The notes under the pieces: generated by a model | Seen by the model: only the letters and a program-made list of their open reading frames with translations | The model's database searches: none | Told to the model about the DNA's origin: nothing | Made by a program: the position numbers and the translations under genes | Shown: in pieces, positions 1 to 64,000 of the stretch | Layout of the letters: each line of letters begins with the position of its first letter | How positions within the stretch are numbered: the first letter of the stretch is position 1 | NCBI RefSeq assembly: GCF_900086705.1 | Contig: NZ_LT575483.1 | Coordinates: 1,166-65,165, forward strand | Reading direction: 5' to 3' | DNA: 64,000 nt | DNA from: Massilibacillus massiliensis | Lineage (GTDB): Bacteria > Bacillota > Negativicutes > FLKF01

Positions 1-1370
<1,370 letters not shown>

Positions 1371-1380
1371 AGTAGAGAAC

Positions 1381-1400
1381 AGGAACTTGAGAAAGTTCCT
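1381..1400 (+). other. Spacer hairpin after 23S
   Basis: AGGAACTT and AAGTTCCT pair around a GAGA tetraloop just after the 23S end. A second hairpin (TTCAGAG/CTCTGAA, 1561-1579) lies directly before 5S. Both are plausible rRNA processing stems. The roughly 210-base spacer between 23S and 5S contains no tRNA that I can see. Confidence 0.5.
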
Positions 1401-1582
1401 AGTGAATCACTTTAGTTCGAGCGAAGTGAGAAGATACCAAAGCCGTGGCTTAGTCGAATAAGACGAAGTCAGAGGGCGTGGTAGATGAACTTTGACGAAT
1501 AGAGTGAAGAAAGAAACTAAAATGCAAGAATTCATACAAAAATAAAACTTCTGTATAGTTTTCAGAGAATAACTCTGAAGAA

Positions 1583-1699
1583 TCCAGTGACGATGCCTAA
1601 GTGGATCCACCTGTTCCCATACCGAACACAGTAGTTAAGCACTTAGAGGCCAAGGATACTTGGGTGGAAACGCCCTGGGAAAGTCGGTAGTTGCTGGTT
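1583..1699 (+). rRNA. rrf: 5S ribosomal RNA
   Basis: A typical 5S sequence of about 117 bases: ends TCCAGTGACGATGCC and GGTAGTTGCTGGTTA, with the conserved CCCATACCGAACACAG segment in the middle. It follows 23S in the normal rRNA operon order. Ends are estimated to a few bases. Confidence 0.95.
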
Positions 1700-1705
1700 A
1701 AGTTG

Positions 1706-1735
1706 AAAAGCACTCACAAACGTGAGTGCTTTTTT
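1706..1735 (+). terminator. rRNA operon terminator
   Basis: A 12-bp stem, AAAAGCACTCAC paired with GTGAGTGCTTTT around a short AAAC loop, followed by a T tract. It ends the 23S-5S transcript. The next 170 bases up to the following gene contain no gene that I can support. Confidence 0.9.
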
Positions 1736-1860
1736 GTTGTAGTGCAGAAATAGATTCGCAGAAGAACAAGACTGACAGAGTGCTACAACTACGAGGAAGA
1801 GAGCCTGAGATGTGGAAGTACCCATAAAGTTTCTTTGTTCTAGAATACTTTCTTTAGGTA

Positions 1861-1869
1861 TGTTATAAT
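1861..1869 (+). promoter_or_regulatory. Extended -10 promoter for the 503-residue gene
   Basis: TGTTATAAT is an extended -10 element. A weak -35 candidate, TAGAAT, ends 17 bases upstream (1841-1846). The position, about 40 bases before the start codon at 1909, fits a promoter for that gene. Confidence 0.45.
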
Positions 1870-1908
1870 GTACGACATAGGTGCCTTATAAGGAGATTAT
1901 AAATTTAG

Positions 1909-3420
1909 ATGAAAAATGTTTACGACTCTGTTCAAACGTTTTATGATACAAAAAATATATCTATTTTTCCAAAAGTATTTTTAGATGGTTATTTAAGAAA
2001 AAAAGCTTGGCAAGGTTATTCCGATAAGCAGTTGCTAGATGTTTGGAATTTATTATCTTGCTTTATAGACTATTTGATTTATGCAAATATAAAAGATATG
2101 AAACAAGTAACACTTGATAACTATATTCGAGCTGTTTTATGGATGAAAAATACGCAGTCTGATTTTATTTTAAATGAGACGAGCTTAGATGCTATTTTAA
2201 AAATTTTTAAAGATTTTTCTGTGTACTTGACGGAGAAAAATGTACCAATCAATATGAATATATTGCTGAATGTTAGAGAGAAATTTTTTGATAAGGGAAA
2301 GTTTCAAATTCCCAAATTAGAAGATAATAGTATATTTCATAAAAATTTTAAAGAAGATGATTTATTTAAAGATAATATAAATTATAAGTTGAATCACTTA
2401 ATAGAAGGACTGCTAAATAAAATTGGTATGTATTTTAAAAAAGAAGAATTTCTAAATGATTTTAATCGTTCAATTTCTTTATATACTGGACCATTTAATA
2501 AAATTCCAGAAGAAGAGGATGCGACTGATTTTTGGCTTGGGTTTTGGGATTACTTTCTATTTGATTATCATTTAAATTCTTCTGATGAAACTCCTATTAA
2601 ATATTTTTATTTAGAACAAAAAAAACATCTAACCCATGATGAAATTCATGTTCTAGAAGATTTATTGCAGACGAAGTTTACTGTATTTTATATAGAGCGA
2701 ATAATCAATCCATTTAGCGTAGAATGTATTGATTTGTTTAGCGGGGAGAAGCTTCAGTTACCATTACCTGATTATGGTATGCATGACTATAAAAGAGCAA
2801 TTTTATATGGACATATCCATACAAATGGTGTTGTAATGCTAAATTATATTACAAGTGTCCCTGTAAGTAAAAATTTTCGTAATAGAATAAGAGATGAAAT
2901 TCTAAGACAGAAGAATATCTATCAGATACAGCAACCAAATGCAACAATTGAAGATTTTTTTTTAAGACATGCTATTTTAGTACGGCATACAATCGATATT
3001 TTGATGAATTTAGCAAGGGTAAATGTAATACCTATACAAATCGATGAAAATTATTTTTTTAAGTTTCATCAAAAATATGTTAATGACAACATAGTAAATT
3101 TATTAAATAAATTATCGGTAGAATATAATTTTAGTAAAAGTGCAAATACTTTATTATTGAGACTTTTTTATGATTATTTGTGTGTAGTGGATGAGATACC
3201 GCATAAATCAGAAATTATAGCTGGAATAATTTTTTATTGTTTTGCAGAATTAAATGGAATTCATGTTGTAACACTGAAAGATATAATGCTGAAATTACAT
3301 TTCTCTCAACCAGATTTTCAAATACAGTATGAAAATCTTTCTCAAGCTTTATCTTTAAAAAGGTTTGATGCTAGGTATTTAACTGAAGAAGGATTCATTC
3401 ATTTTTTATATGAATTTTAA
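1909..3420 (+). CDS. Conserved-looking protein of unknown function, 503 aa
   Basis: I do not recognise this protein. Start ATG 1909 has the ribosome site AAGGAG near 1890. It is soluble: no signal peptide or membrane span. The first 90 residues are helical and rich in W and Y (WQGYSDKQLLDVWNLL), a little like the SAM-like core-binding domains of recombinases, but no catalytic domain follows. Residues about 235-320 (HLTHDEIHVLEDLL, FYIERIINPF, IDLFSGEKLQLP) have the pattern of a helix-plus-beta segment seen in some SEC-C-linked proteins, a weak resemblance only. Base composition is very AT-rich, more than the housekeeping genes nearby. The next gene follows 16 bases later, so the two are probably cotranscribed. 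Position directly after the rRNA operon may mark it as a variable insertion site. Confidence 0.75.
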   Translation: MKNVYDSVQTFYDTKNISIFPKVFLDGYLRKKAWQGYSDKQLLDVWNLLSCFIDYLIYANIKDMKQVTLDNYIRAVLWMKNTQSDFILNETSLDAILKIFKDFSVYLTEKNVPINMNILLNVREKFFDKGKFQIPKLEDNSIFHKNFKEDDLFKDNINYKLNHLIEGLLNKIGMYFKKEEFLNDFNRSISLYTGPFNKIPEEEDATDFWLGFWDYFLFDYHLNSSDETPIKYFYLEQKKHLTHDEIHVLEDLLQTKFTVFYIERIINPFSVECIDLFSGEKLQLPLPDYGMHDYKRAILYGHIHTNGVVMLNYITSVPVSKNFRNRIRDEILRQKNIYQIQQPNATIEDFFLRHAILVRHTIDILMNLARVNVIPIQIDENYFFKFHQKYVNDNIVNLLNKLSVEYNFSKSANTLLLRLFYDYLCVVDEIPHKSEIIAGIIFYCFAELNGIHVVTLKDIMLKLHFSQPDFQIQYENLSQALSLKRFDARYLTEEGFIHFLYEF

Positions 3421-3436
3421 TAGCAAGGAGGGCCAT

Positions 3437-3811
3437 ATGCGTTGTTCAAAATGTAATCAAGAAATCGATGAGAATACAGGAATATGTCATCATTGCTCTG
3501 ATCTGGATGATAACGTAAGAATTTTAAGCTCAGAGGAAAGTTCTCATTATAATGGAGTAACAATAGAAACCAATCATAGTAATAATGATCAAGATAGTAC
3601 AGAGCAACAATATCATAGACAAACTACAAGTCAAAAAATTTATGTGAGAAATTTTGACTTTAGCAGATCTAACATTATATCCAAAATTGCGATTGTCTTC
3701 ATTATTGTTGCAGTAATAGGATTTTTGTTATTTATTGCATTACCAATTGTATTAATTGGTATTTGTATAAGTATCGTTGTTTGGTTTATTTTAAGTTTTC
3801 TTAAACGTTAA
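3437..3811 (+). CDS. Zinc-ribbon membrane protein, unknown function
   Basis: A protein of about 124 residues. It begins MRCSKCNQEID with a CxxC...CxxC zinc ribbon (four cysteines in the first 20 residues), followed by a polar linker rich in S, N, H and Q, then a hydrophobic C-terminus (about residues 77-120) long enough for two membrane helices with a short turn, ending FLKR. An upstream in-frame ATG at 3410 overlaps the previous gene, but AAGGAGG at 3425-3431 sits correctly only for ATG 3437, so I use that. The zinc ribbon probably faces the cytoplasm. It is paired with the 503-residue gene. Its 3' end overlaps the convergent gene by 21 bases. Function unknown. Confidence 0.75.
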   Translation: MRCSKCNQEIDENTGICHHCSDLDDNVRILSSEESSHYNGVTIETNHSNNDQDSTEQQYHRQTTSQKIYVRNFDFSRSNIISKIAIVFIIVAVIGFLLFIALPIVLIGICISIVVWFILSFLKR

Positions 3812-4135
3812 TTCTTTTTCTAATCGTAGTATTTTATCTTTTAATTGCGCTAATTCTATCTGTAAATTTATGAGTTGTTTTTGTGTTGTTTCAGTTCGTT
3901 CAGAATCTTTTAAGCAAGATTTCTGATTTATTTGATATATTGCACTATCATCTGGCAAGGCACCAATGATTGTCTGAACGACCAAAATATTTTGTCCTAA
4001 AGCACAAATAAAGTTACCTAAAATGTTTAGTTGATTTGAATTCAAACCATTTGAAAAAATTAAAGTTAGAAGTAAATTTAAGGATAAGGATTCTTCTGGT
4101 GATAAGGAATAAAAATTACAATTTTCTATCTCCAT
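3791..4135 (-). CDS. Small conserved protein with C-terminal coiled coil
   Basis: A 114-residue protein on the minus strand with a clear GGGAGG ribosome site 8 bases before ATG 4135. Residues about 12-58 (SPEESLSLNLLL, LNSNQLNILGNFICALGQN) form a hydrophobic helical core; residues about 80-110 (LINLQIELAQLKDKILRLEKEL) are a clear heptad coiled coil. I believe similar short proteins occur in other Bacillota, but no function is known to me. Its last bases overlap the end of the convergent zinc-ribbon gene, and no terminator is visible between them. Confidence 0.7.
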   Translation of the reverse strand: MEIENCNFYSLSPEESLSLNLLLTLIFSNGLNSNQLNILGNFICALGQNILVVQTIIGALPDDSAIYQINQKSCLKDSERTETTQKQLINLQIELAQLKDKILRLEKELTFKKT

Positions 4136-4256
4136 AAACTTACCTCCCTTTTAGTGTTACTATTATGTTTATATTACTTTATTCTTTAAACTTGTTGATA
4201 GTATTATATTAAATGGCATTTATGGACTTTCTAAAGTAGAATTTAAGAAATAATGA

Positions 4257-4285
4257 TTGACATGCAAATCTTTTATTGATATTCT
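4257..4285 (+). promoter_or_regulatory. Promoter of the Trp T-box operon
   Basis: TTGACA (4257-4262), 17-base spacer, TATTCT (4280-4285). Transcription would start near 4291, just before stem I of the T-box leader. Confidence 0.75.
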
Positions 4286-4310
4286 GTTGATAAGTTAATA
4301 ATTGAATTTT

Positions 4311-4597
4311 CGATGATTAGGAGTAGTACTCATAGAAAGATGGTTATAGCGAACTGATGATGGTGGGAGATCAGTACAAATCATTATGAGGAATGGACCT
4401 AAGAGATATAGTCCGATCCGTAGCAAACGGGGTAGGCGCTATCGGAGCTTTCCACCGTTATCTAGGAAACGAATATCAGGCATATTAATTGTACTGTCTT
4501 GTATTTTGACTGAGTTGGACTTATTATAGTCAGCAAGGGTGGTACCGCGGGTGTATGTATAACCTCTCGTCCCTTTTTATAGGGATGAGAGGTTTTT
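4311..4597 (+). promoter_or_regulatory. T-box leader, tRNA-Trp specifier (UGG)
   Basis: The stem I base TTAGG (4317-4321) pairs with CCTAA (4398-4402), and CTCATA (4329-4334) pairs with TATGAG (4385-4390). They enclose an internal loop with AGTA on the 5' side and GAATGGA on the 3' side; the codon-position triplet is TGG (4394-4396) followed by the usual purine. The distal AGCGA/GATGGTGGGAG elements lie at 4348-4371. The T-box AAGGGTGGTACCGCGG is at 4535-4550, and the terminator stem AACCTCTC...GAGAGGTT plus T run ends near 4597. Uncharged tRNA-Trp should favour antitermination and expression of the transporter below. The tRNA-contact tetrad is UGGU, which fits discriminator A best, or G by wobble. 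Confidence 0.9.
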
Positions 4598-4630
4598 TGT
4601 ATTTATTATAAATCGAAGGAGTCTAGCCAT

Positions 4631-5905
4631 ATGGAAAATAAAAACTCTCATGAAAGTAGTTTACGATGGATTACGATTACAACATTATTATTAACAATAG
4701 GTGTTATTCTTCGTATGATTTCTCCTAGCGTTGGAGCAATTTCATTGAATTGGAATATTGTTATGTATTGCTTGGCAATTATGCTTTGTCGTCCGAATGC
4801 TAAACAAGGGCTAGGAATTGGCCTTGTTGCAGGAATCGTAGCGACTATGACATCAAAAGCAGCTTTGCCTTATGCAAATTTAATGAGTGAACCCATTGCC
4901 GGATATTTATGTGCTTATATGGCAAATAAACGTATTTTTGATTTTAAAATACGTGGTATTAGTTTGGAACCTGCATTCATTGTATTAATTACAACGCTTG
5001 TAAGTGGCGGAATTTTTGTTACAGTTACAAAAATTCTTATTAATTTACCATTGAATATTTATTTATATGTAATGCTACCAACAGTTGGAATTATGGCGAT
5101 ATTAGGCATGGTAATAGGCCAGCTACTTTATAAACCAGCAGAGCGAATTTTTAATAATATGAAAAAGATGTCTTCGTATACGCTAAAGAATATGAATCTT
5201 ACGGTAGCAAAAGGATCATTTACCGTGATAACAGGGATGAATGGTTCAGGAAAGACAACATTACTTTTGGCAATTTCCGGTGGGCGAATGGATTATTTTT
5301 CTGGTATGCAAAATAGCAGATTAATTGTAAATGATATTGATATTTGCAACACTAATTTAGCTGATTTAAATCATCAGGTTGGAATGGTATTTGCTGATTA
5401 TGAGGCCCAATTAGTTACGGAAACTGTCGGAGATGAAATTGCCTTTTCATTAGAAAATTTAGGTTTGGATCATGAGGAAATTTTAAGAAAACGAAGTAGA
5501 GTATTAGAAATGGTAGGTCTTACTGGTTTAGAGAATCGTTTTATATCAACATTATCTGGCGGTCAGAAACAGAGATTGGCTATTGCTGTAGTTTTGGCGG
5601 TAGATTCCCCTATTTTAGTATTAGATGAACCTATTGCTGCGATTGATCCGGAAGGCGCAATCGAAATTTATAAGTTATTAAAAGACCTAAATATAAAGTA
5701 TAATAAAACAATTATTGTAGCTGAACATGATTTAAAGTATATTTATGATTGTGTTACGCAGCTTGTAGTATTAGATGATGGGACACTAAAATTTTCTGGA
5801 GGCATAGAAGAGGGGTTAGGCTATATGTATACTTCTAAAATATATGCTGAAGCAGTACCTCTCCGGTGGAAAATTTACTTAGAATTGAGTGATAAAAGAT
5901 GCTAA
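4631..5905 (+). CDS. ECF importer: TrpP-like S subunit fused to ATPase
   Basis: A 424-residue fusion. Residues 1-170 are about five to six membrane helices resembling the tryptophan substrate-binding subunit TrpP (IGVILRMISPSVG, then GLVAGIVATMTSKAALPYANL). Residues about 183-424 are an ECF-type ABC ATPase: Walker A GMNGSGKTT (202-210), signature LSGGQKQR (308-315), Walker B ILVLDEP (328-334), H-loop VAEHD. The Q-loop reads VFADYEAQ where family members have VFQNP, so the glutamine is replaced by alanine. RBS AAGGAG precedes ATG 4631. It is the first gene of an S/A-A-T operon under the Trp T-box. Tryptophan as substrate rests on the TGG specifier and TrpP likeness; the transport role is secure. 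Confidence 0.88.
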   Translation: MENKNSHESSLRWITITTLLLTIGVILRMISPSVGAISLNWNIVMYCLAIMLCRPNAKQGLGIGLVAGIVATMTSKAALPYANLMSEPIAGYLCAYMANKRIFDFKIRGISLEPAFIVLITTLVSGGIFVTVTKILINLPLNIYLYVMLPTVGIMAILGMVIGQLLYKPAERIFNNMKKMSSYTLKNMNLTVAKGSFTVITGMNGSGKTTLLLAISGGRMDYFSGMQNSRLIVNDIDICNTNLADLNHQVGMVFADYEAQLVTETVGDEIAFSLENLGLDHEEILRKRSRVLEMVGLTGLENRFISTLSGGQKQRLAIAVVLAVDSPILVLDEPIAAIDPEGAIEIYKLLKDLNIKYNKTIIVAEHDLKYIYDCVTQLVVLDDGTLKFSGGIEEGLGYMYTSKIYAEAVPLRWKIYLELSDKRC

Positions 5906-6708
5906 AGATACAAAATATGAGTTATAGTTATAATAAAAAGGAAAAAGTGCTTGACGATATTTCTTTTCAAGTCATGGAGGGTGAAATTCTTGCAATTGCA
6001 GGCCGAAATGGCAGCGGAAAAACAACCTTAACTAGAATTATTATGGGGATTATAAATGCCGATCAGGGCTGTATGGAGTTGTATGGGAAAGACATAATGA
6101 AGGCAAAACCAGCAGATATGGCAAGTTATATCGGTTATGTGTTTCAAAACCCTGATAGACAGCTGTTCGCAAATTCTGTATTTGAAGAAGTTGCTTATGC
6201 GCCTCAAAAATTGAATTTCAGCCAAGATGAAATTTTAGAAAATGTAAAAAGATCCTTAGAGGTAACTGGGCTTGTGGGAATGGAAAAGCATTCTCCACAG
6301 ATGTTATCGCGAGGATTGAAGCAAAGATTATCTATTGCTTCAGCACTTGCCGCTAACCCTAAATTTTTGATTTTAGATGAACCTACATCTGGACAAGATT
6401 GTCGAGAAAGAACAATCTTATTGAAACTTATGCGGAATTTTAATTTGCAAGGAATGACGATCATTTTAGTTACACATGATATGGATATTATTGCTGAACA
6501 TGCACATAGAGTAGTGGTCCTAGAAAAAGGAGAATTGAAATTTAACGGAACGCCATTAAAGTTGTTTTCTGATGAGAAACTTACTGTAGAATTAGGTTTA
6601 GAATTACCTGAAGCGGTACGGATTGGTAAAGAATATGATTTAGGAGTATGTTTAACGCCTCGAGAAATTTATAAAAAGATTGAAGAAAGGAAGACCATGG
6701 ATGTTTAA
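5899..6708 (+). CDS. ECF transporter ATPase, second subunit
   Basis: A 269-residue ABC ATPase of the energy-coupling factor type, which pairs with the ATPase domain of the gene before it and powers uptake through EcfT. Visible motifs: Walker A GRNGSGKTT near residue 35, an intact Q-loop VFQNPDRQ, a degenerate signature LSRGLKQR instead of LSGGQ, Walker B FLILDEP, D-loop SGQD, and the H-loop VTHD. The defect complements that of the partner, so one composite ATP site should be weak. Its start overlaps the preceding stop by 7 bases, indicating translational coupling. Confidence 0.9.
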   Translation: MLKIQNMSYSYNKKEKVLDDISFQVMEGEILAIAGRNGSGKTTLTRIIMGIINADQGCMELYGKDIMKAKPADMASYIGYVFQNPDRQLFANSVFEEVAYAPQKLNFSQDEILENVKRSLEVTGLVGMEKHSPQMLSRGLKQRLSIASALAANPKFLILDEPTSGQDCRERTILLKLMRNFNLQGMTIILVTHDMDIIAEHAHRVVVLEKGELKFNGTPLKLFSDEKLTVELGLELPEAVRIGKEYDLGVCLTPREIYKKIEERKTMDV

Positions 6709-7372
6709 TTTTGCAGCTTTAACAAAAATTATATTCGCAGTTATTGTTTCTGTGTATTCAATTTTAACCAATCACATTGGAGCTTTGATTGGGCTATTGT
6801 TTCTTGAATTTATTATAATGATCTATACGAAGAGTATGCATAAAATAGGTAAAGCTGTATCTTTTCTCGTGTTGTTTTCTATTGTTTTATATTTTATTCA
6901 ATTATTGTGTGGTAGTAGTATTGAAATTTCTTTAATTTCAGCATTAAGAATGGTTATAATGTCTTTTTCTGTTATTTTAATGCTGGCGACAACAAAGACA
7001 CAACAGATTACAGCTGCATTAGTAAAACAATGCCGTATACCTTATAGTTATGCGTTTATGGTTACCGCAGTACTACGTTTTGTTCCCGATATTTTAGCTG
7101 AGAGTCAAGCAATTCGGGAGGCTCAGTCTTGCCGAGGTTACAAAGAATCAAAAAATCCTTTTAAAAGGTTATTTGAATATATGATTATTATTAAACCAAT
7201 GGTGTTTAGAGCAATTCAAAGAAGCGAACATATGGCAATTAGTTTAGAGATGCGTGGATTTTCTAGAACCAAGAAACGAACTTTTTTGGCAGAAACAAAA
7301 TTAAAAGCCAATGACTACATCTCAATGTGTTTAGCTATTATAGTCGGAATTCTATTAATTAGATATTTCTAA
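6701..7372 (+). CDS. ecfT: ECF transporter transmembrane subunit EcfT
   Basis: About 223 residues with several membrane helices (residues roughly 5-115 and a last helix near the C-terminus). The two coupling-helix motifs of EcfT proteins appear as AQSCRGYK and SLEMRGFSR, variants of the usual ARG-type motif that contacts the ATPases. A TTG start at 6680 is possible, but AAAGGAAG at 6686-6692 places ATG 6701 best, giving an 8-base overlap with the ATPase gene. Last gene of the Trp T-box operon, followed by a terminator. Confidence 0.88.
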   Translation: MFNFAALTKIIFAVIVSVYSILTNHIGALIGLLFLEFIIMIYTKSMHKIGKAVSFLVLFSIVLYFIQLLCGSSIEISLISALRMVIMSFSVILMLATTKTQQITAALVKQCRIPYSYAFMVTAVLRFVPDILAESQAIREAQSCRGYKESKNPFKRLFEYMIIIKPMVFRAIQRSEHMAISLEMRGFSRTKKRTFLAETKLKANDYISMCLAIIVGILLIRYF

Positions 7373-7375
7373 AAT

Positions 7376-7416
7376 AAAAATCAGTAGTAATTTATTTTAC
7401 ATTACTACTGATTTTT
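7376..7416. terminator. Bidirectional terminator, ecfT / nadE
   Basis: A 16-bp perfect stem (AAAAATCAGTAGTAAT and its complement) around a 9-base loop, with A and T tracts on the two sides. It can serve both convergent genes. Confidence 0.88.
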
Positions 7417-7423
7417 ATTTACG

Positions 7424-9322
7424 CTATTTTATTTTTAATAATTGAGCTTTAATTTTTTTATATTTTGCAGTGTAGTAGGGGCCATTTTGTGCTTCACGGT
7501 GATCAAATCCATATGCACGTCTGCTAATTGCAAGAATTGGGGGAGCTTGAATTCGCTTTGCTATTGCCATTCCTGAATATAGATTCCACCAGCGTTCGAG
7601 ATCTTTAATAAATTCATCTGTTGAAGAAAAATATTTTGCAACTAAACCTGGAGAACACCCGAGCTTTTCCTCTAAAATACCCGCTTGATACCATTCTAAG
7701 ATATCTTGTGGAGTTGCTCTATTCCAATGTTCCATAAAAGCTCTAAATAAATAATCATGATATGGATACTTGATTGGGTCACCTTTGCCCTCATCAACAG
7801 CTTGATTATGAGACAGTTCTGCACTTGGAACAATATCGATTGTTGCTTGGGGTATTACTTCTAATTTATAAACTTCTTTATTTAAATATTCTGCAAGCTC
7901 GTAGATTTGGTGTTTCCAAAGGTCGGCAAGTGCTGCAAGAAAGCCAGATTGATCGCCATATAATGTAGAATAGCCAACGGTTGTTTCACTTTTATTCGCG
8001 TTACAGGTGAATCCTCCTCCAAAAGATGCAGCAATTCCGGCTAAAATACGAGCAGAGCGATCGCGTGCTTGGATATTTTCAGCAATAAAAGAAGAAACGC
8101 TTAAATGACTTTCTTTATTTGTAGAAAAATTAAGAATTGGTGTGTCTTCAATTTGTTTAATTGTATATTCTATAACTTCTTGAATTGGCGCTACGATATA
8201 ATTGCATTTTAAATTTTTGGCAAGCTGATAGGATAGATCTTTTGTTGTTTTTGAATTATAAATACTCGGCATATTCACGAGTAAAACATTTTCTGCTCCG
8301 AGTATTTTGACATAAAGTGCAGCTGCTACGGCAGAATCAATGCCACCAGATATACCAATGACAACCTTGTCCATATGAATGGTTTTTAAAAATTTTTTTA
8401 TACCGTAGTGCAGTGCACTGTAAATATTTGAAATGCTATCTTCCTCATGAGGATGAATTGAATTTGTCAGATTCTTAGTTGAATCGAAATCGACGATTTT
8501 TAATTGCTCTTTAAAAGGTTCACAATAGGCAATGACATTACCACTAGCACTGTAAACCGTGCTGGAGCCGTCAAAAGTATAAATAGTTTTTCCGTTATTT
8601 TGAATTCCAGTTGTATTAATATAAATAAGAGGGACAGATGTAGTTTGTGCTTGTTTAGAAAAAACGCGGTTGCGTTTATTATTTTTGCCCAATGTGTAAG
8701 GTGAACTAGACATATTAATAAATAAATCAATTGTGTAATTATTATGCAATATTTCAATCGGTGAAATTGCATAGTCGTCACTCCAACCATCTTCGCACAA
8801 TAAACAACCAATATTTAAGGTTTGATTTGATAAATTCAGTTGGATTGGCTGTAATAGTTTATCAATAGCAATACCTGTTTCACGAGAAAGTTTCTGTAGA
8901 CTGTAAAAGTGTCTTGTATCATCAAATTCACGATAATTTGGTTGTAAAGTTTTTATTCCAAAAGGATATAGTGAATTTGGATTAGAAATTAACTTTCCAT
9001 TATATGCAGCAAAAAATGCATTGTACTTTCTAATGCGACCATCATTATTTCGTTTACTCCAGTCCATTGCGACATTACCGAAAATAATGCAAATATTGCT
9101 TGAGGCTGCAATAATTAAATTTCCATGGTATTCACAATCTTCTAAAAAAGATTTTTGCTCCCAAGTGTCACCAAGTAAATAACCTGGAATGGACATCTCT
9201 GGAAAAACAATAAGATCGACATTTTGTTTTTTTGCATTTTCAATCATGGAGAGCATTTTTTGCGTATTTAGATCAGGTTTACCTGGTTGTACTTCAATTT
9301 GTCCTAATGCAATTTTGATCAA
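7424..9322 (-). CDS. nadE: Glutamine-dependent NAD synthetase
   Basis: Converts nicotinate adenine dinucleotide to NAD with ATP and glutamine, the last step of NAD synthesis. About 632 residues. N-terminal nitrilase-fold glutaminase: catalytic triad Glu in VFPEMSIPGY (about 42), Lys in FGIKTLQPNY (about 124), Cys in GCLLCEDGW (about 176). C-terminal synthetase with the ATP loop GISGGIDSA near 325. A GTG at 9331 opens the frame, but the AGAGAGG site and the conserved beginning MIKIALGQIEV favour TTG 9322. It stands alone between convergent ecfT and divergent ybaK. Confidence 0.93.
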   Translation of the reverse strand: MIKIALGQIEVQPGKPDLNTQKMLSMIENAKKQNVDLIVFPEMSIPGYLLGDTWEQKSFLEDCEYHGNLIIAASSNICIIFGNVAMDWSKRNNDGRIRKYNAFFAAYNGKLISNPNSLYPFGIKTLQPNYREFDDTRHFYSLQKLSRETGIAIDKLLQPIQLNLSNQTLNIGCLLCEDGWSDDYAISPIEILHNNYTIDLFINMSSSPYTLGKNNKRNRVFSKQAQTTSVPLIYINTTGIQNNGKTIYTFDGSSTVYSASGNVIAYCEPFKEQLKIVDFDSTKNLTNSIHPHEEDSISNIYSALHYGIKKFLKTIHMDKVVIGISGGIDSAVAAALYVKILGAENVLLVNMPSIYNSKTTKDLSYQLAKNLKCNYIVAPIQEVIEYTIKQIEDTPILNFSTNKESHLSVSSFIAENIQARDRSARILAGIAASFGGGFTCNANKSETTVGYSTLYGDQSGFLAALADLWKHQIYELAEYLNKEVYKLEVIPQATIDIVPSAELSHNQAVDEGKGDPIKYPYHDYLFRAFMEHWNRATPQDILEWYQAGILEEKLGCSPGLVAKYFSSTDEFIKDLERWWNLYSGMAIAKRIQAPPILAISRRAYGFDHREAQNGPYYTAKYKKIKAQLLKIK

Positions 9323-9370
9323 TGAGGGCACCTCTCTTTTTGCAAATATTTTATTATTATATTGTACACT

Positions 9371-9402
9371 AATAATAGAATAAGTGGTACTTTTCTATTA
9401 TT
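9371..9402. repeat. Inverted repeat upstream of nadE
   Basis: AATAATAGAA (9371-9380) and TTCTATTATT (9393-9402) are perfect 10-base arms around 12 bases. On the plus strand a run of seven T follows, so it looks like a terminator with no gene before it. It lies about 50 bases upstream of nadE and could be an operator for that gene. Confidence 0.4.
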
Positions 9403-9482
9403 GTTTTTTTATAGATCATATTCTATACAGATAGTTGACAAAAGATATAGGTTATTTTGAAAAATTGTGATATAATAATGGT

Positions 9483-9507
9483 CATATTATTCATAATGAA
9501 TAATATG
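9483..9507. repeat. 25-bp perfect palindrome before ybaK
   Basis: CATATTATTCAT and ATGAATAATATG are perfect 12-base arms around one A. It sits about 7 bases after a TATAAT (9471-9476) and 38 bases before ybaK, a position that fits an operator or the very start of the mRNA. It does not match the usual Fur or PerR box well. Confidence 0.55.
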
Positions 9508-9544
9508 AATGGATATATATACTTTACCAGAGGAGTTATACTCT

Positions 9545-10027
9545 ATGAAAAAAACGAATGCGGCAAGACTGTTGGATAAATATAAAATAAATTACACAAT
9601 AGGTGAGTATGACGTTGATTTAAACGATCTCAGTGCACCAAATGTAGCAAAAAAAATTGGCATGCCGTTAGAAAGAGTCTTTAAAACCTTAGTCGCGAAG
9701 GGAGATAAAAGTGGAGTATTAATGGCTTGTATTCCTGGAGGGGCAGAACTTAATTTGAAAAATTTGGCATTGGTAAGCGGTGATAAGAAGGTAGAAATGG
9801 TTCATCTAAAAGAAATACAAACATTAACTGGATATGTTAGAGGTGGAGTTTCCCCACTAGGAGCAAAAAAAACATATCCAATTTATATTGATCGCAGTGT
9901 GCGTTTATGGGATTCGATTGCAATTAGTGCTGGTATGAGAGGAGCTCAAATTCTAATTGCTCCACAAGATTTAATTAAAGTTACGGACGCTGTTGTTTGT
10001 GATCTTTCACGCGATATGGCTGAGTAG
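9545..10027 (+). CDS. ybaK: YbaK/EbsC-type Cys-tRNA(Pro) deacylase
   Basis: Hydrolyses cysteine mischarged on tRNA-Pro, a trans-editing activity of the YbaK family. About 160 residues. The family pattern is clear: N-terminal KKTNAARLLDKYKI, the lysine-bearing segment VFKTLVAKGD, the glycine-rich GYVRGGVSPLGAKK, and SAGMRGAQILIAP near the C-terminus. The frame is open from 9509, but GAGGAG at 9532-9536 points to ATG 9545. It is followed 27 bases later by thrC and is probably cotranscribed with it. Confidence 0.9.
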   Translation: MKKTNAARLLDKYKINYTIGEYDVDLNDLSAPNVAKKIGMPLERVFKTLVAKGDKSGVLMACIPGGAELNLKNLALVSGDKKVEMVHLKEIQTLTGYVRGGVSPLGAKKTYPIYIDRSVRLWDSIAISAGMRGAQILIAPQDLIKVTDAVVCDLSRDMAE

Positions 10028-10054
10028 ATAGAGGATTAAAAAGAAAAGAGGCTT

Positions 10055-11557
10055 ATGATGAAATATACTAGTACAAGAGGATGCCAAGAAGCGATACAAT
10101 CAGCAGAAGCAATTATTACTGGGATCGCAGGTGATGGCGGATTATTTGTTCCGATTACGTTACCCAAAATAGAAGAAAATTTTATTGAAAGTTTACTTGA
10201 TTTAAGTTATCAAGAACGTGCGCAAAAGGTGTTGGCCAAATTTTTAACTGATTACACTGAGGAAGACCTCAGTCGTTGCTTAAAAAATGCTTATAATAGT
10301 GATAGCTTTGATGTTGAGGAAATAGCTCCTACCGTTCAATTGGATAAAGATCACCATATTTTAGAGTTATGGCATGGTGAGACAAGTGCATTTAAAGATA
10401 TGGCATTGCAATTGTTGCCACAGCTTATGTCTACTGCAATAAAGAAAACAGAGAAAAAAGAGAAGATTGCTATTTTAGTGGCTACATCTGGTGATACCGG
10501 TAAAGCTGCATTAGAAGGTTTTAAAGATGTAGAGCAAATTCAAATTATAGTATTTTATCCGAATGGGGGCGTAAGTAAAATCCAGCGTTTGCAAATGATT
10601 ACGCAGCAGGGGAAAAACGTCGCAGTTGTTGCAGTTGATGGAAATTTTGATGACGCTCAGACTGGTGTTAAAAATATTTTTAATAATAAAAGGTTTCATC
10701 ATGAATTACTTGAAAAAGGGTTTCAATTATCTTCGGCAAATTCAATTAATTGGGGGCGGTTAGTTCCGCAGATTGTTTATTATTTTAGCTCTTATACAGA
10801 TTTGTTAAAACAGCAAGCAATTCAAAAGGGTGATAAAATAAATTTTGTTGTGCCTACGGGTAACTTTGGTAATATTTTAGCGGGATACTATGCAAAATTA
10901 ATGGGGTTACCAATCAATAAATTGATCTGTGCTTCTAATACAAACAATGTATTGACCGATTTTTTGAAAACGGGTACGTATGATAGAAATCGTGCGTTTT
11001 ATAAAACCAATACGCCATCCATGGATATTTTGATTTCTAGTAATTTAGAACGTTTATTGTATCATATAAATAATGGAAATCAAGATCAGATAAAAGAGTG
11101 GATGAATGCCCTTAATACAAAAGGTACATATAGTGTACCTAAAGAATGTTTAAAGAAAATTCAGGATGTATTTTGGTCTGCTTGGGTAAGCGACGAACAA
11201 ACAACAAAAAAAATCCAGCAGGTATATGAAAAATACGATTATGTTATTGACACACACACCGCGGTTGCCTGGGAAGTCGCAGATCAGTATAAGCTTGCCA
11301 CAGGAGATGAGACACAAACCGTCATTGTTTCAACAGCCAGTCCTTATAAATTCAATGAAAGTGTAGTAAAAGCACTTGATTCAAGCAATCCAATCTATAC
11401 TGATGAATTTAAAATGCTAGATGCTTTAGAAAAATTGAATAAAATAAAAGTTCCGAAGGGGTTAAATAACTTACGTAATGCAACGATTTTGCATCATAAA
11501 AAATGTGGAAAAGAAGATATGTTATTTATGGTCAAAGAATTTCTCAGCAATTCATAA
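10055..11557 (+). CDS. thrC: Threonine synthase
   Basis: Converts O-phosphohomoserine to threonine with pyridoxal phosphate. 500 residues, the long bacterial class with the N-terminal TSTRG motif. The PLP lysine lies in HGETSAFKDMALQ (Lys114). The phosphate-binding NFGN motif appears as VPTGNFGNILAGYYAK. Start ATG 10055 or the next codon ATG 10058; AAAGAGG suits either. Probably an operon with ybaK; a strong terminator follows. None of the other threonine pathway genes are nearby. Confidence 0.95.
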   Translation: MMKYTSTRGCQEAIQSAEAIITGIAGDGGLFVPITLPKIEENFIESLLDLSYQERAQKVLAKFLTDYTEEDLSRCLKNAYNSDSFDVEEIAPTVQLDKDHHILELWHGETSAFKDMALQLLPQLMSTAIKKTEKKEKIAILVATSGDTGKAALEGFKDVEQIQIIVFYPNGGVSKIQRLQMITQQGKNVAVVAVDGNFDDAQTGVKNIFNNKRFHHELLEKGFQLSSANSINWGRLVPQIVYYFSSYTDLLKQQAIQKGDKINFVVPTGNFGNILAGYYAKLMGLPINKLICASNTNNVLTDFLKTGTYDRNRAFYKTNTPSMDILISSNLERLLYHINNGNQDQIKEWMNALNTKGTYSVPKECLKKIQDVFWSAWVSDEQTTKKIQQVYEKYDYVIDTHTAVAWEVADQYKLATGDETQTVIVSTASPYKFNESVVKALDSSNPIYTDEFKMLDALEKLNKIKVPKGLNNLRNATILHHKKCGKEDMLFMVKEFLSNS

Positions 11558-11563
11558 TTAGCA

Positions 11564-11606
11564 TAAAAAAAGCCTACTATAAATATTATATAGTAGGTTT
11601 TTTTTT
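11564..11606 (+). terminator. Terminator after thrC
   Basis: CCTACTATA pairs with TATAGTAGG around a 7-base loop, with an A run before and nine T after. Confidence 0.9.
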
Positions 11607-11756
11607 ATAGGTTTATTTGGTAAAAACGATAAATGAAACTATAAAAAAACGTAATAGATAATTAATATTTAAATATTATGAATATAAAGAATAATTTACT
11701 GAATTTAAAGATTTTTAGAAGGATATTCCTTTGGCATGTAGAATTACTTTAATGTG

Positions 11757-11778
11757 ATATACGTGATTAATCGTATAT
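11757..11778. repeat. Inverted repeat upstream of pckA
   Basis: ATATACG and CGTATAT flank TGATTAAT, 39 bases before the pckA start, inside a 210-base AT-rich region that holds no gene. It may be a regulator site. I could not assign a clear promoter here. Confidence 0.4.
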
Positions 11779-11816
11779 ATCATAAATAATATTTAATAGT
11801 TATGAGAGGTTGACTT

Positions 11817-13388
11817 ATGATGGGAAAATTAGTAAGTAGCGAAAATTTTTTAACAGGAGCGCGTAAGAAATTTTATAATCTTAGTGTTGTAGAATTAGTT
11901 GAAAAGGCAATTAGCAACCGTGAGGGAATTCTTTCTGATAAAGGTGCAATTTGTGTAACAACTGGTAAACATACAGGCCGTTCTCCTAAAGATAAATTCA
12001 TTGTAGATACGAAGGCTGTTCATGATCAAATCAGCTGGACAAATAATGCGCCTTGCAGTGAAGCTACTTTTAATCGCTTATATGAAAAAATGAAAGAGTA
12101 CGCCAAAGATCACGAGTTGTATGTGACGGATGTTTTTGCTGGTGCGGATCCTGCAAATCGTTTACAAGTTAAATTTATCAATGAACTCGCATGGCAGCAT
12201 CTATTTATCAAACAATTGTTTATTAAACCTAAATCTGAAATTATTGAAAAAGAAGGATTCACAGTTATTTGTTTACCAAAATTTAAAGCAAATCCAGAAC
12301 TTGATGGTACAAATTCTGAAACTTTTATTATCATTAATTTTGATAAAAATATGGTGCTAATTGGTGGCGGCGAATATGCAGGCGAGATGAAAAAATCTAT
12401 TTTTTCTGTCATGAATTATATTCTACCTCAAAAGGGAATCCTATCTATGCATTGTTCAGCAAATGTTGGGAAAAAGGGAGATGTAGCGTTATTCTTTGGT
12501 CTAAGTGGTACAGGAAAGACAACACTCTCAGCGGATCCTAATCGTAGTTTAGTCGGTGATGATGAACATGGCTGGAGTGATCATGGCATTTTTAATATAG
12601 AGGGCGGTTGTTATGCAAAATGTGTAAAATTAACGTTGGAGTCGGAACCTGAGATTTATAATGCGATTCAGTTTGGCTCTGTATTAGAAAATGTTTGGAT
12701 TGAAGGAGATAGAAAGCCCGATTATTTTAATACAATTTTAACTGAGAATAGTAGAACCGCTTATCCAATCGAATATATTCCAAATGCTCTTATTCCAAGT
12801 GTAGCAGGACATCCTAAAACGGTCATTTTTTTAACTGCAGACGCGTTTGGGGTCTTACCACCAATTGCAAAATTAACAAAAGAACAAGCAATGTATCATT
12901 TCTTATCCGGTTATACAAGTAAAGTCGCTGGTACAGAACGTGGCGTTACAGAACCTCAAGCTACTTTTTCAACTGGATTTGGGGAACCATTCTTGCCGTT
13001 ATCTCCATTAAAATATGCAAGATTACTTGGAGAAAAAATTGAAAAGTATAATACCAATGTTTATCTTGTTAATACTGGCTGGTCGGGTGGCCCTTATGGT
13101 ATTGGTCATCGTATGAATTTAAAATATACAAGAGCAATGATCACTGCAGCACTAGAAGGGGCGCTTGATCAAGTAGAGTGGGAAACTGATCCTATTTTCC
13201 GCATTGCTATTCCTAAAGAATGTCCAGAAGTTCCTGCCGAAATATTAAAACCAATGAATACCTGGGCACATAAAGAAGATTATCAAGTGCAAGCAAAAAA
13301 ATTGGCAAAATTATTTAACCAAAATGTCACGAAATTTAAGGGAGAGATGTCTGCAGATATTTTGGATGCTGGTCCGATAGCAGAATAG
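11817..13388 (+). CDS. pckA: Phosphoenolpyruvate carboxykinase (ATP)
   Basis: Interconverts oxaloacetate and PEP with ATP/ADP. 523 residues, normal length. Motifs: ATP-family N-terminal [14 protein letters not shown], kinase loop [10 protein letters not shown] near 235, metal site [14 protein letters not shown], and the adenine-side [12 protein letters not shown]. Start ATG 11817 with GAGAGG 7 bases before; ATG 11820 is an alternative. Single gene with its own terminator. In anaerobic fermenters of this group it may run in the carboxylating direction towards succinate or propionate; this is inference. Confidence 0.96.
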
Positions 13389-13406
13389 TAATACATAGCC
13401 ATTTAT

Positions 13407-13438
13407 GGGGATGTCGTTTTTAGCGGCATCCTCATTTT
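13407..13438 (+). terminator. Terminator after pckA
   Basis: GGGGATGTC pairs with GGCATCCTC (two wobble pairs) and is followed by ATTTTAGTTTT. Confidence 0.7.
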
Positions 13439-13472
13439 AGTTTTGTCTATCCCAAAGCGTTTTAAAACAAAT

Positions 13473-13499
13473 AAAAAAGAGACCTAAAAGGTCTCTTTG
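13473..13499 (-). terminator. Terminator of the small zinc-ribbon gene
   Basis: AAAGAGACC pairs with GGTCTCTTT around TAAAA; on the minus strand a T run follows. Confidence 0.8.
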
Positions 13500-13512
13500 A
13501 ATAATCGTTAAA

Positions 13513-13815
13513 TTAATAAGATTTGTGTGCTTGGAAGCAATCACGACAGAAAACAGGTTTTCCTTCTGTTGGTTTGAAAGGAACTTGTGTGTCTTTGCCG
13601 CATTCGCTACAAACTGTATCAAACATTTCGCGTTGTTGACGGAATCCATTGCCGCCGCCTCTATTGTTTTGTGCTTTTCTAGCTGCACGACATTCAGGGC
13701 AACGAGAAGGTTCATTTTGGAAGCCTTTCTCAGCGTAGAAAGATTGTTCTGATGCAGTAAAAGCAAATTCTACTCCACATTCTTTACATGTAAGTTCTTT
13801 ATCTTGGTAGGTCAT
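13513..13815 (-). CDS. Double zinc-ribbon protein (CxxC repeats)
   Basis: About 100 residues with two zinc ribbons. The first is the zf-trcl pattern: CKECGVEF, then about 25 residues on CPECRAARKAQ. The second is CSECGKDTQVPF, then CRDCFQAH, the CxxC-x17-CxxC type. The middle is a glycine/arginine/glutamine-rich linker (NNRGGGNGFRQQ), which suggests RNA or nucleic-acid binding. The frame opens at TTG 13824, but AAGGAGG is 9 bases before ATG 13815, while TTG would touch the RBS. It has its own promoter, a roughly 100-base leader and a terminator, so it is independently regulated. Cellular role unknown. Confidence 0.85.
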   Translation of the reverse strand: MTYQDKELTCKECGVEFAFTASEQSFYAEKGFQNEPSRCPECRAARKAQNNRGGGNGFRQQREMFDTVCSECGKDTQVPFKPTEGKPVFCRDCFQAHKSY

Positions 13816-13917
13816 TTTAACCAACCTCCTTAAATTATTTAGTTTCCAACAAAATTGTGCTGGTAAGTTGGTTGGTTACAGCCACGCAAGCTATCCAGAG
13901 CAATTAGTTTAGTTACT
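13816..13917 (-). promoter_or_regulatory. Structured 5' leader with two exclusive pairings
   Basis: In the minus-strand RNA, AACCAACC (from 13877-13870) is an exact complement of GGTTGGTT (13826-13819), which starts inside the ribosome site of the zinc-ribbon gene. The same CCAAC segment (13871-13867) can instead pair with GTTGG (13850-13846) closer by. The two pairings cannot form together, so the leader could hide or free the ribosome site. This matches no riboswitch class I know. Confidence 0.45.
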
Positions 13918-13923
13918 TCCCAT

Positions 13924-13952
13924 ACTATACATTGAAAAGTTAGGATTGTCAA
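13924..13952 (-). promoter_or_regulatory. Promoter of the zinc-ribbon gene
   Basis: Minus strand: TTGACA (13952-13947), 17-base spacer, TATAGT (13929-13924). The -35 box overlaps the pepF stop codon (13949-13951). Predicted transcription start near 13917. Confidence 0.75.
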
Positions 13953-15805
13953 GCTTTTATTAGTAACTCTTCCAATTCCTTGAGCCTTTTATTAAATTTT
14001 TCCAAAGTTATTTTTAATGGAATAGAAGTGCTCATATCAACACCTGCTGCTTTCAGTAAATGAATGGAGTAATCAGATCCACCACTTTGTAAATATTTTA
14101 AATATCGTCTTTGGGCAGATGAACCTTCATTTATTAAATTTTCGGCAAGTGTAGTTGCAGCTGCATAACCAGTAACATATTGATAAACATAAAATGGTCT
14201 ATAAAAATGAGGAATTCTAGCCCACTCAATTTTTATTGCATCATCAATTACGATGGTATTACCATAATATTTTTTGTTTAACGTTAACCAAAGTTCTTCT
14301 AATAGATCTGCCGTGAGTGCTTCATTTTTTTCGATTTTTTTGTGTGTAATCAGTTCAAATTCAGCAAACATCGCCTGACGATATACTGTTGTGCGCACTT
14401 GTTCTAAATATTGATTGATAAAATAGATGCGTTTAGTAGGGTCAGCTTCATGTTCAAGCATATAGTCAAGTAGTAAAATTTCATTGGTTGTGGAGGCAAC
14501 TTCGGCACAAAAAATTGTGTAAGCAGAATTGATATAATTTTGCGATTGATTACTGTAATAACTGTGCATTGCATGCCCTAGCTCGTGTGCTAAAGTCGAA
14601 ACAGCTCCGTATTTGTTATCATAATTTAGCAAAACGAAAGGATGTACCCCATATACGCCCCAAGAATAAGCACCAGTTCGTTTTCCTTGGTTTTCATAAA
14701 GATCGATCCAACCTGCGCCAGAACCTTTTGATAGCGTATTGACATAATTTTCACCTAAAGGCTTTAAACTATGAAGTACCAATTGGAGACCCTCTTGATA
14801 CTTGATGTCATCCGGTAAAGCCTTCGCTAGAGGAACATATAAATCATACATATGAATTTCGTCTAATTGTAGAAATTTTTTCTTTAAATCAACGTATTTG
14901 TGTAAAGGATGTAATGTTTTATGAATGGTATCAATTAAATTTGTATAAACGCAAATTGGAACATTATCATTTTCAAGCGCAGCTTCTAAGCTGGAATTAT
15001 ATTTTTTTGTCTTTGCATAAAAATTTGTATTTTTAATATTACTTGTAAGTGTTGTAGAAAAAGTATTGCGATATTTTGCATACGTATTAAATAACTGATG
15101 AAAAGCATCTGTTCTAGTTTGACGATTTGTCGACCGAATAAGAGCATTATAGCGGCCTTCACTTAATTGAATTTTATCACCAGATTCTACTGTAATTTCA
15201 GGAAAGGTCATATCAGCATTGGTTAGCATACTGTAAATATTGGTTGGAATTTTTAATAGTTCTCCAGCTTTGGCTAAAATTTCTTCTTCTATAGGAGATA
15301 ATATATGCTTTTTCTGCCGTAATAAATCTTCGAAATAAAATTTATAGCAATCAAATTCGGTATTTTGCAGAAAAAGCGAGTTTATATATTTTTCCGGCAG
15401 AGCAATTAACTCGGGCTCTATAAAAGAAGTTGCAGCGGAAACTTCCGAAAGTAAACTTTCTACTTTTGAAGTTCTCGCTTGGTATAGAGAATTCTTAGCA
15501 TTTTCGTCTTGATGCATTCTAGCATATGCAAATAAATGACTTGCTTTTAAACTGAGTTCGTCTCGCAGCTTTAGACAGTTTAATAAACAATCTGTCTTTT
15601 TTAGATTATCTTTAAAAGCAGCAATATTTTTGATTAAAGTTTTTGTTTTTTGATAATCCGTTTCAAATGCAGATTCATTTTCGTAAATATCTGATAAGTT
15701 CCATTTAAATTTAGGATCAATCTCGTCACGTGTGGGGATCTTGGATGAAGCCGTGTTGTCCGTTGACGTATGATTTATATTAGAAAAATAAGAATTTTTG
15801 TGCAT
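13949..15805 (-). CDS. pepF: Oligoendopeptidase F (M3 family)
   Basis: A cytoplasmic zinc peptidase that cleaves oligopeptides. 618 residues, usual PepF length. Zinc motif HELGH at residues 407-411 with the third ligand in CAEVASTTNEILL near 435. The N-terminal helical lobe (about 40-200) and the M3 C-terminal signature (PFYVYQYVTGYAAATTLA) are present. Start ATG 15805 has AAAGGAG 7 bases before it. No signal peptide. It lies downstream of the amidase gene but a long inverted repeat separates them, so cotranscription is uncertain. Confidence 0.95.
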   Translation of the reverse strand: MHKNSYFSNINHTSTDNTASSKIPTRDEIDPKFKWNLSDIYENESAFETDYQKTKTLIKNIAAFKDNLKKTDCLLNCLKLRDELSLKASHLFAYARMHQDENAKNSLYQARTSKVESLLSEVSAATSFIEPELIALPEKYINSLFLQNTEFDCYKFYFEDLLRQKKHILSPIEEEILAKAGELLKIPTNIYSMLTNADMTFPEITVESGDKIQLSEGRYNALIRSTNRQTRTDAFHQLFNTYAKYRNTFSTTLTSNIKNTNFYAKTKKYNSSLEAALENDNVPICVYTNLIDTIHKTLHPLHKYVDLKKKFLQLDEIHMYDLYVPLAKALPDDIKYQEGLQLVLHSLKPLGENYVNTLSKGSGAGWIDLYENQGKRTGAYSWGVYGVHPFVLLNYDNKYGAVSTLAHELGHAMHSYYSNQSQNYINSAYTIFCAEVASTTNEILLLDYMLEHEADPTKRIYFINQYLEQVRTTVYRQAMFAEFELITHKKIEKNEALTADLLEELWLTLNKKYYGNTIVIDDAIKIEWARIPHFYRPFYVYQYVTGYAAATTLAENLINEGSSAQRRYLKYLQSGGSDYSIHLLKAAGVDMSTSIPLKITLEKFNKRLKELEELLIKA

Positions 15806-15880
15806 ATTTAGCTCCTTTGTATATTTAGTAAAGATCCTTTTATGTTAAAGGCATCTTTTAGTATTATACACCAGTAGAAT

Positions 15881-15913
15881 ACTAAAACATGCTAAAATTT
15901 TAGTATGTTTAGT
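15881..15913. repeat. 33-bp near-perfect palindrome between amidase and pepF
   Basis: ACTAAAACATGCTAAAA and TTTTAGTATGTTTAGT form a long AT-rich dyad with few mismatches. It is placed like a terminator for the amidase gene on the minus strand, but the T tract after it is poor; it could equally be an operator of pepF. Confidence 0.55.
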
Positions 15914-15935
15914 AAAATTTTATGCTAAAAAATGT

Positions 15936-16718
15936 TCATACTTTAAAATATCGGACGATTCCATCATAGATACTTTCCGCGATTTTATTACGACCATCTG
16001 CACTGGTCAACAGAAGTTCTTCTTCGGGATTGGATATGAACGCCGGTTCAACTAAAATTGCTGGCATTGTTGTATAACGAAGAATATAAAAACTAGCGAA
16101 TTTAATGCCACGATTTGTTGTATTTAATTCATCTGTTAATGCTTTCTGCACATAGTTTGCAAGTTCAATTGCTTTTTCGTTTCCGTAGTGAAACGTCGTT
16201 GTGCCTGAAGCAGTAGAAGTAGAAAATGAATCGTTATGAATGCTTATAAAAATATCAGCTTCTGAATCGTTCGCAGTAACAACACGTTGATTTAATACTT
16301 CTTGCCTGCTTAGGTTAGAATAAGATATATCTTGTTCTACGGAGCGCGTCATTATAACGCTTGCACCATTATTTTCGAGCTTTTCTTTTAATAAAATTGC
16401 AATTGCTAACGTATTATCTTTTTCCATAGTTCCGGTAGGACCGATTGCTCCAGGATCATTCCCACCATGACCGGCATCAATACAAATAACTTTATCTTGA
16501 AGGCGAGCACTTTCTAATTCTTCCACATCGGGAGTTGGAAAATCTGCAGGATTTGTAAGAGAATTTGTTTTTATGGTAGATACATAGATGACCTCATTGC
16601 TTGGATCATATAAGGTTTGCCAATTTAGTAAACGTGCTAAACTTTTTATGATAAGAAGTAGATCTTTTGTTGTACGTGGATTTACTGATAATTTTTGTCC
16701 ATCAACGACAATTCGCAT
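15936..16718 (-). CDS. N-acetylmuramoyl-L-alanine amidase (Amidase_3)
   Basis: Zinc amidase that removes the stem peptide from peptidoglycan. 260 residues. Residues 1-50 (VVDGQKLSVNPRTTKDLL) resemble the copper-amine-oxidase N-terminal-like domain often found on wall hydrolases. The catalytic domain has DAGHGGNDPG (His84), MEKDN (Glu99), SIHNDSF (His161) and LVEPAFISN (Glu224), all expected ligands. It has no signal peptide: a TAA stop lies just before the start codon region, so no longer form exists in this frame. That is odd for a wall enzyme; a non-classical export, a role in a mother cell, or a start within a lost exported precursor are possibilities. AAGGTGG ribosome site before ATG 16718. 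Confidence 0.9.
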   Translation of the reverse strand: MRIVVDGQKLSVNPRTTKDLLLIIKSLARLLNWQTLYDPSNEVIYVSTIKTNSLTNPADFPTPDVEELESARLQDKVICIDAGHGGNDPGAIGPTGTMEKDNTLAIAILLKEKLENNGASVIMTRSVEQDISYSNLSRQEVLNQRVVTANDSEADIFISIHNDSFSTSTASGTTTFHYGNEKAIELANYVQKALTDELNTTNRGIKFASFYILRYTTMPAILVEPAFISNPEEELLLTSADGRNKIAESIYDGIVRYFKV

Positions 16719-16720
16719 AA

Positions 16721-16750
16721 ATACACCACCTTAACATGAGTTTGGTGTAT
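16721..16750. promoter_or_regulatory. Hairpin overlapping the amidase ribosome site
   Basis: ATACACCA (16721-16728) and TGGTGTAT (16743-16750) are exact 8-base arms. In the amidase mRNA the arm closest to the gene includes part of AAGGTGG, so the hairpin could block translation. At DNA level it lies in the divergent region with the radical SAM gene and could be an operator instead. Confidence 0.5.
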
Positions 16751-16814
16751 ACTATTAACTTAGAGTATCTTTTGTGCACTTCAATAAAAGCGTCGTAATC
16801 TAGGAGGAAAAATT

Positions 16815-18572
16815 TTGAAAGTTATTTTAACAACATTAAATGCAAAATATACACATTCATCACTTGCTCTTCGTTATCTTAAAGGGTATTGCGGTACAAT
16901 ATGTGATATTGAGATTAAAGAATTTAGTATTAATCATAATATATTAGATATTTTAAGCCAAATATTTGAATCCAAACCGGATGTTGTTGCATTTGCTTGT
17001 TACATTTGGAATATAGAAATGACAACTAAATTGGTGAATTTAGTAAAAAAGGTTCTGCCAAATGTAATTATAGTTTGTGGTGGTCCAGAAGTGACTTACC
17101 AATCAGACTGTTTCTTAAGTGAGAATCCAAAGGTTGATTATATTGTGCTGGGCGAAGGGGAAGAGACCTTCTATCAGGTGATAAATAAATTGAAAATGGG
17201 AGAAACTATAGGAAATCTTCCTGCCTTAACGTATTATAATCAAGCGAATGAGCTTGTAAAAGGGAGTGCTCTAGTTGTAAAAGATCTAAATACAATCCCA
17301 TTTCCTTATCATGATAAAGATATGATAGGGCTACAAGATAAAATCATTTATTATGAAAGCTCCAGAGGATGCCCTTTTTCATGTCAATATTGTTTATCAA
17401 GTGCAACACAGGGAGTTCGTTTCTTTGCCGTTGAGAGAGTGTTAGAAGAGCTGAGTTTTTTTATTCGTCATAATGTTCGACAAGTTAAGTTTGTTGACAG
17501 AACATTTAATGCGAAAAAAAATCACTATATGGAAATATTTAAATTTTTAGTAAAGCAACAGTGTAAAACTAATTTTCATTTCGAAATTGCTGCGGATCTT
17601 TTAGATGATGAAGTATTGGATGTGCTGGAATTAATGCCAAGTGGACGGATTCAGTTAGAAATAGGCGTGCAGTCTACAAATGCAGTTACATTGAATAAAA
17701 TTTGTCGGAAAAATGATTGGAATAAAATTTCTTATAATGTAACGAGAATTTTACAGATGCATACAATTCATTTACATTTAGATTTAATTATTGGTCTTCC
17801 CAATGAAGATTATCAATCTTTTCAAACTTCTTTTAATGATGTATATAGTCTAAAACCGCACATGTTGCAAATTGGTTTTTTAAAATTATTGAAAGGTTCT
17901 GGCATTCGCCAGAATCAAAAGCAACATGGTTATGTATATATGGATACGGCACCATATCAAGTATTAGCAAATCGATATATGTCGTATCATGAAATTAAGA
18001 ATCTTCATGTTATGGAAGAAGTTTTCGAGCAATATTATAATAGTGGACGATTTAGAAATTCCACCCAATTATTGATTGATTCAAATGGTGGGAATGCTTT
18101 TTTATTTTATGAGAAATTAACCGAGTACTGGCAAAAAAGAAATTTACATTTAGTGGCGCATAAAACGAAATCTCTCTATCAATATTTATATGAATTTTGT
18201 CAGGAAATGCATCCAGAAAAAATGCAAATTTTAAAAGAAATTTTGAAATTTGATGCATTACTTTCTGATAAAGCCAGCATACGTCCAGAGTTTTTAGAAT
18301 GGAACGAAAAATATAATAAAACGATATCCGATTTTTGGCGTGAACAAGGTGCTGAGAAATACATTGATGGTTACAAATTTACAACTTGGCGTGATATTAA
18401 AAAAAATTATCATATTGAAATTTTTTCGTTTGACATCCTAGCGTTTATCAAAAAAAGAGTGTTCATCTTAAAAAATTGTCCAGTTTTATTTTCGTTTACT
18501 GAAGACGAGACAAGTTATTTATTGATAGAAGAGCAAGCGTTTTTACAGGGAGAAGTAGAAAATGTTATATAA
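16815..18572 (+). CDS. B12-binding radical SAM protein, DUF4080 type
   Basis: 585 residues. Residues 1-130 match a cobalamin-binding Rossmann domain (VILTTLNAKYTHSSLALRYL, later IVCGGPEVTYQ and LGEGEETFYQ). The radical SAM cluster site is CPFSCQYC (Cys186, 190, 193). The C-terminal 200 residues match the DUF4080 extension. Likely a methyl transfer or rearrangement enzyme on an unknown substrate. It starts with TTG 16815 after TAGGAGG. The next radical SAM gene overlaps it by 11 bases, suggesting joint translation. Confidence 0.9.
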   Translation: MKVILTTLNAKYTHSSLALRYLKGYCGTICDIEIKEFSINHNILDILSQIFESKPDVVAFACYIWNIEMTTKLVNLVKKVLPNVIIVCGGPEVTYQSDCFLSENPKVDYIVLGEGEETFYQVINKLKMGETIGNLPALTYYNQANELVKGSALVVKDLNTIPFPYHDKDMIGLQDKIIYYESSRGCPFSCQYCLSSATQGVRFFAVERVLEELSFFIRHNVRQVKFVDRTFNAKKNHYMEIFKFLVKQQCKTNFHFEIAADLLDDEVLDVLELMPSGRIQLEIGVQSTNAVTLNKICRKNDWNKISYNVTRILQMHTIHLHLDLIIGLPNEDYQSFQTSFNDVYSLKPHMLQIGFLKLLKGSGIRQNQKQHGYVYMDTAPYQVLANRYMSYHEIKNLHVMEEVFEQYYNSGRFRNSTQLLIDSNGGNAFLFYEKLTEYWQKRNLHLVAHKTKSLYQYLYEFCQEMHPEKMQILKEILKFDALLSDKASIRPEFLEWNEKYNKTISDFWREQGAEKYIDGYKFTTWRDIKKNYHIEIFSFDILAFIKKRVFILKNCPVLFSFTEDETSYLLIEEQAFLQGEVENVI

Positions 18573-19503
18573 TGTGTATTCCGATTATTTAAAAGAGCGC
18601 TATGGTGAAAAAGTATATAAATTGCCAGTCGGATTGCCAGTTACATGTCCCAATAGGGATGGAAGTTGTGGGGAAGATGGTTGCACTTTTTGTGGTGAAA
18701 TTGGGGCAGGATATGAAAATTTGCCTGCTGACATGAGTGTGAGCGAGCAACTCTATACAAATAAGGCACATATAAAGCCAAAATATAAGGCAGAAAAGTT
18801 TATTGCTTATTTTCAAAATTTCAGTAATACATATCTACCTATTGAAGAATTAAGAAACTATATGGAAGAAGCTTGCCAAGATGATGTTGTTGGAATTGCT
18901 CTTGCAACAAGGCCAGATTGTATAAATGACAAATATCTAGAAATGATGGCGGAGATAAAAAGCAAGAAGAATATAGATATTTCTATTGAATTAGGTTTGC
19001 AAAGTGTGAATTACCATTCTCTAATCAAGGTAAAACGAGGGCATACTTTAGCTGAATTCTTAGATGCTGTTTATCGAATTAAAAAATATAAGTTGCAAGT
19101 ATGCGCCCATTTAATTTTGAACTTACCTTGGGATGATAGGATCGATGTAATCGAAGATGCAAAAATTTTATCTGCACTTCAAGTCGATCAGGTAAAATTA
19201 CATGCTTTATATATTGTAAAGGGCACACAAATGGCATATGAATATGAATCTGGCCAGTTAGACCTCATTTCAAGAGAAGAATATATTGAACGGGTGATTT
19301 TGTTTCTGGAATATTTAAATAAAGATATTGTTGTGCAAAGACTCATTGGACGGGCTCCAGAAAGTAATACTTTATTTAGCAATTGGAAGACTGGATGGTG
19401 GAAAATTCGTGATACAATTACAAAACTTATGGAAGAACGTACCACATATCAGGGGCGGCTTTGTAATTATTTAAATGGGCCTGCATTAAAAAAATATAGA
19501 TGA
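18562..19503 (+). CDS. Radical SAM protein, YhcC/TIGR01212 family
   Basis: 313 residues. The cluster motif has the family's long first spacing: CPNRDGSCGEDGCTFC (Cys29, 41, 44). The segments YFQNFSNTYLP and LGLQSVNYHSL and the C-terminal VQRLIGRAPE are typical of the YtqA/YhcC family; some members have been linked to tRNA modification or envelope effects, but the substrate is not established. It overlaps the preceding radical SAM gene by 11 bases with AGGGAGAAG in front. Confidence 0.92.
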   Translation: MLYNVYSDYLKERYGEKVYKLPVGLPVTCPNRDGSCGEDGCTFCGEIGAGYENLPADMSVSEQLYTNKAHIKPKYKAEKFIAYFQNFSNTYLPIEELRNYMEEACQDDVVGIALATRPDCINDKYLEMMAEIKSKKNIDISIELGLQSVNYHSLIKVKRGHTLAEFLDAVYRIKKYKLQVCAHLILNLPWDDRIDVIEDAKILSALQVDQVKLHALYIVKGTQMAYEYESGQLDLISREEYIERVILFLEYLNKDIVVQRLIGRAPESNTLFSNWKTGWWKIRDTITKLMEERTTYQGRLCNYLNGPALKKYR

Positions 19504-19605
19504 GTTAATAAGTCGAAGCAAGTGGGTTTAGGAAGAAAAATACTTGTCTAAACGCTATCATGTATTTCTAGATTGCTAAAATATGATTTTATAACCGTTC
19601 GGCGA

Positions 19606-19634
19606 TTGACATTATAATTTCAAATGAGTATAAT
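19606..19634 (+). promoter_or_regulatory. Promoter of tyrS
   Basis: Consensus TTGACA (19606-19611), 17-base spacer, consensus TATAAT (19629-19634), right before the T-box leader. Confidence 0.9.
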
Positions 19635-19654
19635 TTATTCTAATATTAAATAAA

Positions 19655-19897
19655 TGCGATGAATAGGATAAGTAAATTTGTATTACTTTTTAGAGAGCTA
19701 TGGGTGGGTGCAACATAGTAGGTATGCAGATTGAAATACCCCGATGAGCAGTAGACTGAAAAATTTGGAGTTTAGTAGGTTGATACCGGATGGCTGCCGT
19801 TATAAGCTGCAAAGTTTTATTTGTGTGTAACAAATATTAATTTGGGTGGTACCACGGGTTAATTGTAGCTCGTCCCTATTTGAGGGACGAGTTTTTT
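19655..19897 (+). promoter_or_regulatory. T-box leader, tRNA-Tyr specifier (UAC)
   Basis: Stem I helix AATTTGTAT (19675-19683) pairs with ATGCAGATT (19724-19732). The loop after it reads GAAATACC, with TAC at 19737-19739. The distal elements are at about 19691-19719. The T-box core GGGTGGTACCACGG is near 19844-19857, followed by the terminator CTCGTCCCT...AGGGACGAG (19869-19891) and a T run. The leader fills the 420-base gap before tyrS. Confidence 0.93.
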
Positions 19898-19927
19898 GTT
19901 TATAAATTTATAATTGGAGGGATTTTT

Positions 19928-21148
19928 GTGAACGTTATCGATACTTTAAAAGAGCGTGGATTTATTGCACAAATGACACATGAGGAAGAAATTGTAGAAT
20001 TATTTAAAAATGAAAGAGTTACTTTTTATATTGGATTTGACCCAACTGCAGATAGTTTACATGTAGGTCACTTTTTAGGCATGATGGTGATGGCTCATTT
20101 ACAACGTGCAGGGCATCGTCCTATTTGTTTGATTGGAGGCGGGACAGGTACTGTCGGTGATCCATCAGGTAAAACGGATATGCGTAAAATGTTGACAAAT
20201 GAGCAAATCGAACATAACTGTAATTGTTTTAAGAAACAAATGCAAAGATTTATCGATTTTACTGATGATAAGGCACTGATGTTAAATAATGCGGAATGGC
20301 TTTTGAAATTGAATTACGTAGAATTGTTACGAAATGTCGGTGCACATTTTTCTGTCAATCGAATGCTCACAGCAGAATGCTATAAACAAAGAATGGAAAA
20401 AGGTCTAACTTTTTTGGAGTTTAATTATATGATCATGCAGGCCTATGATTTTTGGGAGCTTAATAATAGATGCAATTGTAAATTGCAAATGGGCGGAGAT
20501 GATCAGTGGTCTAACATTATCGCAGGGGTAGAATTAATTCGACGCAAAGAAGGAAAGCCTGCATATGGATTAACATTTCAACTTCTTACAACCAGTGAAG
20601 GTAAAAAAATGGGGAAAACAGAAAAAGGTGCTTTGTGGCTTGATCCAGAAAAAACTTCTCCATATGAATTTTATCAATATTGGCGTAATATTGCCGATGC
20701 GGATGTTGAAAAATGCTTAGCATTATTAACCTTTTTACCAATGGATGAAGTAAGACGATTGGGACAATTAAAAGATAAAGAAATTAATGAAGCAAAAAAA
20801 GTTTTAGCTTATGAAGTGACAAATTTAATTCATGGTCAAGCAGAAGCTGAACAAGCCAAGCAAGCAGCGGAAGCTTTGTTTGCGGGAGTTGGAAGCTTAG
20901 ATCATGCTCCTACAATCAAAATTAAGGCAGAGGATATTGGAAACAAATTATTAGATTTGTTAACGAAAGAACAAGTTTTTGCTTCTAAAAGTGAAGGGCG
21001 GAGGTTAATTACACAGGGTGGAATATCGATTCAAGACGAAAAAATAACGGATATTGAGTTTATTTTGACAAGAGAATTATTCAAGGATCAAAGTTTGTTA
21101 ATAAAGAAGGGTAAGAAAAAGTATTATCGTATTATAATTGAAGGATGA
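19928..21148 (+). CDS. tyrS: Tyrosyl-tRNA synthetase
   Basis: Charges tRNA-Tyr. About 406 residues. Class I signatures: HVGH at 45-48 and KMGKTEKG (KMSKS equivalent) near 225; tyrosine site [13 protein letters not shown]-terminal S4 domain ([16 protein letters not shown]). The frame is open from 19880 inside the terminator, but GGAGGG at 19917-19922 sets the start at GTG 19928, giving the normal [11 protein letters not shown] beginning. Controlled by the T-box leader directly upstream. Confidence 0.96.
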
Positions 21149-21225
21149 TGGCAGTCTTTTGCGCAGTCATAAATAATATGATAAAATTAACAATGCTAAT
21201 TTTTAATTAAGGGAGCGGTATTTTT

Positions 21226-21969
21226 ATGTCAGGACATTCTAAATGGGCGAATATTAAACACAAAAAAGGAAAAATGGATGCTGTCCGAGGAAAGGTTACT
21301 ACAAAAATCGGTCGTGAGATTACGGTCGCAGTTAGAATGGGTGGAAGTGATCCTACTGGGAATATGAAATTAAAACTCGCTTTAGCAAAAGCTAAGGCGA
21401 ATAATGTACCCAAGGATAATATTCAAAGAGCAATTCAAAAAGGCTTGGGTGCAGTAGATGGAAACAATTATGAAGAAATGACTTATGAGGGGTATGGGCC
21501 GGCTGGTAGCGCTGTTATGATAGAAGTTATGACCGATAATCGCAATCGTACTGCTGCTGATATTCGGCACATTTTTTCGAAAAATGGTGGAAACCTCGGT
21601 GAAACTGGATGTGTTGGGTGGATGTTTAAGAAAAAAAGCGTTTTTGTAATAGAGAAAGAAGTATTTAATGATGAAGAAGCATTAATGATGCTTGCATTAG
21701 ATGCTGGCGCTGAAGATTTTAAAGTGGAAGATGACGTCTTTGAAATTACAGGAACACCAGAAGATTTTGATGCTATTCAACAGATTCTTGAAGAAAATAA
21801 AATTGAACCTGCTGTATCTGAAATTAGTATGATTCCCGATACTACGATAAAATTAGAAGGTACTGATGCAATAAAAATGTTAAGAATGATTGAATCATTA
21901 GAAGATCATGATGATGTGCAAGACGTTTATTCTAATTATGATATTGATGATGCATTATTAGATGCATGA
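21226..21969 (+). CDS. yebC: YebC/TACO1 family protein
   Basis: 247 residues, full family length. It begins with the hallmark MSGHSKWANIKHKKG, and has GKNGGNLGETGCVGWMF-like residues (SKNGGNLGETGCV) in the middle. The family has been reported both as transcription regulators and as helpers of translation through polyproline stretches. In Bacillota it commonly sits just before the ruv genes, as here. Start ATG 21226 with AAGGGAG upstream. Confidence 0.95.
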   Translation: MSGHSKWANIKHKKGKMDAVRGKVTTKIGREITVAVRMGGSDPTGNMKLKLALAKAKANNVPKDNIQRAIQKGLGAVDGNNYEEMTYEGYGPAGSAVMIEVMTDNRNRTAADIRHIFSKNGGNLGETGCVGWMFKKKSVFVIEKEVFNDEEALMMLALDAGAEDFKVEDDVFEITGTPEDFDAIQQILEENKIEPAVSEISMIPDTTIKLEGTDAIKMLRMIESLEDHDDVQDVYSNYDIDDALLDA

Positions 21970-22056
21970 TATCATGATATTCTAAGGAATATTTTGTATA
22001 ATTATTTGAGCTTTTGGTAATAATGAGGCTAACATCACTTTTAAGGAGTGTTTTGG

Positions 22057-22623
22057 TTGGATCATTTAAAATTTACTAAAAGACAAATCGTGTTATTTAT
22101 AACAACAATATCTTTTCTTAGCATTGGGTGTTTTTTATGGTGGTTTACGAATGAAAATAATAAAAATATGATTTCAAAAAATCAAGAAGTAAGTATGATT
22201 GATAATAAAATAAAAGTTAGGGCGGATACCCTGATTGTTCAAACTTTTTTCTATAGTAAATGTAATGAACAAGAAACAATACAATTTAAGCCTGACAAAA
22301 ATTTAGTTGGGATGGATTATAAAACTTTTCAAAGTCAATACTCTAAATGGAATATTGAAAATTTCAGCGAAGAAAAGATCACAATGAGTTTACAGGTAAA
22401 TGATTACTGCCGAGAGCATAAGGCAAATATGTTTTTGGGAATAAAAGATGGGTACGTTGCAATTTTCTATGGTAAGCCAGGACCAAAGGCCATTCTAAAA
22501 GAAATTACAAAAACACCAGTTAGTAATTTGCAGCCGCAGGCAATTGAAGAAATTAAGCAAGGTTTGATATTTTCATCAAAAGCGGAAATGTTATATATTC
22601 TTGAAGGTATGCAGTCAAAATAA
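22057..22623 (+). CDS. BofC-like membrane-anchored protein
   Basis: About 188 residues. One N-terminal membrane anchor (IVLFITTISFLSIGCFLWW), an extracytoplasmic middle, and a C-terminal BofC domain (DGYVAIFYGKPGP, then VSNLQPQAIEEIKQG and LYILEGM). In Bacillus, BofC lies between mother cell and forespore and restrains SpoIVB; bofC lies next to ruvA in Bacillus too, so the place supports the call. The frame opens at GTG 22048, but that codon touches AAGGAG; TTG 22057 is 8 bases after it and gives MDHLKFTKRQ. A terminator follows. Confidence 0.75.
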   Translation: MDHLKFTKRQIVLFITTISFLSIGCFLWWFTNENNKNMISKNQEVSMIDNKIKVRADTLIVQTFFYSKCNEQETIQFKPDKNLVGMDYKTFQSQYSKWNIENFSEEKITMSLQVNDYCREHKANMFLGIKDGYVAIFYGKPGPKAILKEITKTPVSNLQPQAIEEIKQGLIFSSKAEMLYILEGMQSK

Positions 22624-22627
22624 TAGA

Positions 22628-22666
22628 ACAGGGACTAGATTTTAAAATTTGGTCCCTGTTTTTTTA
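22628..22666 (+). terminator. Terminator after the bofC-like gene
   Basis: ACAGGGAC(T) pairs with (G)GTCCCTGT through a partly paired AT-rich loop, followed by seven T. Confidence 0.9.
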
Positions 22667-22690
22667 TGTGAATAAATTTGCAAAATGTTA

Positions 22691-22696
22691 TATAAT
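22691..22696 (+). promoter_or_regulatory. -10 element before ruvC
   Basis: TATAAT about 100 bases before ruvC and right after a terminator. No good -35 is seen at 16-18 bases, so this is only a candidate for the ruv group promoter. Confidence 0.3.
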
Positions 22697-22794
22697 GATA
22701 AAAGTGATTTTTAAAGGAATCAATAGAATCATTGTCGAATTTATATAAAAACAGTATGTATGTTCGATTAAATTTATAGATAAAGGAAGCAAAT

Positions 22795-23289
22795 ATGTTA
22801 GCATTAGGAATAGACCCAGGAACAGCAATTTGTGGGTACGGATTGGTAGAAATGAGAGGAAATCATTTAAGAGCGATTGATTATGGCGCTGTCATTACGA
22901 GTCCAAAGAGTAAACCCGAGGATCGATTGCTTAAAATTCATCGAGAGTTAAACGGTATTATAAAAAAATATCAACCTGATGTTATGGGGGTTGAGCAACT
23001 ATTTTTCAATAAAAATATCACCACGGCAATTCCTGTTGGTCAAGCTAGAGGTGTTATTTTATTAGCAGCAGCAGAAAACGAAATTGAGCTTGTTGAACGT
23101 ACACCATTACAGGTAAAACAAGCGGTGGTTGGATATGGCAAAGCGACGAAGGATCAGGTGATTTATATGGTTGAAAAGCTTTTAAATTTACCGAAGAAGC
23201 CTCATCCAGATGATGTTGCGGATGCATTAGCAATTGCAATATGTACAACGCATTGTGTGAATAGTATAGTTTGGAGAAATAAATTATGA
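22795..23289 (+). CDS. ruvC: Crossover junction endonuclease RuvC
   Basis: Cuts Holliday junctions. 164 residues. Catalytic acids visible at Asp7 (GIDPGTAICGYG), Glu67 (GVEQLFF) and the HPDDVADALAIA pair near 138-141. ATG 22795 follows AAAGGAAG. First of the ruvC-ruvA-ruvB group; its end overlaps ruvA by 4 bases. Confidence 0.97.
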   Translation: MLALGIDPGTAICGYGLVEMRGNHLRAIDYGAVITSPKSKPEDRLLKIHRELNGIIKKYQPDVMGVEQLFFNKNITTAIPVGQARGVILLAAAENEIELVERTPLQVKQAVVGYGKATKDQVIYMVEKLLNLPKKPHPDDVADALAIAICTTHCVNSIVWRNKL

Positions 23290-23888
23290 TAGGATACATA
23301 CGTGGTAAAGTAAGTCACATCATGATAGAATGTTGTTTTCTCGATGTACAAGGGGTTGGTTATCGAATTTTTGTAGCAGCCTCTACGAGAGAAAAGTTGG
23401 TTGTAAATCAAGAGATTACCCTGTTTACCTATTTAAATGTTCGTGAAGACGCAATGCATTTGTATGGTTTTTATACACAGATAGAATATGATTTATTTTT
23501 GAAACTTATTTCAGTATCTGGAATTGGTCCTAAAGTTGCGCTTGGCATTATGTCTGCAATTAGCGTGGAAGATTTATGTAAGTCAATTAGTCAGAAAAAT
23601 ATTACGATACTTACAAAATTACCGGGGATCGGTAAAAAAACGGCGGAACGGTTAGTTTTAGAATTGCATGATAAGTTGGGATTTGCAGTTACAGATGATA
23701 TACCAGAAATGCTAGTAATGGATGATAAATCGCAAAATGCGGATGTGATCTCAGAAGCTAGTCTAGCCTTGGTAGCACTCGGCTATACGCAAACAGAGTT
23801 TATGCCAATTTTGCGTGAGTTTAATGATCCTACATCTGTAGAAAAAACAATTAAATTGGTATTAAAGGAATTTGCCAGGAGGTCATAA
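23286..23888 (+). CDS. ruvA: Holliday junction DNA-binding protein RuvA
   Basis: 200 residues. N-terminal OB fold (MIGYIRGKV...GVGYRI), two helix-hairpin-helix units ([14 protein letters not shown] near 75-90 and [15 protein letters not shown] near 110-124), and the flexible C-terminal RuvB-contact domain. It forms a tetramer on the junction. Overlaps ruvC by 4 bases and shares one base with ruvB, so the three are one translation unit. Confidence 0.97.
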
Positions 23889-24910
23889 TGGACGAGTTAG
23901 AAAATAGAATTGTCATTGGAGAAGAGCAAGAAGTTGATCAATGGCAATATAGCTTACGCCCAAGAAAATTGATAGAATATATTGGACAGGATAAAGTCAA
24001 AGACAATTTATCTATTTTTGTACAAGCAGCATTATCTCGTGGAGAGGCGTTGGATCACGTTTTATTGTATGGTCCGCCGGGGTTAGGAAAGACAACACTA
24101 GCTGCAATTATTGCCAATGAATTAGGTGTGAACTTTCGTGTAACATCTGGTCCTGCTATTGAGCGTTCAGGTGATTTAGCTGCCTTGCTGACAAATCTTG
24201 GAGAACGAGACGTTCTGTTCATTGATGAAATTCATCGTTTATCAAGAAATGTTGAAGAAGTTTTATATTCTGCTATGGAGGATTTTGCGCTTGATATTAT
24301 TATTGGAAAAGGGCCGAGTGCACGGTCAATCCGTTTAGATATTGCTCCCTTTACATTGATAGGAGCAACGACAAAGGCAGGTGCTCTTGCGGCTCCGCTT
24401 CGTGATCGATTTGGTGTTATTTCACGTTTAGAATATTATAAGCCCGAAGCTCTAATTCACATCATTAAACGAGCAGCTGAAATTTTAAATATTGAAATTG
24501 AGGAACGCGGAGCTTTAGAAATTGCAAAGCGATCCAGAGGAACGCCTCGGATTGCGAACCGTCTGTTAAAACGTGTTAGAGATTTTGCACAAATTACAGG
24601 TGATGGTATTATTACCGATGTTATTGCCGATAAAGCTCTGGCAATGCTAGAAGTAGACACATGCGGACTTGATAATACAGACAGACAAATGTTACTTACG
24701 ATTATAAAAAAATTTAATGGTGGTCCTGTGGGAATTGATACATTGGCAGCATCTATTAGTGAAGAGACAGATACGATTGAGGATGTCTACGAGCCATATT
24801 TATTACAACTTGGATTTATAAATCGTACACCGCGTGGACGAACTGCTACTTTAGCGGCTTATCAACACCTTGGGATACCATTGCAGAAAAGTGAAGAAGT
24901 ATCCAAATAA
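23888..24910 (+). CDS. ruvB: Holliday junction helicase RuvB
   Basis: 340 residues, standard. AAA+ ATPase: Walker [10 protein letters not shown] near 62, Walker B LFIDEIHR near 112, sensor GATTKAG near 160, arginine-finger region LRDRFG, and the C-terminal winged-helix domain ([13 protein letters not shown]). The motor for branch migration with RuvA. AGGAGG precedes ATG 23888. Confidence 0.98.
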
Positions 24911-24927
24911 TATACTTTAGAGGTTTG

Positions 24928-25476
24928 GTGACAACTGTGAAATTATTATTACATATGTGCTGCGGGCCGTGTTCCGCCTTTCCATTGAAAAAATTACGTG
25001 AAATGGGCTATGAACCTACAGGCTATTTCTTTAATCCTAATATCCATCCTTATAAAGAATTCACGCATCGTTTGGAAACGGCAAAAGAATTTGCCATGAA
25101 AACGAATTTAGAAATTATAATAGATTCTAAATATACATTAGAAGAATTCTTAAAAAATGCATTAAATGCTCCAAATGGACGATGTACAATGTGCTATGAG
25201 TTGCGTTTACGGCAAGCTGCAAGATTTGCGAGAGAAAATGGATATGCGTATTTTACTACGAGTTTATTGGTAAGCCCATATCAAAAACATGAAATAATTA
25301 CAGAAATAGCAAAGCAAGTTGCCAAGGAAGAACAGGTAACTTTTATTTATGAAGATTTCCGCACAGGTTGGCACGAAGGCGTGAACATCAGTCGAGAGCT
25401 GGAACTATATCGTCAACCGTATTGTGGTTGTATCTTTAGTGAAAAAGAACGTTATTATAAAGAAAAAAAGAAATAA
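24928..25476 (+). CDS. queH: Epoxyqueuosine reductase QueH
   Basis: Reduces epoxyqueuosine to queuosine in tRNA, the last step of the pathway, replacing QueG. About 182 residues of the DUF208 family: the N-terminal CCGPC motif (LLHMCCGPCS), the Cys pair in GRCTMCYELRL and the C-terminal CGCIFSE bind the metal sites. Start is uncertain: GTG 24928 lies 4 bases after AGAGG; GTG 24937 would give MKLLLHMCCGPC, closest to other members. It lies 15-18 bases after ruvB. Confidence 0.9.
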   Translation: MTTVKLLLHMCCGPCSAFPLKKLREMGYEPTGYFFNPNIHPYKEFTHRLETAKEFAMKTNLEIIIDSKYTLEEFLKNALNAPNGRCTMCYELRLRQAARFARENGYAYFTTSLLVSPYQKHEIITEIAKQVAKEEQVTFIYEDFRTGWHEGVNISRELELYRQPYCGCIFSEKERYYKEKKK

Positions 25477-25507
25477 ATTCTCTATAAAAAAGTCGAGGTG
25501 AGCCAGA

Positions 25508-26839
25508 TTGAATTTATATAAAATTTGTCTTATATGCATGTCCATATTATTTAGTTTTCATCATTCGTTATATGCCAGTGCCGTGGATGAATTGTATCAA
25601 TCTGAACCTGCTATACGAGTGGGGTTATGGACAAAACAATCTAGTGTGTATATATCAGCAGAGGCTCCGTTTACTTTAAAGAATTCAGAGAATGGTCGGA
25701 TTATTCATACATACGAGCCGAATACAAGGCTGTTTATTACAGTAAAAGCCGGTAAAGTAAGAATAAACGATGAATCATTGGATTTAAAAACAATTGAAGT
25801 AAGTTTACCAGACCATGATGAAAGTGGCATTGAGGTAAATAAGAAAAGATATCGTGGGAATGTGATCATTTCCAATATAGATAAACAAGGGATGACGATT
25901 GTAAATCGTCTACCTGTTGAACAATATTTATATAGCATTGTTCCTAGTGAAATGCCAGCATCTTGGAATCTTGAAGCGATTAAAGCGCAAGCTGTTGCCG
26001 CAAGATCATTTGCTTTAAGTAATATGCATAAACATGAGGCTGAAGGGTATGATGTTTGTGCAACCACACACTGTCAAGTTTATAATGGAAAAGCAGTCGA
26101 AATGGATAGAAGTAAAAAAGCTGTTGATGATACAAATGGTTTGGTTATGCTTTATAAAGGAAAACCAATTGCAGCAGTTTTTCATAGCAGTTCGGGTGGG
26201 CGTACTGAAAATAGTGAGGATGTCTGGGGTACGTATTCTCCATACTTACGTTCTGTAGTCGACTATGATCAGGTATCTCCCCAGTATAAATGGGAGAAAA
26301 AAATGACTGTTGAAGAAGTACAAACTAAATTGCAAAATGCCGGTTATACAATTGGTAAATTGCAAGCAATAGAAGTCACTCCTTTGCGCAAAGATGATGT
26401 AAATGGCAATGATCGTAGTTCTTCAGGGCGCATAAAAACAATGACGTTTATTGGAGAAAAAACTAGCGTAATTCTTGAGGGAAATAAGGCTAGGAGTGTG
26501 TTGGGGCTAAATAGCACTTTATTTGATATTACGCTCATTGTTCCAAATGAAAAAACGATTGATGTTCCGATCGGAATGTATGGGAGAAAAATAATTGATG
26601 TAAATTTGCCGCCTTACAAGGAAAAAGGATTGATTACCGATAAAGAAAATATTCGAAGAATTACTGGAAGACCGGGAGAACTTATTTTGTTTAACGGATT
26701 TGGCTGGGGGCATGGTCTTGGATTATCACAATGGGGCGCTAAAGCTATGGCAGACAAAATTCCGGAAACAGAAAATAGGTATTTTAAAGAAATATTAAAT
26801 CATTATTATCAGGGAATTGAGATAAAAAAAATATATTAG
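25508..26839 (+). CDS. SpoIID/LytB domain protein, secreted
   Basis: 443 residues with an N-terminal signal peptide (ICLICMSILFSFHHSLYASA). The SpoIID domain covers about 130-440: GNVIISNIDKQGM, LPVEQYLYSIVPSEMPASW, AIKAQAVAARSFAL, FHSSSGGRTENSEDVWG and GWGHGLGLSQWGAKAMA. SpoIID is a lytic transglycosylase that degrades denuded glycan in engulfment; other members are general cell-wall proteins. Starts at TTG 25508 after GAGGTGAG. Lying inside the que group suggests housekeeping expression rather than sporulation only. Confidence 0.92.
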   Translation: MNLYKICLICMSILFSFHHSLYASAVDELYQSEPAIRVGLWTKQSSVYISAEAPFTLKNSENGRIIHTYEPNTRLFITVKAGKVRINDESLDLKTIEVSLPDHDESGIEVNKKRYRGNVIISNIDKQGMTIVNRLPVEQYLYSIVPSEMPASWNLEAIKAQAVAARSFALSNMHKHEAEGYDVCATTHCQVYNGKAVEMDRSKKAVDDTNGLVMLYKGKPIAAVFHSSSGGRTENSEDVWGTYSPYLRSVVDYDQVSPQYKWEKKMTVEEVQTKLQNAGYTIGKLQAIEVTPLRKDDVNGNDRSSSGRIKTMTFIGEKTSVILEGNKARSVLGLNSTLFDITLIVPNEKTIDVPIGMYGRKIIDVNLPPYKEKGLITDKENIRRITGRPGELILFNGFGWGHGLGLSQWGAKAMADKIPETENRYFKEILNHYYQGIEIKKIY

Positions 26840-26857
26840 TTTTGTAAGGAGTATAGG

Positions 26858-29034
<2,177 letters not shown>

Positions 29035-29115
29035 AAAGGACTTTAAAAAAAGTCGTCGAAATTATTATCTTAAGTAATTTGTTGTTAAATAAAAGGTTTA
29101 TTGGAGGGGTTTTTC

Positions 29116-29415
29116 GTGTTAAGTCCAGAGATGATGAATATTTTGGTTTCTTATGGACCAATTGTCGTAATGATTGTGATTTTTTATTTTATGTTGTATA
29201 GGCCACAGAAAAAGGAACAAGTGCGTCGTAAAGAAATGCTCGATAACTTGAAAAAAGGTCATAAAATCATGACAATCGGTGGTATTTATGGCGAGATTAC
29301 TGCAATTAAAGATAACATTGTTACCGTAAAAATTGCTGATAAAGTAGAAATTGAAGTAGCAAGGTCATCTGTAAATACAAATGTTACGCAAGAAAAAAAA
29401 GCTGAAAAAGCATAA
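29116..29415 (+). CDS. yajC: Preprotein translocase subunit YajC
   Basis: About 100 residues. One N-terminal membrane helix (YGPIVVMIVIFYFMLY), then the YajC signature RPQKKEQVRRKEML and the cytoplasmic beta domain GHKIMTIGGIYGEI. It associates with SecDF, encoded 2.5 kb downstream. The frame opens at TTG 29101 but that is upstream of GGAGGGG (29103-29109), so GTG 29116 is the start. Confidence 0.95.
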   Translation: MLSPEMMNILVSYGPIVVMIVIFYFMLYRPQKKEQVRRKEMLDNLKKGHKIMTIGGIYGEITAIKDNIVTVKIADKVEIEVARSSVNTNVTQEKKAEKA

Positions 29416-29423
29416 TTTTACAT

Positions 29424-30002
29424 ATGATAAAGAAAGAATTACGCAAAAAAATTTTGAAGATCCGACGGAGCTTGGGAGAGTCTGTGATAAGAGAAGAAAG
29501 TGATGCAATTTTGGAGCATTTGCTATACAGTCCATTGGTTGAAGATGCAAAAGTTATTATGTGCTATTTAGCGATGGAGGATGAAGTACAGCTAATGAAC
29601 TTCATTGCGTATGCATTGCAAAAGGGTAAGTCAATTTGCGTTCCGCATATAAGAGATAAGGCTGGGCTTATGGATGCAGTTAAGATTGAAAATTTAGATA
29701 AACTTGTTTCTGGCGAGTTTGGAATTTTAACTGTGGATAATCCAGATATAAATATAATGCAGCCTGATGAAATAGATTTGGTCATTGTACCGGGGGTTGC
29801 TTTTGATAAACAGGGGCATCGTTTAGGTATGGGAGCCGGATTCTACGATCGGTTTTTATTAAATGCCGATCAAGCTGATTTTGTAGGAGTTGCGCTTTCT
29901 TGTCAAATTGTCGATTTTGTGCCTTCTATGGTGCATGATTGTTTAGTTGATTATATTATTACCAAAGATGGAATTATAAATTGTAAAACAGGCAAAATGT
30001 AG
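29424..30002 (+). CDS. 5-formyltetrahydrofolate cyclo-ligase
   Basis: Converts 5-formyl-THF to 5,10-methenyl-THF with ATP. 192 residues. Motifs: N-terminal KKELRKKILKIRRSL, substrate-side MCYLAMEDEVQL, VPHIRDK, and the signature VPGVAFDKQGHRLGMGAGFYDRF split by one turn. Begins 9 bases after yajC. The last codons form one arm of a 20-bp dyad, so the mRNA end is built into the gene. Confidence 0.95.
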   Translation: MIKKELRKKILKIRRSLGESVIREESDAILEHLLYSPLVEDAKVIMCYLAMEDEVQLMNFIAYALQKGKSICVPHIRDKAGLMDAVKIENLDKLVSGEFGILTVDNPDINIMQPDEIDLVIVPGVAFDKQGHRLGMGAGFYDRFLLNADQADFVGVALSCQIVDFVPSMVHDCLVDYIITKDGIINCKTGKM

Positions 30003-30030
30003 CTTAGCTGCATTTTGCCTGTTTTACAAT
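29980..30030 (+). terminator. 20-bp perfect stem across the stop codon
   Basis: Positions 29980-29999 and 30011-30030 are exact inverted complements (20 bp; ends ATTGTAAAAC and GTTTTACAAT) around an 11-base loop. It includes the last codons of the cyclo-ligase gene. There is no T tract after it, so it may act as an RNA stability or processing element between the two genes as well as, or instead of, a terminator. Confidence 0.6.
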
Positions 30031-30048
30031 AGATTAGGAGTCGGTTTT

Positions 30049-30753
30049 ATGGAAATTAAAATTGGAGTAGCAAAGACGATGAAATATGCTGTTTCTTATT
30101 CCGGTGACAGTGTGGAATTCTCCGAGCGGCCACATGGTGGAATCTCTGTTATTTTAGCGGACGGCCAAGGTAGCGGGAGAGCCGGCAGAAATACGAGTAG
30201 TTTAGTTGTAAACAAAGCAGCATCGCTCATTGCTGACGGTACACGTGATGGTGCTGTGGCACGTGCAGTACACGATTATCTGTATGCAGTAAAAAATGGG
30301 CAGGTATCTTGTACGCTCACAGTTTTTAGTGCAGATTTTGAAACGGATACAGTTGTAATTAGTCGAAATTCTAATTGTCCGGCTATTGTGAAGACTTTGG
30401 ATTATACCGTTGTTTATGATGAGGAAATTAATCCAATCGGCGTACATCGACGTATGAAACCTCTAATTTATGAAGTACCGTTAGAATATGGAATGATTTT
30501 AGTTTCATATTCAGACGGTATTCAGGCTGCAGGAAGAAAACGTGGAAAAGAATTTGATTTTAAGCGTATATTAAAAATAATTGAAGAAAATACTGTTGAT
30601 GATACAGAATTTATCGCAGACAGTATTCTCGAATATGCTTTATCTTTAGATGATAATAGACCAGGAGATGATATGACTGTTGTTGTAATGGGTGTGAGCA
30701 ATAAAGAATATACAAATGAAATACGACGTGTTCATATTTCTTTTCCATATTAG
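30049..30753 (+). CDS. SpoIIE-like PP2C family phosphatase
   Basis: A stand-alone phosphatase domain, 234 residues, without membrane or sensor part. Metal-binding acids fit the PP2C/SpoIIE pattern: ILADGQGSG (Asp38-Gly39), LVSYSDGIQAAG near 155, and RPGDDMTVVVM near 213. It probably dephosphorylates a serine/threonine phosphoprotein such as an anti-sigma antagonist, but no such partner is seen here. Start ATG 30049 after TTAGGAG. It forms a tight group with the P-loop and HD genes. Confidence 0.85.
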   Translation: MEIKIGVAKTMKYAVSYSGDSVEFSERPHGGISVILADGQGSGRAGRNTSSLVVNKAASLIADGTRDGAVARAVHDYLYAVKNGQVSCTLTVFSADFETDTVVISRNSNCPAIVKTLDYTVVYDEEINPIGVHRRMKPLIYEVPLEYGMILVSYSDGIQAAGRKRGKEFDFKRILKIIEENTVDDTEFIADSILEYALSLDDNRPGDDMTVVVMGVSNKEYTNEIRRVHISFPY

Positions 30754-30765
30754 AAGGTGAGAGCT

Positions 30766-31149
30766 ATGCGAGTTGCAATTGTTGGTGTATGTGCAGCAGG
30801 GAAAACTACGTTAGTCGAAGGTTTAAAAGAAGCTGGGTTTGACGCTTATAATGTAGCGCAGGAACATTCTTGCATTAAAAAATTTTGGAATAGAAAAATT
30901 CCGGAATTGCTCATTATGATAGATGCAACACTTCCAGCAATAAAAAAGCGTCGGTTCGTTACTTGGGATGAAAGTCGGTTGAAGGTACAACATGAGCGGT
31001 TGCGTGATGCAAGAGCAAATGCTGACTTATATATTCAGACAGACTTTCTAAGTAAAGAAGAGGTACTCCAAATCGCGATAAATTTCATTAGGGGGAAAAG
31101 TAATGTCAGAAGTAACAATAGAGGATTTACGGAAAGATCACGAAATTAG
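30766..31149 (+). CDS. Small P-loop NTPase of unknown function
   Basis: About 127 residues. Walker A GVCAAGKTT at 7-15 right after the first beta strand MRVAIV, resembling a small nucleotide kinase core. A possible second-strand aspartate is in LLIMIDATLPAIKKRR; no classic lid is present. It is shorter than known kinases. GTG 30757 opens the frame, but GAAGGTGAG suits ATG 30766. The HD gene starts inside its last 47 bases. Substrate unknown. Confidence 0.75.
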   Translation: MRVAIVGVCAAGKTTLVEGLKEAGFDAYNVAQEHSCIKKFWNRKIPELLIMIDATLPAIKKRRFVTWDESRLKVQHERLRDARANADLYIQTDFLSKEEVLQIAINFIRGKSNVRSNNRGFTERSRN

Positions 31150-31768
31150 TGTGTATTTAGAATGCAGTACAAAGTATCTTGGTGAACTTGGTTTTACGGA
31201 ACATGGAAGACGACATGTGTCAATTGTCGCAAAACGCGCTAGAGAGATATTAGAATTATTGGATTATACACAAAGAGACTGTGAACTTGCTGAGATGGCT
31301 GGATACCTACATGATATCGCAAATCTTGTAAACCGTTTTAATCATGGTGGGATGGGTGCAATGATGGCATATAATATATTGACACGTCTCCGCATGCAGC
31401 CGGAAGAAATTGCGCTTGTAATTTCGGCAATCGGTAATCATGAGGAAGAGCGTGGTAATGCAGTCAATCATGTTGCGTCTGCTTTGATTTTAGCTGATAA
31501 ATCAGATGTTCATCGCACGCGTGTTACGAATACGGATTTTGCTACATTTGAAATTCATGATAGAGTAAATTTCGCTGCTGAAAGTTCAGTTATAAAAGTA
31601 GATGCAGAAAATCGCACGATAAAGTTAATCTTAACTATTAATACAAAAATTTGTCCGGTTATGGAATATTTTGAAATTTTTTTAGAACGCATGATTATGT
31701 GTCGGAGAGCGGCAGCTTTTTTAAAGTGTAGATTTGGGTTAGTGATCAATGGAAATGAATTGTTATAA
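31103..31768 (+). CDS. HD-domain phosphohydrolase
   Basis: 221 residues. HD metal ligands are in order: His38 (HGRRHVS), His70-Asp71 (GYLHDIAN), His81 and His113 (GNHEEERGN), Asp132 (LADKSDVHRTR). This is the five- or six-ligand arrangement of HD hydrolases acting on nucleotides or cyclic nucleotides. The N-terminal 30 residues and C-terminal 70 are not recognised. ATG 31103 follows AGGGGG and overlaps the P-loop gene, so the two are coupled. Confidence 0.85.
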   Translation: MSEVTIEDLRKDHEISVYLECSTKYLGELGFTEHGRRHVSIVAKRAREILELLDYTQRDCELAEMAGYLHDIANLVNRFNHGGMGAMMAYNILTRLRMQPEEIALVISAIGNHEEERGNAVNHVASALILADKSDVHRTRVTNTDFATFEIHDRVNFAAESSVIKVDAENRTIKLILTINTKICPVMEYFEIFLERMIMCRRAAAFLKCRFGLVINGNELL

Positions 31769-31782
31769 TTTTTAACCATCAA

Positions 31783-31812
31783 TTGACATAATCACAAGTG
31801 GGCGACTATAAT
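31783..31812 (+). promoter_or_regulatory. Promoter of secD-secF
   Basis: TTGACA (31783-31788), 18-base spacer, TATAAT (31807-31812), 45 bases before secD. Confidence 0.8.
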
Positions 31813-31856
31813 AGTCTATGTATTACTGATTGGATCATAGATGGAGGGAATTTTAG

Positions 31857-33092
31857 TTGAGAAAGAAACCTTTTACCAAGCTAATGATAATAATAATTGC
31901 TATAATTGGTACATTTTGCTATTATATATCACCATTGGCTTATTCGATTAAACAAGGATTGGATTTGCAAGGTGGAACACATGTAGTCCTTGAGGCAATT
32001 GATACTCCAGAAGCACCGGTAAATGAAGATGCGGTGCAAAGAGTTGTTAAAATTATTGAAAAGCGTGTAAACGAATTAGGACTGACAGAGCCAATTATTC
32101 AACGACAAGGCGAAAGAAGAATTATTGTTGAATTACCAGGCGTAAAAGATCCTGACAAAGCAATTGAAGTTTTGGGAAAAACCGCAATGTTAGAGTTTCA
32201 GGATGACAGTGGCGTCACTGTTATGACAGGTCAAGATTTAAAAGATGCAAAAGCACAAATCGATCAAGGCAACCAAAATTTAGTTGCTTTAGAATTTTCT
32301 GATGAAGGCGGCAAAAAATTTGCGGATTTGACTGCAAAAAATGTTGGGAAAAATATTGCAATTCTTCTAGATAAGCAAATTTTGACCAATCCAAATGTTA
32401 GAGAACCAATTACGGGTGGAAAAGCAGTTATTACTGGATCGAGAACGCTTGAAGAAGCACAGAGGTTAGCAATTTTGCTGCGTTCAGGTGCACTTCCCGT
32501 AAAAGTAGATATTGTTGAAACGCGTACAGTAGGTCCTACGCTTGGCCAAGATTCAAAAGAAAAAAGTGAATTTGCATTTGCAATTGGAATTGGCGCAGTT
32601 ATCTTTTTCATGTTAGCGTTTTACCATTTATCAGGTTTTGTTGCTAATATTGCGCTGATGGCTTATGTTCTCATGACATTAGTTGCGTTAAGAATGTTAG
32701 ATGCAACACTGACCTTACCAGGCATAGCTGGGATTATCTTATCAATTGGTATGGCAGTAGATGCTAATGTTTTAATCTTCGAACGTTTTAAAGAAGAATA
32801 CAGGTCAGGTAAAACTTTGATGGCAGCTATGGATTCAGGTTTTTCTAGAGCGTTTGCTACGATTATTGATTCGCATTTAACGACAATTATCACGGCGACA
32901 GTACTCTTCTTTTTAGGAACTGGTACAGTTAAAGGATTTGCGATTACTTTAGGATTGGGAATTGTTTTAAGTTTATTGACTGCCTATGCGTTTACGCAAT
33001 ATTTGTTAAAACTTTTAATTGCTTCTAATATTTTTAAAGACGGCAGAGCCTATGGCGCATCAAGGGTGGTGAAAAAAAATGAAAAAGTTTGA
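31857..33092 (+). CDS. secD: Protein translocase subunit SecD
   Basis: 411 residues. N-terminal membrane helix, then the extracytoplasmic P1 region starting GLDLQGGTHVVLEA, and five C-terminal helices with the family motif GMAVDANVLIFERFKEE. It uses the proton gradient to aid the late steps of protein export with SecF. Starts with TTG 31857 after GGAGGG. Separate secD and secF genes rather than the fused secDF of Bacillus. Confidence 0.96.
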   Translation: MRKKPFTKLMIIIIAIIGTFCYYISPLAYSIKQGLDLQGGTHVVLEAIDTPEAPVNEDAVQRVVKIIEKRVNELGLTEPIIQRQGERRIIVELPGVKDPDKAIEVLGKTAMLEFQDDSGVTVMTGQDLKDAKAQIDQGNQNLVALEFSDEGGKKFADLTAKNVGKNIAILLDKQILTNPNVREPITGGKAVITGSRTLEEAQRLAILLRSGALPVKVDIVETRTVGPTLGQDSKEKSEFAFAIGIGAVIFFMLAFYHLSGFVANIALMAYVLMTLVALRMLDATLTLPGIAGIILSIGMAVDANVLIFERFKEEYRSGKTLMAAMDSGFSRAFATIIDSHLTTIITATVLFFLGTGTVKGFAITLGLGIVLSLLTAYAFTQYLLKLLIASNIFKDGRAYGASRVVKKNEKV

Positions 33093-33996
33093 TATTATTG
33101 GTAAACGCAAATGGTGGTACATAATTTCTATTTTGCTTTTACTTCCGGGAATAATTTCAATTGTGACCCAGGGGTTTAATCTTGGTATCGATTTTACTGG
33201 TGGAACTTTAATGGATTTAAAATTTTCTAGACCGGTTACGGTTGTTGAAATTCGTGATGTATTAAAAGAACACCATTTAGATAATAGCATGATTCAATTA
33301 GCCAGCAATGATGAAGCTGCAACATCGGCTGAGAGTGTTTTAATTAGAACTGCAAATTTATCAGATGAAATGCATCGGGCTGTTTTAGCTGATATTGGCA
33401 ACAAACTTGGACACTATGAAGTGCTCCGTACAGAAAGAGTCGGTGCAGTTATGGGATCCGAATTGACGATGCAGGCTATTTGGGCTATGTTTATTTCGTG
33501 GGCATTGATTATTTTGTATGTATCCTATCGGTTTGAGTTTAAATTTGCACTTGCTGCAGTACTTGCCTTGGTACATGATACGGTAATTGTCATTGGTGTA
33601 TTTTCTCTATTACAAATAGAAATTGATGCTACTTTTGTTGCAGCAATTCTCACGATTATAGGATATTCGATTAACGATACAATCGTTATTTTTGATAGAA
33701 TTCGTGAGAATTTAAAGCTTCATCATCGTAAAAATGGCGATTTAGTAGAACTTGCGGATGAAAGCATATGGCAAACAATGACACGTTCTGTTTATACAGT
33801 ACTTACTGTTTTATTCACGACTGCAGCATTGTATTTCTTTGGTGGAGAAACTACCAAGAACTTTTCTTTTGCATTATTGGTAGGTTTTATTTGTGGGGCA
33901 TATTCTTCAATATTTACAGCAACTCCATTATGGATTACATTTAAAAATTATGCTGATCGTAAGAAAATGCAGGCAAATATTAAGACTGTAAAATAA
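33079..33996 (+). CDS. secF: Protein translocase subunit SecF
   Basis: 305 residues, six membrane helices. Motifs: GIDFTGGTLMDL after helix 1, and GYSINDTIVIFDRIREN in the C-terminal half. It overlaps secD by 14 bases; the pair forms one complex. Ends at a terminator. Confidence 0.96.
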   Translation: MKKFDIIGKRKWWYIISILLLLPGIISIVTQGFNLGIDFTGGTLMDLKFSRPVTVVEIRDVLKEHHLDNSMIQLASNDEAATSAESVLIRTANLSDEMHRAVLADIGNKLGHYEVLRTERVGAVMGSELTMQAIWAMFISWALIILYVSYRFEFKFALAAVLALVHDTVIVIGVFSLLQIEIDATFVAAILTIIGYSINDTIVIFDRIRENLKLHHRKNGDLVELADESIWQTMTRSVYTVLTVLFTTAALYFFGGETTKNFSFALLVGFICGAYSSIFTATPLWITFKNYADRKKMQANIKTVK

Positions 33997-33999
33997 ACA

Positions 34000-34036
34000 A
34001 AACCACGGGATACATAATGTATTTCGTGGTTTTACT
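34000..34036 (+). terminator. Terminator after secF
   Basis: AAACCACG(GGA) and (TTT)CGTGGTTT with inner pairing TACAT/ATGTA, followed by a T-rich stretch. Confidence 0.8.
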
Positions 34037-34094
34037 TATAATTTTAGAGGAATACTATGATCTTTTATCGAATAAAAAGATTATTGGTGAAAGA

Positions 34095-34124
34095 CAAACT
34101 CGGTGAATACCGAGTTTTGTTGTT
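34095..34124 (+). terminator. Hairpin with T tract before recJ
   Basis: AAACTCGGT and ACCGAGTTT around GAAT, followed by TTGTTGTT. A TATAAT follows at 34126-34131 before recJ. It may be a second terminator of the sec transcript, or an attenuator if the recJ transcript starts upstream. Confidence 0.55.
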
Positions 34125-34158
34125 ATATAATGGAATTGTTTATTAAGGTGGTCGTAAT

Positions 34159-36789
34159 GTGAATAATAAGATATGGAGCGTTTCATCTCCTAATTTTGCG
34201 TTAGAGGAATATTTAAGCAAAACTTTAAATTTATCAAGCGTACTTGTAAGAATTTTAATAAATCGTGGTTTGACAACCGAAGAACAAATTTCTGCTTTTT
34301 TAAATACAAATAAGCAATCTTTTTTTAATCCATTTTTATTGAAAGATATGGATATTGTAATTGAACGAATCATTTCTGCTATTACAAATAAAGAACGTAT
34401 TGCGATATATGGGGATTATGATGTTGATGGAATTACTGCTACATCTGTTTTGGTTAAGGTACTAGATGCACTAGGAGCAGACGTTATTTATTATATTCCA
34501 GAAAGACAATGTGAGGGATATGGTATTCATGTAAATGCATTAGAAGGTCTTATTGCAAAGGGTGTAAGCCTGTTGATTACGGTTGATTGCGGCATTAGTT
34601 CAGTAGAAGAAGTGGCTAGTGTGAAAAATCGTTTAGATATTATTATTACGGATCATCACAGGCCACCGGAAATATTGCCAGAAGCTTTTGGTATTATCAA
34701 TCCTAAACAAGAGGGGTGTCCATATCCAGATAAAGAAATTGCTGGTGTTGGAGTTGCCTATAAAGTTTGTCAAGCGCTTTGGAAAAAAATACAAAAACAA
34801 GAACTTAGAGAATACTTAGATATTGTTGCATTGGGAACAGTTGCGGATGTTGTTCCTTTAGTCGGTGAGAATCGTTTAATTGTTACTTTAGGATTGGAGC
34901 AGTTAAATCATACGAAAAATTTGGGATTGAAGTCTTTAATAAAAAACTGTGGCTTAGCAGATAAAACAATAAATGCGGGCAAAGTAGGGTTTATTTTAGC
35001 ACCGAGGCTAAATGCTGTAGGGCGCTTGGACAACGCATCCATTGGCGTGAAATTATTATTAACGCATAACTTACAAGAAGCTGAACAGATTTCAGACGTA
35101 CTGGAAACTGAAAATCACAATCGCCAATGTATTGAAAAAGAAATTCTCGCAGAAGCAGAAGAAGCTCTAAAAGAATTTGATTTGTCAAAGGAAAAAGTGA
35201 TTGTTTTATCAGGACTGCGTTGGAATATAGGTGTTGTAGGAATCGTTGCTTCACGGCTAGTTGATAAATATTATAAGCCAGTAATTATTATTAGTGAAGC
35301 TGAAGGAATTGGAAAAGGCTCTTGCCGTAGCATTTCTGGTTTTGATATTTATAAAGCGTTGAAAAAATGTGCAGATCTATTAGAGAAATTTGGCGGACAT
35401 TCACAAGCTGCAGGGTTGAGTATTTTACCTGAAAATATCTCTCAATTACGGGATGAATTAACGATAATAGCGCAGGCTGAGTTAACGGATGAAGACTATG
35501 TTCCTAAAGTTCATGTCGATTCTGCTATTGATTTAGAGCAGATAAACGGTTCATTTATTGAAACTTTGAAATGTTTAGAGCCATATGGAATGGGAAACCC
35601 TCAGCCAATATTTGCTTGTAGGGATCTTGAAATTTTAAATACGCAGAAACTGGGGCAAGAAGGAAAACATCTAAGATTTAACATAAAGCAAAATAAAACT
35701 ATAGTTCAAGGAATAGCGTGGGGAAAGGGTGATTTGACAGAGGCATTAGACAAAGCGGGCAGTGTTAATTTAGTTTTTCAGCCAGAGATCAATGAATGGC
35801 AAGGAAGATGTAATATCCAATTGATTGCACATGATTTTCAAAATGTACATAGGGAAAAGGGCAAGTTAGATGAATTATATTCTAGTCAACCGAAAGAAAT
35901 TGAATATAATTTCGCAGAAGATGTTTCTAGATTTTTTAATGATATAGATGATTTAAAGCTTGAATCAAGACATGATTTTCAAATCTCAAATATGTGTGAC
36001 AGCAGAAACATTGCTGATAAATCAGCCTATATAAAAAATTTGATGAAAAATGATGAGCAAATATTAGTTTTAGTCAATGATGCGAAACAGGCAATTGGAA
36101 TTGCAAGCACATTAAGAGAAGAAAAAACCGAATTACAAGATAAAATTGCTTTTTATTTTTCTAGTCTTCATAATAGATGGCGTACCCAGATTAAAGAGGC
36201 GTTTAAAACAGGAGATTTACAAGTTGTTGTTGCAACAATAGATAGCGGAGGTGAGATCAGATTCCCTAATGTTTGTCATATCGTGCAATATGATTTGCCC
36301 TTAAATAAGATGTTATTTTTTCAACATTGTCGGATGACAGAAAAAGCGACTTTATTTCATATCATATTTGGTGAAAATGATATGAATTTAAATAATATCA
36401 TTCTAAAAGGGTGCCTACCAGATAAAGAAATTCTAAGAAAATTTTATTCAATTTTGAAAGCAAATGAATTTGCGAAAGATACAGCAATTGGGTTAACAAA
36501 TGGTGAGTTTTTAAAACAAGGTATTAACAAGTATCAAATCGTAATGAAAGAAACCGGTATTGATGTTTGCTTGAAGATTCTAGAAGAACTTGCTCTAATT
36601 CGAATAGACAACAATAATAAGGTCCGAAAAATTTATTTTAATCCTGTACCTAAAGAAAAATTGAACATCGAAGATTCTCCCACTTATAAAAAAAATATGC
36701 TTATATTGAAGGAGTTGCATCATTTTTTTAAGTTGGTATTTGATATAAATGAGGAAAATTTACTAACTTTGATAAATAAGTCGATATAG
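34159..36789 (+). CDS. recJ: Single-strand-specific exonuclease RecJ
   Basis: 5'-3' exonuclease for recombination and mismatch repair. 876 residues, longer than Escherichia coli RecJ. DHH catalytic motifs: YGDYDVDGITATS (near 93), TVDCGISS, and TDHHRPP. The DHHA1 part (GGHSQAAGL near 413) and OB fold follow. The last 300 residues match the RecJ_C extension typical of Bacillota (VVVATIDSGGEIRFPNV, LNKMLFFQH, PDKEILRKFYSILK). GTG 34159 after AAGGTGG. Confidence 0.95.
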   Translation: MNNKIWSVSSPNFALEEYLSKTLNLSSVLVRILINRGLTTEEQISAFLNTNKQSFFNPFLLKDMDIVIERIISAITNKERIAIYGDYDVDGITATSVLVKVLDALGADVIYYIPERQCEGYGIHVNALEGLIAKGVSLLITVDCGISSVEEVASVKNRLDIIITDHHRPPEILPEAFGIINPKQEGCPYPDKEIAGVGVAYKVCQALWKKIQKQELREYLDIVALGTVADVVPLVGENRLIVTLGLEQLNHTKNLGLKSLIKNCGLADKTINAGKVGFILAPRLNAVGRLDNASIGVKLLLTHNLQEAEQISDVLETENHNRQCIEKEILAEAEEALKEFDLSKEKVIVLSGLRWNIGVVGIVASRLVDKYYKPVIIISEAEGIGKGSCRSISGFDIYKALKKCADLLEKFGGHSQAAGLSILPENISQLRDELTIIAQAELTDEDYVPKVHVDSAIDLEQINGSFIETLKCLEPYGMGNPQPIFACRDLEILNTQKLGQEGKHLRFNIKQNKTIVQGIAWGKGDLTEALDKAGSVNLVFQPEINEWQGRCNIQLIAHDFQNVHREKGKLDELYSSQPKEIEYNFAEDVSRFFNDIDDLKLESRHDFQISNMCDSRNIADKSAYIKNLMKNDEQILVLVNDAKQAIGIASTLREEKTELQDKIAFYFSSLHNRWRTQIKEAFKTGDLQVVVATIDSGGEIRFPNVCHIVQYDLPLNKMLFFQHCRMTEKATLFHIIFGENDMNLNNIILKGCLPDKEILRKFYSILKANEFAKDTAIGLTNGEFLKQGINKYQIVMKETGIDVCLKILEELALIRIDNNNKVRKIYFNPVPKEKLNIEDSPTYKKNMLILKELHHFFKLVFDINEENLLTLINKSI

Positions 36790-36801
36790 AGTGAATATTA
36801 G

Positions 36802-36810
36802 TGTTATAAT
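36802..36810 (+). promoter_or_regulatory. Extended -10 promoter before rel
   Basis: TGTTATAAT, about 45 bases before the gene start; no convincing -35 box. Confidence 0.45.
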
Positions 36811-36855
36811 TACAGTTAACTAATAGCAAGTGTGAATATATGGGGTTGACAATTG

Positions 36856-39075
36856 ATGAATATTAAAAATTACAAATTAATAACGATTGATGATATTATT
36901 GCAGCAATAAAAGTATATCAGCCAGAAGCCAATTCTGATCTTGTTCAAAGTGCATATGAATTAGCAAATACTGCACATCAGGGACAAATACGTGCTTCAG
37001 GTGAGGAATATATTCATCATCCATTAGGTGTCGCACAAATATTAACAGAACTTCAAATTGATGAACTTACAATTAGTGCAGCACTTCTACATGATGTAGT
37101 AGAAGATACTACTTATACAATAAGTAAAATGCAAGAAGTTTTTGGCGAAGAAATTGCTATGCTAATTGATGGCGTAACAAAACTAAATCGTATGGAATAT
37201 AAATCAAAAGAAGAACAAAAATTAGAAAACTATCGTAAATTGTTTTTGGCTATGGCAAAAGACATTCGCGTTATACTAATAAAGCTAGCCGATCGATTAC
37301 ATAATATGCGCACGTTAAAGTATATGCGTGAAGATAAACAAAAAAGAATTGCGAAAGAAACACTTGAAATTTATGCACCGTTAGCCAATCGACTAGGGAT
37401 TTCTAATGTTAAATGGGAATTGGAAGATCTATGCTTAAGGTATCTTGAACCTGAGATATACTATGATTTGGTTGAAAAGGTGAAACAAAAACGGCAAGAA
37501 CGACAAGAATTTATTGATGATGCAATTCAAGTTTTAAAAGAACGATTAGCTAGTGTTGAAATCACCTGTGAAATTCAAGGCAGAGCAAAACATTTCTACA
37601 GTATTTATAAAAAAATGAAAAAAGGGAATAAAGATATTAGTGAGATTTATGATTTATCTGCTGTGAGAATATTGGTTGAAAGTGTGAAGGACTGTTATGG
37701 CGTTTTAGGTATGGTTCATACATTATGGAAACCTATTCCCGGGCGATTTAAGGATTATATTGCTATGCCAAAGTCTAATATGTATCAATCTCTGCATACA
37801 ACAGTAATCGGAACTAAGGGGTATCCATTAGAAATTCAAATAAGAACGTTTCAAATGCATAAGGTATCGGAATATGGAGTTGCTGCGCATTGGAAATATA
37901 AAGAGAGTGGAAAAAGCTCCGGGGCAGATAAAGGCTATGATCAGAAGATGTCTTGGCTTAGGCAACTTATTGATTTACAACAAGATGTGAGTGATCCTAG
38001 AGAATATGTCGAAGCACTGAAAGTGGATGTGTTTTCGGATGAAGTTTTTGTATTTACTCCAAAAGGTGATGTAATTGATTTACCAGCAGGATCAAATCCT
38101 ATTGATTTTGCATATCGTATTCATACGGATGTTGGTCATAGATGTATTGGTGCAAAAGTAAATGGTAAAATCGTTCCTCTTGAATATAAATTGGTAAATG
38201 GAGATATCGTTTCAATCATTACAAATAAGCAAAACAATGGTCCAAGTCCTGATTGGCTTAATATTGTAGCATCCTCTGAAACACGTAATAAGATTAGGCA
38301 ATGGTTTAAAAAAGCAAAGCGTGAAGAAAATATTGAGCGTGGGCATGATTTAATTGAAAAAGAAAGTAAACGCCTTGGATATGATAGCAGAGATTTATTA
38401 AGCGGAGACCGATTGAAAGAGGTTGCTAAAAAACTAAATATTTTGAATGAAGATGATTTGTTAGCAGCGCTGGGATATGGTGGCGTTACAATTCATGGTA
38501 TCATGAGTAAATTGATTGAAATGTATAAAAAAGAAATACAAAAGGCCACACCACCAGATATTTCTCAAATTCTAGAAGGGTTAAAACCTCGGAATATTAA
38601 GAAAAAATCTAGCCATGGTATTTTGGTTGAGGGGGAAGGCGGTGTATTAGTCAGACTTGCACGATGCTGTAATCCTATTCCTGGAGACCCCATTACAGGT
38701 TATATTACTCGAGGAAGGGGTGTATCCGTACATCGTTCTGATTGTGCAAATGTAGTAAGTTCACATGACGACTTTAATAGAATGATTGAAGTTAGTTGGG
38801 ATATTGATGCTGATAAATTGTATACGGTTACGATTGATATTGTTTGTAATGATAAATCTGGAGTATTAAATTCTCTAATGATGGTTCCATCAGAATCTAA
38901 AATTAACATAAGTTCAATTAATGCAAGAACTCATAAAAATAAAACAGCTACAGTCACGATGAGTCTCGAAGTTAAAAATTCTGCGCAAATTGAAACAATT
39001 ATGACGAAATTCCGTCGATTAAAAGACGTTTATAGCGTTTGTCGATCATTGGCATCTGGTGGAAGAGAGGGATAA
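36856..39075 (+). CDS. rel: Bifunctional (p)ppGpp synthetase/hydrolase Rel
   Basis: About 739 residues. HD hydrolase with HDVVEDT near 82; synthetase with GRFKDYIAMPK and YQSLHTTVIG. The RFKD form (RxKD), not the ExDD of RelA, marks a bifunctional Rel. TGS domain (VFTPKGDVIDLPAGSNPIDFA), a zinc-finger-like CCNPIPGD segment, and C-terminal ACT domain follow. TTG 36853 is possible; ATG 36856 is preferred. It controls the stringent response to uncharged tRNA, as do the T-boxes nearby. Confidence 0.96.
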   Translation: MNIKNYKLITIDDIIAAIKVYQPEANSDLVQSAYELANTAHQGQIRASGEEYIHHPLGVAQILTELQIDELTISAALLHDVVEDTTYTISKMQEVFGEEIAMLIDGVTKLNRMEYKSKEEQKLENYRKLFLAMAKDIRVILIKLADRLHNMRTLKYMREDKQKRIAKETLEIYAPLANRLGISNVKWELEDLCLRYLEPEIYYDLVEKVKQKRQERQEFIDDAIQVLKERLASVEITCEIQGRAKHFYSIYKKMKKGNKDISEIYDLSAVRILVESVKDCYGVLGMVHTLWKPIPGRFKDYIAMPKSNMYQSLHTTVIGTKGYPLEIQIRTFQMHKVSEYGVAAHWKYKESGKSSGADKGYDQKMSWLRQLIDLQQDVSDPREYVEALKVDVFSDEVFVFTPKGDVIDLPAGSNPIDFAYRIHTDVGHRCIGAKVNGKIVPLEYKLVNGDIVSIITNKQNNGPSPDWLNIVASSETRNKIRQWFKKAKREENIERGHDLIEKESKRLGYDSRDLLSGDRLKEVAKKLNILNEDDLLAALGYGGVTIHGIMSKLIEMYKKEIQKATPPDISQILEGLKPRNIKKKSSHGILVEGEGGVLVRLARCCNPIPGDPITGYITRGRGVSVHRSDCANVVSSHDDFNRMIEVSWDIDADKLYTVTIDIVCNDKSGVLNSLMMVPSESKINISSINARTHKNKTATVTMSLEVKNSAQIETIMTKFRRLKDVYSVCRSLASGGREG

Positions 39076-39078
39076 TAT

Positions 39079-39696
39079 ATGAGAATAGAACAATTAGTTG
39101 TAGGACAATTGAGCGTGAATTGCTATATTGTCTCATGTGAAAATACAAAAGAAGCTATGGTAATTGATCCTGGCGACGAGGCAGAAGCAATTTTAGATAA
39201 AATTGAGAAGGCTCAGCTAGACGTGAAATATATTGTAAATACACATGGGCATGCTGATCATATTGGCGCAAATACCTTGGTCCAAAATAAAACAAATGCT
39301 GTTATAGCAATTCATGGTGAAGATGCACCCATGTTAGATAATGCTACGCTGAATTTATCTGCTTATATTGGGCAGAGCGTTACCTCAAAGCGGGCTGATA
39401 GAATTTTACAGGATGGGGATACTATAACGATCGGTGATATAGCCTTTTCCGTACTTCACACGCCGGGGCATACAAAAGGTGGTATCTGCCTACTTAATGA
39501 AGATGTTTTATTTAGCGGAGATACATTGTTTTCTGAATCGATAGGAAGAACTGATTTCCCGGGAGGCTCTATGCAGACTATTATAGATAGTATCCAGAAG
39601 AAATTATTGCCATTGCCAGATCATACAAAAGTATACCCAGGACATGGCTCGTGTACTACAATTGGTTGGGAACGTGTTCATAATCAGTTTTTATAA
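39079..39696 (+). CDS. Metallo-beta-lactamase-fold hydrolase (glyoxalase II-like)
   Basis: 205 residues. Metal ligands in NTHGHADHIGA (THxHxDH), LHTPGHTKGG, FSGDTLF and YPGHG. Similar short members are annotated as hydroxyacylglutathione hydrolases or thiol-ester hydrolases; the true substrate is not set. It follows rel after 3 bases. In many Bacillota a dtd gene lies between rel and this one; it is missing here. Confidence 0.92.
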   Translation: MRIEQLVVGQLSVNCYIVSCENTKEAMVIDPGDEAEAILDKIEKAQLDVKYIVNTHGHADHIGANTLVQNKTNAVIAIHGEDAPMLDNATLNLSAYIGQSVTSKRADRILQDGDTITIGDIAFSVLHTPGHTKGGICLLNEDVLFSGDTLFSESIGRTDFPGGSMQTIIDSIQKKLLPLPDHTKVYPGHGSCTTIGWERVHNQFL

Positions 39697-39714
39697 AATT
39701 AGGCATTTAATCCA

Positions 39715-39728
39715 ATGATATTTATCAT
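39715..39728. repeat. Small palindrome in the fur upstream region
   Basis: ATGATA and TATCAT around TT, about 155 bases before fur. It resembles half of a Fur-type box and might be part of an autoregulatory site. Confidence 0.3.
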
Positions 39729-39834
39729 AAAAATATTCCATAAATTTTTACAGGAATATAAGTATAAATTGTTGAATTTTATCAATATAGCATTTGTTAA
39801 ATAAAATAGCGGTACGATCTTGTCGTTTAAAATA

Positions 39835-39860
39835 AAAATACTTTTTATTCTAAGTATTTT
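39835..39860. repeat. Inverted repeat directly before fur
   Basis: AAAATACTT and AAGTATTTT are 9-base arms around 8 bases, ending 22 bases before the fur start codon. It could be an operator or an mRNA hairpin close to the ribosome site. Confidence 0.45.
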
Positions 39861-39881
39861 ACATTACGGAGGAATAACAAA

Positions 39882-40340
39882 ATGTCAAAACATATTACAA
39901 TGGAACAATTAAAAAAGAAACTGCAGGAAAGGCACTGTAAGTTAACACCACAAAGACAAATCGTTTTACAAGTTTTTATTGACAATCCAGATAAACATTT
40001 AAGTGCAGAAGATGCCCACAATTTATTGCGACAAAATTCATCCGAAATAGGGCTTGCAACGGTTTATCGTTCACTGGAATTATTGAGCGACATGGATATA
40101 TTACAAAAAATGGACTTTGGCGATGGAAGAAGTCGATATGAAATTAATGAAGCGGATACGAAGCAGCACCACCATCATCATTTAATTTGCATGAATTGTG
40201 GTAGTGTTTGTGAGTTTGAAGATGATTTACTTGAGGCTTTAGAACATGATATATCGGAAAAATGTCAATTTGAAATTGTGGATCACCAAGTAAAATTTTA
40301 TGGGTATTGTCAGGAGTGCCAAGCAAAGCGTGAAAATTAG
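39882..40340 (+). CDS. Fur family metal-dependent repressor
   Basis: 152 residues. DNA-binding winged helix in the first 85 residues (KLTPQRQIVLQVF, LATVYRSLELL). Metal-binding dimer domain: a run of five His at about 101-105 before LICMNCGSVCEFED and the C-terminal CQECQAK. The family has iron (Fur), zinc (Zur) and peroxide (PerR) sensors; I read Fur from the overall form and the HemZ neighbour, but this is not certain. RBS GGAGG before ATG 39882. Confidence 0.9.
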   Translation: MSKHITMEQLKKKLQERHCKLTPQRQIVLQVFIDNPDKHLSAEDAHNLLRQNSSEIGLATVYRSLELLSDMDILQKMDFGDGRSRYEINEADTKQHHHHHLICMNCGSVCEFEDDLLEALEHDISEKCQFEIVDHQVKFYGYCQECQAKREN

Positions 40341-41835
40341 ATCTTTGATAATAAATAGTGATGATGAAGTAATTTTTAAAATCATTCATGAAATCTTAAC
40401 TTTATTTAAAATAGAAGTTTTGGATGAAAATCGATCACAAAATGAGATGTTGGTTGATTATAAGACAATTTCTATTGAGAATAATATTGTATGTTCGACA
40501 AGTTTGGAAGTAACAACGAGTGTTATGCTTTCTTTAGAAGATGGCAGAACCAAAAAGATAGTAAAGCAAAAAAACGCAAGAGTCGGTGAACGAATACCGT
40601 CTGAAACACGGCGGTTAATAAAATTAAACTTATATGATATATTTATGGATTTGACGAATGCAAAATCTGTGCCATGGGGAATTCTGCATGGTGTGAGACC
40701 AACAAAGATCGTTCATAAATATATTGATAAAGGGATACCAATGAATGAAATAATTACACGTTTAAAAAATGACTATTATGTTTCTGAAAAAAAAGCAGAA
40801 TTAATTAGTCATTTGGCTGTGAAACAACGTATGTTTTTATATAACAACAGAAAAGAAAAGATTAGTATTTATGTCGGTATCCCTTTTTGTTTATCTAAGT
40901 GTTTGTATTGTTCATTTCCATCTTATGTTTTACCTAAGAACGAGATATTACAACAATTTTTAGCGGCATTAAAGAAAGATATTTTAGCAGCGAAAAATAT
41001 TATTGTTAAAAACAATCTTAAAGTAGAGAATATTTACATTGGCGGGGGAACACCGACAAGTTTACCGTTAAGCGAATTTACTTATTTAATACAATTAGTC
41101 AAAAATTCTTTTTTTGATACAACCACTGTAGAATTTACAGTAGAAGCGGGTAGACCCGATAGTGTAGATGATGATAAAATCAAGGTTATGATGGAAAATG
41201 GTGTGAATCGCGTTAGTGTCAATCCTCAGACAATGCAAGAAAAAACTTTAAAACATATTGGACGAAAGCATACAACTCAGGATATAATAGATCTATTCGC
41301 TAAATTTCGTTGTGCTGGTATGAAAAATATTAATATGGATGTTATCATTGGTCTTCCAGGAGAAAATGTGGAGGATGTGGAGGATACAATGAGAAAAATT
41401 ATTGCTTTAAAGCCGGATAATATTACAATACACGCTCTAGCATTAAAAAAAGGTTCCGCTCTAAAAAACACTAAAAATATTTATGAGCTGCCGAATGATG
41501 AAATGACAGCTAAAATGTTTGATGTTGCGATGCACTATGCCGAAAAATTAGATATGGAACCATACTATTTATATCGACAAGGATATATGAGTGGTAATTT
41601 AGAAAACATTGGTTATAGTAAAAAAGGATCTGAAGGATTTTATAATATTCAAATTATGGAAGAGCGGCAAACGATCCTTGGTATTGGGCCTGCAGCAACT
41701 ACAAAAATTGTAAATTCTGATAATTGGTCAATAGAAACATCATTTAATGCCAAAGACTTAACTACATATCTTCAAAGAGTAGAGAATTATATAGAAAAAC
41801 GTACAAATTTAGTGAATGATGCGTTTAATGAATAG
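40330..41835 (+). CDS. hemZ: HemZ-type radical SAM protein (coproporphyrinogen-like)
   Basis: About 501 residues. The radical SAM motif PFCLSKCLYC and IYIGGGTPTSL follow the HemN/HemZ family; the first 180 residues are the HemZ-specific N-terminal part (GILHGVRPTKI). Family members are annotated as coproporphyrinogen III dehydrogenases of anaerobic heme synthesis, yet several HemN-like proteins have other roles. ATG 40300 is possible, but GTG 40330 overlaps the fur gene by only 11 bases and gives MKIRSLIINSDD. Tight coupling with fur suggests joint control. Confidence 0.85.
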   Translation: MKIRSLIINSDDEVIFKIIHEILTLFKIEVLDENRSQNEMLVDYKTISIENNIVCSTSLEVTTSVMLSLEDGRTKKIVKQKNARVGERIPSETRRLIKLNLYDIFMDLTNAKSVPWGILHGVRPTKIVHKYIDKGIPMNEIITRLKNDYYVSEKKAELISHLAVKQRMFLYNNRKEKISIYVGIPFCLSKCLYCSFPSYVLPKNEILQQFLAALKKDILAAKNIIVKNNLKVENIYIGGGTPTSLPLSEFTYLIQLVKNSFFDTTTVEFTVEAGRPDSVDDDKIKVMMENGVNRVSVNPQTMQEKTLKHIGRKHTTQDIIDLFAKFRCAGMKNINMDVIIGLPGENVEDVEDTMRKIIALKPDNITIHALALKKGSALKNTKNIYELPNDEMTAKMFDVAMHYAEKLDMEPYYLYRQGYMSGNLENIGYSKKGSEGFYNIQIMEERQTILGIGPAATTKIVNSDNWSIETSFNAKDLTTYLQRVENYIEKRTNLVNDAFNE

Positions 41836-41849
41836 GGAGGAATAAATTT

Positions 41850-43115
41850 ATGCTAACTACAGGTCCACGAGGAACAAAAGATATTTTACCTGACACAAGT
41901 GGACAATGGTGTTATGTTGAAAAAAAAGTACGTGAGATATGTGAGTTATATGGATACAAAGAAATTCGTACACCTATTTTTGAACATACCGAATTGTTTT
42001 TGCGTGGTATAGGTGAGACCACTGATATTGTAGAAAAAGAAATGTATTCTTTTATTGATCGTGGAAAAAGGAATATAACATTACGTCCAGAAAATACAGC
42101 AGCTGTTGTTCGAGCTTTTTTGGAGCATAAATTATATGCAGAAAATCAATTAAATAAATTATTTTACATAGGTCCAATGTTTCGTTATGATCGTCCGCAG
42201 GCTGGTCGATATCGTCAATTTCATCAATTCGGTATTGAAGCTATCGGTAGTTCGAATGCAGCAGTAGATGCTGAAATTATTATTTTAGCATCGCAAGTAT
42301 TACGTTCATTAGGATTAGAGGAACTAAAATTAAATATTAATTCTGTTGGTTGCCCAAAATGTCGTCCAGTGTATCGCGAAAAGTTACAAGCTTTTTTGCG
42401 TGATCAATTAGAGGGGCTATGCGCGGATTGTCAATCACGTTTTAATAGAAATCCGATGCGGATACTTGATTGTAAAAATGAAAAATGTATTGAATTATCT
42501 CAAGGCGCGCCAGAAATGGTAGATTGTTTGTGTGAGGATTGCAGTGATCATTTTGATCAATTAAAAGATTTGCTTTATATAGCAAATATAGATTTTGTAT
42601 TAAATCCACGCCTCGTTAGAGGTCTTGATTATTACACTAAAACGGCATTTGAAATACAGTATGCTCCGCTTGGCGCACAAAGTGCTGTCTGCGGTGGCGG
42701 TAGATATGATGGACTCATTGAAGAGTGTGGAGGAACCCAGACACCAGCGATTGGATTTGCGATTGGGTTAGAGCGTGTTTTATTAGCGTTAGAAAAACAA
42801 AATTTATTACCAGACTTAAAAAGAAGCCTAGATGCTTTTATTGTACCCCTTGGTTTAGAGGCACAACCAATAGCATTTAAGATATTATGTGATTTAAGAA
42901 GCGTCGGATTAAAATCCGATATGGATTTTACTGGTAAGAGCTTGAAGTCACAAATGAAACAAGCCAATAAACTAAATGCAAAATATGCAATTATTATTGG
43001 TGAAGATGAAGTAAAAGAAGCTAGTGTAATGTTAAAAGATATGCAAACTGGCGAACAAGAAAAATTTGAAGCTAAAAATTTAGTAAATAAGTTGTATGCT
43101 GAGGTGAAGGATTAA
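41850..43115 (+). CDS. hisS: Histidyl-tRNA synthetase
   Basis: 421 residues, class II. Motif 2 region [13 protein letters not shown] and [19 protein letters not shown]; histidine-specific [12 protein letters not shown]; motif 3 [15 protein letters not shown]-terminal anticodon domain. GGGAGGA before ATG 41850. No T-box upstream; it follows hemZ after 14 bases. Confidence 0.97.
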
Positions 43116-43116
43116 A

Positions 43117-44907
43117 ATGGAAACATTAGTAGGATTGAAAAGAACACATTCTTGTGGTGTTTTAACAACGGAAAATACGGGATCAGAAGTGGTCTTATGT
43201 GGTTGGGTATCGAGACGACGTGACCATGGTGGTTTAATTTTTGTAGATTTACGTGATCGTTCTGGCTTGGTGCAAGTTGTATTCTCATCAGAAATGGATA
43301 GTATCGCTTTTGAAAAAGCTGAAGCGCTACGTTCAGAATTTGTTATTGCAGTAAAAGGTCAGGTTCGTGAAAGGGCAAAAGAAACAATAAATCCTAATAT
43401 GGTAACTGGGGAAATTGAAGTATATTGTACTGAACTTAGAATTTTAAATAAAGCGAAAACACCACCGTTTTATATTCAGGATGGCATTGACGTCGATGAA
43501 ATTTTACGGTTAAAATATCGTTACCTAGACTTACGTAGACCTGAAATGCAACGTAACCTTATGCTTAGACATCGTGTAACGAAAGTAATGCGTGATTTTC
43601 TTGATAAAAAAGGTTTTATAGAAATTGAAACACCAATGCTAACAAAAAGCAGCCCCGAAGGAGCTAGAGACTATCTTGTTCCTAGCAGAGTGAATCCAGG
43701 GAAGTTTTATGCATTACCACAATCGCCGCAAATTTTCAAACAAATTTTGATGGTTGCCGGATATGAAAAGTATTTCCAAATTGTCCGCTGCTTCCGGGAT
43801 GAAGATTTACGTGCTGACAGACAGCCTGAATTTACGCAATTAGATATTGAAATGTCTTTTATTGATGCAGAATATATTCTTACTATGATGGAAGGCATGA
43901 CAAAAGAAATTTTTAAAGAAGCTGTCGGTGCAGAACTTGCATTACCTTTTAAGCGACTTACTTGGGACGAAGCAATGGACAAATATGGTTCAGATAAACC
44001 GGATTTGCGTTTTGATATGGAACTTATGAATCTTTCTGATGTGGTAAAAGGATCTGATTTTAAAGTATTTGAGTCTGTTTTACAATCTGGTGGACAAGTA
44101 AAGGCAATTAATGTAAAAGGTTATTCTGCAATTCCGCGCCGCGAACTGGATGGTTTAGTTGATTATGTATCGACTTATGGTGCAAAAGGTTTAGCTTGGA
44201 TTTGTTTTACTGAAGAAGGCGTTAAATCTCCGATTGCGAAATTTTTCTCAGAGGAGATTCTAAAAGAAATAAAATCAACAATGCATGCTGAAGCCGGTGA
44301 TCTCGTATTAATTATTGCTGATAAAGCATCTGTTGTTGCGCATGCTTTGGGAGAATTAAGACTTGAAATGGGACGTAGAAGAAATTTAATTGATCCTGAT
44401 AAGTTGTCCTTTTTATGGGTTGTTGACTTTCCAATGTTTGAATATAATGAGGATGACAAACGCTGGGTAGCAATGCATCATCCATTTACTTCTCCGAGAG
44501 ATGAAGATATTCAATACTTGGAGTCTGATCCGGGCAGAATTAAAGCAAAAGCTTATGATATGGTTCTCAATGGAACTGAAATTGGTGGAGGAAGTCTTCG
44601 TATTTATAATCGCGATTTACAATCACGTGTATTCAAAGCGATCGGGCTGACTGAGGAAACAGCACGTTCGAAATTCGGATATTTGCTGGATGCATTTGAG
44701 TATGGCACTCCTCCTCATGGTGGAATAGCCTTTGGTCTTGACCGTTTAATTATGCTCATGGCAAAACGTCCGTCGATTCGTGATGTTATTGCTTTTCCTA
44801 AAACACAGAGTGCGACTTGTGTTATGACACAAGCCCCATCGGAAGTAGAGCCTGAACAATTAAAAGAACTTTCCATTCGCACAGCAGTGCTTACGAAAAA
44901 GAATTGA
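43117..44907 (+). CDS. aspS: Aspartyl-tRNA synthetase
   Basis: 596 residues, bacterial type. N-terminal OB anticodon domain ([17 protein letters not shown]), motif 2 [18 protein letters not shown], inserted GAD domain about 285-415, motif 3 [14 protein letters not shown] cannot tell whether it also charges tRNA-Asn. Begins one base after the hisS stop; hisS-aspS is a frequent pair in Bacillota. Confidence 0.97.
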
Positions 44908-44932
44908 TTTTAAGAAGAGATTATAAGTAGTA

Positions 44933-44973
44933 AAAGATACACGGGTATTAACTCGTGTATCTTGTGTTTTTTA
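44933..44973 (+). terminator. Terminator after aspS
   Basis: AAGATACACG and CGTGTATCTT around a 10-base loop, followed by GTGTTTTTT. Confidence 0.88.
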
Positions 44974-45082
44974 TAGATGAAGTAAACCAAGTCGTTTCAG
45001 TAGAAATAAACACTTTTTATCTAATGTGTAAATATGGTAATGCATAGGCATAATATATAGTAAATAAGGAGGGTGTAATTAT

Positions 45083-47035
45083 ATGTACAAGTTAATCATA
45101 CTTATTAGTAGTATATTTGTCTTCTCTTTAGCTTCTTATGTTTATATAGGATTACCAGATACAACAAACATTAATGATTTGAAATTGATATCTGCAACAC
45201 AGGTGTATGATATCAATGGAAATTTAATATCAAAATTATTCGAACAAAATCGCATTGTTGTAACCAACAATAATATGTCACCGTATTTATCACAGGCAAT
45301 TATCGCCAATGAAGATACTCGGTTTTACCAACATATTGGAATTGATCCAATTGGAATTGCAAGAGCTCTTTGGGTCAATATAAAAGCAGGTGATATTACT
45401 GAAGGTGGTAGTACTATCACACAACAACTTGCCAGAGAAATGTTCTTAAACCAAGAACGTACATTGGTGCGAAAAATGCGGGAAGCCATTTTAGCAATTA
45501 TCATAGATTTCAAATTTTCAAAAGATGAAATTTTACAAGCCTATTTAAATCAAGTTTATTTGGGTGAAGGTGCATACGGAGTAGAAGCGGCAGCGCAAAA
45601 ATATTTTGGCAAACATGCAAATGAGTTGGATTTATCGGAAAGCGCAATGATTGCTGGACTAGCTAGGGGCCCTGTTTTATATTCGCCTTATCGTGACATG
45701 AGTGCAGCGCTGGAAAGAAGATCTATTGTTTTAAGTAATATGCGCGAGCAAGAGTATATTAGTGCTGATGAAAAAGATAGAGCAGAATCACAAGCGATAT
45801 CTTTGGTAAGTAAAAAAGAACGCTCTGTCAAAGCATCTTATTTTGTTGATTATATTGCTAAGCAGTTAGTCGAAAAATATGGGGAAGAAACCGTCTATCA
45901 AAGAGGGTTGAAAGTATATACGACTTTAGACCTCCATATACAAGAAGCGATGGAAAATGTATTAGGAGAATATCAGGGTGCAGTTGTTGCACTGGATCCA
46001 AAAACTGGTTACATTAAAGCTATGGTCGGCGGCAATAATTACGCTGAAAGTCAATTGAATCGTGCGGTAGATGAGTATAGACAGCCAGGTTCGGCATTTA
46101 AACCATTTGTCTATACGACAGCTTTAAATCAGGGAATCACAAGCAACTATATTGTTGTTGACGAGCCAATTGATATTGCTGGATATCGACCGCAAAATTA
46201 TGATCATAAATATCTTGGAAAGATGACCATAAACAAAGCTTTACGTTGGTCGGTTAATAGTGTTGCTGTAAAAATGGGGCAAAAAGTAGGAATGCGTGAA
46301 GTTTTAAATTTAGCGAAAAGCATGGGAATTACAACATTAACGGAAGATGATAATAATTTAGCCACTGCTTTAGGCGGACTCACTGTTGGTGTGAATCTAT
46401 TAGAATTAAGTGCCGCATATACAACATTTGCAAATCATGGGGTTTTATCTCAACCGATCTCTATTTTACGGGTTGAAAATGAACATAATCAGACATTAGC
46501 AGAGTATCAATCTAATCAAAAAGCTGTGCTAAATGAAGACATTGCTTATATCATGACAAATATGTTAATGGGAGCACTTAAGGATGGAACTGCTACTGCA
46601 GCAAATATTGGGCGAGAGGCCGCTGGTAAAACAGGAACTACCGACAGTTATGAAACGGCATGGTTTATTGGATATACACCTGATTTATTGGTTGGGATTT
46701 ATGTTGGGAATGATGACAGAAGCTCAATTGGAATTTCGGGCAGTCAGGTAGCTGCTTTATGGGGAAAAAGTATGTTCGATTTGCAAAAAAATCAACCGGT
46801 AACAAAATTTGATGTCCCAGCTAATATAGTAAAAGACGTTCGTATCTGTGCAAAAACAGGTGAATTAGCAGAAAAAGATTGTAAAGATGATGAATATAGT
46901 GCTTTTATTAAAGGAACTGAACCAAAATCTATATTACAGAAAATAAAAGAAAAAATACTTCCAAAACAAGAGAAAGAAGAAAATAAAAAGTCAAAAAGCT
47001 GGTGGTCTATTTTGCCGCGATTGCCCGGTTTTTGA
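45083..47035 (+). CDS. Class A penicillin-binding protein
   Basis: Bifunctional glycosyltransferase and transpeptidase, 650 residues. One N-terminal anchor helix; GT51 domain with catalytic Glu77 in IIANEDTRFYQHIG and GGSTITQQLAREMF; transpeptidase SxxK at Ser337 (PGSAFKPF), SVNS near 395 and KTGTT near 515. A charged tail (about 625-645, KIKEKILPKQEKEE) ends the protein. AGGAGGG before ATG 45083. Stands alone after a terminator. Confidence 0.95.
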   Translation: MYKLIILISSIFVFSLASYVYIGLPDTTNINDLKLISATQVYDINGNLISKLFEQNRIVVTNNNMSPYLSQAIIANEDTRFYQHIGIDPIGIARALWVNIKAGDITEGGSTITQQLAREMFLNQERTLVRKMREAILAIIIDFKFSKDEILQAYLNQVYLGEGAYGVEAAAQKYFGKHANELDLSESAMIAGLARGPVLYSPYRDMSAALERRSIVLSNMREQEYISADEKDRAESQAISLVSKKERSVKASYFVDYIAKQLVEKYGEETVYQRGLKVYTTLDLHIQEAMENVLGEYQGAVVALDPKTGYIKAMVGGNNYAESQLNRAVDEYRQPGSAFKPFVYTTALNQGITSNYIVVDEPIDIAGYRPQNYDHKYLGKMTINKALRWSVNSVAVKMGQKVGMREVLNLAKSMGITTLTEDDNNLATALGGLTVGVNLLELSAAYTTFANHGVLSQPISILRVENEHNQTLAEYQSNQKAVLNEDIAYIMTNMLMGALKDGTATAANIGREAAGKTGTTDSYETAWFIGYTPDLLVGIYVGNDDRSSIGISGSQVAALWGKSMFDLQKNQPVTKFDVPANIVKDVRICAKTGELAEKDCKDDEYSAFIKGTEPKSILQKIKEKILPKQEKEENKKSKSWWSILPRLPGF

Positions 47036-47049
47036 TAGTATGTTACAAT
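47021..47049 (+). promoter_or_regulatory. Promoter candidate for the TagA-like gene
   Basis: TTGCCC (47021-47026), 17-base spacer, TACAAT (47044-47049) preceded by TG. Its -35 lies in the last codons of the PBP gene. Confidence 0.45.
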
Positions 47050-47090
47050 GATAATGATATTTTAATTTAGAATTAGTAAGGAGCAAAAAA

Positions 47091-47822
47091 GTGTTAGCAA
47101 AAAAAGTACCTGTTTTAAATGTAATGATTGATGCTGTCACTATGGGAGAAGCAGTTGATATTTTAGAAAATTATATCAATGAAAAAAAAACACATTTTGT
47201 CGCAACTGCAAATGCTGAAATGATTATGATGGCCAATGATGATCATGAACTTTTAAAAATTTTAAATAAAGCCGATTTAGTAGTTCCAGATGGTGCAGGG
47301 ACTGTATGGGCAGCTAGGCATCATGGATATACAATGCCTGAGAGAGTTGCAGGATATGACCTGGTTCAAAAGCTCTTAAAACGTGCAGCAAAAAGCAAAA
47401 TAAAATTTTTTTTTCTGGGTTCTGCGCCTGGTATCGCTGAAAAGGCAAAAAAAAATGCAGAAGAAAAATATATTGGCCTTCAGATTGTCGGCACAAAGGA
47501 TGGATATTTTTCATTAGAAGAGGAACCTGCTTTAATTCAAGAAATTAAAAGCGTGAAACCAGATGTTTTATTAGTCGCATTAGGCGTGCCACGTCAAGAA
47601 AAATGGATTATGAAACATTTAGCGGAATTAGATGTTTCAGTGGCTATCGGTGTTGGTGGTACGCTTGATGTAATGGCTGGAGTTGTGAAACGTGCACCTC
47701 TATGGATGCAGAGAGCGAAATTAGAATGGTTATATCGAGGTTTGCTGCAACCGAAGAGGATTGGACGATTGATGGCATTGCCACGGTTTGTATTTAAAGT
47801 TTGTGCTCTAAAAAAGTATTAG
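47091..47822 (+). CDS. WecG/TagA/CpsF family glycosyltransferase
   Basis: 243 residues. Family motifs: ATANAEMIMMAND (Asn and Glu/Asp of the donor site), VPDGAGTVWAARHHG, RVAGYDLVQKLLKRA, and FLGSAPGIAEKA. TagA-type enzymes add ManNAc to a lipid-linked sugar for wall teichoic acid or surface polysaccharide; the acceptor here is unknown and no tag cluster is nearby. GTG 47091 after AAGGAG. Confidence 0.93.
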   Translation: MLAKKVPVLNVMIDAVTMGEAVDILENYINEKKTHFVATANAEMIMMANDDHELLKILNKADLVVPDGAGTVWAARHHGYTMPERVAGYDLVQKLLKRAAKSKIKFFFLGSAPGIAEKAKKNAEEKYIGLQIVGTKDGYFSLEEEPALIQEIKSVKPDVLLVALGVPRQEKWIMKHLAELDVSVAIGVGGTLDVMAGVVKRAPLWMQRAKLEWLYRGLLQPKRIGRLMALPRFVFKVCALKKY

Positions 47823-47848
47823 ACAAAGCGCATTACGTGTATTATAAT
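47820..47848 (+). promoter_or_regulatory. Promoter of psd-pssA
   Basis: TAGACA (47820-47825, containing the stop codon of the TagA-like gene), 17-base spacer, TATAAT (47843-47848). The leader carries a small hairpin AAACTAC...GTAGTTT (47870-47897). Confidence 0.65.
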
Positions 47849-47940
47849 TATTTGGGAATTAAACGGAATAAACTACTGAGCAAAAATTCGTAGTTTTATG
47901 TTATCAAGTATAGGTAGCTAGCAAGATGGAGGTGGATAAT

Positions 47941-48579
47941 TTGGTAAAAGCTCCGATTATTAAAGAAGGTTATACTTTTATCGCAATAGCTTTAATTGTA
48001 GCCTTTATTATATGGTTTACTGTCAATCCTTTTTGGGCAGTGATTCCAGGTGTACTTGCTTTATTTTTTGCATTTTTCTTTCGTAATCCAAAGCGTGAGA
48101 TACCGACAGATACGAGCTTGATTGTTTCACCCGCAGATGGCACAGTGATGGGAATTGTAGAAGTAGATGATGATGACTTTGTAAATGAACCGTGTAATAA
48201 GGTTATTATTTTTTTGTCTGTATTCGATGTACACATTAATCGAAGTCCTATTTCTGGAAAGATTAAATTACAGCAATATACGTGTGGACGATTTATTCCA
48301 GCTTATAAGGATGAAGTTGGCTTTGAAAATGAACGTCATACAATAGGAATAGAGAATGAACAAATGCGTGTTATAGTTACACAAATTGCTGGTATTTTAG
48401 CAAGGCGCATTGTATCCTGGGTTACTTTAGATGATGTTTTAGAAAAAGGACAACGGTATGGATTGATTAAATTTGCGTCTTGTACTGAAGTCGTTATTCC
48501 AAAGAGTGTAGAAATCGTGGTCAAAAAAGGTGATAAAGTCAAGGGTGGAGAAACGATTATTGGGAGGATTAATAGATGA
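47941..48579 (+). CDS. psd: Phosphatidylserine decarboxylase, short type
   Basis: Makes phosphatidylethanolamine. About 212 residues with two N-terminal hydrophobic segments. Motifs: SPADGTVMG, FLSVFDVHINRSPISG. The self-cleavage region reads YGLIKFASCTEVVIP where most short Psd proteins have FGS; the pyruvoyl serine would be Ser180 after Ala179. TTG 47941 is used because GGAGGTG (47928-47934) lies before it; ATG 47926 lies upstream of that site. Overlaps pssA by 4 bases. Confidence 0.92.
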   Translation: MVKAPIIKEGYTFIAIALIVAFIIWFTVNPFWAVIPGVLALFFAFFFRNPKREIPTDTSLIVSPADGTVMGIVEVDDDDFVNEPCNKVIIFLSVFDVHINRSPISGKIKLQQYTCGRFIPAYKDEVGFENERHTIGIENEQMRVIVTQIAGILARRIVSWVTLDDVLEKGQRYGLIKFASCTEVVIPKSVEIVVKKGDKVKGGETIIGRINR

Positions 48580-49262
48580 GGAGTTTAATTCCCAATATGT
48601 TAACATCACTTAATTTGGTGTTTGGCATGGGAGCTATTATAGCAACGATACAGAAGAACTTTTTTGTTGCAGCACTATTTATTGTTTTAGCAATGGTTGC
48701 AGATGGATTAGATGGCAGGGTTGCTCGTTTTTTCAATGCAAGCAGTGAATTTGGAAAAGAACTAGATTCATTATGTGATTTAGTATCATTTGGTGTTGCA
48801 CCCGCAATACTGGCGTATTCTTTTTTGTTAAAAGATTTTGGTGTATTGGGGTATTTTGCGGCGGTTATGTTTGCAACTTGTGGAGCGTTACGACTTGCAC
48901 GCTTTAACGTAAATACCAGCGTTGTAAAAGGATATTTTATGGGATTACCAATTCCCGCCGGTGGTTGTTTTTTAGCTACATTTATTATGTTAGGAATAGA
49001 ACCAAATGGTTTTATTTTCCCTGTTATGGTTATGGTTATCGGGTACTTAATGGTTAGTACAGTAAGATATCCTGATTTTAAGGGAAAAGGTGAAAAAATA
49101 AGACAAATTCCAATTTTAATTACTATATTATTAGCGATAGCCGTTATCTATACGGTGATTCAGTTAGGAAATATTTGGGGCGCTTTATTTATACCTTTTA
49201 TTGCTTATACTATATTAGGTATTTCAAATACTTTTTTTGCTTTGTTTGATAAAAAGCTATAA
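48576..49262 (+). CDS. pssA: Phosphatidylserine synthase
   Basis: 228 residues, several membrane helices. The CDP-alcohol phosphotransferase motif DGLDGRVARFFNASSEFG followed by ELDSLCD has all expected aspartates. It joins CDP-diacylglycerol and serine; Psd then removes the carboxyl. Overlap with psd marks a coupled pair. Confidence 0.95.
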   Translation: MRSLIPNMLTSLNLVFGMGAIIATIQKNFFVAALFIVLAMVADGLDGRVARFFNASSEFGKELDSLCDLVSFGVAPAILAYSFLLKDFGVLGYFAAVMFATCGALRLARFNVNTSVVKGYFMGLPIPAGGCFLATFIMLGIEPNGFIFPVMVMVIGYLMVSTVRYPDFKGKGEKIRQIPILITILLAIAVIYTVIQLGNIWGALFIPFIAYTILGISNTFFALFDKKL

Positions 49263-49346
49263 GTCAATGTTACTATTATACCCATTGTTTTTTGATTTCA
49301 ATAAATTTTTTTGAAATATTATTGAGATTTTAAAGGAGAAAAATCC

Positions 49347-50618
49347 ATGAACTATATTTATGACTATGTAATGATTCCGATTCAGATAATAATATTCTTC
49401 TTTACAATATATTATTTTATTATCGCATTTTTTGGTGTGTGGCGGAGAAAAGAAAAGAAAATATTAACCCCTAAAAAAACATTTGCTGTAATTGTAGCAG
49501 CGCATAATGAAGAACAAGTAATAGGCCAACTTGTAGACAATTTACAAGTTCTGGATTACCCTAGAGAACTGTACGATATTTATGTTGTTGCGGATAATTG
49601 TACCGATGATACAGCAAAAATAGCAGAGCGATCTGGCGCAATTGTTTGTGAGCGCATAAATCAGGAGGAACGTGGCAAAGGGTTTGCGATGGAATGGATG
49701 TTTGAAAAACTATTTTCTTTTGATCGTAAATATGATGCTGTTGCTATCTTTGATGCTGATAATCTTGTGCATCCTAAGTTCTTATTAGAAATGAATAATC
49801 GATTATGTAAAGGCGATAAGTTAATACAAGGATATTTAGATGCTAAAAATCCTCATGATACTTGGGTATCTGGTACTTTTGCTATCGCTTTTTGGGTAAC
49901 CAATCATATTTGGCATCTAGCAAAATCTAATATTGGGCTATCTAGTGTCCTTGGTGGTACTGGTATGTGTATTTCAACTGATATTCTGAAAGAATTTGGT
50001 TGGGGTGCAACTTGTCTTACAGAAGATATGGAATTTACGATGAAAGTTTTAACGAAGGGCATTCGAACGACTTGGGCACATGATGCAATTGTTTATGACG
50101 AAAAACCGTTGACTTTTATGCAATCGTGGAATCAAAGAAAACGTTGGGCACAAGGTCATTTTGATATCGCTGGGCGATATATCCCTAAAATGTTAAAAGA
50201 AGGTATTAAACAAAGAAACATTAGAATTATAGATGGCTGCATTCATCTTTTACAACCACATTTTTTATTAATTTCAACTGCTTTTGTGATTGCCAGTTAT
50301 ATTCAACTTTTAGTGCCTCCTTTTTATACCAATATTTATAGTCTTATGCCATCGGAAATATTAAGTCTTATCATGATTGGGCAGTATTTGTTGCCTGTGA
50401 TTATTTTGTTACAAATTCGTGCTGGGTGGAAAACATGGTTGTATTTGATTTTATATCCAATCTTTATTTATAGTTGGATACCAATTACTTTCATTGGCTT
50501 TTTGCATCGTAATGATCATGAGTGGAGTCATACTAAGCATACACGTGCATTAAGTTATCAAGATATTATGGAAAAAACAAATAATGATTCATTCGTAACA
50601 AAAGAGATTAGTAAGTAA
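49347..50618 (+). CDS. Membrane glycosyltransferase family 2
   Basis: 423 residues. An N-terminal helix, then a GT-A catalytic domain: VIVAAHNEEQVIG, VVADNCTDD, FDADNLVHP, EDMEFT and the processive-type QRKRW motif. Three to four C-terminal helices (about 320-400). Layout is that of cellulose-synthase-like or poly-N-acetylglucosamine-type enzymes; the product is not known. AAGGAG before ATG 49347; a terminator follows. Confidence 0.9.
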   Translation: MNYIYDYVMIPIQIIIFFFTIYYFIIAFFGVWRRKEKKILTPKKTFAVIVAAHNEEQVIGQLVDNLQVLDYPRELYDIYVVADNCTDDTAKIAERSGAIVCERINQEERGKGFAMEWMFEKLFSFDRKYDAVAIFDADNLVHPKFLLEMNNRLCKGDKLIQGYLDAKNPHDTWVSGTFAIAFWVTNHIWHLAKSNIGLSSVLGGTGMCISTDILKEFGWGATCLTEDMEFTMKVLTKGIRTTWAHDAIVYDEKPLTFMQSWNQRKRWAQGHFDIAGRYIPKMLKEGIKQRNIRIIDGCIHLLQPHFLLISTAFVIASYIQLLVPPFYTNIYSLMPSEILSLIMIGQYLLPVIILLQIRAGWKTWLYLILYPIFIYSWIPITFIGFLHRNDHEWSHTKHTRALSYQDIMEKTNNDSFVTKEISK

Positions 50619-50635
50619 GATAATATTTGATTATA

Positions 50636-50664
50636 AAAAGGTGAGTGTATGCTCATCTTTTTTT
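50636..50664 (+). terminator. Terminator after the GT2 gene
   Basis: AAAGGTGAG and CTCATCTTT around TGTATG with seven T. Confidence 0.85.
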
Positions 50665-50700
50665 GTAAATATTAAATAATAATTTTGAGGTGAAATATAT

Positions 50701-51087
50701 ATGTATGAATTAACTGTTATAGTGGAATTTGAAGCAGCACATCGTATTGTTGATTATCCTGGTAAATGTAATCGTTTGCACGGGCATAATTGGAGCATAG
50801 AAGTCACTGTACAAGGAAATAAATTAAATCAATTAGGGATGTTAATCGATTTTAAAGAACTAAAAAAAGAAGTAAATCAAACAATTGAGCATTTAGATCA
50901 TGTTTATCTGAATGAGATAGATGCCTTTGTAAAAGAAAACCCAACAGCAGAAAATATTGCAAAATATATTTATCTGCAATTAGAAAAAAGCACGCTGTTA
51001 ATAGATGATAAAAAGCTTAAAATGGTTAAGGTTTGGGAATCTCCAAAATCAGCAGTTACTTATAGTAAGGATGAATCATATGTCTAA
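50701..51087 (+). CDS. queD: 6-carboxytetrahydropterin synthase QueD
   Basis: Second step from GTP to queuosine. 128 residues. Zinc histidines in EFEAAHRI and NRLHGHNW; catalytic Cys in GKCNRLHGH; HLDHVYLNE. GAGGTG before ATG 50701. Overlaps queE by 8 bases. No preQ1 riboswitch pattern is visible before it. Confidence 0.95.
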   Translation: MYELTVIVEFEAAHRIVDYPGKCNRLHGHNWSIEVTVQGNKLNQLGMLIDFKELKKEVNQTIEHLDHVYLNEIDAFVKENPTAENIAKYIYLQLEKSTLLIDDKKLKMVKVWESPKSAVTYSKDESYV

Positions 51088-51814
51088 TTTTGCAAATATC
51101 GTAGAAGTATTTTCCTCTATCCAAGGAGAGGCAAAATATGTTGGGTGTAGACAAATATTTGTTAGATTTTCTGGATGCAATTTAACGTGTAAATATTGTG
51201 ATACTAAAATTTCGCATAATCATCAGTCCCAATGTGAGATCGAAAAAATTCCTGGTAAGCGAAACTTTATAAAAGTGAATAATCCAATTTATGCAGAAGA
51301 CTTAGTTAATACAATAAATAAGTTGTTAGTCTTACCACATCATTCAGTTAGTTTTACTGGTGGAGAACCTCTGTGTAGAGCGGATTTTATTCATCATATA
51401 GCAAAAGAAATTGATTGTAAATTATATTTAGAAACGAATGGTACATTATATGCAGAGCTGCAAAAGGTAATTGATGATATTGATATCGTTAGTATGGATA
51501 TTAAACTTCCTAGTGCTACTGGAAGTGTCCTGTGGAAAGAACATTATGAATTTCTAAAAATTGCAAACCAAAAAGAGGTTTTTGTAAAACTTGTTGTTTC
51601 TGGAGAGACGACCAATGACGAATTTTTAGAAGCAATTACACTAGTTGCTGATGTAGATCGAACAATCCCATTTATCATACAGCCAGTAACACCGATTAAT
51701 GGTTGTAAAGCAGTAAGCCCAAATGCTGTATTAAAGTATCAAGAAAACGCTTTGAAAAAGTTATCTGATGTTAGGGTCATTCCACAAACACATAAATTTA
51801 TAAATCAAATGTAA
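51080..51814 (+). CDS. queE: 7-carboxy-7-deazaguanine synthase QueE
   Basis: Radical SAM enzyme after QueD. About 244 residues. Cluster motif GCNLTCKYCDT, substrate side EVFSSIQGEAKYVG at the start, and SFTGGEPL. A longer frame from 51005 exists, but TAAGG and the 8-base overlap with queD favour ATG 51080 (MSNFANIVEVF). Confidence 0.95.
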   Translation: MSNFANIVEVFSSIQGEAKYVGCRQIFVRFSGCNLTCKYCDTKISHNHQSQCEIEKIPGKRNFIKVNNPIYAEDLVNTINKLLVLPHHSVSFTGGEPLCRADFIHHIAKEIDCKLYLETNGTLYAELQKVIDDIDIVSMDIKLPSATGSVLWKEHYEFLKIANQKEVFVKLVVSGETTNDEFLEAITLVADVDRTIPFIIQPVTPINGCKAVSPNAVLKYQENALKKLSDVRVIPQTHKFINQM

Positions 51815-51832
51815 TGATAAGGAGGGTCTTTT

Positions 51833-52594
51833 TTGCGCATATTATTGACGAATGATGATGGTATAAATGCGCCTGGAATAAAGGCATTGTGGCAAAACCT
51901 TAGTACGATTGCCGATGTTTTTGTAGTTGCTCCATCTTTTGAACAAAGTGCAATGAGCCAAGCGATTACAATGCACATGCCAATTCGTGTTCAGTCCTAT
52001 GAGTTTAATACTGAAAATGTTACTGGGTGGAGTGTTGATGGTACGCCCACAGATTGCGTTAAGCTTGCTTTGGAAACATTATTGACAGAAAAGCCAAGCT
52101 GTGTTGTTTCGGGCATTAATATGGGTGCGAATCTCGGTAATGATATACTTTATTCTGGAACAGTAAGCGCGGCCAGAGAGGGCGCATTACATCGTATTCC
52201 ATCCATTGCTGTTTCATTGGATTCTGACAAAGCTACTGATTTTGCACTTGCAGCGAAATTTACAGTAAAGTTCGTAACAAAAATGTTGGAAGAACAAATT
52301 GAACCGAATACTTTATTCAATGTGAACGTACCTAAAAATATGAATCAAAAGCATGAAGACGTTGCGATTACTAAACTGGGAATTCGAGAATATGAAAATA
52401 CTTTCGATAGAAGACAAGATCCAAGCGGAAGAAGTTATTATTGGATGGGTGGAAAAATTATAAATAGTGAAAATGAAGAAGATACAGATGTTTCTGCAAT
52501 AAAAAATAATAAAATCTCAATAACACCTATTCATTTTGATTTAACAGATTATCATGTGATGAATGAATTAAAAAATTGGAAGATACAAACTTAA
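51833..52594 (+). CDS. surE: 5'/3'-nucleotidase SurE
   Basis: 253 residues. Metal site LLTNDDGINAPG at the start, VVAPSFEQSAMS, and SGINMGANLGNDILYSGTV. Removes phosphate from nucleoside monophosphates. Begins with TTG 51833 after AAGGAGGG. It may extend the queD-queE operon (18-base gap). Confidence 0.95.
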   Translation: MRILLTNDDGINAPGIKALWQNLSTIADVFVVAPSFEQSAMSQAITMHMPIRVQSYEFNTENVTGWSVDGTPTDCVKLALETLLTEKPSCVVSGINMGANLGNDILYSGTVSAAREGALHRIPSIAVSLDSDKATDFALAAKFTVKFVTKMLEEQIEPNTLFNVNVPKNMNQKHEDVAITKLGIREYENTFDRRQDPSGRSYYWMGGKIINSENEEDTDVSAIKNNKISITPIHFDLTDYHVMNELKNWKIQT

Positions 52595-52644
52595 GTGAGT
52601 ATAAAGGACTATTGGATTTACTATTAAGAGATGTTATTTTATAG

Positions 52645-52650
52645 TATAAT
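52645..52650 (+). promoter_or_regulatory. -10 candidate before mtnP
   Basis: TATAAT 51 bases before mtnP; -35 is weak. No SAM or SAH riboswitch is seen in this 106-base gap. Confidence 0.3.
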
Positions 52651-52700
52651 GTAATTATGAAGGGTCGTTTGTTTTTGAATAATTTGTAAAGGGTGATAAC

Positions 52701-53498
52701 ATGATTGATATTGCAATTATTGGTGGTACGGGCGTATATGATCCAAGTATTTTACAAAATGTTTATGATACAAAGGTAACTACACCATATGGTGTAGTTA
52801 CTTATAAGGTAGGAGAATATGCGGATAAAAAAGTTGCATTTATTCCAAGACATGGCAGCAAGCATTCTATACCACCGCATTTGATTAATTATCGCGCTAA
52901 TATATGGGCAATAAAAAAAATTGGTGTTACAAATATTATCGCGACTACCGCAGTCGGTTCCTTAAATTTAGATATGAAACCAGGTGATTTTGTTTTAGTT
53001 GATCAATTTTTAGATTTTACAAAAAATAGAGTTAGCACCTTTTATGAAGGCGGCGAACGTGGTGTTGTTCATCTGGATGTAACGGAGCCTTATTGTCCAC
53101 AGCTTCGTAAAATTATTAAGCATGCTGCAGACGAATTGAATTTATCGATCCACGAAAAGGGCATTTATGTTTGCACCGAAGGACCACGTTTTGAAACTCC
53201 GGCAGAAATAAAAATGTTTGCTAAATTAGGCGGGGATTTAGTTGGTATGACCAATGTACCGGAAGTTGTATTAGCACACGAAGCGGAATTATGCTATTCT
53301 ACGGTATCAATGGTAACAAATTATGCTGCTGGTATATCTTCGCAATCTTTAACACATTCTGAAGTACTTGAAACCATGGCTGCAAATGGGGATAATATAA
53401 AAAAATTAATTATGAAAAGCATTGAAAAAATTGATCTTACAACTAGGAGTTGTAAATGCGATAGTACCTTAGCTGAGTTTGGTGGTTTTAAATTGTAG
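52701..53498 (+). CDS. mtnP: 5'-methylthioadenosine phosphorylase
   Basis: Splits methylthioadenosine into adenine and methylthioribose-1-phosphate. 265 residues. Phosphate site IIGGTGVYDP and FIPRHGSKHSIPP; purine site VCTEGPRFETPAEIK; GMTNVPEVVLA. It could also accept other purine nucleosides. The product is the substrate of mtnA, 13 bases downstream. A 26-bp palindrome lies in codons 26-34. Confidence 0.94.
   Translation: MIDIAIIGGTGVYDPSILQNVYDTKVTTPYGVVTYKVGEYADKKVAFIPRHGSKHSIPPHLINYRANIWAIKKIGVTNIIATTAVGSLNLDMKPGDFVLVDQFLDFTKNRVSTFYEGGERGVVHLDVTEPYCPQLRKIIKHAADELNLSIHEKGIYVCTEGPRFETPAEIKMFAKLGGDLVGMTNVPEVVLAHEAELCYSTVSMVTNYAAGISSQSLTHSEVLETMAANGDNIKKLIMKSIEKIDLTTRSCKCDSTLAEFGGFKL
52776..52801. 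repeat. 26-bp perfect palindrome inside mtnP
   Basis: GTAACTACACCAT is followed at once by its exact reverse complement, with NdeI-like CATATG centre and no spacer. It begins 76 bases into mtnP. One flanking wobble and one further match can extend the RNA stem. Confidence 0.7.
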
Positions 53499-53510
53499 GG
53501 AGGTCTTTCT

Positions 53511-54560
53511 ATGCAAACAATGATTTGGCATGGTGATCATTTGGAATTATTAAATCAAACGAAATTACCGAAATGTGTCGAATATATAAAATGTAATACT
53601 TATCAGATTGTCGGGGAGGCAATAAAAAAACTTGAGGTGAGAGGTGCCCCGGCAATTGGAGCTGCTGCTGCTTTTGGATTCGTTCTAGGTGCAAAACAAT
53701 TGAAACAGAGTACGAGTCAAGATATCTTTTTAGATAACTTATTTAAGATTAACAGCGAATTAAGAGAAACCAGACCTACTGCAGTAAATTTGTTTTGGGC
53801 ACTTGATCGCATGTTGCATGTTGTAAAGACTTCATTTTCGAAAATGAGTGTGGAAACATTATTAGATGCATTAGAGAATGAAGCAATTGCTATTTTCGAA
53901 GAAGACAAAGCAATAAATTTAGCTTTGTCAAAGCATGGCGCTACATTATTTTCTGGTCCAACAGCGGTTTTGACCCATTGCAATGCGGGTGCTTTAGCTA
54001 CAGCCGGTATTGGGACAGCGTTAGGTGTAATTAGACAATCTCATGCCGAAGGCAATATTACAAGAGTATTTGCGGATGAAACTAGACCTTTATTACAAGG
54101 TGCAAGACTTACGGCATTTGAATTACTACAAGATCGAATTCCAGTAACTTTGATTACAGATAATATGGCTGGGTGGGTCATGAAAAATAAAATGATTCAC
54201 GCCGTCATTGTTGGCGCCGATCGGATTACGGCAAATGGTGATGTTGCAAATAAAATAGGAACTTATAGTATCGCCATTTTAGCAAAAGAACATGGCATTC
54301 CTTTTTATGTAGCTGCACCATCGTCTACTTTTGATTTTTTACTTACAACTGGTGAAGAAATTCCTATCGAAGAACGGAAAAAAGAAGAAGTAACATATTT
54401 ATTGGATACTCAAATAGCACCACTAGAGGTGGATGTATTTAATCCTGCATTTGATGTTACACCCCATCAGCTGATTACAGGAATTATAACTGAATATGGA
54501 ATATTGAGAAGTGATTATACAAAATCGATACAAGAATTAAAAGAAAGATTAGAGAGGTAG
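53511..54560 (+). CDS. mtnA: Methylthioribose-1-phosphate isomerase
   Basis: Turns methylthioribose-1-phosphate into the ribulose form. 349 residues. Motifs: VRGAPAIGAAAAFGF, catalytic THCNAGALATAGIGTALG, and GADRITANGDVANKIGTY. Start ATG 53511 after GGGAGG. The next salvage enzymes (mtnW/B/X/D or an aldolase) are not in the window. Confidence 0.95.
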   Translation: MQTMIWHGDHLELLNQTKLPKCVEYIKCNTYQIVGEAIKKLEVRGAPAIGAAAAFGFVLGAKQLKQSTSQDIFLDNLFKINSELRETRPTAVNLFWALDRMLHVVKTSFSKMSVETLLDALENEAIAIFEEDKAINLALSKHGATLFSGPTAVLTHCNAGALATAGIGTALGVIRQSHAEGNITRVFADETRPLLQGARLTAFELLQDRIPVTLITDNMAGWVMKNKMIHAVIVGADRITANGDVANKIGTYSIAILAKEHGIPFYVAAPSSTFDFLLTTGEEIPIEERKKEEVTYLLDTQIAPLEVDVFNPAFDVTPHQLITGIITEYGILRSDYTKSIQELKERLER

Positions 54561-54568
54561 AATATTAA

Positions 54569-55810
54569 ATGAAATCAATGATAAAAGACATCCAATTAGC
54601 TAAACAGGGACATGATAAAATTAATTGGGTTAAGAATTTTATGCCTGTATTGAACTCTTTAAATGAAGATTTTTTGAAAACAAAACCTTTAGCAGGAAAG
54701 AAAATGGTTATTACGATGCATTTAGAAGCCAAGACTGCTTATCTAGGCTTGGTATTAAAAAATGCTGGTGCAGAAGTTGTTGTAACGGGGAGCAATCCAT
54801 TATCAACACAAGATGATGTAGCAGCTGCGTTGGTTGAAAATGGTGTTACTGTTTATGCATGGTATAATTGTACAGGTGAAGAATATGATGTATTTTTAAA
54901 TAAAGCGCTCGATACAAAGCCAGATATAATTATTGATGATGGCGGTGATCTAGTATCATTGCTTCATGGAAAAAGAAGTGATTTAGCTGGGAATATATTA
55001 GGCGGCTCTGAAGAAACCACAACGGGCGTCATTCGTTTAAAAGCATTAGAGGCAGAGGGACTTTTAAAATTTCCGATGATTGCAGCAAATGACGCTTATT
55101 GCAAATATCTATTTGATAATCGTTACGGAACTGGGCAATCTACTTGGGATGGCATTATGAGAACTACGAATCTTGTAGTCGCAGGAAAGAATGTGGTGGT
55201 TGCTGGATACGGTTGGTGTGGAAAAGGTGTGGCAATGCGCGCTAAAGGAATGGGTGCAAATGTGATTGTTACCGAAGTTGACCCAATTAAAGCAATTGAA
55301 GCAGTCTTTGATGGATTTAGAGTAATGAAAATGGATGAAGCAGCAAAATTAGGAGATATTTTTGTAACACTTACAGGTTGTAAAGATATTATTACAGCTG
55401 ATCATTTCAAAGTTATGAAATCTGGAGCAATCATGGCAAATGCAGGGCATTTTGATGTTGAGATAAATAAGATTGATTTAGAGCATTTAGCAAAAGAAAA
55501 ACGAACCGTACGTAAAAATATCGAAGAATTTGTCTTTGAAGATGGACGCAAAGTTTATTTATTAGCAGAAGGACGTTTAGTTAATTTAGCCGCTGGTGAC
55601 GGTCATCCAACAGAAATTATGGATTTATCTTTCGCAGTGCAGGCACTTTCGGCATTACATATAGTTCAAAATCATGCTAAGATGGATAAAAAAGTTTATA
55701 TCATGCCAGATGAAGTAAATCAAAATATTGCTCAGATTAAATTGAAATCATTAAATGTTAAAATTGATAGTTTAACGCACGCTCAAAAAAGTTATTTGGC
55801 AAAAGTTTAA
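54569..55810 (+). CDS. ahcY: S-adenosylhomocysteine hydrolase
   Basis: Splits SAH into adenosine and homocysteine. 413 residues, the shorter form without the extra insert. Motifs: [11 protein letters not shown] near 55, [14 protein letters not shown] fold [18 protein letters not shown] near 210, and C-terminal [12 protein letters not shown]. Starts 8 bases after mtnA. Confidence 0.95.
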
Positions 55811-55829
55811 TCCAAGGACTTAATGGCAT

Positions 55830-55869
55830 AGCAAAGATTTTTTGTTTCGTATAGCGAAAAATCTTTGCT
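55830..55869 (+). terminator. Hairpin after ahcY
   Basis: AGCAAAGATTTTT and AAAAATCTTTGCT are 13-base perfect arms around a 14-base loop. The following T tract is weak. Confidence 0.65.
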
Positions 55870-55970
55870 TATTCTCATGTAAGGAAAGCATTTCATTATG
55901 AATATATTCTTGTATTTCTAATGGCGCATGCTTTTAAAAGAATTATGATAATCTTGTAGGAGGATAAAGT

Positions 55971-57251
55971 ATGACAAAATATTTGTTGAAAAATGCTACG
56001 GTTTTAATGGAAAATGGTATGGTTCAAGAAGCTGATATTCTAATTGAGAACGATACGATTGAAACGATCGGCTCTATAGATGAAAAGGGTGCTTTTGATA
56101 GAGTTATAAATTGTACTAATAAATTGGTGATTCCTGGTTTGGTTAACACACATACGCACGCTGCAATGACACTACTTCGTAGCTATGCAGATGATATGCA
56201 ATTAATGGACTGGCTCGAAAATAAGATTTGGCCTGTAGAGGCAAAAATGAAAAGTGATGATATTTATTGGGGCAGTATGTTAGCAATAGCAGAGATGATT
56301 AAGACCGGGACGACGACTTTTGCAGATATGTATTCAGAGATGCATCGAGTTGGAGATGCTGTTGCTGAGACCGGAATCCGTGGGGTCTTATCTCGAGGGA
56401 TGATTGGCATCGCTCCAAATGGACAAAAAGCATTACAAGAAAACATCGCATTATACAATTCATATCATAACGCAGCAGATAATAGAATTACGGTTATGTT
56501 TGGACCTCATGCTCCGTATACATGTCCACCAGAGTTTTTGTGCCAAGTGGCTGAAGCTGCACAAAAAGTTGGTGCTGAAATCCACATTCATTTATCAGAA
56601 ACTCTAGGTGAGGTTGAAAATTGTGTAAAGCAATATAAAAAGTCACCTATTGCTTTAATGGAAGATACGGGAATATTAGATTGTGGTGTACTTGCAGCAC
56701 ATTGTGTTCATTTATCAGATGCCGATATTGCACTTATGAAAAAGTATAATGTTCGCGTTGCGCATAATCCTGGAAGTAATATGAAATTAGCAAGTGGTAT
56801 TGCACCTGTTCCTAAAATGTTAGATGCTGATATATGTGTTGGATTAGGTACAGATGGAACATCCAGTAATAATAACTTGGATATGTTTGAAGAATTAAAT
56901 TTAGCGACCTTGTTGCACAAAGTAAATACTTTAGACCCTTTGGTGATTCCTGCTTTGACTGGTGTGAAAATGGCTACAGAATATGGTGCAAAAGCTGTTG
57001 GATTAGGTAGTACTATAGGAAAAATATCTAAAGGATATAAAGCTGACATCGCATTGATAGATATGAATCATCTTCAATGGTATCCAAGGCATGATATCAT
57101 ATCTTTGCTTGCATATTCTGCAAACTCAAGTCATGTTGATACAGTGTTTGTTAACGGAAAAATTTTACTTGAAAATGGAAAACTGACTACGATTGATGAA
57201 GAACGTATTTTATACGAAGTGACTACTCGGGCTGCAAATTTAGTGAAATAA
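55971..57251 (+). CDS. mtaD: MTA/SAH deaminase (amidohydrolase)
   Basis: 426 residues. Metal ligands: VNTHTHAAMTLL, HIHLSETLGEV, AAHCVHLSD, GLGTDGTSSNNNLDM. The WLENKIWPVEAKM segment is typical of methylthioadenosine/S-adenosylhomocysteine deaminases. It would turn MTA or SAH into inosyl forms, an alternative to mtnP and ahcY. GGAGG before ATG 55971. Confidence 0.92.
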   Translation: MTKYLLKNATVLMENGMVQEADILIENDTIETIGSIDEKGAFDRVINCTNKLVIPGLVNTHTHAAMTLLRSYADDMQLMDWLENKIWPVEAKMKSDDIYWGSMLAIAEMIKTGTTTFADMYSEMHRVGDAVAETGIRGVLSRGMIGIAPNGQKALQENIALYNSYHNAADNRITVMFGPHAPYTCPPEFLCQVAEAAQKVGAEIHIHLSETLGEVENCVKQYKKSPIALMEDTGILDCGVLAAHCVHLSDADIALMKKYNVRVAHNPGSNMKLASGIAPVPKMLDADICVGLGTDGTSSNNNLDMFEELNLATLLHKVNTLDPLVIPALTGVKMATEYGAKAVGLGSTIGKISKGYKADIALIDMNHLQWYPRHDIISLLAYSANSSHVDTVFVNGKILLENGKLTTIDEERILYEVTTRAANLVK

Positions 57252-57349
57252 TAAATATTTGCTAATTTTTAAGAAGTCGAGCTATCTTCATTGCACAGTA
57301 GAAGCTTATTGTCTCATAGACTATGATAGAGTGCTGTGAGGTGATAAGG

Positions 57350-58276
57350 ATGATTGTGCGAACGAGAAAAACATATAAACCGAAAATAGGGCTAGCATTA
57401 AGTGGCGGAGGCATAAGAGGATTAACGCATATTGGTGTTTTAAAAGCTTTAGTTAGTAATGGGATCAAAATTGATTTTATATCCGGTACAAGTGCAGGTG
57501 CCGTTATTGCTGCTCTTTTTGCATGTGGCTATACGACATATCAGATGGAAGAATTAGCGAAAAAAATTAAAACAACCGATTTAATAGATCTAAGAATTAC
57601 AGTTTCAGACTTATTTAAATATGGAATTCAATCTTTAGTGGGCAGTGATGCTCGATTTTGGTCTACAATCCCAAATGGCATTGTAAAAGGGGATAGGATT
57701 GAACGTTATTTCAATACATTATGGAATAGTAGAACCGTAAAAGAAACGAATATACCCTTATCTATAACTGCGGTAGATATTAATACAGCAGATACTGTAT
57801 TTTTTACAACTCCTTTTAAAAAAAAATATCAGGTAATGAATACTCGGTATTATCATAATATAACGCTGACGGATGCGGTTAGATCAAGCATTTCAATACC
57901 AGGCGTTTTTTTCCCTAAGAGATATCAGGATATGTCTTTAGTAGACGGTGCCGTTAAAAATAATTTACCTACAGATATATTACACCACATGGGGGCAGAT
58001 ATTATTATCGCTGTTGATTTAGGATATAATGGTCATTTCGTGAATAACTTACGTTCTGTTGGTGAAATTGTGATGCAATGTATTGATATAATGAATCGAG
58101 AAGTAACTTTACTTAAAGCTGAAAAATATGCGAATATTATTATTAGACCAGAAGTTTTTGATGTCAATTATAAGGATATCAAACAAGCAATGGAAGCCAT
58201 AATCCGGGGTGAAGAAGCAACGCGATGCAAAATTCCGGAAATTATAGAACAAATATATAATTATTCTATACAGTAG
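57350..58276 (+). CDS. Patatin-like phospholipase
   Basis: About 308 residues. Patatin motifs: oxyanion GLALSGGGIRGLTHIG, nucleophile elbow GTSAGA (Ser48), and the dyad Asp in VDGAVKNNLP near 203. No signal peptide or membrane helix; likely a cytoplasmic or membrane-edge lipid hydrolase of the RssA type. A longer frame from 57323 exists; GAGGTGA favours ATG 57350. Confidence 0.9.
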   Translation: MIVRTRKTYKPKIGLALSGGGIRGLTHIGVLKALVSNGIKIDFISGTSAGAVIAALFACGYTTYQMEELAKKIKTTDLIDLRITVSDLFKYGIQSLVGSDARFWSTIPNGIVKGDRIERYFNTLWNSRTVKETNIPLSITAVDINTADTVFFTTPFKKKYQVMNTRYYHNITLTDAVRSSISIPGVFFPKRYQDMSLVDGAVKNNLPTDILHHMGADIIIAVDLGYNGHFVNNLRSVGEIVMQCIDIMNREVTLLKAEKYANIIIRPEVFDVNYKDIKQAMEAIIRGEEATRCKIPEIIEQIYNYSIQ

Positions 58277-58287
58277 GGAGAACTTGA

Positions 58288-58887
58288 ATGGGAGTAAAAA
58301 AGTATTATGCTGTTAAAAATGGACGTGAACCTGGAATTTACCGCACCTGGGATGCTTGTAAACAACAAATTCATGGATATCCAGGTGCGCTGTATAAAAG
58401 TTTTGCAACAGAAATGGAAGCCCATCAATATATAAACGGAATAGAAAAAGATAATAGTACGCTTGATACACGTGAAGATAGCTATGATATTTATGTTGAT
58501 GGAAGTTTTTCAAACAATGTTTATAGCTGGGGATTTGCGGTATTTCACTTAGGTGAATTAATCCATACTGCAAATGGAATCGGCGAAGACCAAGAGGCTA
58601 TTTCGACCCGAAATGTTGCCGGCGAGTTAGAAGCAACGATGAATGCTGTCAAATGGGCGGCAATGAATGATTTAAAGCATATCGTTATTCATCATGATTA
58701 TATTGGTATCTCCGAATGGGCAGAAAAGAGGTGGAGAACAAATAATCAAGTGACAAAAAATTATGCCGAATTTATGAAATCGTATCAAAATCTTGTTGAT
58801 TTTAAAAAAGTAACTGGTCATACTGGCGTCATAGGAAATGAATTAGCTGATAAGTTAGCCAAAGAAGCTCTTGGGATAAAAAAATAG
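58288..58887 (+). CDS. rnhA: Ribonuclease H with RNA-hybrid binding domain
   Basis: 199 residues. N-terminal viroplasmin-like hybrid-binding domain (KKYYAVKNGREPGIYRTWDACKQQIHGYPGA region), then RNase HI with DEDD residues: VDGSFS (Asp71), AGELEA (Glu113 or 115), HHDYIG (Asp137), NELADKLA (Asp188), and His178. Removes RNA from RNA/DNA hybrids. Starts 11 bases after the patatin gene. Confidence 0.95.
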   Translation: MGVKKYYAVKNGREPGIYRTWDACKQQIHGYPGALYKSFATEMEAHQYINGIEKDNSTLDTREDSYDIYVDGSFSNNVYSWGFAVFHLGELIHTANGIGEDQEAISTRNVAGELEATMNAVKWAAMNDLKHIVIHHDYIGISEWAEKRWRTNNQVTKNYAEFMKSYQNLVDFKKVTGHTGVIGNELADKLAKEALGIKK

Positions 58888-58892
58888 AAATG

Positions 58893-58931
58893 AAATGTTA
58901 GAGGAGCGATTCTTCTAGCATTTTATTTTTT
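58893..58931 (+). terminator. Terminator after rnhA
   Basis: AAATGTTAGAGGA pairs with TCTTCTAGCATTT (two wobble pairs), followed by TATTTTTT. Confidence 0.85.
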
Positions 58932-59006
58932 GCATGCAAGACAAGATTTTTATTAAAGGAATTTTATACGAATGTGTAGAATTTGGTCTTCAAGGAGTGA
59001 AGCGGA

Positions 59007-61265
59007 TTGCGTAAGAAATGGTTAAATTTAGCTAAAAATATGAAGTATGAATTGCTTGGAATTTTTTTTACAACTGTTGGAGTTATTTCTTTTATTAGTC
59101 TGATTGGCTTTAACGTAGGCCCAGTTGGAAAAGTTTTAGCAAAAATACAGGAATATATGTTTGGAATTGGGGCGATCATAATTCCTATTATCATTATTAC
59201 ACTTGGGATAAGATATATATGTAAACAAACTGCAATCATATATTCTCTTAAATTTTTTGGTATTCTTTTTTTATATATTGACCTATTGACAATATATCAT
59301 CATTTTTCTGTAATTCCAGGACAAGAAATTTTACCTGAGTATTTATGTGATGGCGGCGGACTTGTAGGTGGATTTATTCTTTTTACATTGCGTAAATTTT
59401 TTGGTGTTGATGGAACTATTGTTATTCTTTTTTCTATAGCATTAGGTTCAATTCTATTATCTACGACTTGGTCCTTGGCAACAGGAATTTTAAAAACAAA
59501 AAAGCATACAATGAGTGGTGTAAAGGCAGCAAAAGATACGATTGCCAGTACCTATGATCGGGTAATAGAAGCAGATATTTTTCATCGAAATACCGATGAA
59601 AATACTTCTTTTTATGATCAAGAAGAAGATAAGCGTTTTGAAAAATTAGAAGCAATAAAGATAAATGAAGATAATATACACCGTGAAGAGGAAACTTTAG
59701 GATTTGATGTAAATTACGCCGTTGATGTGGAATCAAATTCAGAAAAAACTGTTGCTTCTGAAAAAATAGAACTAAGTTCAGAGGCGGTAGATATGCAGAA
59801 TGAAACCATAAATTCTGCAATATTAAGCGATGATTATAAAATTCCTGATATAGCAACGATTTTGAAAAAAGTTAGTAAAAGTAAAAATTCCAAATTATCT
59901 AAAGAACTTGCCGCAAATGCTAGAATATTAGAAGATACATTGGAAAGTTTTAATGTAAAAGCTAAAATAGTGAATGCTTGCAATGGACCTGCTGTAACGA
60001 GATATGAATTAGAACCTGCTGCAGGAGTTAAAGTTAGCAAAATTGTTAATTTAGCCGATGATCTTGCATTAAAGCTTGCTGCACCAGGGGTTCGTATAGA
60101 AGCTCCGATTCCAGGTAAAGCAGCCATTGGTATTGAAGTTCCGAATAAAGAATTATCAGGTGTACATTTGAGAGAAGTATTGGAAGCGCCTGATTTTACT
60201 AATGCAAAGTCAAAACTTTCTGTGGGATTGGGGATCGATATCGGCGGAAAAGCGATTGTTGCTGATTTAGCGAAAATGCCGCATCTGCTTGTAGCTGGTG
60301 CAACTGGTTCAGGAAAAAGTGTATGTATTAATACCTTAATTACAAGTATTCTCTTTAAAGCCAAACCTGAGGAAGTAAAATTTGTATTGATTGACCCTAA
60401 GATGGTTGAATTATCTAATTATAATGGTATTCCGCATTTAATGGTACCGGTGGTGACAGATTCGAAAAAAGCTGCTTCTGTGTTAAATTGGGCAGTACAG
60501 GAAATGGAAAAAAGGTATGCAATGTTTGCTGCCAATGGCGTTCGTGATATGGAGCGCTATAATAATAGTACTGATTCTGAAAAAATGCCGGCTGTCGTTA
60601 TTATTATTGATGAGTTAGCTGATTTGATGATGGTAGCACCAGTTGATGTAGAAGATGCAATTTGTCGTTTAGCACAAAAAGCTCGAGCTGCAGGCATTCA
60701 TTTGGTATTAGCAACGCAACGTCCCTCTGTTGATGTTATCACGGGTATCATAAAAGCAAATATTCCATCTAGAATATCTTTTTCGGTGTCATCACAAATT
60801 GACTCTCGAACAATTCTTGATATGAGTGGTGCAGAAAAATTATTAGGTAAGGGTGATATGCTCTATTACCCTATAGGTGCCGCTAAGCCAGTTCGCGTGC
60901 AAGGGGCATTTATTAGTGATAGTGAAGTAGAAACTTTAATTGATTTTATAAAAACACAGGGAGAACCTATAGAAAATGAAGAAATTATTAAATTTACTGA
61001 AAACGCTTTGAGTAACGAGGCTGTAGATACTAACAAACAAGAAGCAAGTGACGAATTATTGGAAAGTGCAATAAATTTAGTATTAGAAACAGGCAATGCT
61101 TCTGTATCAATGTTACAACGAAGATTTAGAATTGGTTATACTAGAGCTGGAAGATTAATTGACACAATGGAAGAGATGCGTATTGTTGGTCCTAATGCAG
61201 GTAGCAAGGCTCGAGAAATTTTAATGACAAGTGAACAAGTATATAATACATATTTTAATAAATGA
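59007..61265 (+). CDS. ftsK: DNA translocase FtsK/SpoIIIE
   Basis: 752 residues. Four N-terminal helices (about 15-165), an acidic linker (about 170-270), then the motor: Walker A GATGSGKSV near 430, IIIDELADLMM near 535, ATQRPSVDVITG near 575, and the C-terminal gamma winged helix (VSMLQRRFRIGYTRAGRLID) that reads KOPS/SRS-like sites. It moves DNA through the septum in division or sporulation. TTG 59007 after AAGGAG. Confidence 0.95.
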   Translation: MRKKWLNLAKNMKYELLGIFFTTVGVISFISLIGFNVGPVGKVLAKIQEYMFGIGAIIIPIIIITLGIRYICKQTAIIYSLKFFGILFLYIDLLTIYHHFSVIPGQEILPEYLCDGGGLVGGFILFTLRKFFGVDGTIVILFSIALGSILLSTTWSLATGILKTKKHTMSGVKAAKDTIASTYDRVIEADIFHRNTDENTSFYDQEEDKRFEKLEAIKINEDNIHREEETLGFDVNYAVDVESNSEKTVASEKIELSSEAVDMQNETINSAILSDDYKIPDIATILKKVSKSKNSKLSKELAANARILEDTLESFNVKAKIVNACNGPAVTRYELEPAAGVKVSKIVNLADDLALKLAAPGVRIEAPIPGKAAIGIEVPNKELSGVHLREVLEAPDFTNAKSKLSVGLGIDIGGKAIVADLAKMPHLLVAGATGSGKSVCINTLITSILFKAKPEEVKFVLIDPKMVELSNYNGIPHLMVPVVTDSKKAASVLNWAVQEMEKRYAMFAANGVRDMERYNNSTDSEKMPAVVIIIDELADLMMVAPVDVEDAICRLAQKARAAGIHLVLATQRPSVDVITGIIKANIPSRISFSVSSQIDSRTILDMSGAEKLLGKGDMLYYPIGAAKPVRVQGAFISDSEVETLIDFIKTQGEPIENEEIIKFTENALSNEAVDTNKQEASDELLESAINLVLETGNASVSMLQRRFRIGYTRAGRLIDTMEEMRIVGPNAGSKAREILMTSEQVYNTYFNK

Positions 61266-61276
61266 CTGTAATTTTT

Positions 61277-61306
61277 TGCCCAATTAGGATACAATAAGTT
61301 ATAATA
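61277..61306 (+). promoter_or_regulatory. Promoter candidate before the RodZ-like gene
   Basis: TTGCCC (61277-61282), 18-base spacer, TATAAT (61301-61306), 55 bases before the gene. Confidence 0.5.
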
Positions 61307-61360
61307 TGTTTTTTTGGAAGAAAAAAATTTTTTGGGTTATATTAAGGGGGATTTAGTCAA

Positions 61361-62119
61361 ATGCTAGGAGATATTTTACGTAAGGAACGTGAAAAACAAA
61401 ATTTGACGGTAAAAGATGTAGAATTGGGTACAAGTATACGTTCATTATATATTTCAGCAATCGAAGAAGGTAAATATGAAGTTTTACCAGGAGAAGTTTA
61501 CTTAAAAGGATTTATCAAAACATATGCTGAATTTTTAAAATTAAGTGGCACGGATATGCTTGAGTTGTATAGAAATGAAAGAACTGAATCAAATCAAATT
61601 GAGATTCCATCGAATAAGGAAATAATAAACGAACCAGAAGTAAAAAAAGATGAGATAAACGCCCCTAAAGGTGTAAATTTCAAAAAAATTATATCTTTAG
61701 GTACGGTTGTTTTAGTCGTAGCTTGTGGAGCATTTTACTTTAATTCAAATGATGAAGAAACAGTTCAAAAAGATTTTAAAACTATAAAACAACAAAGTAC
61801 TGTTTCGAAAGAAGTAGAAAATAAATCTGAGACTGTAGAAAGCAGACCTGTAGCGCAAGAAAAACCTGTCGTTATTTCCGCAAAATATACTGGAGAGTGT
61901 TGGACACAAATTGCAACCGATAGTAGAACTATATTTGAGGGAATTGTTAAAAATGGGGAAGTGCTGACTTGGCAGGCAGATCAAGAAATTATTGTTAAAG
62001 TCGGCAATGCAGGTGCAGTTGAACTTACCTATAATGGTAAGAATATTGGGAAATTAGGTTCTAACGGAGAAGTATTAACTAAAAAATTTACAAAAGATAA
62101 GGAAGAAAACCTTAAATAA
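61361..62119 (+). CDS. RodZ-like helix-turn-helix membrane protein
   Basis: 252 residues. N-terminal HTH of the RodZ type (LRKEREKQNLTVKDVELGTSIRSLYI), one membrane helix near 108-128 (IISLGTVVLVVACGAFYF), a polar stalk, and a C-terminal DUF4115 beta domain (ECWTQIATDSRTIFEG, VKVGNAGAVELTYNG). RodZ links MreB to the wall machinery. GGGGG before ATG 61361. Confidence 0.9.
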   Translation: MLGDILRKEREKQNLTVKDVELGTSIRSLYISAIEEGKYEVLPGEVYLKGFIKTYAEFLKLSGTDMLELYRNERTESNQIEIPSNKEIINEPEVKKDEINAPKGVNFKKIISLGTVVLVVACGAFYFNSNDEETVQKDFKTIKQQSTVSKEVENKSETVESRPVAQEKPVVISAKYTGECWTQIATDSRTIFEGIVKNGEVLTWQADQEIIVKVGNAGAVELTYNGKNIGKLGSNGEVLTKKFTKDKEENLK

Positions 62120-62134
62120 AATTAGGAGATTTCA

Positions 62135-64000
62135 ATGAATAAATTTTTGCCAATAAGTAAACAAGATATGGAAGAACGAGGATGGCAGCAATTAGACTTC
62201 CTTTTTGTTACAGGTGACGCATATGTAGATCATCCCAGTTTTGGACCGGCAATTATCAGTAGAATTCTAGAAAAAAGAGGTTTCAAAGTAGGGATCATTT
62301 CACAACCTAATTGGCGAGATACGAATGATTTTAAGAAACTTGGAAAACCAAAATTCGGCGTGTTAGTTTCAAGTGGAAATTTAGACTCTATGCTGAATAA
62401 ATTTACAGCAGCCAAAAAGCATCGTAGTAAGGACAATTATACACCAGGCGGTCGATCAGGACGTCGTCCTGATCGAGCTACAATTGTCTATTGTAATCGC
62501 ATTCGTGAGATTTGGAAGAAGACACCGATTATTATAGGGGGCATTGAAGCAAGTTTAAGAAGATTTGCGCATTATGATTATTGGTCTAATCATGTTAGAA
62601 GATCTATTTTAGTGGACAGTAGAGCTGATTTATTGATTTATGGTATGGGCGAGAAACAAATTGTTGAAATTGCAGAACAATTAGCACAAGGTATTCAGAT
62701 ATCTGCAATAACCTCGGTTAAAGGAACTTGCTATCAATCTGAAAATTTAGATTGTGTATGGGAGTATGTAGAAGTTCCAAGCTATGAGAAAGTTTCGAGT
62801 GACAAAGTTAAGTTCGCGGAAGCTTTTAAAATACAATATTTAGAACAAGATCCGATTAGGGGAAAAACAATTGTACAAGCAAGCGGAGATAATTATATTA
62901 TTCAAAATCCACCTGCATTACCTTTGACAATGGAAGAAATGGATGATGTTTATGCTCTTCCATATATGCGTACTTATCATCCTAGCTATGAAGAGGCCGG
63001 TGGCGTTCCAGCTATTGAAGAAGTTAAATTTAGTTTGGTAAGTCAACGAGGCTGTTTCGGTGGATGTAATTTTTGTGCGATTGTTTCACATCAGGGACGA
63101 ATTATTCAAAGTCGAAGCAAAGAATCAATCATGAATGAAGCAAAACTATTAACGGCATTGCCAGATTTTAAGGGATATATTCATGACGTTGGAGGGCCTA
63201 CAGCTAATTTTAGAAGACCTTCTTGCCAAAGTCAGTTTGAGCGTGGAACTTGTAGGGGAAAAGCTTGTTTAGCACCTCAAATATGTAGAAATTTGACGGC
63301 TGATCATAGTGATTATATTGATTTGTTACGTTCACTACGAAGCCTTCCAAAGGTAAAGAAGGTTTTTATTCGTTCAGGTATACGGTATGATTATTTACTT
63401 GCTGCTAAGGATAATTTTCTCGAAGAATTATGTGAACATCATGTTAGTGGGCAGTTAAAGATCGCACCAGAGCATATTTCAGAAAAAGTTACGAAGTTGA
63501 TGGGAAAATCAAATAAAGATGTATATATAAAATTTGTAAATGCCTTTAAGAAAATGAATCAAAAATTGGGGAAAGAGCAATATCTGGTTCCATATTTTAT
63601 GTCTAGTCATCCAGGTGCAACTCTAAAAGATGCAATTGAATTGGCAGAATTTATCCGTGACTTAAATTATCGTCCTGAACAGGTTCAAGATTTTATTCCT
63701 ACACCTGGAAGTTTATCTACTTGTATGTATTATACCGGAATAAATCCTTTAACTAATGAACGTATTTATGTTGCTCGAGATGATAAAGAAAAACATATGC
63801 AAAGAGCACTTCTTCAATATCGTGATCCTAAGAACTATAATTTAGTCTATCAAGCCCTAAAACAAGCTGGACGTGATGATTTAATCGGATATGGAGCAAA
63901 ATGTCTGATTCGTCCATTTAATAAACAAGAAAATTTAAATAGAAATCAGCATATAAAATCGCATAAAAATGAACTAAATTCACAGCGAAATAAAAAACGA
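62135..64000 (+). CDS. YgiQ family radical SAM protein, partial at window end
   Basis: Open for 622 codons up to the window edge, no stop seen. N-terminal YgiQ segment ([16 protein letters not shown]), [16 protein letters not shown], and the radical SAM site [18 protein letters not shown] with [13 protein letters not shown] and [14 protein letters not shown] after it. UPF0313 members are conserved but their reaction is not known. ATG 62135 follows TTAGGAGA. The C-terminal part reached here is basic and low in complexity, typical for the tail of the family. Confidence 0.93.

Follow-up and report, generated by a model that had tools for sequence, protein, structure and literature searches.

A gene for a single-domain PPM phosphatase (PPM) and the gene of a small P-loop protein (PLP) directly behind it make up what, on the evidence of genome comparisons, is almost certainly a near-obligate pair, with a conserved order far beyond chance that extends over two phyla. 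The pair was analyzed in a 64,000-nt stretch of the Massilibacillus massiliensis genome (hereafter, the window; contig NZ_LT575483.1, positions 1166 to 65,165 of the forward strand), where it is followed by a gene for an HD-domain hydrolase (HD). In the genome scans, a Massilibacillus MAG was the closest named relative of this Negativicutes DNA. The original prediction for this region had proposed the three genes as one candidate signalling unit; the pair retained this status in our comparisons, while HD was found to be a separate neighbour.

Gene Organization of the Locus

The gene order in the window is ruvB, queH, spoIID, queA, tgt, yajC, 5-FCL, PPM, PLP, HD, secD, secF, recJ, and relA, in which the neighbours outside the profile-searched proteins carry the names that we presume from a reading of their protein sequences. 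The features considered here are as follows:

29980..30030, no strand assigned: hairpin with a 24-bp stem and a 3-nt loop, overlapping the 5-FCL stop codon (MFE -35.2 kcal/mol, z -9.2)
30049..30753, + strand: PPM phosphatase, 234 aa (open reading frame; PF07228)
30766..31149, + strand: PLP, small P-loop protein, 127 aa (alignments and hhalign to shikimate kinase)
31103..31768, + strand: HD-domain putative metal hydrolase, 221 aa (PF01966), a frequent, non-obligate neighbour
31783..31812, + strand: sigma-70 consensus promoter TTGACA-18-TATAAT in the gap between HD and secD (12/12 consensus matches)

PPM, PLP, and HD form one tight run bounded by the 5-FCL hairpin and the secD promoter and, as had been predicted, the genes overlap or nearly touch: 12 bp separate the PPM stop codon from the PLP start, and HD begins inside PLP with an overlap of 47 bp. 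The start of PLP is likely the ATG at 30766, situated behind the Shine-Dalgarno-like AAGGTGAG, rather than the GTG at 30757. Judging by its folding signal, the hairpin at 29980–30030 is a putative terminator-like upstream border of the trio, and the promoter at 31783–31812, given its consensus match, is the predicted downstream border; the hexamers and spacing of this promoter were unchanged in six of the eight relatives checked. A hairpin with a conserved GGCAAAATGTA core was found in many Negativicutes, some of them pair-less, and since it also follows 5-FCL in several pair-less genomes, it belongs to the 3′ end of 5-FCL and lies outside the pair. For the same reason, a role as a pair-specific attenuator was rejected. 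Additionally, two T-box leaders (Rfam RF00230) were identified in the window, at 4304–4577 and 19650–19880.

Characteristics of the Phosphatase

PPM matched PF07228 with 74.7 bits (cut-off 25) over residues 29–215, and this SpoIIE/PPM domain is its sole domain, with any regulatory or membrane segment absent, in accordance with the bare SpoIIE-like phosphatase originally described. The putative metal ligands are D20, D38-G39, D156, and D207, where D207 would be the ligand rather than D208, as suggested by the D-N/D motif that is usual in PPM phosphatases. D38, D156, and D207 are present and conserved, and they aligned to D628, D746, and D795, the metal ligands of SpoIIE (PMC3517971, PMC5468089). 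The TIGR02865 model (Stage II sporulation protein E) gave 74.4 bits against an equivalog score of 490.8 and covered model positions 551–761 only; with a score below the equivalog level and the N-terminal membrane and regulatory domains absent, PPM is not a full-length SpoIIE. A distinct SpoIIE-like protein (833-codon frame) is encoded elsewhere in the M. massiliensis genome.

Like the SpoIIE phosphatase domain (PF07228; B. subtilis SpoIIE, RsbU), with which it shares the PPM fold and the metal Asp residues, PPM is likely a Ser/Thr phosphatase with alpha1–alpha2 switch helices. In contrast to SpoIIE, it has no membrane or dimerising regulatory domain, it has PLP as a partner, it bears an RDGA motif in the switch region, and it is retained in Chloroflexota and in families where full-length SpoIIE was not found. 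For instance, a search for full-length SpoIIE in two pair-bearing Selenomonadaceae genomes (G010 and G038) found none. That the pair is kept in Chloroflexota and in Selenomonadaceae in which full-length SpoIIE was not found makes a sporulation-specific role unlikely. RsbX, the bare PPM phosphatase of the stressosome, is also a single-domain protein of similar size; however, its sequence match to PPM is weak (E 0.0014), and its partners are STAS proteins, whereas that of PPM is a P-loop protein.

The closest solved relative of PPM is 3pu9 from Sphaerobacter thermophilus (E 5e-63), the structure of the orthologue Sthe_0969, to which the N-terminal stretch of a Sphaerobacter pair phosphatase (L167) is identical where aligned. 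This structure was solved without the PLP partner and is cited as an M2-metal-containing structure in a study of SpoIIE (PMC5468089). In our literature search, no functional study turned up for 3PU9, Sthe_0969, COG2316, or the two genes as a pair.

Characteristics of the Small P-Loop Protein

The motifs of PLP comprise a Walker A sequence (GVCAAGKTT), QEHS, R62-R63, and W67; G7, G12, K13, and T15 are invariant, as are E33-H34-S35 beside the nucleotide site. The protein passed no family cut-off in Pfam or NCBIfam, which agrees with its earlier description as a tiny P-loop protein of no known family. The weak matches that PLP members gave in these collections fell mainly on P-loop proteins, including nucleotide kinases and shikimate kinases, with SKI (PF01202) outside the 25 most-matched Pfam families. 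In a single profile–profile comparison (hhalign), PLP and shikimate kinases of the same class were aligned across 111 columns (P 97%); roughly 46 residues, covering the substrate domain and the Walker B strand of shikimate kinase, fell in a single gap on the PLP side. The Walker A motif, the invariant E-H-S, and the two arginines recur across the 61 aligned PLP members, which also share a C-terminal segment of the kind seen in small-molecule kinases; none of the 61 has the DxD motif, the Walker B strand, or the substrate-binding domain of shikimate kinase. When compared to shikimate kinase (PF01202) and related P-loop kinases, PLP has Walker A and a C-terminal half that, by hhalign, appears collinear end to end, and differs in these missing parts and in the QEHS motif that replaces DxD.

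From these alignments, PLP appears to be a nucleotide-binding protein reduced to a minimal kinase fold. The lack of a substrate domain and Walker B strand probably prevents it from acting as an ordinary small-molecule kinase. An assignment to TsaE/UbK was rejected because only the Walker A segment aligned (24 columns, hhalign), and one to the small GTPases (Ras/Era-like) was rejected because the N/TKxD guanine motif is absent from the alignment consensus and the rows shown. The earlier statement that no kinase is adjacent to the phosphatase became doubtful, since PLP is itself kinase-like according to hhalign.

Conservation of the Pair across Genomes

Among 60 relatives, PLP was present in 20 genomes, and a close relative of PPM was present in those same 20; in all 19 loci fetched from relatives, PPM was situated directly 5′ of PLP inside a conserved block. 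The survey of 300 genomes of the class gave the same arrangement, with PLP in 68 genomes and PPM directly upstream on the same strand in 68/68, at a distance of 12–260 bp between the two matches. No genome of the 300 carried PLP only, while PPM without PLP was found in eight, two of which were broken or ended by a contig edge. Likewise, PPM was upstream of PLP in 55/55 cases in the Selenomonadaceae-type family. In pair-less genomes, 5-FCL, HD, and secD stayed in place, indicating that PPM and PLP had left together. An in-frame PPM–PLP fusion was identified in a Selenomonas bovis MAG (L139, 6290–7366), where comparison with the type strain shows that a deletion of 29 bp created it; as it comes from a single MAG, it is weak evidence for the pairing.

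When named genomes beyond the class were scanned, PLP was detected in members of Clostridia and of Chloroflexota (Sphaerobacter, Thermomicrobiales, and Anaerolineae), nearly always behind PPM. The gene secD was nearby in 10 of the 23 loci outside the class, and the Thermomicrobia loci had no secD nearby. The pair was found near secDF in Negativicutes, Clostridia, and two Chloroflexota loci, so that the location near secretion genes noted in the original prediction is an old one, although other loci carry the pair with no sec genes nearby. Three Chloroflexota genomes had PPM and PLP apart, and this splitting was rejected as an argument against pairing because both genes were present in the same genome in all three. 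Of 158 genomes of Chloroflexia, to which Sphaerobacter belongs, 73 carried PLP, and PPM was just upstream in 23 of the 30 loci fetched, the other seven consisting of two of the split cases already counted and five outside the co-presence count. In the Chloroflexia loci L295, L296, and L305, PLP is extended at its N-terminus and PPM is missing from the 1.5 kb upstream; in L295 and L296, PLP is located just before mutL.

Partner Loss, Phosphatase Decay, and Gly68

In the Selenomonadaceae, as delimited by named members, 20 genomes had PPM without PLP, and 17 of these phosphatases were full length. A metal Asp was lost in 15 of the 17, compared with one of 104 readable pair loci. The substitutions in the PLP-less phosphatases differed by genus (D156N with D207G; D38A with D207E; D156E with D207E; D38S with D207A/T; D38E), and the two that kept all metal ligands were those of loci L195 and L271. 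The space before secD was 13–184 bp in 16 of the 17 full-length cases. In PLP-less L195, PPM had been relocated behind secF with its metal ligands intact. To account for the pattern on a SecD tree, PLP must have been lost five times or more and decay must have arisen three to five times, with all losses coming from one family and many from MAGs. The tree-based pair test gave 3:0 with two ties (p = 0.25), so the correlation between loss and decay is suggestive, short of formal significance. In nine genomes of one genus (g74; L192–L194 and L273–L278), an open, syntenic PPM carrying D156E and D207E was kept, for which reason a non-catalytic role may persist; D-to-E changes may also leave phosphatase activity possible.

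Gly68, within the RDGA motif, was invariant in 131 pair phosphatases from two phyla; because some genomes are in both collections, neither these 131 nor the 104 readable loci are all independent. In the PLP-less lineages, this residue, picked post hoc among 34 conserved positions, was replaced by D, E, or S in 7/7, including both lineages with intact ligands. Conserved positions in the switch region (residues 40–88) were changed in 2.7 lineages on average versus 1.0 elsewhere. Gly68 lies in the region of PPM that matches the SpoIIE switch residues 630–678, which form the two helices repositioned by the regulatory domain when SpoIIE is activated (PMC5468089).

A Possible Two-Protein Switch

A bare PPM has no regulatory part of its own and so needs another input. 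A tentative proposal, in which we place slightly less than even confidence, is that PPM and PLP form a two-protein switch in which PLP docks on PPM in a nucleotide-dependent manner. PLP would hold a nucleotide whose state sets its docking on the two switch helices of PPM, the surface used by SpoIIE's own regulatory domain, and docking would turn the dephosphorylation of a candidate phosphoprotein on or off, with HD as a separate activity usually encoded in the same gene run. The sequences themselves show that the genes are paired, that the P-loop and the metal ligands are conserved, that catalytic residues decay once PLP is lost, and that Gly68 goes with PLP; docking as a physical contact, control by a nucleotide, and a protein as the target are what we infer. 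A docking, nucleotide-gated PLP is favoured by the retained nucleotide site, the loss of what a small-molecule kinase needs, and the Gly68 pattern taken together. Between the two targets offered by the original prediction, a nucleotide signal or a phosphoprotein, control of a phosphoprotein is the one that the sequences would favour for the pair; a nucleotide signal would be linked to HD only. A broader and more doubtful version would make PLP a regulatory subunit acting in trans on PPM through the switch helices in both Bacillota and Chloroflexota, with PLP loss leaving a retained pseudophosphatase.

Regarding the alternatives, PrkC and PrpC are an opposing kinase and phosphatase, and HPr kinase provides a P-loop comparison. 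By analogy, PLP could be an opposing protein kinase that phosphorylates the target dephosphorylated by PPM, a P-loop enzyme in place of the Hanks kinase, a reading that we consider unlikely and still a serious rival. The order of phosphatase gene and closely following partner resembles that of prpC and prkC, PLP resembles a kinase superfamily, and PLP was never seen without PPM in the class or Selenomonadaceae-type surveys. Loss of the kinase would leave phosphatase catalysis useless, which matches the decay observed, and P-loop protein kinases such as UbK exist (PMC6733980). On the other hand, PLP has neither a Walker B strand nor a substrate-binding region, and it differs from PrkC in having no Hanks-kinase domain match (Pfam, NCBIfam) and no sensor or membrane part. 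The Gly68 coupling suggests contact beyond a merely shared target, and a third gene constant enough to encode such a target was not found.

The lesser rival, which we regard as improbable, is that PLP is itself the substrate, with the invariant Ser35 of QEHS as one possible phosphorylation site, and that PPM resets it as RsbX resets the stressosome. The obligate pairing, the RsbX-like size of the bare phosphatase, and the position of the invariant E33-H34-S35 next to the nucleotide site are compatible with this, and decay after PLP loss fits a substrate or an opposing kinase as well as it fits a docking partner. However, phosphorylation of PLP is hypothetical, and Ser35 may be just catalytic or structural. 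Moreover, the substrate contacts of SpoIIE and RsbU include the flap and variable loops besides the switch (PMC11418112).

Distribution of the HD Hydrolase

HD matched PF01966 with 25.7 bits (cut-off 22), and H38, H70-D71, H81, H113, and D132 were invariant in 16 orthologues, which bears out the full set of metal ligands described for it. It was found in 65 of the 300 class genomes, 27 with PLP and 38 without, and was missing from 41 of the 68 pair genomes. In 26 of the 27 genomes with both, HD directly followed PLP, and all three genes also occurred together in Clostridia MAGs. Our neighbour survey found the order and overlaps kept in every examined relative with all three genes, and no scattering was seen among these. 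In most of the PLP-less genomes examined, HD was situated between 5-FCL and secD, while in some more distant families, it was located away from secD. Its sequence was equally well conserved with or without the pair.

The shared strand, the overlap with PLP, and this adjacency could point to all three genes signalling together, HD breaking down a nucleotide that PPM and PLP produce or sense. We consider this very unlikely, given that HD is gained and lost independently of the pair and is equally conserved in its absence, usually still beside secD; HD is thus a separate conserved neighbour, and the trio was rejected as an obligate unit. Finally, a merely frozen gene order of the yajC–secDF region without functional pairing is hardly credible, because, although Negativicutes conserve the entire block from ruvB to secF, PPM and PLP were lost together with the rest of the block intact, they co-occur when split and in Chloroflexota away from sec genes, and the loss of one gene was followed by decay of the other.

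Implications for SpoIIE-Type Phosphatases

Phosphatases of the SpoIIE type are widespread and mostly governed by attached domains, and the control of bare ones is mostly unexplained. For such a bare phosphatase, the pair offers a specific candidate partner, with Gly68 as the residue where docking may occur and 3pu9 as the structure of an orthologue. If the two-protein switch is correct, PPM would be controlled in trans by a nucleotide-binding P-loop protein, a form of control absent from the literature that we found, and the pair may likewise provide a lead to the function of an unnamed P-loop family present in at least two phyla.
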